Below are positions 1 through 32,482 of a DNA stretch of 32,482 nucleotides, piece after piece. The notes under the pieces are model-generated. The model saw only the letters and a program-made list of their open reading frames with translations, made no database searches and was not told the origin of the DNA. The position numbers and the translations under genes were made by a program. This DNA is from Ruminococcus sp. UBA3800. Lineage in GTDB: Bacteria > Bacillota > Clostridia > Oscillospirales > Ruminococcaceae. The stretch is from NCBI GenBank assembly GCA_002368715.1, contig DFEO01000151.1, forward strand, positions 1 through 32,482, read 5' to 3'. The stretch's first letter is position 1. Each line of letters begins with the position of its first letter.

Positions 1-366
1 AGAACAGAGCCTTATGTATATGCACAGATGATCGCAGGAAAGGATGCAAAGCGCCACGGCGAGGCTAAGAACAGCTGGCTGACAGGAACAGCTTCCTGGA
101 ACTTCGTGGCTATCTCTCAGTACATCCTGGGCTGTATCCCTGACTACGACGGACTGAAGATCGATCCCTCTATCCCCGAGGCATGGGACGGCTTCAAGCT
201 CAAGAGACTGTTCAGAGGAAACACCTACAACATCACCATCAAGAACCCCGACCATGTGTCCAAGGGCATCAAGAGCGTCGTTTGCGACGGCGTTAAGGTC
301 AACGGAAATGTTCTCCCTGTTTTCGATGCAGGAACAGAGCACACTGTTGAGGTCGTAATGGGATGA
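1..366 (+). CDS. Cellobiose phosphorylase (GH94), C-terminal fragment
   Basis: The frame is open from the first base (reading [13 protein letters not shown]), so the gene begins upstream of the window and only about the last 121 codons are here. The visible part has the conserved late GH94 block: EPYVYAQ, then [14 protein letters not shown], then the [13 protein letters not shown] segment. Known for the family: reversible phosphorolysis of cellobiose to glucose-1-phosphate and glucose in the cytoplasm, which saves ATP in cellulose-degrading anaerobes. Cellodextrin or chitobiose phosphorylases are close relatives, but the tail looks most like cellobiose phosphorylases. A hairpin terminator starts 15 bases after the stop. 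Together with the endoglucanase at the other end of the window it marks a cellulolytic lifestyle. Confidence 0.9.
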
Positions 367-380
367 TCTTATAAGATCAG

Positions 381-410
381 GAGCTCCGCTTTAATGCGGG
401 GCTCTTTTTT
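381..410 (+). terminator. Rho-independent terminator after the GH94 gene
   Basis: Nine-base stem GAGCTCCGC (381-389) pairs with GCGGGGCTC (396-404), with one G-U pair and a six-base loop, and runs into a tract of T residues up to 410. Confidence 0.9.
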
Positions 411-580
411 AGTCCTCCTGTACTGTCTGATGCTCAGCTCTATTGAAAACCGTTCAGTAAACACCCTTAGTTTTTTGTGTCCAGACGTTAATTGATAAAA
501 TCATTCAACTTATGTTTTAGTTATGTTGCATAAACAAAAGTTACAAGTTAGTGCATCTGCACAAACTTCACCTTAAAATG

Positions 581-609
581 TTGACTGTTGTGCACTATTA
601 TGCTACAAT
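581..609 (+). promoter_or_regulatory. Vegetative promoter for the pilin-like gene
   Basis: The -35 box TTGACT (581-586) and -10 box TACAAT (604-609) are separated by exactly 17 bases, which predicts a start near 616. The 308-base gap between the GH94 gene and the pilin gene (367-674) holds the GH94 terminator, this promoter, a small inverted repeat GTGCA-TC-TGCAC at 551-562 that could be an operator, and an AT-rich leader. Nothing else was seen in the gap. Confidence 0.75.
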
Positions 610-674
610 ATGATAAAGAAATATTTATTTTTCAGAATTAGCAGAGGGAAAGTAATGATGAAGGGGATGATAAT

Positions 675-1412
675 ATGAAAAACAAAAAGGGTTTTACGCT
701 GGTCGAATTGGTTATAGTTATAGCAATAATTGGAATACTTGCTTGTATAATTATTCCAACAGTTTATAATTATGTACAAAAAGCAAGGATCAAAGCTGCA
801 ATAGCTGATGCAAAAACTATCAAAACTTCAATAGAAAACTCATTGACAGACCACCTGATGCTTGATGCCGCTGATCCCGGCAACGCATTTAACAAGATAC
901 TTTATCTTGATCTGGAAACAAAAAAAGGCATGAGTGAAAGGCAGCACGAGATAGTAGGCTCATTCACTAATGTAAGCTGGGTAATTTACAGAACAAACGA
1001 GAACAGTATGAGTAAGTCACAGATTCTCGACAAAGTGATTGCTAAAGGTCTTGACAAAGCATTTTCGGAGGAATGGGATACAGGAAAGAAAACAAATCCG
1101 ATGAAATACAATTCAAATTCCCAAAACTGTGAAAAGTTTCTGAAGGACAATAACACTAATTTTGCTATTGTTGCCGTGTATAACAGAGACGGTGCTGTGC
1201 GTATGCTCCAGATATATAGAAAGGGCATACTGGTGACATACATCAACGGTGAGTATATTGCGAATACAAGCGACAATGCTCACTTTGTAGGCACAGGCAC
1301 ATGGGATACTATCTATAAAGACAGCGGAATGAGCTCTCCCGAGAAGTTCTGTAAGGTAAATCTTTCAAACAAGCAGATAGGCAATGACGGAAATATTGGC
1401 GGCTGGTACTGA
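675..1412 (+). CDS. Type IV pilin-like / pseudopilin protein
   Basis: The 245-residue protein begins MKNKKGFTLVELVIVI, a canonical class III (prepilin peptidase) leader. It has a short basic stretch, cleavage before Phe in GFTLVE, the conserved Glu at +5 of the mature protein, and a hydrophobic helix of about 20 residues. The rest is a hydrophilic C-terminal domain ending NIGGWY that I do not recognise. Known for the family: such proteins are cleaved and methylated by PilD-type peptidase and assembled into pili or pseudopili. No assembly ATPase, platform protein or peptidase lies nearby, so it is an orphan with its own promoter (581-609) and terminator. AAGGGG at 661-666 is a suitable ribosome binding site for the 675 start. 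It could be an adhesin-type minor pilin, since Ruminococcus species use pilin-like proteins for adhesion to fibre; that role is inference. Confidence 0.85.
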   Translation: MKNKKGFTLVELVIVIAIIGILACIIIPTVYNYVQKARIKAAIADAKTIKTSIENSLTDHLMLDAADPGNAFNKILYLDLETKKGMSERQHEIVGSFTNVSWVIYRTNENSMSKSQILDKVIAKGLDKAFSEEWDTGKKTNPMKYNSNSQNCEKFLKDNNTNFAIVAVYNRDGAVRMLQIYRKGILVTYINGEYIANTSDNAHFVGTGTWDTIYKDSGMSSPEKFCKVNLSNKQIGNDGNIGGWY

Positions 1413-1449
1413 GCCGATAACGTCAGCCGGTCGGTAAAAGAGAAGAATA

Positions 1450-1482
1450 CAGGCAGTTCATAAACGGACTGCCTGTTTTTTT
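1450..1482 (+). terminator. Terminator after the pilin-like gene
   Basis: Perfect eight-base stem CAGGCAGT (1450-1457) with ACTGCCTG (1468-1475), ten-base loop, followed by TTTTTTT. It abuts the stop codon of the convergent spoVG gene, which has no clear hairpin of its own on the minus strand. Confidence 0.85.
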
Positions 1483-1762
1483 AGCCGTTACTTTCTGAGG
1501 AGACTTCTTTCATTCTTTTGCGGTAGGCGGAGAGAATGTCCTCCTCCAGCTCCTTCCTGAATTCTTTGGTCATGGGGTGGACAATGTCCCTAAACATCCC
1601 GCTGTCATCACGGCGGCTGGGCATGGCAACGAACAGTCTGTCCGAACCCTTGACTATCTTGATATCGTGGACTGCAAACATCCCGTCAAAGGTCACGCTC
1701 ACAATGCCTTTTAGCTTTGGCTCGTCAAATATCCGCCTCACCTTTATCTCTGTCACTGTCAT
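1481..1762 (-). CDS. spoVG: Septation / RNA-binding regulator SpoVG
   Basis: The 93-residue protein matches the SpoVG family along its whole length. It has the N-terminal MTVTEIKVRRI strand, the central AVHDIKIVKGSDRLFVAMPSR block with the family's near-invariant MPSR, and a C-terminal DIVHPMTKEFR helix region. Known: SpoVG is a small nucleic-acid-binding regulator that affects septation at the start of sporulation in Bacillus and virulence or envelope genes in non-sporulating Firmicutes. The start is supported by AAGGAGA seven bases upstream. It stands alone, convergent with the pilin gene and divergent from murC. No convincing sigma-A promoter was found upstream. Confidence 0.95.
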   Translation of the reverse strand: MTVTEIKVRRIFDEPKLKGIVSVTFDGMFAVHDIKIVKGSDRLFVAMPSRRDDSGMFRDIVHPMTKEFRKELEEDILSAYRKRMKEVSSESNG

Positions 1763-1883
1763 ACTTATGTCTCCTTTCGGTTTTTCCTGATCTGTTATGA
1801 TAATGCCCTGATTAAATGCGATTATTCACCGAGCTTGTTTGAGAGCAGACTCATCGTTTTGCAGGGTTTTCGATAATTTGTTC

Positions 1884-1912
1884 TTTACAATCACGTTTTT
1901 TTGTGGTATAAT
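1884..1912 (+). promoter_or_regulatory. Promoter for murC-lexA and following genes
   Basis: The -35 TTTACA (1884-1889) and consensus -10 TATAAT (1907-1912) are 17 bases apart, giving a start near 1919 and a leader of about 45 bases before the TTG start of murC at 1965. Confidence 0.85.
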
Positions 1913-1964
1913 AAATTGGGTATACTATATATAAAACATATGAAATTTGAAAGGAAGACCTGTT

Positions 1965-3401
1965 TTGCTGACAAACGAAGAACTCAAAAACATAAAGCAC
2001 GTTCACTTTATCGGGATAGGCGGCTCGGGAATGTATCCCATAGCCCAGATATTCCACTCGAAGGGCTTTTATATAACAGGCTCTGACAATAACGAGACCG
2101 ACACTCTCCAGGCTGTCAGAAATATGGGAATAGAGGTTTTTCTGGGGCAGCGGGCCGAAAACATCGGTGACGCTGACCTTATCATCTATACAGCTGCTAT
2201 CATGGCCGACAACCCCGAGCTTATCGCCGCAAAGGCAAGCGGCGCTATCTGCTGTGAGAGAGCCGAGATACTGGGGCTTGTGACAAGCTGGTATGAAAAC
2301 GCTCTCTGCGTTTGCGGCACCCACGGAAAAACCACCGCATCCTCGATGCTCACACAGATATTTGTGAGCGAGGGCAGGGATATATCCTGCGTTATCGGAG
2401 GAAAGCTGCCGAGCATAAACGGCTCCGGTCTTGCAGGATCGGGCGAAACGATGGTGTGCGAGGCCTGCGAGTTTGAGGATCACTTTCTGAAGCTGTTCCC
2501 CGATGCGGCGATCATACTGAATGTGGACGCTGACCACCTTGAATATTTCAAGAACCTTGACAATATCATAAAGTCGTTCACAAAATTTGCCGATATGGCT
2601 TCGAGCGCAGTTATCTATAACGGCGACGACGCCAACACCTGCACAGCTGTCAAGAGGTCGGATCCGAAAGACAAGGCGATGATAACCTTCGGCTTTGATG
2701 AGAAAAACGACTACTATGCTAAGATCATCAGCAAAAAGGGGCTTGTGACCACCTTTGATGTGTTCTACAAGAACGAACACGTTACCACACTGAGGATACA
2801 CGTTCCCGGCGACCACAATGTTCTCAACGCCCTTGCTGCAATTGCTGCCGCAAGGTATTCGGGAGTTGACTGGGAGCCTATCGCTGAGGGTCTGGACAAT
2901 TTCTTCGGTGCGGTAAGACGCTTCCAGAAGATAGACGAGGTGGGCGGTATAACGATAGTGGACGACTATGGCCACCACCCCAAGGAGATAGAGTGTACGC
3001 TCAAAGCTGCAAAAAGCCTTGACTTCAACAGAGTGTGGGCTGTGTTCCAGCCCTTTACCTATTCGAGGACAAAGCTTCTTATGGACGACTTTGCAAGAGC
3101 GCTGGAGATAGCCGACATCGCTGTGATAACCGATATTATGGGAAGCCGTGAAAAGAACACCGACCACATCTATACCGAGATGCTGGGCGAAAAGACTAAG
3201 AATGCAAAATGGTTCTTCACCGAGCACGATGTGGTGGATGAGCAGACAGCACGGCAGAAGGAATATAACTTCGGACAGTGTGCGGATTATATCGCCGAGA
3301 ACGCAAAGCCGGGCGATATAGTTATAACAACAGGCTGCGGCGACGTTTATAAGCTGGCAAGGATGCTTGCCGGAAAGCTTCATGATAAAGAGAAAGGATG
3401 A
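1965..3401 (+). CDS. murC: UDP-N-acetylmuramate--L-alanine ligase MurC
   Basis: Cytoplasmic Mur ligase that uses ATP to add L-Ala to UDP-MurNAc, the first amino-acid step of peptidoglycan stem-peptide synthesis. Visible marks: the N-terminal dinucleotide-type loop HFIGIGGSGMYPIA, the ATP P-loop GTHGKTTASSM, the central NVDADHLEYF block, and the C-terminal DDYGHHPKEI motif typical of MurC. Length is 478 residues, normal for the family. The longest frame begins at TTG 1947, but AAAGGAAG at 1950-1957 is seven bases ahead of TTG 1965, so that is the likely start; both are non-ATG. The stop lies five bases before the preferred lexA start. Its promoter is at 1884-1912. Confidence 0.96.
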   Translation: MLTNEELKNIKHVHFIGIGGSGMYPIAQIFHSKGFYITGSDNNETDTLQAVRNMGIEVFLGQRAENIGDADLIIYTAAIMADNPELIAAKASGAICCERAEILGLVTSWYENALCVCGTHGKTTASSMLTQIFVSEGRDISCVIGGKLPSINGSGLAGSGETMVCEACEFEDHFLKLFPDAAIILNVDADHLEYFKNLDNIIKSFTKFADMASSAVIYNGDDANTCTAVKRSDPKDKAMITFGFDEKNDYYAKIISKKGLVTTFDVFYKNEHVTTLRIHVPGDHNVLNALAAIAAARYSGVDWEPIAEGLDNFFGAVRRFQKIDEVGGITIVDDYGHHPKEIECTLKAAKSLDFNRVWAVFQPFTYSRTKLLMDDFARALEIADIAVITDIMGSREKNTDHIYTEMLGEKTKNAKWFFTEHDVVDEQTARQKEYNFGQCADYIAENAKPGDIVITTGCGDVYKLARMLAGKLHDKEKG

Positions 3402-3406
3402 GCCTG

Positions 3407-3997
3407 ATGAAGCTTAACGAAAAGGAAAGAATGGTTTTTGAGTTTATAAAGCAGCAGCTGGAGGAGGGCTATCCGCCCACGGTAAGGGAGATATGTGCCC
3501 GCTTCGGCTTCAAGTCCACCTCTACTGCCCACAGGTATATAAACCTGCTGGCAGACAAGGGGCTGCTTGAAAAGGGCGCAAACCAGAACCGTGCTATAAA
3601 GCTCAACGGCGGCAACGGCATAAAGGTCCCGCTGGTAGGTACAGTTGCGGCAGGAACGCCTATAACCGCCTTTGAGGATATAACCGATTACATCAGCTTT
3701 CAGCCCGACAAGCATTATCAGGGTCAGCTCTTTGCTCTGAAGGTAAGAGGCGACTCAATGATAAATGCGGCCATCCTTGACGGCGACACCGTTATCATCG
3801 AGCAGGGCAGAGTCGCTGAAAACGGCGATATCGTGTGCGCTCTGGTGGATAACGAGTCGGCAACGATAAAGACCTTTTATAAAGAAGACGGACACTACCG
3901 CCTTCAGCCCGAGAACGACACTATGGAACCTATCATTGTCGATGAGGTGGTCATCCTGGGCAAGGTAGTGGCTGTTATGAGATATTTGGATAATTAA
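3407..3997 (+). CDS. lexA: SOS repressor LexA
   Basis: Repressor of the DNA-damage response; RecA filaments trigger its self-cleavage. In order: an N-terminal winged helix-turn-helix (about residues 1-65, with PPTVREICARFGFKSTSTA), the Ala82-Gly83 cleavage site in GTVAAGTP, and the S24-type protease domain with catalytic Ser117 (GDSMIN) and Lys155 (ATIKTF). Length is 196 residues, as expected. The frame can begin at ATG 3398, overlapping the murC stop, but AAAGGA at 3393-3398 sits eight bases before ATG 3407 and leaves no room for 3398, so 3407 is preferred. It appears to be co-transcribed with murC. I found no clear GAAC-N4-GTTC box upstream of the murC promoter or lexA. Confidence 0.96.
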   Translation: MKLNEKERMVFEFIKQQLEEGYPPTVREICARFGFKSTSTAHRYINLLADKGLLEKGANQNRAIKLNGGNGIKVPLVGTVAAGTPITAFEDITDYISFQPDKHYQGQLFALKVRGDSMINAAILDGDTVIIEQGRVAENGDIVCALVDNESATIKTFYKEDGHYRLQPENDTMEPIIVDEVVILGKVVAVMRYLDN

Positions 3998-4009
3998 GGA
4001 CAGAGAAAA

Positions 4010-4702
4010 ATGGCAAACAGATGTACATACTGCGGTTCGCAGCTTGATGAAGGGGTCAAGCTCTGCCCCGAATGCGGCAGGCTGACAGGCATCGACAGCG
4101 CAGCACCGAAGCGCCCTGCCACAAGACAGGCTCCGCCGCCGAGAAGAGTATACGAACACCCTGTAAGGGCCCAGCGCCGCCAGGCGGCTGCCCAGCAGCA
4201 GGCAGCAAGACCCCAGCAAAGGCCTGCTCCCGTTCAGGAGCCCCAGCGCCGCAGACAGCCCCAGGCTGACCCAAGGCTCCAGGAGACCGCAAAAAAGAAA
4301 AAGAGCAAGCATATTATCTGGAGCATCGTTAAAAAGCTTTTGCTGGCGGGCATCATTGTCGGAGCGATCTATGCGGCTCTCGCTTTTGCAAACATTACAC
4401 TCATCAAGCGTGCGGGCTATGACTTTGACCTTCCAATGGAGCTGGAGCAGGACAACTACGGCGATGCGATAGATGTCTATTTCAAGGACGGAAGCTGGAG
4501 CTTCAACCTGTTCACGTTCACCGTGTCCTATGAGGGAAGAGCCAACAACGGCAAGGACTATGAGATGAAGTTTGGCCGTGAAAAGGGACAGGTGGTCGTT
4601 ACCGAGATGAGAGTAAACGGCAAAAAGATAAACAAAAAGGACATCATGCCCCTGTATGTTATGGGAATGTTCAACTCGGTCGAGATAAAGACTGACAAAT
4701 AA
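4010..4702 (+). CDS. Zinc-ribbon single-pass membrane protein, function unknown
   Basis: The 230-residue protein has a zinc ribbon at the very N-terminus (CTYCG...CPECG, two CxxC knuckles within the first 25 residues). A Pro/Gln/Arg/Ala-rich low-complexity linker follows to about residue 95, then a lysine cluster, one hydrophobic helix at about 105-126 (LLLAGIIVGAIYAALAF), and a C-terminal domain of about 100 residues. The basic stretch before the helix predicts the zinc ribbon inside and the C-terminal domain outside. I do not recognise the outer domain. It starts 12 bases after lexA and ends 18 bases before the GH43 gene, so it is probably in the same transcript. A second protein with the same plan lies at 29176-29949. 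Confidence 0.75.
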   Translation: MANRCTYCGSQLDEGVKLCPECGRLTGIDSAAPKRPATRQAPPPRRVYEHPVRAQRRQAAAQQQAARPQQRPAPVQEPQRRRQPQADPRLQETAKKKKSKHIIWSIVKKLLLAGIIVGAIYAALAFANITLIKRAGYDFDLPMELEQDNYGDAIDVYFKDGSWSFNLFTFTVSYEGRANNGKDYEMKFGREKGQVVVTEMRVNGKKINKKDIMPLYVMGMFNSVEIKTDK

Positions 4703-4720
4703 CTTTAAAGGAGCAGCGTT

Positions 4721-6214
4721 ATGAAAAAACAGGCGTTCAATCCATATCTTCCGATAAGTGAGTATATCCCCGACGGGGAGCCTCACGTTTTCGGTGACAG
4801 AGTTTATGTTTACGGTTCGCACGACAAGGAGGGCGGAGAGACCTTCTGTATGCTTGATTATGTTGTTTATTCGGCACCCGTCGATGACCTTTCGGACTGG
4901 CGGTGCGAAGGGACCGTATACAAGGCAGAACAGGACCCCGACTATAAGAACAGAGCTTTTATGTATGCTCCCGACTGTGTAAGGGGAAATGACGGAAAGT
5001 ATTATCTTTACTATGCCATGTCCGGCAAGGACGGCGTAGGCGGATATTACGGGCCCATAAGCGTGGCTGTATGTGATGAGCCGGCAGGAAAGTTTGAGTA
5101 TCTGGGATATGTGAGAAACCCCGACGGAACACCTATGCAGGACTATGTGTGCTTTGACCCCGGCGTGATAAACGACAACGGGACCATAAGGCTTTATTAC
5201 GGGACCCAGTATAACTTTGAAGAGCAGGACGGCGCTATGGAGAGCAAATGGTTCGTAGAAACCGAGTGCTCGATGTTCGGAAAGACACCCGAATATATTC
5301 TCGAGATGTGCGAAAAGGACAGCGTTATGGGGCCTGCAACGGTGGAGCTCGAGGACGATATGCTGACCATAAAGGACAAGCCCAGACACGTTATCCCCTA
5401 TAAGGTAAAGGGCACAGCATTTGAGGAGCACCCCTTCTTCGAGGCAAGCTCTATCAGAAAAGTTGGAGAGAAGTATTACTTTATCTACTCCTCCCAGCAG
5501 AACCACGAGCTTTGCTATGCCACAAGCGATAAGCCCGACCGTGATTTTGTTTTCGGAGGCACGATAGTTTCCAACGGCGATGTAGGGCTTGACGGCAGAA
5601 CGAACGAGGACAGGCTGAATATGACAGGCACCACCCACGGAAGCATCGAGCAGATAAACGGCGAGTGGTATGTGTTCTATCACCGCCTCACCCATAAATC
5701 CGATTACAGCAGGCAGGGCTGTGCCGAAAGGATAGAGATAGCTCCCGACGGCTCGATCAGACAGACAGAGATCACCTCCTGCGGCCTGAACGGCGGCCCG
5801 CTTAAAGCAGAGGGAACATATCCGGCAGTTATCGCCTGCAATATAACGAACGGGCATATGCCTCACGGAACGAACAAAAGGCTCGAGGAGCATTTCCCGA
5901 ATGTAAACCATGGCGAATATAACGGCGTTACAGAACGCTTTATAGACGAGATAGGCAACGGCACTCTGGTGGGCTTTAAATATTTTGACTTCAAGGGCGG
6001 CGACACGCTGACACTTGCGGTAGATGCAAAGGCTCCTGCTGTCGCAGAGGTGTCCACAGGTATTGATGCGGCTCCTGTCGGAGAGATCGAAATAAGCCCG
6101 ACAAACGGCTTTGAAAGCTTCAGTGCAGCACTTCCCTTCCCCAAAGGCAAGGGTGCTCTTTATCTGAGATTCAAGACAGAGCAGGAGCTCAGGCTCTTGT
6201 CCGTTTCCTTCTGA
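4721..6214 (+). CDS. Intracellular GH43 family glycosidase (xylosidase/arabinofuranosidase type)
   Basis: The 497-residue protein opens with a five-bladed propeller pattern of GH43. Likely catalytic residues are Asp18 (YIPDGEPHVF), the pKa-modulating Asp85 (MYAPDC) and the general acid Glu241 (FFEASS). The last 90-100 residues (from about VTERFIDEIGNG) form a beta-rich domain like the CBM6-type module attached to several GH43 subfamilies. There is no signal peptide, so it probably trims imported hemicellulose or pectin oligosaccharides in the cytoplasm. GH43 enzymes act on arabinose- or xylose-containing chains; which one cannot be read here. AAAGGAG precedes the start. It sits 18 bases after the zinc-ribbon gene and 24 bases before the secreted beta-helix protein. 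Confidence 0.88.
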   Translation: MKKQAFNPYLPISEYIPDGEPHVFGDRVYVYGSHDKEGGETFCMLDYVVYSAPVDDLSDWRCEGTVYKAEQDPDYKNRAFMYAPDCVRGNDGKYYLYYAMSGKDGVGGYYGPISVAVCDEPAGKFEYLGYVRNPDGTPMQDYVCFDPGVINDNGTIRLYYGTQYNFEEQDGAMESKWFVETECSMFGKTPEYILEMCEKDSVMGPATVELEDDMLTIKDKPRHVIPYKVKGTAFEEHPFFEASSIRKVGEKYYFIYSSQQNHELCYATSDKPDRDFVFGGTIVSNGDVGLDGRTNEDRLNMTGTTHGSIEQINGEWYVFYHRLTHKSDYSRQGCAERIEIAPDGSIRQTEITSCGLNGGPLKAEGTYPAVIACNITNGHMPHGTNKRLEEHFPNVNHGEYNGVTERFIDEIGNGTLVGFKYFDFKGGDTLTLAVDAKAPAVAEVSTGIDAAPVGEIEISPTNGFESFSAALPFPKGKGALYLRFKTEQELRLLSVSF

Positions 6215-6238
6215 TAAAAAACTTAAAGGAGAATCAAA

Positions 6239-8833
6239 ATGCTTAAAAAAGCAGCAGCTCTGATACTCTCGGCTCTCACGCTGACACAGGCACTCATTTT
6301 TTCGGCGCCTGCTGTCGATGCCGCAGGTATCACAACTGTAAATGTAGTAAATTACGGTGCGAACGGAAAGGATCAGACTGACGACACCATAGCTATACAA
6401 AAGGCTCTGAACACAGCGCTGAGCAGCACCGACCCTGTAAAGGTGGTCGTGCCTAAGGGCATTTACTTTGTGGGCTCGCCCGACAGTGAGACCACAAGGT
6501 CGTTAAAGATCTATTCAAACACAACGCTGGAACTTGAGGAGGGCGCCGTTATCGTCCGTTCAAACAGGGCACCATCTACCTACATCATCTCGATAGCAGG
6601 CTATCATAACATTTCGATAAAGGGCGGCACCTTTAACGGAAACGCTGCAAATTGCCTGAAAGCAAGAGCCATAATGTCGCTTCGTGACATAGACGGGCTC
6701 AATATCGAGGATGTGGTATTTCAGAATTTCTGCGGCACTCATGCCGTGATAATCGACGGGGTCCACGGGCTTAACGTGAACAGATGCACCTTTTCAGGGT
6801 TCAAGCCGTTTGCCGACACCCCCGAAGAATACCGCAGCCAGACCAACGCCACCTCATACTGGGCGGCTGAAGCGCTGCATATCGACTTCAATTTCCTGAC
6901 AGAACGCTCGATGAGAGATGTTCAGGTAACGGACTGCACATTCAAAAACTGTGCCTCGGGCGTGGGGACCCACCACGTTATAGATGGTTATCTCGGTGAG
7001 AATATCAAGATATACCGCAACTCCTTTGTAAACTGCTATTACTGCGGCTGCAATGCCACGAATTTTCAGGGGTTCGAGTTTTTTGAAAACTCTGCCAAGA
7101 ACACGCCCTCTCTTATCCATATCGAAAACGTAAAGGGCTCTGTCCACGATAACTTTACCGACAACAGCACCTATAAGCCCGATGATAAGCTGCTGAACGA
7201 TGTATACGGCTTTGGTGTGAATGCTGCCGATCTGGCTTCGATGCCTGCTGTTTCGATCTCAAACAAGGTGGACAAGCAGACCGGCGAGATCGTTATGCTC
7301 AACAGCACGGATGTGGATGTCTATAACAACACGCTCTATGTCGGCTCTTATACAGACCCGTTTCTTGACAAGATCTGTGCGGTCAAGGTGACAAACCGAT
7401 CCCGTGCATCCGTGCGCTCGAACATTATTATGGGAGCGCCTTACAGGGGCATCTACGGCGACAACTCTCAGGTCGAGGTCTGCGAAAACACGGTAACAGG
7501 CTGCTATGACCCTATTTATCTCTGCGGCTGTGAAAACAGCACCGCAAGCTCGAACACTGTGCGCTCCGTGGGCGGAAGCGGCATAACCGCCGAGGCTTGC
7601 AGCAACACGGTCATCAAAGAGAATACGGTCTGCTCGGCTGACGGGAGCAGAGCGGCTCTTGATATCAGCTCCTGCGAAAATGCCGATATCTCGGACAATA
7701 CTGTCACAGGCTCGGCCGAGGAGGGAATAAGACTGTTTCAGAGCAGCGCTACGGCTGTCTGCTCAAACACGATCACAGGCTGCGCTTCGGACGCTGTCAG
7801 CGTCAGCGGCTCTGTGGCGGAGCAGATAAAGCTCAACCGCATTTCACAGAACGAGGGAATGGACATAAACATTTCAGACGGCTCCGAGGTCGGGGATTAT
7901 TCGAGCAACGTTTCCGACAAGGCTCAGGCTGAAACTGATGACACCAGCTCTGTCGGCTTTATGGGCGAGAGCACGCTCCACACTCACAGCTGGCAGCCGG
8001 CAGCACAAAACCAGCCCTCCTGCACCGCATCAGGCAGCAGCGTTATGGTGTGCAGCGACTGCGGATTGCAGATGGTCTCCGACATATCCGACCCCGTAGC
8101 TCACAGCTTTTCTGCCAAGGCCGTATCTGCAAGCTTCCTCGGCGGCGGAATGACCGTCCACAGCTGCAGCCAGTGCAGAAAGACCTATGAGGACACCTAC
8201 ACCCAGGCACTGTCACTTACGGATGTGAGCGGTATGAAGGCGCTCAGTGTGAGCGCAGACTCTGTTGTGCTAAGCTGGAAAAAGGTGCCGAAGGCTTCGG
8301 CCTATGCTGTTTATGTCTATAACAAATCGCTCAAAAAATGGGAGCGCTTCGGCAACACAACAAGCACACAGCTTACAGTGAAAAAGCTTAACCCGGGCGA
8401 GACCTATGCCTTCACGGTAAGGGCTATCGCAAAGGTCGGCAGCAGTACCATACTGTCACCCAACTTCGAGCATTATAAGACCTCGACAAAGCCCGCAAAG
8501 GTGAACTTCACAGTGACCTCTGCCAAAGTGAAGACCGCAGACCTCAGCTGGAAAAAGGTCGCAGGCGCCACCAGCTATGCTGTGTTCTATAAGCCCACAG
8601 CAGCCTCTGCATGGCAGAAGATAGCAACTGTGAACAACAAGACCACGACCTTTACAAAGACAGGTCTGAAAGAGGGCTCGACCTGTATATTTGCGGTCAG
8701 GGCCTACCGAAACTATGAGGGCACGATCCTTGGAGCAGACTTTGATGCAAAGTCAGTCAAGATAAAGGCTGCCGCAAAGAAGCCCGCTGCAAAGACCACA
8801 ACTGCCAAAGCAGCAAAAACTACCGCAAAATAG
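6239..8833 (+). CDS. Secreted right-handed beta-helix protein with FN3 domains (pectate-lyase-like fold)
   Basis: The 864-residue protein has a signal peptide (MLKKAAALILSALTLTQA, cleavage near AVDAAG). The opening VVNYGANGKDQTDDTIAIQ is the typical start of pectate-lyase/polygalacturonase-type helices. Repeated N-x-[FIV] coil motifs continue to about residue 560. A Cys/His-rich segment (about 580-655) has HSW, CSDCG and HSCSQC. Two fibronectin type III domains follow (about 660-750 and 755-845; each with the VxLSWKKV/ADLSWKKV strand), then a Lys/Ala/Thr tail. No dockerin is visible. A role in pectin or other polysaccharide cleavage or binding is likely from the fold, but I see no certain active site. 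AAAGGAG lies seven bases before the start. Confidence 0.82.
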   Translation: MLKKAAALILSALTLTQALIFSAPAVDAAGITTVNVVNYGANGKDQTDDTIAIQKALNTALSSTDPVKVVVPKGIYFVGSPDSETTRSLKIYSNTTLELEEGAVIVRSNRAPSTYIISIAGYHNISIKGGTFNGNAANCLKARAIMSLRDIDGLNIEDVVFQNFCGTHAVIIDGVHGLNVNRCTFSGFKPFADTPEEYRSQTNATSYWAAEALHIDFNFLTERSMRDVQVTDCTFKNCASGVGTHHVIDGYLGENIKIYRNSFVNCYYCGCNATNFQGFEFFENSAKNTPSLIHIENVKGSVHDNFTDNSTYKPDDKLLNDVYGFGVNAADLASMPAVSISNKVDKQTGEIVMLNSTDVDVYNNTLYVGSYTDPFLDKICAVKVTNRSRASVRSNIIMGAPYRGIYGDNSQVEVCENTVTGCYDPIYLCGCENSTASSNTVRSVGGSGITAEACSNTVIKENTVCSADGSRAALDISSCENADISDNTVTGSAEEGIRLFQSSATAVCSNTITGCASDAVSVSGSVAEQIKLNRISQNEGMDINISDGSEVGDYSSNVSDKAQAETDDTSSVGFMGESTLHTHSWQPAAQNQPSCTASGSSVMVCSDCGLQMVSDISDPVAHSFSAKAVSASFLGGGMTVHSCSQCRKTYEDTYTQALSLTDVSGMKALSVSADSVVLSWKKVPKASAYAVYVYNKSLKKWERFGNTTSTQLTVKKLNPGETYAFTVRAIAKVGSSTILSPNFEHYKTSTKPAKVNFTVTSAKVKTADLSWKKVAGATSYAVFYKPTAASAWQKIATVNNKTTTFTKTGLKEGSTCIFAVRAYRNYEGTILGADFDAKSVKIKAAAKKPAAKTTTAKAAKTTAK

Positions 8834-8840
8834 ATAATGC

Positions 8841-8880
8841 AGCGGCATATCTTTCCACTGTGAAGGGCGGATATGCCGCT
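8841..8880 (+). terminator. Perfect 11-bp hairpin between the beta-helix gene and fruK
   Basis: AGCGGCATATC (8841-8851) pairs perfectly with GATATGCCGCT (8870-8880) around an 18-base loop, beginning seven bases after the stop codon. Only TTG follows, not a full T-tract, so it may be a weak terminator, an mRNA-processing or stabilising structure, or a regulator-binding site for the fruK-HPr pair. Confidence 0.5.
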
Positions 8881-8907
8881 TTGCTGATGAAAAAAGGAGA
8901 AGGAGCA

Positions 8908-9834
8908 ATGGTCTATACTGTAACGTTTAATCCTGCTATCGACTATGTCGTGAAAATGGACAGCCTGACCTCGGGCAGCATAAACCGCACGAGCAGCGAG
9001 CAGATCTATCATGGCGGCAAAGGAATAAATGTGTCCGTCGTTTTAAAGGAGCTTGGTGTGCGCTCAAAGGCGCTGGGCTTTGTGGCAGGGTTCACGGGAG
9101 AGGCTATCGAAAACGGTCTTGGCGCTATGGGGATAGAAACGGATCTTGTCAGGCTCCCGTCAGGCAACTCACGAATCAACGTTAAGATAAAGGCCGATGA
9201 GGAGACCGAAATAAACGGCCGTGGCCCCGACATAAGCGGCGATGCCGTGGAGGAGCTTTTTGAAAAGCTCGAACTGCTCGAAAGCGGCGATATCCTCGTT
9301 CTTGCGGGAAGCATTCCATCGTCGCTGCCTGCGGATATATACGAGCGTATACTTGAAAGGCTGGACGGCAGGGGCATAAGGGCTGTTGTGGATGCCACAG
9401 GCGAGCTTCTGATGAGAGTGCTGAGGTTTCGGCCGTTTCTTATAAAACCAAATAATTTTGAACTTGGGGAAATGTTCGGTGTGAGCATAGAGAGCGACGA
9501 ACAGATAGAGACCTATGCAAGAAAGCTAAGAGAGCTTGGCGCTCGGAATGTCCTTGTGTCCATGGCAGGCGACGGCTCGATGCTGGTAGATGAAAACGGC
9601 GTGGTCCTGAGGCAGGGCGTTTGCAAAGGCGAGGTAAGAAACTCCGTTGGAGCAGGTGATTCTATGGTCGCAGGGTTTATCGCAGGCGTGCTGATGCAGG
9701 AGGATTGGGATGACGCACAGCAGCCGGACTACGGCTTTGCCCTGAGGCTCGCAACTGCCGCCGGGGGCGCAACCGCCTTTTCGGACGGGCTGGCCGAAAA
9801 ACGGAAAATAGACGAGCTGTTTAAAACGCTTTAA
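8908..9834 (+). CDS. fruK: 1-phosphofructokinase / tagatose-6-phosphate kinase family (PfkB)
   Basis: The 308-residue PfkB/ribokinase-family sugar kinase begins MVYTVTFNPAIDYVV, the hallmark of the FruK/LacC/PfkB branch. It has the sugar-binding YHGGKGINVSVVLKELG motif, KPNNFELGEMFG in the middle, and the C-terminal ATP/anion-hole signature GAGDSMVAGF with catalytic Asp251. Known for the branch: ATP-dependent phosphorylation of fructose-1-phosphate (or tagatose-6-phosphate) to a bisphosphate. Fructose-1-phosphate is the more likely substrate since HPr follows 14 bases later. The frame opens at 8860, but AAAAAGGAG ahead of ATG 8908 and the family N-terminus fix the start there. No fructose PTS permease or DeoR-type repressor is alongside, which is unusual for a fru operon. 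Confidence 0.88.
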   Translation: MVYTVTFNPAIDYVVKMDSLTSGSINRTSSEQIYHGGKGINVSVVLKELGVRSKALGFVAGFTGEAIENGLGAMGIETDLVRLPSGNSRINVKIKADEETEINGRGPDISGDAVEELFEKLELLESGDILVLAGSIPSSLPADIYERILERLDGRGIRAVVDATGELLMRVLRFRPFLIKPNNFELGEMFGVSIESDEQIETYARKLRELGARNVLVSMAGDGSMLVDENGVVLRQGVCKGEVRNSVGAGDSMVAGFIAGVLMQEDWDDAQQPDYGFALRLATAAGGATAFSDGLAEKRKIDELFKTL

Positions 9835-9848
9835 AGGAGACGACAGAT

Positions 9849-10118
9849 ATGGCAACACGAAAGGTAACTGTAATAAGTAACGAGGGGCTGCATATGCGCC
9901 CGGCAGGGCTTTTTTCAAAGGCGGCAAAGGCTCATGACGAATGTGAGATAACGCTTTGCTTTAACGGCAAGGTGATAAACGCAAAGTCTGTGATGAGTGT
10001 TATGGCGGCCGGGATAAACAAGGGCAGCGAGATCGAGATAGCTGTAAACGGCGGCGACGAGCAGGCCGTTCTTGACGAGCTGTGCAGGATGATAGAAACT
10101 GACTTTGGAAGAGGCTGA
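9849..10118 (+). CDS. ptsH: HPr family phosphocarrier protein
   Basis: The 89-residue HPr has the phosphorylatable His15 in GLHMRPAG and a regulatory-site serine at 47 (NAKSVMSVMAAGI). This corresponds to Ser46 of Bacillus HPr, shifted by one residue. Known: HPr passes phosphate from enzyme I to sugar permeases and, when phosphorylated on the serine by HPr kinase, works with CcpA in carbon catabolite repression. With both sites present it resembles true HPr rather than Crh, which lacks His15. AAAGGAG precedes the start. It lies just downstream of fruK and 68 bases before tex. Confidence 0.92.
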   Translation: MATRKVTVISNEGLHMRPAGLFSKAAKAHDECEITLCFNGKVINAKSVMSVMAAGINKGSEIEIAVNGGDEQAVLDELCRMIETDFGRG

Positions 10119-10186
10119 CGACCGCAAAGCCTGATATTGAGAAAACAGAAGTACACCCGGGAACGTCCCGAAAAAGGAGTAGACTT

Positions 10187-12352
10187 ATGCAAATAAACAA
10201 CATGATCGCCCGTGAACTGGGGCTGAGACCCGAGCAGGTGGATAACGCCGTAGCTCTTATCGACGAGGGTATGACTATTCCCTTTATCGCAAGATACCGC
10301 AAGGAGCTGACAGGCTCGCTCGACGACACAGCCCTCAGAGACCTCTCGGACAGGCTGACATATCTGAGAAACCTTGAAAAGCGCAAGGAGGAGATCATCT
10401 CCTCTATCACCGCACAGGAAAAGATGACGGACGAGCTTATGGCCGCTATCGAAAAGGCAGTCACTCTTGTCGAGGTCGAGGACATTTATCTGCCCTATAA
10501 GCAGAAACGTAAGACAAGAGCTTCGGTCGCCAGAGAAAAGGGTCTGGAGCCGCTTGCAGCACTTATTATGGAGCAGGCTGACGGTGTGGATATAGATGCC
10601 GAGGCAGAGAAATATATAGACGAGCAAAAAGAGCTTGCAGACAAGGATGCCTGCCTTGCGGGCGCTATGGACATAATAGCCGAGGATATCTCGGACAGCG
10701 CCGAGATGAGAAAATATCTCAGACAGATGTTCTCAGACCTCGGACACCTTGTGTCTGCGGCAGCCGATGAAAACGCCAAGAGCGTTTACGAGAACTATTA
10801 TGAGTTTTCGGAAAGCGTTTCAAAGGTGGCAGGCCACAGGGTGCTGGCTATCGACAGGGGCGAGAAAGAGGGCTTTTTGAAGGTAAGCGTCACGCTGCCC
10901 GAAGGTGCCGCAGAGAGAGCGCTCACGCAGCGCTTTGTAAAAGGGAAGAACCGATGCTCCGGGCTTGTTGAAGCAGCGGCTCTTGACAGCTGGAAACGGC
11001 TCATCTACCCTTCGCTCGAACGTGAGATAAGAAACGACCTCAGCCTTAAAGCGCAGGAGGGCGCTATAAAGGTGTTTTCTTCAAACCTGCGTCAGCTGCT
11101 TATGCAGCCGCCAATAAAGGGCAAGGTCACACTGGGTCTTGACCCCGGATATACCCACGGCTGTAAATGCGCTGTGGTGGATGACACCGGAAAGGTGCTG
11201 GACACCGCTATCATCTACATAACACCTCCCAGGAAAAACACCGAAAAAGCAGAGCAGATAATAAGCTCGATGATAAAGAAGCACGGTGTCACGGCTATCG
11301 CTATCGGAAACGGAACAGCGTCCCGTGAGACCGAACAGTTCACAGCAGAGCTTATAAAAAAGACAGGCGCCGGGGTATCCTATATGGTCGTTTCCGAAGC
11401 AGGTGCTTCTGTCTATTCGGCTTCAAAGCTTGCAGCAGAGGAATTCCCGGAGTATGATGTGTCGCTCAGGTCGGCAGTCTCCATAGCAAGACGCTTGCAG
11501 GACCCTCTGGCGGAGCTTGTAAAGATAGACCCAAAGGCCATAGGCGTGGGTCAGTATCAGCACGATATGCCAAAAGCCAGAATGGACGAGGCTCTGTCGG
11601 GTGTTGTCGAGGACTGTGTAAACTCTGTCGGCGTTGACCTTAACACAGCTTCCTATTCGCTGCTGTCCTATATCGCCGGTATCAGCAAGAGTGTAGCAAA
11701 AAACATCGTGGCCTTCCGTGAGGAGAATGGCTCGTTCACTGACCGCAGGCAGCTTCTTAAAGTGGCAAAGCTGGGACCCAAGGCCTATGAGCAGTGTGCA
11801 GGCTTCCTGCGTGTGCGTGACGGCAGGAACCCTCTTGACAATACAGGCGTTCACCCCGAGAGCTACGATGCCGCAAAGAGCCTTCTGGAATGCTGCGGCT
11901 ATTCGCTGACCAATATGGGCGGCCTTGGCGACCTGCCAGTGAAGGCAAAAAAAGTCGGGCTCAAAACGCTGTCCGAAAAGACAGGCGCCGGGATCCCGAC
12001 TCTGGAAGATATTATAAACGAGCTTGTGAAGCCCGGCCGTGACCCCCGTGACGAGCTGCCGCCTCCGCTTATGAGAAGTGCGGACGTTATGGAGCTCAAG
12101 GACCTCAAGGAGGGTATGGAGCTTGTGGGAACGGTGAGAAACGTTATCGACTTCGGTGCCTTTGTTGACATCGGTGTCCACGAGGACGGCCTTGTCCACA
12201 TCTCTCAGCTGGCAGACAAGTTTGTAAAGCACCCGCTGGATGTTGTCAAGGTGGGTCAGATAGTCAGGGTGAGGGTAATGTCTGTTGATGTCCAGAAAAA
12301 ACGCATCTCGCTGACGATGAAGGGTGTCAGGCAGCAGTTATCTGAAAACTGA
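10187..12352 (+). CDS. tex: Tex family S1 RNA-binding transcription accessory protein
   Basis: The 721-residue protein is typical of Tex/YhgF. The N-terminal helical domain has the family block EGMTIPFIARYRKELTGSLDD. A YqgF/RNase-H-like domain (about 320-430) contains GLDPGYTHGCKCAVVD. Helix-hairpin-helix repeats (about 490-560) include VDLNTASYSLLSYIAGIS, and a C-terminal S1 domain (about 640-715) contains GAFVDIGVHEDGLVHISQL. Known: a cytoplasmic, Spt6-like protein that associates with RNA and the transcription machinery; precise function is not settled. AAAAGGAG precedes the start. The last 15 bases overlap the convergent esterase gene, and no terminator separates the two. Confidence 0.95.
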   Translation: MQINNMIARELGLRPEQVDNAVALIDEGMTIPFIARYRKELTGSLDDTALRDLSDRLTYLRNLEKRKEEIISSITAQEKMTDELMAAIEKAVTLVEVEDIYLPYKQKRKTRASVAREKGLEPLAALIMEQADGVDIDAEAEKYIDEQKELADKDACLAGAMDIIAEDISDSAEMRKYLRQMFSDLGHLVSAAADENAKSVYENYYEFSESVSKVAGHRVLAIDRGEKEGFLKVSVTLPEGAAERALTQRFVKGKNRCSGLVEAAALDSWKRLIYPSLEREIRNDLSLKAQEGAIKVFSSNLRQLLMQPPIKGKVTLGLDPGYTHGCKCAVVDDTGKVLDTAIIYITPPRKNTEKAEQIISSMIKKHGVTAIAIGNGTASRETEQFTAELIKKTGAGVSYMVVSEAGASVYSASKLAAEEFPEYDVSLRSAVSIARRLQDPLAELVKIDPKAIGVGQYQHDMPKARMDEALSGVVEDCVNSVGVDLNTASYSLLSYIAGISKSVAKNIVAFREENGSFTDRRQLLKVAKLGPKAYEQCAGFLRVRDGRNPLDNTGVHPESYDAAKSLLECCGYSLTNMGGLGDLPVKAKKVGLKTLSEKTGAGIPTLEDIINELVKPGRDPRDELPPPLMRSADVMELKDLKEGMELVGTVRNVIDFGAFVDIGVHEDGLVHISQLADKFVKHPLDVVKVGQIVRVRVMSVDVQKKRISLTMKGVRQQLSEN

Positions 12353-13159
12353 CCTGAAAAAGTAATATAAATGAGGCTTTACGCTGGTATGATCGTGGCC
12401 TGTTTCTTTCATGACCTGAAAGAGGCAGGTCACTTTGTTGTTTTCAAGTATCCTGTGATAATGCTCTGGCTCGTGAAGCACGACCTCATCCGCAAGGGAG
12501 TAGCTGATGAGCATAGAATAAGGCTCGTATCCCTTATCAAAGCGCATTTCGCTCTCGGTCAGCTGGCCCGGGTGCATAGGTGAGCCGGGTATTTTTACCA
12601 AGCCCGGCGCCGGGCATACAGCGCCGATGCAGCCAAACAGGTCGGGCCTTTTGAAGCCGATGAACAGCGCCTCTCGGCCGCCCATTGAAAACCCTGTGAC
12701 AGCTGTGTTCTGCCTGCCTTTTTTTATGCTGAACCTGCGCTCGATAAAGGGCATCAGGTCGGTGGTCAGGTCGTTTATAAAGTTGTCATAGGCATAGCAG
12801 TTTTCAAGGTCCATACCGGTACACACAGGCATCTCCCTGCTGCAAAAAATATAGGGAGCAACTACTATCATATCCTGAGCCTTGCCGTCAAGCCTGAGGT
12901 TATGAAGTATCCTTCCAAGAGCGACCTCGGGCCTTGCCATCCACGAGCCGTCATCATAAAAGCCGTGGAGAACATAGACCACGGGATACTCCCGGCTTTC
13001 GTCATAGTCCACGGGCAGCATGATATTTACCCCCGTTTCACGGCCCGCTGTCCTTGAAAAATAGGTGTACCTTTCAAAGCACGGATATTCTTCCTTCTCT
13101 CTCTCCCTGTCATAGCCCTCACAGGGGAGCTCGGTGATAAGGTCGTTCAAAGTTCCCAT
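12338..13159 (-). CDS. Intracellular esterase, alpha/beta hydrolase (esterase D/feruloyl-acetyl esterase type)
   Basis: The 273-residue protein belongs to the putative-esterase branch of alpha/beta hydrolases. VVYVLHGFYDDG gives the oxyanion-hole strand, Ser158 the nucleophile elbow GFSMGG, and His255 the catalytic base in ETGHDHTS near the C-terminus. There is no signal peptide, so it likely acts on imported compounds. Relatives remove acetyl or feruloyl groups from xylan oligosaccharides or hydrolyse S-formylglutathione; given the glycoside hydrolases around, a carbohydrate esterase is my best guess. AAAAAAGGAGG precedes the start, and a good promoter lies at 13199-13227. It is a single-gene unit. 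Confidence 0.85.
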   Translation of the reverse strand: MGTLNDLITELPCEGYDREREKEEYPCFERYTYFSRTAGRETGVNIMLPVDYDESREYPVVYVLHGFYDDGSWMARPEVALGRILHNLRLDGKAQDMIVVAPYIFCSREMPVCTGMDLENCYAYDNFINDLTTDLMPFIERRFSIKKGRQNTAVTGFSMGGREALFIGFKRPDLFGCIGAVCPAPGLVKIPGSPMHPGQLTESEMRFDKGYEPYSMLISYSLADEVVLHEPEHYHRILENNKVTCLFQVMKETGHDHTSVKPHLYYFFRSVFR

Positions 13160-13198
13160 AACTATGCCTCCTTTTTTATTCTGCTATCATCTTCTTTT

Positions 13199-13227
13199 AT
13201 CATAGCATATTCCGCCCGCCTTTTCAA
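13199..13227 (-). promoter_or_regulatory. Promoter for the esterase gene
   Basis: On the minus strand, -35 TTGAAA (13222-13227) and -10 TATGAT (13199-13204) are 17 bases apart, about 40 bases upstream of the esterase start. Confidence 0.7.
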
Positions 13228-13255
13228 TACCCCTCCCCCACAAGCAAAAACAATA

Positions 13256-13281
13256 CCCGGAAAGACCGCAGTCTCTCCGGG
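13256..13281 (-). terminator. Terminator of the large ABC-transport operon
   Basis: CCCGGAAAGAC (13256-13266) pairs with GTCTCTCCGGG (13271-13281) with one mismatch (G-U possible in one strand) and a CGCA loop. On the minus strand it is followed by TATTGTTTTTG, and on the plus strand by CAG plus seven Ts, so it may work both ways. It lies 27 bases past the stop of the last permease gene. Confidence 0.8.
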
Positions 13282-13307
13282 CAGTTTTTTTATAAACGCT
13301 GCAAGCC

Positions 13308-14354
13308 TTAGTTTGCAAGACCCGAACGCTCGATACCTTCGATGAAGTACCTTTGCAGGAATACATACATTACCAATATCGGCGTTATGGACAGCAAGCA
13401 TCCGGCTTCGAGCCAAACGATGATCTGACGGACAGATACCTGCTGACCGTCGAACAGCGTCTGAGCCAGGTTTGTGTTAAGGTTTTTAAGCATCAGCGCA
13501 ACAGTATCATTCTTTGTGAAGAAGGACGAGGAAACATAATAGTCGTTCCAGTACCAAACTATCGAGAACAGGAATACTGTCAGGAATGAGGATCTTGCGT
13601 TAGGACACATGATCTTTACAAAGGTGTAAAGAGGGCTGCATCCGTCAAGATAAGCCGCATCTTCAAGCTCCTTGGGCAGTCCTCTGAAGAACTGACGGAA
13701 GATGAAGATGAACAGACCTGCACGCAGACCGTTTGCAAACAGCGCAGGCAGATACATTGTCCAGCCTGAGTTGATAAGCGATGTCTCGCCGCCTGTCAGC
13801 AGCTTTGCCAGGAATTCAGGCTTGAAATAAGCATACTGGAGATACAGCGGGATAGTGGTGATCTGCGGAGGAACGATGATCTGGAGAACAACGATAGCAA
13901 ACAGGATGCTCTTTCCCTTGAACTTGAATCTTGCAAAGCCATAGCCTGTTATCGAGCAGGTGATGACCTGAAGGATCGAAGCTACAATGTTGAGGATGAC
14001 CGTGTTTACGACCGTCTTGTCAAAGGACATAACGTCCCAGACATCGTAGATGTTCTGCATCGTGAAGCTCTTTGGCAGCCATACGACCGACGGGTCATTC
14101 ATCTGCTCGTTCGGTCTGAATGCTGTCGAGAGCATAAAGATGAGAGGATAAAGGATTACAAAGCAGAGTCCGAACAGGATCACGAACCTGAAGAACGGCC
14201 ATACAGCACCGATCCATTTTCTTCTCCTGTTATAAGCTATCTGTTCGGGAGTCAGATATTTTTCAAGCCCTTCTTCTTTCATCTTTTTGTAGCGGGCTTT
14301 CTGGGCAGCCTTGCGTTCTTTTTCAAACTGTTTTTCTTCTTTTTTAGTTGCCAC
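13308..14354 (-). CDS. Carbohydrate ABC transporter permease, MalG type (second pair)
   Basis: The 348-residue inner permease has a lysine/glutamate-rich cytoplasmic N-terminus of about 55 residues and six predicted membrane helices. The coupling (EAA) loop near the C-terminal third reads PKELEDAAYLDGCSPLYTF, close to the CUT1 consensus; the following segment reads CPNARSSF rather than the usual P-x-x-x-P. Known: MalG-type subunits pair with MalF-type subunits to form the channel of sugar importers. It starts 12 bases after its MalF-type partner and is the last gene of the operon, followed by the hairpin at 13256-13281. The substrate is unknown. Confidence 0.9.
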   Translation of the reverse strand: MATKKEEKQFEKERKAAQKARYKKMKEEGLEKYLTPEQIAYNRRRKWIGAVWPFFRFVILFGLCFVILYPLIFMLSTAFRPNEQMNDPSVVWLPKSFTMQNIYDVWDVMSFDKTVVNTVILNIVASILQVITCSITGYGFARFKFKGKSILFAIVVLQIIVPPQITTIPLYLQYAYFKPEFLAKLLTGGETSLINSGWTMYLPALFANGLRAGLFIFIFRQFFRGLPKELEDAAYLDGCSPLYTFVKIMCPNARSSFLTVFLFSIVWYWNDYYVSSSFFTKNDTVALMLKNLNTNLAQTLFDGQQVSVRQIIVWLEAGCLLSITPILVMYVFLQRYFIEGIERSGLAN

Positions 14355-14366
14355 TTATATCCCCCC

Positions 14367-15557
14367 TTACTCTACTTCATAGTATACGAACTTATTGATA
14401 AAGGCTACAACGATAGCAAGGAATACCGCAACGATAGCGAAGTATGCCCAAGCCATTGCTGCCGAGTAACCGTGCTCCCAGTTGCTCGCTTTATTAAGTA
14501 CGATAGACATTACACTGTTCTGAGGATCCACGAAGGAGTCTACTATGGTGTAAACAACGCTTGCGAGGATCATCGGGCTGATGTAAGGGATAGTGACCTT
14601 CCAGAAGAACTCCCAGGCTGTCGCACCCTCGATCTGAGCTGCTTCCTTGGAAGAAAGCGGAATTCCCTGAAGTGCGGAAAGTATCAGAAGGATCTGGATA
14701 CCCGAGTTCCACACAAGGTCGAAGATGTCGGTTATCAGAGTGTTGAGTGTTTCTGTAAGGGTGTCACTGATGTTATACACTCCCAGGAAGTTGAGCAGCT
14801 GGTCAACGAGGTTTGCCTCGAACATTGTGCTGAACTGCTCTGCGCCGCCCGAGAAGCCGCCCTGATCCATGTTACCGTTGATGATGTCGATAACAGGACC
14901 CGTAGCGATGATAACGGGGAGGAAGAATACCGCTCTTGCGAAGGTCCTTCCTTTGAATTTCTGGTTCAGGATAACTGCGATGAATATCGCAAAGATGAGG
15001 ATGAGCGGTGTTCTCAGAACAGTGCTCTGAAGCATCTCCACGAGAGCCTTCGAGTAATCCTGGTCTTTTCTGAATGCGTTACGGTAATTCTTGAGGCCGA
15101 TCCACTCCATTTTCATACCGCCCTGATTTACCTCGGTCTTGTTGAACGAGTATATCAGCGACTCGATGAACGGAAGGATGAAGAAGTAGATAGTTCCCAG
15201 CGCCCAGATAGCTATAAAGCCATAGCCGTAAAGGCCTTTTCTTCTCTCATAAGAGAGTCTGTGCTTTTTCTCGGGCTTCCTGTTTGCAGCGGCAGCTTCG
15301 GCAGCGGTCTCCTCTGCGATCGCTTTGCTCTCAGCCTCAAACGCTTCCTTGGAAGCGGCGATGTCATCGTCTGCTTCCTCGGCAGCTTCTTCTGCTGCCT
15401 CTGCTGTATCCTCTGTCTCTTCAACAGTCTCCTCAGCCGCATCGGCAGCAGCCTCGACAGCCGCATCGGCTGTCTGCTCTGCTTCGCTCTCAGCTTCGTT
15501 GATCTCGGTATTAACTTCCTCCGGGTCTAACGGAGTGTTCATGATCTCTTCACTCAT
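14367..15557 (-). CDS. Carbohydrate ABC transporter permease, MalF type, with acidic N-terminal arm
   Basis: This 396-residue permease is longer than the usual 290-310. The first 90-100 residues are almost entirely Glu, Ala, Asp, Thr and Ser, then comes a basic segment (RKPEKKHRLSYERRKG) and the first membrane helix (GFIAIWALGTIYFFIL). The permease core carries the coupling loop SKEAAQIEGATAWEFFWKVTIP, a good EAA motif. By the positive-inside rule the acidic arm is cytoplasmic. Its start overlaps the stop of the DUF5696-like gene (ATGA), and its MalG-type partner follows after 12 bases. Arms like this are not part of the known transport cycle and may be a docking segment; that is inference. 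Confidence 0.9.
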   Translation of the reverse strand: MSEEIMNTPLDPEEVNTEINEAESEAEQTADAAVEAAADAAEETVEETEDTAEAAEEAAEEADDDIAASKEAFEAESKAIAEETAAEAAAANRKPEKKHRLSYERRKGLYGYGFIAIWALGTIYFFILPFIESLIYSFNKTEVNQGGMKMEWIGLKNYRNAFRKDQDYSKALVEMLQSTVLRTPLILIFAIFIAVILNQKFKGRTFARAVFFLPVIIATGPVIDIINGNMDQGGFSGGAEQFSTMFEANLVDQLLNFLGVYNISDTLTETLNTLITDIFDLVWNSGIQILLILSALQGIPLSSKEAAQIEGATAWEFFWKVTIPYISPMILASVVYTIVDSFVDPQNSVMSIVLNKASNWEHGYSAAMAWAYFAIVAVFLAIVVAFINKFVYYEVE

Positions 15558-18088
15558 TCTTCAATACCTCCTTCAACACAATCTTCAAGCGGAATGATCT
15601 TTCCGTCGACCTCAGCCTGGCTGAGCTCTGTGTTCACCTTGATAACAACATCGGGCTGACCGTCCTTTGAATATGTTGTTGTGAACTCTGTTCCGTCCCC
15701 GTTTCTCTCATACTTTGTTATAGTATAATCGGAAACGCCTGCGAGGATCTCCTGTGCTGCCTTATACTGCTTTGCAGCCATATCTGTCCAGCCCTCATAA
15801 TGAGTGTAATAAAGCTCATCATAGTCGGTATCCTGGAGAGTGTCGGCATCCACATAGGTAAGATCATAATGGATCTGAGAGCCGGAAGCCAGCGACAGAT
15901 AGAATACCTCGTCAGTGTTCGAGCTCTTATTTACCGATGTGCCTGCATAATCAAGGTAGCCGTGGATGACCATCTGATAGAACGGGATATCATAATCTGT
16001 GATATTGAAGCTGCTCGAATATACAGGTATATTCGACACCTTGTTCACATAAGGCAGTACATAAGCGTTTGCGCCGGAAGCGTAAACCGTCTTTTCCTGA
16101 CCCTTGGCCTTTTCATAGCCTTCAAGGAGCTTCTTCATCGTATTCGATCTGCTCGAAGGTTCACTGTTGGTAAAGTCTGAAACGAGCCTTGTCGAATAGT
16201 AGCCAAAGCCTACTGCATCTAGCTTCTCGTCCTCGTAGCTCTCGAGCATCTCGGAGAACACGTCGGAGTACTTGTTAGGTGTCAGCAGTGCGGGAGCAAC
16301 TCCCTTTTCAGCAACACCGAATGCCGGGCTGTATGAGCTCTGTCTTGAATAAGCGTTTGAAACTCTTATTGCGGTGCTCGTAAGGGTCATATAACCCCAT
16401 GAGCTTGAAGACATCGTAAAGTTGTTGAGCGAAGGAATGACCTCCACATTCTTGTCAAGACCTATCAGGTCCTCGAAGTCTCCGCTTCCGCCCAGTGTAC
16501 CCGAAGGATCCGCATCAGTTGCGATCTTCTTCTTGATAGCATCGTCGGTCCAGTCGTTATAGTTGACTGTCATCGAGGAAACGCCGTCGTCCTTGAAGCC
16601 GTTGATAAGCTCCTTGGCCTGATTGAAGCCTGTTATCTCGGTCTTGAGGTTGAAGGGGATACCGAGTATCGAGGTATCCTTCATAACGCCGCCGTACAGG
16701 TCGAGATACAGGTCGTTGTTGTTGGCTGTTGCCTTCTTCTCCAGACCCTTCTCGTTTATCAGATAGTTTCTGTAAACCTCTGCGCAGTCGGCATAGTTAA
16801 GGTCGCCGCTCTCGCTGTCGATAGGATAATACTTCACGCCGAAGCGGTCGGTCTTTATCTTGCCCTTCTCGAACACCGTAAGTCTTGTCGAGCTGTCACC
16901 GCTCATAAAGAACGAGTCGGTGCTCTTGAGCTCAAACTCAAAGTAGCAGTTGTTATATGCCTGCTTCTCCTGTCCGCAGACCTGAGCGTGAGCATAAACG
17001 TTAGCGTCGCCATCGGAAGCCACCATAACAACGCCCTTGTTTCCGCTTACCGTTGCCATAACAGGCAGATATGCCTGCTGGGTGATACGGGGAGCATTGA
17101 GCGGTACAGCAGTATAATCTCTGCCGTATACCTGCTGTGAATAGTCCTGATAGTTCTGCTTGCCATTATTATAATTGATAACAGCGCCTGTACCATCGGG
17201 GATTATCATATATCCGTCGGTCTGAGAATCAGCCGCAGCAAAGTAAGGCATGATCTCGAGCTTTGTGAGGATATGACCATCCAGCGATGAGGTGTTGACC
17301 TCCTCGATATCTTCCTTGTCAACATAAGCATAGAGATGATCCTCTCCCAGCTCATAGTTGATCTTATAAGCGATATCATACTTATTCTTTGAATTCTTGA
17401 TCCTGTACTTTACAGTTTCAACGATCTTATCGCCCTTAACGTCGAATTTCACCGTACACTTATTGGTGTAGGTCACAGAGGACTCACCTCTGTTGGTCTC
17501 GCCGACGTCTCCGATCTTGAAGCCCGAAGTGGAAGCCACCTGCTTACGCTGAGCGGAAGCCATATCTCTTCCCTTGTCTGCATCAAGTATCGTAGTATCG
17601 ACACCTACATTGATAGGTGAAGACCACCATACAGAACCGGTTTTCTTTACCTTAACGGCAAGTCTTTCGTTCTTCTCATCGAGATAGACCTCAAGATTGT
17701 CGTTTGAAAGAGCCTTTTCTGCCATTGCAAGCGCCTCATCATCAGTGATAGGCTGCTCTTCTTCCTCTTCCTCCGCCGCACTGTCAGTTTCAGCGGTGCT
17801 CTCATCAGTCACAGCGCTCGACTCATCCGTTTGAGCTGAGCTGTCGGCTGTCTCGTCAGCTGTGCTGTCGTCCGAAGCTGTACTCTCGTCCGAAGCGGTG
17901 CTGTCGGCTGCTGCATCACTGTCTGCGGTCTCTTCAGCGGCTGTGCTGTCTGTCGTCTCGGCAGCGGAGGAATCCGCAGCTGCGCTCGACACCTCATCCG
18001 AGGTCGAGGATACAGCCATTGAACCGAGCGGCGTCAGCATTGTAAGACAAAGGGCAAAAACTATTGCTTTCTTATAATTCTTCTGCAT
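15554..18088 (-). CDS. Secreted DUF5696-like protein with acidic low-complexity linker
   Basis: The 844-residue protein has an N-terminal signal peptide (KKAIVFALCLTMLTPLGSMA). A stretch of about 100 residues composed of Ser, Asp, Ala, Thr and Glu, ending in EEEEEE, follows, and then a large globular part of about 720 residues. The globular part contains SVWWSSPINV, a beta-rich middle and alternating strand/helix blocks such as GFNQAKELINGFKDDGVSSMTVNYNDW. I recall this as the DUF5696 type often found next to carbohydrate ABC permeases and Yip1 proteins. The later half reads like a barrel fold related to glycosidases, so it may bind or cut a glycan, but I see no certain catalytic pair. It lies 20 bases after the Yip1 gene and overlaps the next permease gene by four bases. 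Confidence 0.72.
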   Translation of the reverse strand: MQKNYKKAIVFALCLTMLTPLGSMAVSSTSDEVSSAAADSSAAETTDSTAAEETADSDAAADSTASDESTASDDSTADETADSSAQTDESSAVTDESTAETDSAAEEEEEEQPITDDEALAMAEKALSNDNLEVYLDEKNERLAVKVKKTGSVWWSSPINVGVDTTILDADKGRDMASAQRKQVASTSGFKIGDVGETNRGESSVTYTNKCTVKFDVKGDKIVETVKYRIKNSKNKYDIAYKINYELGEDHLYAYVDKEDIEEVNTSSLDGHILTKLEIMPYFAAADSQTDGYMIIPDGTGAVINYNNGKQNYQDYSQQVYGRDYTAVPLNAPRITQQAYLPVMATVSGNKGVVMVASDGDANVYAHAQVCGQEKQAYNNCYFEFELKSTDSFFMSGDSSTRLTVFEKGKIKTDRFGVKYYPIDSESGDLNYADCAEVYRNYLINEKGLEKKATANNNDLYLDLYGGVMKDTSILGIPFNLKTEITGFNQAKELINGFKDDGVSSMTVNYNDWTDDAIKKKIATDADPSGTLGGSGDFEDLIGLDKNVEVIPSLNNFTMSSSSWGYMTLTSTAIRVSNAYSRQSSYSPAFGVAEKGVAPALLTPNKYSDVFSEMLESYEDEKLDAVGFGYYSTRLVSDFTNSEPSSRSNTMKKLLEGYEKAKGQEKTVYASGANAYVLPYVNKVSNIPVYSSSFNITDYDIPFYQMVIHGYLDYAGTSVNKSSNTDEVFYLSLASGSQIHYDLTYVDADTLQDTDYDELYYTHYEGWTDMAAKQYKAAQEILAGVSDYTITKYERNGDGTEFTTTYSKDGQPDVVIKVNTELSQAEVDGKIIPLEDCVEGGIEE

Positions 18089-18108
18089 TATTTACACCAC
18101 CCTTTCTC

Positions 18109-18738
18109 CTAGCCTCTGATCCTGTATGCGATCTCGGTATAGATCGAATAGCCGAATACATAGACCTGCTGGAACAGCGAAAGGAGCAATATCGCAAGGA
18201 ACAGTATAAGAAGCATTGCGATGATAGTGCCCACTATCGAAGCAAGGGTCTTTCCGAATGAATACTGGTGTGCTGCTCTCATAGCCTGGATCATCAGGAC
18301 TACGGACCAGCCCAGTCCGAGATAGTTTATTGCATGTATCCAGATAGCCTCCTCCTGAACGAGAACGTTAGAGAAGATAACTGCGATAAATGTGCACACT
18401 ATGTAAGGAACAAGCGAATATGCGGAATAGATAAGGATCCTTTTCAGAGTACCCTCACCGTCAAGAAGCGTGCATATAGCCCAGTTTCCTATTACCCATG
18501 TAAAGAAGTAAACTACCGACTGTACCAGCAGAGGCACAACATTGAATACCTTTACATAGTTCTCGTTGAACTGGAAGCCTGTCAGCTGTCTGTCCACGAC
18601 CATTGCAACGAAAAGCAGGAAGACTATACCGAGTGCGATCTTTATCGAGCCCTGCTTTTTCCATCTGAGGTCCTCAAAGCCCTCTACTGGGTGAAAGACA
18701 CAATGCTTGAGCCAGCCCATTGGCGAAAATTCATACAT
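18109..18738 (-). CDS. Yip1-family integral membrane protein
   Basis: The 209-residue protein has about five membrane helices (IALGIVFLLFVAMVV, FNVVPLLVQSVVYFFTWVIG, ILIYSAYSLVPYIVCTFIAVIF, INYLGLGWSVVLMIQAM, TIIAMLLILFLAILLLSLF). The N-terminal HPVEGFEDLRWKKQGS and the central YSLVPYIV are typical of bacterial Yip1/YIP1 proteins. Known: eukaryotic Yip1 works in vesicle traffic; the role of bacterial members is unknown. It lies one base after the NHL/TPR gene and 20 bases before the DUF5696-like gene, so it is translated with them and may be the membrane anchor for their complex (inference). Confidence 0.8.
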   Translation of the reverse strand: MYEFSPMGWLKHCVFHPVEGFEDLRWKKQGSIKIALGIVFLLFVAMVVDRQLTGFQFNENYVKVFNVVPLLVQSVVYFFTWVIGNWAICTLLDGEGTLKRILIYSAYSLVPYIVCTFIAVIFSNVLVQEEAIWIHAINYLGLGWSVVLMIQAMRAAHQYSFGKTLASIVGTIIAMLLILFLAILLLSLFQQVYVFGYSIYTEIAYRIRG

Positions 18739-18739
18739 A

Positions 18740-20353
18740 CTAGTCTCCCCCCTTAATTATAGTTCTGAGGAACTTCTGAACTCCACGTTTTCTGAGTATC
18801 TTCACAAGTATCAGGACAACTATCAGTCCGATAATGATTATCATTATCAATGTGAAGTGCTTTCTCAAAAATTCCTCTCTTGCATACTTGAACGCCTTAT
18901 CATAGTCGTCCCTGTCGTATGAGGTCTTGAAGTAATCAAGAGCCTTGCTGTACTCGCCCTCTGTAAGAGCAGCCTTTCCGAGACCTGTGTATGCCAGAGC
19001 ATAACCTCCGTCTCTCTTGACTACCTCTTCCCATTCGGGCTTTGCGTCAACATATCTTCCCTCGTCGTAAAGAGCGACTGCCGAATGAACATAGTGACCA
19101 AAGGTGGTCTCTGTGTATATCGTTATGTCGTTCTTCGAGCCGTCGAGGATAAATATCTCATTGTCCACAGCCTCGATAGCGTTCGGGCTGGTAAAGCTTC
19201 CCTCCTGGTCGGAGGTCGAGTTCTTTGTTCCGAAGATGCACAGCAGATTACACAGCTTGTCATACTGGAACACTCGTCCGTTTTCAAAATCGAGGATATT
19301 TATCGTTCCGTTGTTTGAAACAACGATATCGGTAAGTCTGCACTTATAGCTCTTGTTCTGGGTCGCATCATACTCTGTCGTAAGGTCACCGAACTTATAC
19401 TCGTCGCCCACAACGTTGTCCCAGATATTATATCCCGCAGGATTGAGCTTCTTTACAGCGTCTGTCTGGGCATTGGCTGCCTCGGTTACTGTATAAACGA
19501 AGCCGTCATTGTCGATATCAAAGTTTGCATACTCGACAGGAACGTTTCTCTTCATTCCCTGGATCTGCTCATTTGAAGCGATCTTTCTCCAGAGCTGCTG
19601 AGCGATAACAGCTGCCGTTACCTCAACTCGGTTTGCACCGTAGAAGCCCTGGAACTCGCCGGAAGACGAGAACTGAACGGCACCCGCTGTGATCGACTTA
19701 CATACGCAGTAAACATTCTCGGCTGCATCTGCAAGGATCTTTGAAGGGTTGAACACCTTCGAGTCATAAAGCTTTGTTTCAGGCTTCAGATACTCCTGAA
19801 CGAGCTCCAGCTCGGTATCAGACTTGACCTTGCATTTCAGTGCTCTTGAATTGTCGGCATCTGCTATATAAACATAGAGGTTGCCGTCGATGATGCTCTC
19901 CTTTACATAGATACCCGAAGGTCCGTCGAAGGTCGAAACACCGTCCTCTCTGACAGCGATCTCCGTATCACCGCTGACGCCGTCAAAGCATCCCGTGAGC
20001 TTCAGATCACGGTCGAGCCTGAGGATACGATCATTTCCCGTATCGCATATCCAGAAGGTCTCGTTGTCATCATCATAATAGAGATCCTTAGCATCCTTCA
20101 GTGCTGAAGGAGCCTCTTCATTTAAAAAGAGTGGATCCGAGGGGTCAGACATTCTTGAAAGACCCATATCCGCACCCGTTACTGCTACATTTACTCTGTA
20201 AGCGCTCTGCGAAGGTATCGCTGACTCCCAGTAGTCGTAGTTGTAAGCGGTGTACGGTTCGTCTGCAAATGCGGCGGTGGTCATTGTGAGAGCCAGCGCA
20301 GCTGCCATTGCCGACGTTATTATTCTTTTAAGAGAATTTTTATAACTCAACAC
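18740..20353 (-). CDS. Membrane-anchored NHL beta-propeller / TPR protein
   Basis: The 537-residue protein has an N-terminal signal peptide (ALALTMTTAAFADEP). A long beta-propeller region with NHL-like repeats spans about residues 70-410 (WICDTGNDRILRLDRD, INILDFENGRVFQYD, IFILDGSKNDITIY). Two TPR-like helix pairs follow at about 415-490 (ALYDEGRYVDA, GLGKAALTEGEYSKALDYF). A C-terminal membrane helix (IMIIIIGLIVVLILVKIL) ends in a basic tail. The propeller and TPR part should therefore be outside and the tail inside. The start is GTG with AGGTGA upstream. It sits between the first permease pair and the Yip1 gene with short gaps. NHL propellers bind proteins, sugars or RNA; here a sensor or scaffold for the transporter is a reasonable guess only. 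Confidence 0.8.
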   Translation of the reverse strand: MLSYKNSLKRIITSAMAAALALTMTTAAFADEPYTAYNYDYWESAIPSQSAYRVNVAVTGADMGLSRMSDPSDPLFLNEEAPSALKDAKDLYYDDDNETFWICDTGNDRILRLDRDLKLTGCFDGVSGDTEIAVREDGVSTFDGPSGIYVKESIIDGNLYVYIADADNSRALKCKVKSDTELELVQEYLKPETKLYDSKVFNPSKILADAAENVYCVCKSITAGAVQFSSSGEFQGFYGANRVEVTAAVIAQQLWRKIASNEQIQGMKRNVPVEYANFDIDNDGFVYTVTEAANAQTDAVKKLNPAGYNIWDNVVGDEYKFGDLTTEYDATQNKSYKCRLTDIVVSNNGTINILDFENGRVFQYDKLCNLLCIFGTKNSTSDQEGSFTSPNAIEAVDNEIFILDGSKNDITIYTETTFGHYVHSAVALYDEGRYVDAKPEWEEVVKRDGGYALAYTGLGKAALTEGEYSKALDYFKTSYDRDDYDKAFKYAREEFLRKHFTLIMIIIIGLIVVLILVKILRKRGVQKFLRTIIKGGD

Positions 20354-20391
20354 TACTTATCACCTGTTTCCTTTTAAATTTAAGTTCATCA

Positions 20392-21297
20392 TCAATCCTT
20401 CATACCGGAGTTTGCCATAGTCTCCATGACATTTCCCTGTGCTATAAGGAATACAACGAGTGGTGGTATCAGAAGTACGACCGCAGCCGCAAAGGTTACG
20501 CCCTGACGAGCAAGACCTGCAAGCGTGATCTGCTGTACAACTGTTGGTAGTGTTTTGAGCTCCTCGGAGTAGATAAGAGCTCCGCCCTGGATGTTCCAGG
20601 CGCCCTGGAAAGCGAAGATGATAAGTGTCATCAGCGCAGGCTTCGAGTTAGGAACAACGATCTGCCAGCAGATCCTGAAAAGTCCCGCACCGTCCACCTT
20701 TGCCGCCTCGACCATCGAGTCGTGGATCGTTGTCATGCTCTGACGCATAAGGTAAAGACCCATGGCTGTGGAAACGCTGGGCAGGATAAGTGCCCAATAG
20801 GTATCGATCATATGCAGCTTCGACATTACGAGGAAGGACATGATCCATGTTGCGTTCGAGGAGAACAGAAGGGCGATAACGATTATCTGGTTTATCGCTT
20901 TGCTGCCCGGGAACTTGCACTTTGAAAGAACAAATGCGGCACAGCAGCAAACAAACAGGTTTGCAGCGCAGATAACTATCGTGATGAATACGCTGTTGAA
21001 GATGTATCTCGACAGCGGCACCTGCCACGAGCTTGCAGCGACCTTGAACATATCGGAGAAGTTATTTGTGGTAGGGTTTAAAACGTAAAGCTTAGGCGGG
21101 AACACGAACAGCTCCTCGACAGGCTTCAGCGACTGTATTATCGAATAATACAGAGGGAAGACCATAAACATACCCAGCAAACACAGGAACACGAAGATCG
21201 CAATGTCTCCGCCGAGAGAGCCGTTGACTCTTTTCTTCTTTTCGCTGACCTTCAGCTTTTCGATGGATTGCTGCTTTTTTCTTCTTTTTCTTGCCAT
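20392..21297 (-). CDS. Carbohydrate ABC transporter permease, MalG type (first pair)
   Basis: The 301-residue permease has a basic N-terminus (MARKRRKKQQS), six predicted membrane helices and the coupling loop SMVEAAKVDGAGLFRICWQIVVP, a close match to the CUT1 EAA motif. Known: the MalG-type half of a sugar importer channel. GGGGGAG lies just upstream of the start. It follows its MalF-type partner by 16 bases and precedes the NHL/TPR gene by 38 bases. Confidence 0.92.
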   Translation of the reverse strand: MARKRRKKQQSIEKLKVSEKKKRVNGSLGGDIAIFVFLCLLGMFMVFPLYYSIIQSLKPVEELFVFPPKLYVLNPTTNNFSDMFKVAASSWQVPLSRYIFNSVFITIVICAANLFVCCCAAFVLSKCKFPGSKAINQIIVIALLFSSNATWIMSFLVMSKLHMIDTYWALILPSVSTAMGLYLMRQSMTTIHDSMVEAAKVDGAGLFRICWQIVVPNSKPALMTLIIFAFQGAWNIQGGALIYSEELKTLPTVVQQITLAGLARQGVTFAAAVVLLIPPLVVFLIAQGNVMETMANSGMKD

Positions 21298-21313
21298 TTA
21301 TGTCTCCCCCCTT

Positions 21314-22249
21314 CTAGTCAAGATATTTGCCCAGCAGCCAGTTGATGCCCTTATTTGCCAGAAGCATCGCAGCGAACAGAACAAAGCAGATAGCGGACGC
21401 ATAGCCCATCTCATATCTGATGGAGCCGTAGTCTGTTGCGTGGTTCATGATCGTGTGGGCTGCATAGTCGGTCGAAGGAAGACCTACAAGGTTCTGTCCA
21501 ACGATACCTACGGTGAAAGATGCCGATATCTGGATAACGGCTGCGAACAGAAGCTGAGGACCCATTGAAGGGATCGTTATCATAAACAGCTCCTGCCATC
21601 TGTTCTTGATACCCTCGATAGCGCCTGCCTCATACATCGACTTGTCGATGTTCTGGAAGCCTGCACGGATAGCAAGGAAGCCCGCACCCATCGACATCCA
21701 CAGCTGGACGATGATAACGACCGTAAGTATGTAGGTCGTATCGGTCAGCCACTGTGCCGGTGAGTTGAGTATCCCCACATCCATAAGGATAGCGTTGAGA
21801 TAACCGTAGGAGTCACCCGACAGGATCAGCTGCCAGGTAACATATACCGAGGTTACCATTGAGGGTGCGTAATAAACGAATGTAAAGAAGGTTTTCCAGA
21901 AGTTGCTCATCTCGTTTATCAGCCAAGCGATAAGGAAGCTGAGCACATAGGAGAACGGTCCTGTGAATATCGCAAAGATAAGAGTGTTTCTTACTGCGAT
22001 AAGGAAAACGTCATCGTTGAGGAACAGTGTGTAGAAGTTTGAAAGTCCTACAAACTTCGGCGTCTCGATCATATTGAAGTTGGTAAAGCCTATCGGAAGG
22101 CTCATTACGACCGGCATGATCGTGAATATGAAGAAGAACAGCATAAAGGGAAGGAGCATTATGTAGCATGACTTATTGGTCTTCATCATATGCCAGGTAT
22201 ATTTCCACTTGCCCTGTCGGATGATCGGCTGATCAGTATTATTGGCCAT
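21314..22249 (-). CDS. Carbohydrate ABC transporter permease, MalF type (first pair)
   Basis: The 311-residue permease has six predicted membrane helices beginning CYIMLLPFMLFFFIFTIMPV. Its coupling loop is SMYEAGAIEGIKNRWQELF, an EAA motif in which the third position is Gly. It is the expected channel partner of the MalG-type protein 16 bases downstream and starts 19 bases after the solute-binding protein gene, the classical order for a CUT1 importer. No acidic N-terminal arm is present, unlike its paralogue at 14367-15557. Confidence 0.92.
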   Translation of the reverse strand: MANNTDQPIIRQGKWKYTWHMMKTNKSCYIMLLPFMLFFFIFTIMPVVMSLPIGFTNFNMIETPKFVGLSNFYTLFLNDDVFLIAVRNTLIFAIFTGPFSYVLSFLIAWLINEMSNFWKTFFTFVYYAPSMVTSVYVTWQLILSGDSYGYLNAILMDVGILNSPAQWLTDTTYILTVVIIVQLWMSMGAGFLAIRAGFQNIDKSMYEAGAIEGIKNRWQELFMITIPSMGPQLLFAAVIQISASFTVGIVGQNLVGLPSTDYAAHTIMNHATDYGSIRYEMGYASAICFVLFAAMLLANKGINWLLGKYLD

Positions 22250-22268
22250 ATATCACTACTCCCCTTTC

Positions 22269-25196
22269 TTAATCTTTATACAGTCCGAGATCATCGAGCT
22301 TACGAGTGATCTCGTCGTTGATATCCTTGTTATACCAGAACAATGTGTCTCTTGCGTTCTCATAGCTGTTTACAACTGTTCTGAATGCGTTCATTATGTT
22401 TCTTGTCACACCGTAGGAAGCGGGGATTATCGGTATCTCTACCTGAGAATCGAGCTGCTCGTAAAGGTTGCTTACCTCAGAGGTAGTCCATGACAGCTGC
22501 GAAAGAGCCTCGACGTTTGCTGTGTCGAAACGTCCCATCGTTCCGAGGATAGACTCGATATTGTTTCCGTACTTGACCTGAGTCTCGGTCGATGTGAACC
22601 ACTTGATGAAATCCCAAGCGCCGTCCTGATCGGGAGCCTTTGTGAAGATGATAGCGCCCGAGCCGTTGGAGTTGGCTGCATGGTTTATGGTCCCGTCTTC
22701 CTGAACGGTTCCGGGAACCGGCTGGAAGTCCCAGCATCCCTTGATCTCGGGAGCTGCGACCGAGAGCTGGTTGAAGAACGTATAGTTCTGGATAACTACC
22801 GGCATATCTCCTGTTCTGAAACGTGAGAATGCGTCGTATGTCTGCTGGAAGCTGTAAGTCGTATAGAACTTGGTCCATGTATCGAATGCATCGATAGCTT
22901 CCTGAGTATCGAAGGTAGTTGCTGTCTGATCCTCATTATAGTAGTTGAGGCCCTGCTGGAGCAGCAGCATAGCGAAGGTGTTTCCGGGCTCGGTGATAGC
23001 CGAAACGTAAGTGGTTCCGCCGACGCTCTGCATTGCGGGGAGGATGAGTCCGACCTCAAGGTAGTTTCTCTGGAGAGTCGGCAGACAGTTAAGAAGTCCG
23101 TCCCATGTTGCAAGATCGGTCTTCGGATCGATCTCATATTCGCTCAGCACATCCGAGCGGTAGAACAGCATCGGGAAGGTCTGGCTGACAGGAAGTCCGT
23201 AAACGCCGTCATTATACTGATAAAGCACCATTGCGTCCTTCGAGAATCTTGTGGTCACTTCATCATAGTCGTCAAACTGTTTCAGGTCTGTCAGAACTCC
23301 TCTTGCTGCAAGCTGTATCGGGAAGTCGCCGCCCATGAACAGCGCAAGATCAGGACCCTTGCCTGCGAATGTTGCCTCGACGATACCGCCCTGAACGAGC
23401 TTGAGGTTTATCTTTGTCTTTGCATCGGGGTTATAGTCACTCGAGATGATCTGCTGAACAGCCTCTGCGTTATCACGTCCGAGGGATACCCAGCACTCCA
23501 TCGACTCGCCGCCCTCATCATCGGAAAGCGAGTTGTAGTCCTCCCAGAAGGAGCCCATAAATGCCTGGAAGCCATAGCTGAGAGAGCCGAAGAACGAAGA
23601 ATCTACCGAAGTAAACTCCTTGTCCGAGGTAGCGATCTCGATCATATCGACCTCGAGCGGCTGCTCACGGTACTGATTGATGAACGAAGAAAGGGCTGTA
23701 ACATTATCCTTGATCTGTGACATCATCTCAGGGATAAGGTCAGGCTTCTTGATGCACTTATCAAGAACGAGCGCCATCTTCTCGAGAGTCTCGGCCTCGG
23801 TTCCGCCCGAACCCGACAGATCCTCGATCTGCTGCTTCTGGCTCCTGAGCTGCTTTGCATAGCTCTTGAAGTCGGGAATGATCGAAGGTATAGCCTGGTC
23901 GATCATATAGTTGTTATACTCATCGGGATCCGGTCCTGTGATCTGACGGATCTGACGGTAATAGCTGTTGATGTTATAAACTGTCTCATCGAGACGGCCC
24001 ATTATCTCGCCTATCTCGCCGGGAACAGCCTCAAGCGAGATATAATTCACTCCCGCCTTGAGCTCGAAATACATCGGGTCTCCCGAATTTGATGTGGGAA
24101 CGGTAACGCTCCAGTCGGAATCATAGTAGAACTTGATCTGGTCTGCTTCCTTGCAGGGCACCTCTCCGTTTATGAGGAGCCTTCTGTTTGAATACATACC
24201 TCTCATCTGGTCCTGTCTTGCTCTGATACCGATCTTGTAGAAGCCGGCCTTCTTGACATTGACCTCCCATGTAACGGTCTGGGTAGCCTGTGTCCAGCTT
24301 CCCGAACCGATGGTGTTGTATCTGGTCTTTGTCGGGCTCGAACCGTTCTCGCAAGAGGTTATGTATGAGCTCTTATCGGAAGTAGGATAAAGTGTTCTCG
24401 CTGATTTATAGGCTGCCGTCTCGCCCTCGAGCTTGATTAGCTGTCCGCTGGCTAAGGAAAGCTGATCGTCCGTGGGGCTGACATAAGCATCCGGCACCTT
24501 ATGCTGATAGAGAGTGAAGTACTCCATAGCAAATTCTGCCTTCTCTGACTCAAAGGTGAATGTATGCTCACCCTTCTCGAGGAAAAACTCGAGAGGTTCG
24601 TTGTAAAGACCGTCGATATCCTCGAACGCAAGCTCCTGCCAACATGGCACAGAGATCTGTCCGGGACGGATATCATTCTGTCTCGAATCCTGCTTTATTT
24701 CCGACTCATTCATCCATCTCTTGGGCAGAGTTATTCTTCCTGCCGTAGAATATGGTGTCTGGCCGTCGATCAATAATGAAAACTCAACGTCATTGGTGTT
24801 GCTGTCGAGAGCCTCATAACTCATCTTGATGTTATAAACTCCCGTCTCAGGCACCTGTACCTTGTATGACACCGAGCCCTCCTGATTGGCCCACTGCATA
24901 ACGTCGCTTTTTCCGTCAACTGTTGTGACCGAGATCTCTGCTCCTTCTACCGAACCGGGATCGTAATCCTTGCCCATGACCTGAACTTCCTTGTCAGGCC
25001 TTGCCTCATCGGCATACTTGTCTACATAGTTTGTGTAGGAAGTCTGTCTCAGAGAGTCGGTTCCGGTTACTCTTGCCGCAGAATCAGTCGTGTCTGACGA
25101 GTCATTTTCCGACGCAAAAGCGCCTATGCCGCACGAGCAGCACAGAGCCAGCGCAAGCGCCGATGATATGACACGTCTGAACCTTGTGTCCTTCAC
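22269..25196 (-). CDS. Large extracellular solute-binding protein with extra N-terminal carbohydrate-binding-like domains
   Basis: The 975-residue protein is about twice the size of ordinary sugar-binding proteins. From GTG 25196 it begins MKDTRFRRVISSALALALCC, a signal peptide; the CCSCGIGAFASEN region could be a lipobox or a signal peptidase I site (AFA-SE). Two beta-sandwich domains resemble carbohydrate-binding modules (about residues 100-230 with VPETGVYNIKMSY; about 270-400 with KKAGFYKIGIRARQD). A helical connector (about 420-560) follows, then a family 1 binding domain (about 560-975) with GPDLALFMGGDF and GVYGLPVSQTFPMLFY. The frame opens at ATG 25226, but AGAAAGGTGG lies eight bases before GTG 25196. 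The permease pair follows 19 bases later. A palindrome lies in the leader (25215-25230). Confidence 0.87.
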   Translation of the reverse strand: MKDTRFRRVISSALALALCCSCGIGAFASENDSSDTTDSAARVTGTDSLRQTSYTNYVDKYADEARPDKEVQVMGKDYDPGSVEGAEISVTTVDGKSDVMQWANQEGSVSYKVQVPETGVYNIKMSYEALDSNTNDVEFSLLIDGQTPYSTAGRITLPKRWMNESEIKQDSRQNDIRPGQISVPCWQELAFEDIDGLYNEPLEFFLEKGEHTFTFESEKAEFAMEYFTLYQHKVPDAYVSPTDDQLSLASGQLIKLEGETAAYKSARTLYPTSDKSSYITSCENGSSPTKTRYNTIGSGSWTQATQTVTWEVNVKKAGFYKIGIRARQDQMRGMYSNRRLLINGEVPCKEADQIKFYYDSDWSVTVPTSNSGDPMYFELKAGVNYISLEAVPGEIGEIMGRLDETVYNINSYYRQIRQITGPDPDEYNNYMIDQAIPSIIPDFKSYAKQLRSQKQQIEDLSGSGGTEAETLEKMALVLDKCIKKPDLIPEMMSQIKDNVTALSSFINQYREQPLEVDMIEIATSDKEFTSVDSSFFGSLSYGFQAFMGSFWEDYNSLSDDEGGESMECWVSLGRDNAEAVQQIISSDYNPDAKTKINLKLVQGGIVEATFAGKGPDLALFMGGDFPIQLAARGVLTDLKQFDDYDEVTTRFSKDAMVLYQYNDGVYGLPVSQTFPMLFYRSDVLSEYEIDPKTDLATWDGLLNCLPTLQRNYLEVGLILPAMQSVGGTTYVSAITEPGNTFAMLLLQQGLNYYNEDQTATTFDTQEAIDAFDTWTKFYTTYSFQQTYDAFSRFRTGDMPVVIQNYTFFNQLSVAAPEIKGCWDFQPVPGTVQEDGTINHAANSNGSGAIIFTKAPDQDGAWDFIKWFTSTETQVKYGNNIESILGTMGRFDTANVEALSQLSWTTSEVSNLYEQLDSQVEIPIIPASYGVTRNIMNAFRTVVNSYENARDTLFWYNKDINDEITRKLDDLGLYKD

Positions 25197-25214
25197 TTGT
25201 GAATCCACCTTTCT

Positions 25215-25230
25215 CAAAATGATCATTTTG
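25215..25230. promoter_or_regulatory. Perfect 16-bp palindrome in the solute-binding gene leader
   Basis: CAAAATGATCATTTTG reads the same on both strands. It lies about 20-35 bases after the predicted transcription start and just before the ribosome binding site of the solute-binding protein gene, a place where a dimeric repressor could block transcription. LacI-, GntR- or AraC-type binding cannot be told apart by eye. Confidence 0.5.
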
Positions 25231-25256
25231 CGAGAATCAAACCTACTTATATATAC

Positions 25257-25262
25257 ATTATA
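25257..25262 (-). promoter_or_regulatory. Likely -10 box for the solute-binding protein operon
   Basis: A consensus TATAAT on the minus strand lies about 60 bases before the GTG start. No good -35 is at the normal distance (best is TTAATA at 19 bases), so the promoter may need an activator. Confidence 0.5.
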
Positions 25263-25283
25263 AATAGTACACAGATCCCTTTA

Positions 25284-25305
25284 TTAAGACCCTTTCGGGT
25301 TTTAA
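25284..25305 (-). terminator. Hairpin after the second ABC ATPase gene
   Basis: On the minus strand, TTAAAACCC and GGGTCTTAA form a nine-base stem with one mismatch around a GAAA tetraloop, six bases past the stop codon. The T-tract afterwards is poor, so termination is probably partial and some read-through into the solute-binding operon is possible. Confidence 0.5.
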
Positions 25306-25311
25306 CCTTTC

Positions 25312-26259
25312 TTAACTGCCCGACCTGAAAAGAACGACCCTGTCATTCTCCGCATCGAGCTCTGCTTTTATCTTTTCGCCGCCCTTTATTCCCAGCGACT
25401 CCAGAAACTCCTTTGGCAGCTGAACACGCCCCGATCGGTCGAGCACCAGAAACTCCTCGTGAACAGGTTCCTCCTGCTGCTCCTCGACCAGAACTATATC
25501 TCCCATCTCGTTCAGCTCCTCCACATAGGAGCGCTTTCTAACGATCTCGGAACTTGTCCTGCCGTCTCTTATAGCGACGACCCTGTCGATATGGTCCGCA
25601 AGCTTTACATCATGCGTAACAATAACGACCGTAACGCCCTCGCTCTTATTAAGATCCTTGAAGATATCCAGTATCATATTGGATGTCTTCGTGTCCACCG
25701 AACCTGTCGGCTCGTCTGCCAGCAGCAGCCTCGGGTCGTTCGCCATCGCTATGGCAATCGCCACTCTCTGCTGCTCGCCTCCCGACATCTGATCCAGCCT
25801 CGAATTCTTCCTCTTCAGAAGCCCGACCCTGTCCAGAAGCTCCAGCGCCTTCTGGCGTTTCTTGTGTGCTCCGCCCAAAAGCATCGGAAGCTCAACATTC
25901 TGCACCGCCGTCAAATAAGGCACCAGGTTCCTCGCATTGTTCTGCCAGACAAACCCGACAGTCCTGCGCTTATATTCCATATAATCTCTGTCAGTAAATT
26001 TAAGAAGGTTCTTGCCGTCCACATAAAGACTTCCCGCCGAAGGCTTATCCAGCCCTCCCAGCATATTCAGCAGCGTGGACTTGCCGCTTCCCGAGTTTCC
26101 GACGATAGCCATCAGCTCGCCCTTTTTCACATCAAGATCGAGCCCCTGAAGCGCTACCACTTCAACATCAGATGTTTTATATATCTTCACCAGGTTTTCA
26201 CACCTGATCATATATTCGTCATCATCGGCGGTTATAATAGTATCAACAGCTTCACTCAA
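25312..26259 (-). CDS. ABC transporter ATP-binding protein (LolD/MacB type) with C-terminal AbrB-like domain
   Basis: The 315-residue ATPase has Walker A GNSGSGKST, signature MSGGEQQRVAIAIA, Walker B RLLLADEPTGSVD and an H-loop VIVTHD. The ATPase part ends near residue 235. An acidic linker (EEQQEEPVHEE) leads to a C-terminal segment of about 45 residues, LDRSGRVQLPKEFLESLGI and onward, which has the swapped-hairpin pattern of the SpoVT/AbrB/MazE family. LolD/MacB-type ATPases normally energise FtsX-like permeases; none is in the window. It overlaps the upstream ATPase gene by eight bases, so the two are translated together and could form a heterodimer. Neither has the TOBE region of sugar-import ATPases. 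Confidence 0.88.
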   Translation of the reverse strand: MSEAVDTIITADDDEYMIRCENLVKIYKTSDVEVVALQGLDLDVKKGELMAIVGNSGSGKSTLLNMLGGLDKPSAGSLYVDGKNLLKFTDRDYMEYKRRTVGFVWQNNARNLVPYLTAVQNVELPMLLGGAHKKRQKALELLDRVGLLKRKNSRLDQMSGGEQQRVAIAIAMANDPRLLLADEPTGSVDTKTSNMILDIFKDLNKSEGVTVVIVTHDVKLADHIDRVVAIRDGRTSSEIVRKRSYVEELNEMGDIVLVEEQQEEPVHEEFLVLDRSGRVQLPKEFLESLGIKGGEKIKAELDAENDRVVLFRSGS

Positions 26260-26929
26260 CTACCTCACCGTCCTCCAGCGTATAGACCCTGTCAGCAACA
26301 TCCATCATGCTCGGGTCATGCGTCGTCATAACGATAGTCATGCCTTCGTTCGCTACAAGCTCCTTGAAAAGCTTCACGATATGCAGAGCCGTATTTGTAT
26401 CGAGCTCCGCCGTAGGCTCGTCAGCAAAAACGATCTTCGGCTTGTGCGCTATGGCCCTGGCGATAGCGACCCTCTGCTGCTCGCCTCCCGACATCTCGCC
26501 GGGACGGTGGACCATCCTTTTTTCAAGCCCCACATTCTTCAGACATTCCCTTGTCCGCTTAGCTCTCTGATCGTAAGGAAATTTTGCAAGCCTCAGCCCG
26601 AACTCAACGTTCTCATAGGCCGTCATACCCGACATCAGAGCTACCGACTGAAAAACGAAAGCCATTTCATAGCGCCTGATATCGTCCCTTGCTCTCTCCG
26701 AGAGCCTGGTTATATCACGCTCACCGAAAAACACATTTCCTCTGGTCGGCTTATCCAGCGCCCCCAGTATGTTTATCAGGGTCGTCTTTCCGCTTCCGGA
26801 CCTGCCCCTGAGCACCGTGAGCTTGCCCTGTTCTATCTCAATATTGATGTTTTTTAGTGCCGAGACTATGCTCCCGTCGCCGATCTTGAAATCACGGCAA
26901 ACACCTCTGGTAGACAGTATCACGCTCAT
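26252..26929 (-). CDS. ABC transporter ATP-binding protein (LolD/MacB type)
   Basis: The 225-residue ATPase is the usual length for the LolD/MacB/FtsE branch. It has Walker A GRSGSGKTT, the Q-loop in FVFQSVALMSGMT, the signature MSGGEQQRVAIARAIA, Walker B KIVFADEPTAELD and an H-loop MTTHD. It is the first gene of the long minus-strand set, preceded by AGAGGAA and by a consensus promoter about 200 bases away (27139-27167). Its 3' end overlaps the start of the second ATPase gene. No cognate FtsX-type permease or membrane-fusion protein is adjacent, so its partner is uncertain: the nearby MalF/MalG-type permeases, or a permease elsewhere. Confidence 0.9.
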   Translation of the reverse strand: MSVILSTRGVCRDFKIGDGSIVSALKNINIEIEQGKLTVLRGRSGSGKTTLINILGALDKPTRGNVFFGERDITRLSERARDDIRRYEMAFVFQSVALMSGMTAYENVEFGLRLAKFPYDQRAKRTRECLKNVGLEKRMVHRPGEMSGGEQQRVAIARAIAHKPKIVFADEPTAELDTNTALHIVKLFKELVANEGMTIVMTTHDPSMMDVADRVYTLEDGEVVE

Positions 26930-26952
26930 AAACGTTTCCTCTCAGGACGATC

Positions 26953-26988
26953 CAAGCCCTCCGCCGCCTGTTTTCGGGCGGTCGCTTG
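26953..26988 (-). promoter_or_regulatory. Two-part hairpin in the ATPase gene leader
   Basis: In the minus-strand leader, CAAGC/GCTTG (26984-26988 with 26953-26957) encloses CCGCC/GGCGG (26977-26981 with 26964-26968) and an eight-base CGAAAACA loop. It ends about 23 bases before the ATPase start codon. It does not match any riboswitch consensus I know; a role in translation control is possible. Confidence 0.35.
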
Positions 26989-27138
26989 TGCAAAACAGAC
27001 AAAATTCATAAGACCCTCAGAAGATCGCTCCGAGCTCCTGTGTTCTGTACAAAATGCTCAAAAAGGGCGTTCATGCGATATTCAATAGTCACAATAATAT
27101 ACAGAAAATGCACATAAGGGGTCATTATGCTAATCATA

Positions 27139-27167
27139 ATTATACCAAAACCAGTTATGATTGTCAA
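27139..27167 (-). promoter_or_regulatory. Consensus promoter for the ABC ATPase pair
   Basis: On the minus strand, -35 TTGACA (27162-27167) and -10 TATAAT (27139-27144) are both perfect consensus and exactly 17 bases apart. Transcription should begin near 27132, giving a leader of about 200 bases. The gene-free stretch 26930-27558 between the divergent ATPase and htrA genes holds this promoter and leader on one side and AT-rich htrA promoter DNA on the other. No credible coding frame was found in it. Confidence 0.9.
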
Positions 27168-27319
27168 GCAAGGTTAATCGTTTACGAAAGTCATTTTTTT
27201 ATTGATTTATCCAAATTCGGCAATTTTAACAAAGAGCAACAAAACTTTTTGTGCACATCATAGACTCCCGATAATAATACCTTTTTATATTTTCAAATAT
27301 TCGCCGCCCTCAACACCAA

Positions 27320-27347
27320 TTAACAATTTTTTTGCATTTATTATAAA
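27320..27347 (+). promoter_or_regulatory. Possible upstream promoter toward htrA
   Basis: TTAACA (27320-27325) and TATAAA (27342-27347) are 16 bases apart in AT-rich DNA. If real it would give a leader of about 200 bases for htrA. AT-rich sequence makes chance matches likely. Confidence 0.3.
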
Positions 27348-27491
27348 AATACAGGTCTGTTTTCGCTGCTCCGTTTTCGCTCTTCGGGAGCCGGGCTGTG
27401 TTTTCACAGTATCAACGTGTTTATCACAATCGCAGACGGTAAAAAACATAAAAAATTGTTAAAACTATCATTTAATTATCACATTGCGGTA

Positions 27492-27497
27492 TATAAT
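27492..27497 (+). promoter_or_regulatory. Likely -10 box of the htrA promoter
   Basis: Consensus TATAAT about 60 bases before the htrA start. The -35 position (27469-27474) does not resemble TTGACA, so use of this site may depend on a stress regulator. Confidence 0.45.
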
Positions 27498-27558
27498 AAG
27501 TTATAGTCAGACAGGACGGGACAAAAGCCCGCTCCTTTACATATCAGGAGGCATTATC

Positions 27559-29022
27559 ATGAACGATTACAGGAACGATCAAAACAGCCGTTACGGCACA
27601 GAGTTCGACACAAGAGAGCAGGAGCCTCAGCAGCTTTACGGCCAGGCGCAGTTCGATGCGTATTCCAGAGGTGCTTCAGGCGAGTATACTTTCAAGACAA
27701 AGAAAAAGACGCCCGCAAGCAAAAAGATACTCACAGGCATTATCGCAGTTCTCTGCGTTGCCGCTATCGGCACCACTTCGATAGTGGGCTATACACTTAT
27801 CTCGGGAAACAATGTTATCCAGAGCTCCGACTCGGAGTCGAGCAGCAAGAAATCTCAGCCTACATCTGCAAAAACAAAGAGCTCGGTAGACCGTGAGAAC
27901 CTGCCGACTATCCAGCAGCTCTCGACACCAAAGGATGCACTTACCATTCCTGACATAGTTGAAAAGGTATCGCCCTCGGTAGTGGGCATCTCGACCGTTC
28001 TCCAGAACGGAATGGGAACAGGCTCCGGCATCATAATGAGCGATGACGGTTATATCCTTACAAACGCACACGTTGTAAAGGACGCTCAGGAAATAAGCGT
28101 AGTGCTCCCGAGCAACTATTCAAATTCAGACGAAACATCCGACTCGGGGACATCAAAGAACTCCGATGAGAACGAGGATAACCTCACTTATACTGCCGAG
28201 CTGGTAGGCTCAGACGAGCAGACAGATATCGCAGTTTTGAAGATAAAGGCAGAGGGGCTCACCGCAGCCGAGTTCGGCACATCGGCCGACCTTCAGATAG
28301 GCGAGGCTGCTATCGTAATAGGAAACCCCGTAAGCCTCAGTCTTGCGAACTCCGTTACAGCAGGTATCATTTCCGCTACGGACAGGACGCTCACCATTGA
28401 GGACAGAACGATAAACTATATCCAGACGGATGCCGCTATCAACGGCGGAAACTCGGGCGGACCGCTGATAAATGCCTACGGTCAGGTCATCGGTATAGCA
28501 TCGGCAAGAGTTGATGCTTCCGTTGCGGACAGCCTTTGCTTCGCTATCCCGATAGATGACGCTCTCCCGATCGTTGATGACCTTATGAAGAACGGCTATG
28601 TTACAGGCAGACCGAGCCTTGGCATAACAGGCACCAACGTTTCGAGCGCTTATGCTTCATATTACGGTATACCTCAGGGCTTCCTTGTCAAGGGGGTTAC
28701 AGAGGGCGGCGGAGCCGAAGCCGCAGGCATTCAGGAGAATGATATCATCATCGGTATAAACGATGAATTCATCACAAATCTCAGCGAGCTCAACGAGGTC
28801 AAGAACCAGTTCAGTGTAGGTGACACCGTGAACCTGACTATTTACAGAAACGGCAAGAAGATAAGCGTTGACGTGGTTCTCGGTGAGTCTACCGCAGAGT
28901 CTGTATCACAGGACAACCAGAATGAGCAGCAGCCTGAGCAGAATTATAATGATTATTATGATTACTACGGCGGCCAGGATGGACTGAGAGAGTATTTCGG
29001 AGGCTACGGACTGGGCTTCTGA
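27559..29022 (+). CDS. htrA: Membrane-anchored HtrA/DegP-type serine protease
   Basis: The 487-residue protease has a cytoplasmic N-terminus of about 50 residues, one membrane helix (about 53-75, LTGIIAVLCVAAIGTTSIVGYTLIS), a Ser-rich linker, a trypsin-like domain and one PDZ domain (about 355-455). The catalytic triad is His171 (TNAHVV), Asp223 (QTDIAVLKI) and Ser299 (GGNSGGPL). The tail is Tyr/Asp/Gly-rich (NYNDYYDYYGG). Known: quality control of misfolded exported proteins at the outer face of the membrane. Between His and Asp is a hydrophilic insert of about 25 residues (SDETSDSGTSKNSDENEDN), longer than in DegP. CAGGAGG places the start at ATG 27559, although the frame opens at 27484. 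A strong hairpin follows the stop. Confidence 0.93.
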   Translation: MNDYRNDQNSRYGTEFDTREQEPQQLYGQAQFDAYSRGASGEYTFKTKKKTPASKKILTGIIAVLCVAAIGTTSIVGYTLISGNNVIQSSDSESSSKKSQPTSAKTKSSVDRENLPTIQQLSTPKDALTIPDIVEKVSPSVVGISTVLQNGMGTGSGIIMSDDGYILTNAHVVKDAQEISVVLPSNYSNSDETSDSGTSKNSDENEDNLTYTAELVGSDEQTDIAVLKIKAEGLTAAEFGTSADLQIGEAAIVIGNPVSLSLANSVTAGIISATDRTLTIEDRTINYIQTDAAINGGNSGGPLINAYGQVIGIASARVDASVADSLCFAIPIDDALPIVDDLMKNGYVTGRPSLGITGTNVSSAYASYYGIPQGFLVKGVTEGGGAEAAGIQENDIIIGINDEFITNLSELNEVKNQFSVGDTVNLTIYRNGKKISVDVVLGESTAESVSQDNQNEQQPEQNYNDYYDYYGGQDGLREYFGGYGLGF

Positions 29023-29071
29023 TAAGCTGATAAACAAGCCGATCTCTAATTTTTCATATTCTATACTTCCG

Positions 29072-29110
29072 ACAGGAGCCGTTCGTGATACCGGACGGCT
29101 CCTGTTATTT
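29072..29110 (+). terminator. Terminator after htrA
   Basis: Perfect 11-base stem ACAGGAGCCGT (29072-29082) with ACGGCTCCTGT (29095-29105), twelve-base loop, followed by TATTT. Confidence 0.85.
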
Positions 29111-29116
29111 CAGGCA

Positions 29117-29145
29117 TTGACAAAGAGCTCGAAAAGGTGTATTAT
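29117..29145 (+). promoter_or_regulatory. Promoter for the second zinc-ribbon protein gene
   Basis: The -35 TTGACA (29117-29122) and -10 TATTAT (29140-29145) are 17 bases apart, directly after the htrA terminator and about 30 bases before the start codon, leaving a short leader. Confidence 0.85.
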
Positions 29146-29175
29146 TAAAGCACTAATATCGGAAAAGGTGAAACA

Positions 29176-29949
29176 ATGGCAAAAGTTTGCAGATCCTGCG
29201 GAGAGATGTACAGCGGAAAATACTGTGACAAGTGCGGTTACGGTGACCCGAAGCTGAAAAACTCGAAAGCAGCAATAAAGTATAAAAAAGCTACAAAGCC
29301 CGAACGCTTCCGCTCGGAAGAGGATAAGGCGGTATATGCCAAATGGGAAAAGGAAAGGCGTGAAGCAAGAAAACAGCGCCGCAACTATGACCGGAATGCA
29401 GGTATCAAGACCCTTATCATCTCGGCTGTGGTGTTCGTGGCTGTGGTGGTCGTCGTTTTGTGGAGAAGCGGCGTTATCTTCAAGAGCGACAAGCGTGATG
29501 TGGTAAAGCAGTATTTTGCGGCTATCCAGAACAGCGATTTCGACAAGTTCATCGACTGCTTCCCATCGGATATGAAGGATGAATACGAGACCCAGCGAAA
29601 AGAGGGCGGCTACTCAAAAGAGGAGGTCATGAAAAAGGTCCTCTATTCCAGCTTTATCGAACAGTATGGCGAGGGCTACACGATCTCGGTGAAGTTCGGC
29701 AAGGAGACCAAGCTCGATAAGGATGAATATGACCTTGGCGAGTATAAAAAAGCCTATGGCAGAAAGCCAAGCATTTCGGAAGCCTATGAGCTTGTGGTCA
29801 ATGTCACCTTCAGCGGCACCAAGGACACCCAGGAAGCAAAGCTTTACATCTATGTGGGAAGAATGGGACCCAGCTGGAAGATCTTCGGTATGACCGAGGA
29901 CAGCGGTATGCTCCTTGACAGCAGGGACGAAGCCGAAGCAGCACAATAG
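29176..29949 (+). CDS. Zinc-ribbon single-pass membrane protein with extracytoplasmic NTF2-like domain, function unknown
   Basis: The 257-residue protein has an N-terminal zinc ribbon (CRSCG...CDKCG within the first 23 residues), a very basic segment (about 30-75), and one membrane helix (about 76-98, TLIISAVVFVAVVVVVLW). The outer domain of about 150 residues begins DVVKQYFAAIQNSDFDKFIDCFPSDM. That helix pattern and the following strands resemble small NTF2/DUF4878-like domains of lipoproteins and membrane proteins. The predicted topology is ribbon inside, domain outside, as in the protein at 4010-4702, though the outer domains do not look alike. AAAGGTG precedes the start. It is a single-gene unit with its own promoter and strong terminator. 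I cannot assign a function. Confidence 0.75.
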   Translation: MAKVCRSCGEMYSGKYCDKCGYGDPKLKNSKAAIKYKKATKPERFRSEEDKAVYAKWEKERREARKQRRNYDRNAGIKTLIISAVVFVAVVVVVLWRSGVIFKSDKRDVVKQYFAAIQNSDFDKFIDCFPSDMKDEYETQRKEGGYSKEEVMKKVLYSSFIEQYGEGYTISVKFGKETKLDKDEYDLGEYKKAYGRKPSISEAYELVVNVTFSGTKDTQEAKLYIYVGRMGPSWKIFGMTEDSGMLLDSRDEAEAAQ

Positions 29950-29962
29950 CATAACAGCACAA

Positions 29963-29998
29963 AACGGTATGTCTGAAAGCTCAGACATACCGTTTTTA
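29963..29998. terminator. Strong bidirectional terminator
   Basis: A perfect 14-base stem, AACGGTATGTCTGA (29963-29976) with TCAGACATACCGTT (29981-29994), around an AAGC loop. Ts follow on the plus strand, and TTTT occurs on the minus strand too, so it serves both the zinc-ribbon gene and the convergent ABC-2 permease gene. Confidence 0.93.
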
Positions 29999-30018
29999 TT
30001 ATAAGCTGTTTGCTTTTA

Positions 30019-30822
30019 TTATGCGATATCTCTCTTGTTGTACGAGATAAGCGCTGCCGCAGCCGCTACTATCATATAAACGAGGCAGACTACTATGTGC
30101 TGTGTATAGTCGCCTATGCTGCCGCCTATCTGAAGAGACTTGATACTGCCTGTAATGGTGTATTCAGCAAGGTCGATATCAAAGCCGATCTTCTTGACCA
30201 GCATATTCACAAGATTAAGTATTGCGGATATGAGGCCGATAGAGATCGCAACACCGCTGATGATGCCGATAAGGTTGCTCCTGAAAAACTGAGCTATGGC
30301 TGCAATAACGACCGACATCGAAATATACATGAACAGGAGCAGAAGTGCATACTGCCAGAAATCTCCCGAACCTAGTTCCTTGGGGCCGTCAAAGAAAACA
30401 GCAAGCTCTATAATGCTGATGAGGACAGAAACACAGAAATAGAACACCGTGTAGATCATCACCGAGATAAACTTTGAAGCGCCGAGCATACTCCTGCTCT
30501 TCACCTGACCTGCTATCGACTTTATAAATCCCGAGTGGAAATCTCCGTTCGAGAAGAGCACCACAAAGATAGCCATATACATAGCAAAGTCGCCCAGCTG
30601 ACCCAGCGTGAGCCTTAAAAACAGAGGAGCTGTCATAACATCGCTGCTTATGCCGAGTATCTGATACACCTCAGTCAGATCATCCGCCCTGTTCATCATA
30701 AAGCTGAAAGCAAAGGCTGTCAGCGTGAACTCTCCCAGCAGCAGGATCAGAATGATCTTGAAAGCCAGTCCCTTGGGGAGCCTGTGCATATCCATTCTTA
30801 AAAGTTTAAGCATTCTGCACAC
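30019..30822 (-). CDS. ABC-2 type transporter permease
   Basis: The 267-residue protein has six predicted membrane helices, with FKIILILLLGEFTLTAFAFSF first and VVCLVYMIVAAAAALISYNKRDI last. The plan is that of the BcrB/NatB/ABC-2 permeases encoded beside antibiotic-immunity-type ATPases: soluble loop after helix 1, FSNGDFHSGFIKSIAGQVKSR after helix 2. Its start overlaps the end of the ATPase gene by 17 bases, so the pair forms one exporter. The substrate is unknown; bacitracin or lantibiotic self-protection and simple export are both possible. The terminator at 29963-29998 ends the unit. Confidence 0.85.
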   Translation of the reverse strand: MCRMLKLLRMDMHRLPKGLAFKIILILLLGEFTLTAFAFSFMMNRADDLTEVYQILGISSDVMTAPLFLRLTLGQLGDFAMYMAIFVVLFSNGDFHSGFIKSIAGQVKSRSMLGASKFISVMIYTVFYFCVSVLISIIELAVFFDGPKELGSGDFWQYALLLLFMYISMSVVIAAIAQFFRSNLIGIISGVAISIGLISAILNLVNMLVKKIGFDIDLAEYTITGSIKSLQIGGSIGDYTQHIVVCLVYMIVAAAAALISYNKRDIA

Positions 30823-31720
30823 CTCCTGTCAGCTTGAGATAGTAGGACTCAAGATCCTCGCTGTGGATAACAAGCTCGGATACCTCGACACCGCCCGTTA
30901 CAAGAGCACGGTTTATCTCGGCAGCTCTCTGCTTGTCGGCATCGACCGAGATATGGAAGGGCTCCAGCAGGCGGAAGCTAAGGCCCATATTGCCAAGGAC
31001 CTCGCTTGCCTTTCCGAAGTTGTCAATCCTGATGTCGATACCGTCTGTTCTGGCCTCGAGCATCTCCTCGGCAGACATCTCCTTTATAAGAACGCCCTCA
31101 TTTATAATACCGTAATGTGTGGCTATCTTTGCAAGCTCGTCAAGGATGTGGCTCGAGATAAGAATGGTTATCCCGCTTCCCTCGCTGAGAGAATGGATAG
31201 TTTCTCTCACCTCGGCTATTCCCTGGGGATCAAGTCCGTTTATCGGCTCGTCGAGCACCAGAAGCTCCGGCTCGCCCACAAGAGCCATAGCAATACCCAG
31301 CCTCTGTCTCATACCCAGCGAGAACCGCCCGGTGTGCTTTTTGCCCGTGTCGGCAAGACCCACCTTTTCAAGAAGGCCGTTAATATAGTCTTTGTCATAG
31401 CAGCCCATAGCAAGACATTTGAGCCTGAGATTTTCAAAAGCAGAAAGCTTTGGAAAAATACCGGGATCCTCTATAAGACATCCTATCTTATGTCTTATGC
31501 TTTTTATCCCGGCTCCCGTCTGACCAAAGATAGTCATACTGCCCGAAGTCGGTGCGGAGAGCCCGCATACCATTTTCATAAAAGTCGTTTTTCCCGCTCC
31601 GTTCTTGCCGATAAAGCCATATACCGAGCCCTTCTCGACATGAAGGCTGACGCCGTTGACGGCCTTCTTTTTGCCGAAAGCCTTGGTCAGCTGAGCGGTT
31701 TCTAAAACCAGCTCGCTCAT
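30806..31720 (-). CDS. ABC-2 type transporter ATP-binding protein (BcrA/lantibiotic-immunity type)
   Basis: The 304-residue ATPase has Walker A GKNGAGKTT, signature FSLGMRQRLGIAMAL, Walker B ELLVLDEPINGLD and H-loop ISSHIL. The C-terminal tail of about 80 residues after the ATPase core is typical of the BcrA/DrrA branch. The frame opens at 31822, but GGAGG lies about ten bases before ATG 31720 and the family N-terminus (MSELVLETAQLTKAFGKKKAV) begins there; the promoter at 31752-31780 also lies inside the longer frame, so 31720 is the start. It works with the permease encoded next to it. Confidence 0.92.
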   Translation of the reverse strand: MSELVLETAQLTKAFGKKKAVNGVSLHVEKGSVYGFIGKNGAGKTTFMKMVCGLSAPTSGSMTIFGQTGAGIKSIRHKIGCLIEDPGIFPKLSAFENLRLKCLAMGCYDKDYINGLLEKVGLADTGKKHTGRFSLGMRQRLGIAMALVGEPELLVLDEPINGLDPQGIAEVRETIHSLSEGSGITILISSHILDELAKIATHYGIINEGVLIKEMSAEEMLEARTDGIDIRIDNFGKASEVLGNMGLSFRLLEPFHISVDADKQRAAEINRALVTGGVEVSELVIHSEDLESYYLKLTGGVQNA

Positions 31721-31751
31721 GATGTATTTCCTCCAAAAACAATATGTTAAA

Positions 31752-31780
31752 ATAGTACCACATATTAAAAAAGTTGTCAA
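31752..31780 (-). promoter_or_regulatory. Promoter for the ABC-2 exporter pair
   Basis: On the minus strand, consensus -35 TTGACA (31775-31780) and -10 TACTAT (31752-31757) are 17 bases apart, about 30 bases before the ATPase start codon. Confidence 0.85.
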
Positions 31781-31806
31781 CAACCACCTATCCATTTTGC
31801 AAAAAT

Positions 31807-31838
31807 AAGGCAGACCCCACAAAAAAGAGGTCTGCCTT
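31807..31838 (-). terminator. Terminator of the GH5 endoglucanase gene
   Basis: A perfect ten-base stem, AAGGCAGACC with GGTCTGCCTT (31807-31816 and 31829-31838), twelve-base loop. On the minus strand ATTTTTGC follows. It lies about 25 bases past the endoglucanase stop codon and just upstream of the ABC-2 promoter. Confidence 0.88.
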
Positions 31839-31862
31839 GAAAAAAACTTTGTTATATTTTTA

Positions 31863-32482
31863 TCAGTGGCTTCTGTACCAGTCTCTTACAAGCTTTCCGC
31901 TTTCGGTCAGCTGAGAGGTTCCTGCGCTGATAGCCTTCAGGTTAGTTCCCGGCTTGAAAGCCGAAGCCGTTTCGTTCTTGTTTGATGCGGACCAGTTTAT
32001 ATATCCCACCTTCAGCTTGTCAAGAAGAGTCAGCCATATCTGGGTCTGGCTCTTGTTGAAGCCGCCGTTTCCGCTGGCATCACAAGTCCCGAACTCGGAA
32101 ACAAGGACCGGCAGGCCGCTGTTATAGCAGCTCTGGAGCCTGTTTCTCAGCCAGTCGGTGTGAGTGTTAGCATAGAAGTGGAGCGCATAAACACATTTCG
32201 GATCGGAAAGTCTGTTGCCGACCACCTGGTCTATATCCTGGCTCCAGGTGCCTGTTCCACAGATTATCACAGCGTTCTTGTCATACTGTCTTATAGCGCT
32301 CACAACGCTCTGGCAGTAGGACTTGATGCCGCCGTTCCAGGTCACGCCGCCGTTTGGTTCGTTGCATATCTCATAAAGAACGTTGTTATAGCCCTTATAG
32401 GTGTTGGCCATCTCCTTGAAGAAAGCGACAGCCTCGCTCTGGTGGGTCCTGGGGTCTCCGTCGCTGAGGATGTGCCAGTCGA
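31863..32482 (-). CDS. GH5 endoglucanase (cellulase), C-terminal fragment
   Basis: The frame is open to the window edge (it reads DWHILSDGDPRTHQSEAVAFF before the internal ATG at 32411), so the N-terminus lies outside. DWHIL, then YEICNEPNGGVTW with the acid/base Glu (codon 32358-32360), then LPVLVSEFGTCD with the nucleophile Glu (codon 32094-32096), and YINWSASNKNE place it in GH5, most like subfamily 2 bacterial endoglucanases. Known: cleavage of internal beta-1,4-glucosidic bonds in cellulose, normally outside the cell. The protein stops right after the catalytic domain (VRDWYRSH): no C-terminal dockerin or binding module. Any signal peptide, binding module or dockerin would have to be in the missing N-terminal part. 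Confidence 0.93.
   Translation of the reverse strand, partial: DWHILSDGDPRTHQSEAVAFFKEMANTYKGYNNVLYEICNEPNGGVTWNGGIKSYCQSVVSAIRQYDKNAVIICGTGTWSQDIDQVVGNRLSDPKCVYALHFYANTHTDWLRNRLQSCYNSGLPVLVSEFGTCDASGNGGFNKSQTQIWLTLLDKLKVGYINWSASNKNETASAFKPGTNLKAISAGTSQLTESGKLVRDWYRSH

Follow-up and report, generated by a model that had tools for sequence, protein, structure and literature searches.

A multitask ATPase of the MsmX/MsmK type is known for CUT1 oligosaccharide importers, as described in the accessible sections of PMC7658222, and YknWXYZ is a MacAB-type exporter of Gram-positive bacteria (excerpts of PMC5985334, PMC4887032 and PMC4338810). The operon described here probably brings together parts of two ABC systems, namely an eight-gene importer core and the ATPases that power a split exporter of the MacAB type. 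Compared with the CUT1 importers covered in the accessible text of PMC7658222, the locus encodes two permease pairs and a binding protein of 985 amino acids with two extra N-terminal domains, adds an NHL/TPR protein, a Yip1-family protein and a DUF5696 protein, and has no MsmX/MsmK-type ATPase gene in the operon. As in YknWXYZ, to the extent that the available parts of the three reports describe it, an adaptor, an FtsX-type permease and a LolD-type ATPase are involved; in contrast to YknWXYZ, both FtsX domains are carried by one permease chain, the ATPases form an unlike pair with an AbrB-like tail, the permease and adaptor genes are split from the ATPase genes in genomes carrying the ten-gene operon, and Yip1 does not track the exporter (PMC5985334, PMC4887032, PMC4338810). 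LolCDE resembles the system in that LolD is the best NCBIfam match of both ATPases; however, both stay under the LolD cut-off, and they are linked to an adaptor and to a permease that holds two FtsX domains in a single chain.

In the open-access literature, no paper was found on DUF5696, none that joins a YIP1 family protein with a sugar ABC transporter permease and none that joins an NHL repeat, YIP1 and an ABC transporter. For MsmK together with Ruminococcus, the open-access literature yielded two papers, both on sialic acid transport. Transcriptomics of R. albus 7 revealed four ABC transporter operons that are upregulated on cellulose, none of which could be assigned to this locus (PMC4300822).

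The window, that is, the whole stretch of 32,482 nucleotides that was analysed, stems from a Ruminococcus-like assembly of 1.84 Mb that is 80% complete. Gene content, gene order, co-occurrence and predicted fold were read from sequence. All ten co-oriented open frames that a preliminary description had placed at positions 13308 to 26929 exist there on the minus strand, and each of the ten matches the family it had been given, with permA and the TPR part below their cut-offs. In transcription order, the features are as follows.

27139..27167, minus strand: promoter-like site TTGACA-17-TATAAT with TG before the -10 element, 12/12 (consensus match only)
26252..26929, minus strand: ATP1, LolD/DevA-like ATPase of 225 amino acids (family models and motifs)
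25312..26259, minus strand: ATP2, LolD-like ATPase of 315 amino acids with an AbrB/MazE-like C-terminal tail (family models and motifs)
22269..25226, minus strand: giant solute-binding protein of 985 amino acids (domain matches and fold)
21314..22249, minus strand: permA, UgpA-like CUT1 permease with EAA loop (family models and motif)
20392..21297, minus strand: permB, UgpE-like CUT1 permease with EAA loop (family models and motif)
18740..20353, minus strand: NHL/TPR protein that has a single transmembrane segment in its C-terminal part (domain matches and hydropathy)
18109..18738, minus strand: Yip1-family membrane protein (Yip1 family match)
15554..18088, minus strand: DUF5696 protein with signal segment, low-complexity linker and predicted beta-sandwich and TIM barrel (Pfam and model)
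14367..15557, minus strand: permC, CUT1 permease extended at the N-terminus by a long acidic/Ala-rich stretch (family models and motif)
13308..14354, minus strand: permD, CUT1 permease extended at the N-terminus by a basic stretch (family models and motif)
13254..13283, minus strand: terminator-like hairpin of 13 pairs directly after permD (consensus match only)

ATP1 and ATP2 overlap by 8 bases, and the following junctions measure 85, 19, 16, 38, 1 and 20 bases, an overlap of 4 bases and finally 12 bases. The only 12/12 promoter match in the scanned stretch lies upstream of ATP1. Promoter and terminator calls are pattern matches and not mapped transcript ends, with 25 promoter-like sites found versus 16.1 expected and 19 terminator-like sites versus 10.7 expected in the scanned stretch. 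An Rfam scan gave no match.

Genome contigs were scanned with a DUF5696 alignment, and genes were called with models built from the window's proteins. This yielded 78 related loci, which over-represent close kin because they were drawn from the best 80 of 545 confirmed relatives. The order binding protein-permA-permB-NHL/TPR-Yip1-DUF5696-permC-permD is repeated across these loci from the best 80 of 545, with median gaps of 17, 17, 42.5, 1, 20, -1 and 12 bases from the binding protein to permD, and the largest median gap in the same set, 99 bases, separates ATP2 from the binding protein gene. DUF5696 matches were obtained in 122 of 297 genomes of the host family, 97 of which are counted as core genomes by DUF5696 score alone, the other 25 with weak or partial matches being left out. 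Across the phylum, DUF5696 was found at E<=1e-40 in 37 of 398 genomes, two of them in the host family. Twenty loci from outside the host family were fetched: 11 have all eight core parts, six lack only a separate Yip1 gene and three show fewer parts. Plasmids of Butyrivibrio fibrisolvens (pNP243, with a GH43 gene upstream) and Paenibacillus cellulosilyticus also carry a copy of the core. These data support the view that, apart from the ATPase genes, the locus is a single set of eight genes that is conserved in Bacillota and encodes folds suited to handling glycans.

The giant binding protein matches SBP_bac_8 (86.8 bits, cut-off 27) and consists of a signal segment, two beta-rich domains, a helical linker and a C-terminal oligosaccharide-binding domain; a CBM35-like match exceeds its cut-off and a Golvesin-like match stays below. 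The four permeases were matched to BPD_transp_1, permA below the Pfam cut-off (20.3 versus 26.4 bits). The CUT1-type EAA loops attributed to them earlier are present in the window and in the related loci from the best 80 of 545 relatives (73/73 for permA, 73/74 for permB, 78/79 for permC and 76/78 for permD). A family-1 extracellular binding protein and paired permeases with EAA loops, as required of a CUT1 importer, are both encoded. In the NHL/TPR protein, the NHL match lies above and the TPR match below its cut-off, and hydropathy places a transmembrane segment at residues 502-520. The adjoining gene product matches the Yip1 family with 60.9 bits. Natural NHL/TPR-Yip1 fusions occur outside the host family (725 amino acids in L188, one locus checked) and in Paenibacillus (L002). 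Together with the conserved eight-gene set, these fusions uphold part of the proposal of a single complex; no support was obtained for placing the ATPases in one complex with the CUT1-type permeases.

The DUF5696 protein (PF18952; 489.4 bits, gathering cut-off 25.6) has its nearest relative, 94% identical, in a protein labelled Ruminococcus sp. Structure modelling (pLDDT 77.6, with low-confidence loops) predicts a GH129-like fold made of a beta-sandwich and a TIM barrel, and GH129, GH101, GH36 and GH31 chains are among the matches listed in a structure search. Sequence searches of solved structures gave no glycosidase, one returning nothing and another chance-like matches; in this the protein differs from the solved GH129 and GH101 glycosidases. 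It also seems to differ from them in the catalytic acids, which would be expected at the barrel strand ends: no Asp or Glu is conserved there among 56 sequences, according to a sequence-only alignment. Such an absence would suit a core that handles or senses an envelope polymer and is no nutrient importer, with DUF5696 as a non-catalytic glycan binder, and 72 of the 97 core genomes have a single DUF5696 match, which also points in this direction. We consider this alternative to uptake of oligosaccharides possible, if rather unlikely.

ATP1 and ATP2 each match ABC_tran and fall into the LolD/MacB branch, as previously assigned: LolD is the nearest NCBIfam model (228.0 and 203.2 bits, respectively), both being below its equivalog cut-off of 307.75, and MacB and DevA are among the next-best models, all under their cut-offs. 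Walker A, signature, Walker B and H-loop are intact in ATP1, and the four checked motifs are kept in both ATPases at 63 of 63 loci (window and relatives from the best 80 of 545). The AbrB/MazE-like tail of ATP2, absent from the preliminary description, scores 23.3 bits (cut-off 24.7), and its motif is found at 62 of these 63 loci, drawn from the best 80 of 545. A natural ATP1-ATP2 fusion protein (P0010) supports the idea that the two would form a heterodimer. An unlike ATPase pair would suit a single-chain double permease, with asymmetry on both sides.

ATP2 was searched for in the 297 host-family genomes at E<=1e-80, with seven candidates scored per genome, a strict threshold that missed the diverged pairs of genomes G239 and G290. 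ATP2-like matches were obtained in 53 genomes, 36 of which have the core; in 34 of these 36, the pair lies within 12 kb of the core, and in the other two, pair and core are on different contigs. At the head of the core, the pair is present in 63 of 79 loci (the window and 78 loci from the best 80 of 545). Nine of the 16 loci without it end at an upstream contig edge, one of them keeping a partial ATPase frame, and in the other seven the pair is absent from 2.1-2.8 kb upstream of the binding protein gene. Conversely, 61 of the 97 core genomes have no ATP2 match, one of which (G071) has a contig-end fragment. No pair was found beside the core at any of 18 fetched host-family loci lacking an ATP2 match, 15 of which have about 1 kb or more of upstream DNA, nor in the two plasmid loci, and no LolD-type ABC ATPase at the 20 outside-family loci, 15 of which are informative; the other five are uninformative because the binding protein gene was not found or little upstream DNA is present.

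In 17 of the 53 ATP2 genomes, the core was not found; one of them (G070) has a short contig on which a binding protein gene follows ATP2. Among the 16 core-less ATPase genomes, 15 have the order MacA-like adaptor, permease of approximately 950 amino acids, ATP1, ATP2, and the sixteenth ends at a contig edge. All five of these permeases that were scanned contain two FtsX stretches. A search of the same 297 genomes with an alignment of ten permeases (E<=1e-30) detected the double-FtsX permease in 57 genomes, including all 53 ATP2 genomes (Fisher p 2e-54, kinship ignored). As for the four others, G239 and G290 have diverged ATPase genes adjoining FtsX, G071 retains a piece of ATP2 at the edge of a contig, and G251 is a contig fragment. 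The preliminary description had named ATPases that regularly lie apart from the rest and next to an FtsX-type permease as evidence against its proposal, and this arrangement is found in part of the genomes, namely in 15 of the 16 core-less ones and in G239 and G290.

The window's own genome encodes a 993-aa double-FtsX permease and an adaptor on another contig (G000:C109:6335-10405, L150), with a C39-peptidase ABC exporter nearby and no LolD-type ATPase beside them on this contig. Of the 36 ten-gene genomes, 20 were fetched; the adaptor gene adjoins FtsX in all of them, and no ATP1/ATP2-type gene lies beside the two, L153 and L156 being exceptions in that their neighbour is the ten-gene operon. 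Other ABC ATPase frames are located within 8 kb of adaptor-FtsX in L150, L151, L163 and L166, one belonging to the C39-peptidase exporter. Adaptor-FtsX follows permD in at least 12 of the 78 loci from the best 80 of 545, thereby forming a twelve-gene cluster; the count is a lower bound because 24 of 65 permD loci without FtsX have less than 7.5 kb beyond permD. Ruminococcus bicirculans 80/3 (L005) has the twelve-gene arrangement; in R. albus 8 (L076), adaptor-FtsX was not seen next to the operon. A tree of 82 joined ATP1+ATP2 rows has a single change between the four-gene and ten-gene settings, on one branch (support 98 by a quick method, long branches flagged), and four changes for adaptor-FtsX seen downstream, a label blurred by contig ends. 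On these genomic grounds, which are also what the pairing of ATPases with permeases is based on, ATP1 and ATP2 most likely power a split exporter of the MacAB type, since the pair adjoins FtsX in 15 of 16 core-less genomes, co-occurs with it in 53 of 53 and gave no ATP2 match in 61 of 97 core genomes.

The importer core probably relies on a shared ATPase of the MsmX/UgpC type that is encoded elsewhere. OB_MalK ATPases were detected in 243 of the 297 host-family genomes and in 92 of the 97 core genomes, and a UgpC-type ATPase is encoded in the same genus apart from permease genes. Close to the core, such genes are rare: an annotated UgpC gene directly precedes it in P. cellulosilyticus, G098 has an OB_MalK ATPase gene roughly 2 kb upstream of it, and among 40 loci without the pair, a MalK-type ATPase is clearly beside the core in only two (L002 and L135), while two others have a partial frame labelled UgpC. 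The gene table of pNP243 lists no ATPase beside the core, and two core genomes without the pair, G194 (93% complete) and G237 (99% complete), gave no MalK-type ATPase either. The ten-gene operon encodes no MalK-type ATPase with OB/TOBE, a domain scan of its ATPases giving no match, and OB_MalK matched nothing in the genome from which the window comes, which is 80% complete. An ATPase encoded there on contig C132 was considered as MalK and rejected for lack of an OB_MalK match; it lies with a frame of 426 amino acids and two short frames resembling permeases, and it appears PotABCD-like.

These gaps, together with the single predicted transcript, the pair at the head of 63 of 79 cores (best 80 of 545) and the upstream contig ends of nine of the 16 exceptions, could be accounted for if ATP1 and ATP2 had replaced MalK in this clade and energised both CUT1-type permease pairs. 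This replacement appears improbable to us: all 53 ATP2 genomes have the double-FtsX permease, the pair adjoins FtsX in core-less genomes and 61 of the 97 core genomes lack an ATP2 match. All 45 ATP2 genomes that are at least 90% complete keep a MalK-type ATPase, so a swap forced by the loss of MalK was rejected. Moreover, a replacement might be expected to shift the EAA loops, and their unshifted state therefore counts against it. Loop identity between settings with and without the pair is 0.695, 0.562, 0.665 and 0.591 for permA to permD; when pair-less loci of similar overall divergence are compared with each other, the values are 0.696, 0.582, 0.638 and 0.595, so that none of the four permeases shows a shift at matched divergence. 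For the Q-loop/helical region of the ATPases, conservation between settings is 0.636 versus 0.612 elsewhere in ATP1 and 0.61 versus 0.682 in ATP2, which does not discriminate between the readings.

Some functional tie of ATP1/ATP2 to the core is nevertheless likely, because the pair keeps its place in front of the core, whereas adaptor-FtsX is located differently from subclade to subclade. Two further readings build on this lasting linkage (34 of 36 genomes) and on the twelve-gene clusters found in at least 12 of the 78 loci from the best 80 of 545. The CUT1-type permeases might share their ATPases with the FtsX exporter, or exporter and importer might be one assembly with one substrate, which we judge a doubtful proposition; in its coupled form, one heterodimer would dock on both permease types as an import-export machine on the Ruminococcaceae surface, and this also strikes us as hardly probable. 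Both draw on the motors' attachment to the core while the place of the permease changes. CUT1 and FtsX permeases contact their ATPases through different elements, which speaks against a shared motor, as does the occurrence of core and exporter each without the other. A possible precedent for a Yip1 link comes from YknW, a Yip1 protein that modulates YknXYZ assembly according to the accessible parts of PMC4887032 and PMC4338810. Here, however, Yip1 exceeds its cut-off in eight of eight core genomes and in none of 12 core-less exporter genomes, two of which (G097 and G109) have weaker matches. Since Yip1 tracks the core, it is no standing part of the double-FtsX exporter, and its assignment as the YknW of this exporter was rejected. 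In a coupled assembly, Yip1 or the AbrB-like tail would perhaps be the link.

According to the preferred reading of an importer core combined with the motors of a split exporter, an extracellular glycan would be captured by the DUF5696 protein with its GH129-like fold and by the giant binding protein, with the NHL/TPR-Yip1 pair as a putative membrane-anchored accessory. Oligosaccharides would then be taken up via the two CUT1-type permease pairs, onto which the common MsmX/UgpC-type ATPase encoded elsewhere may dock. The ATP1/ATP2 heterodimer would drive the MacAB-type exporter; the genes for the adaptor and the double-FtsX permease of this exporter lie elsewhere, as in the window's own genome, or directly after permD, as in some relatives. 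Both ABC systems would be made from one predicted transcript, presumably for the sake of co-expression.

For the eight-gene uptake set of Bacillota, the genes are now listed, a fold is predicted for the largest protein of unknown function, and a motor can be proposed. If it were true that the pair serves both systems, it would come as a surprise that transporters of different fold can exchange their ATPases. The split exporter, in turn, would mean that an ATPase adjoining a permease in an operon need not power that permease, contrary to a common assumption in annotation.

The leader between ATP1, the first of the two LolD-like ATPases heading the operon, and the 12-of-12 promoter match spans about 210 bases, and an Rfam scan returned no family matching it. 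The second ATPase, ATP2, ends in an AbrB/MazE-like tail, an unusual location for a fold of the dimerising, DNA-binding type.

Features of the window
26930-27138, minus strand: leader between promoter match and ATP1
25312-26259, minus strand: ATP2, AbrB/MazE-like tail at the C-terminal end
14370-15557, minus strand: permease permC, long acidic/Ala-rich N-terminal tail
13311-14354, minus strand: permease permD, basic N-terminal tail

The same tail terminates the relatives of ATP2, both where the ATPase pair heads the core genes and where it adjoins the MacA-like adaptor and double-FtsX permease. Near the adaptor-FtsX genes of the window's own genus lie a C39-peptidase ABC exporter (L150), two ABC frames of similar size (L151) and a frame that we take to be anti-sigma-like.

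In one family genome, an ATP2-like frame extends over 538 amino acids if its one internal TAG is read through, and so resembles a near-fusion of ATP1 with ATP2.

Feature of genome G109
contig C25, 7061-7948: ATP2-like frame

Locus L042 lacks the ATPase genes; 5' of its binding-protein gene, a 23-codon stretch (2512-2580) matches the end of ATP1 (78%), possibly a remnant of a decayed ATP1/ATP2 pair or else an assembly artefact.

Among the permeases, permB shares the basic N-terminal tail of permD, and these basic tails might pair with the acidic one of permC.
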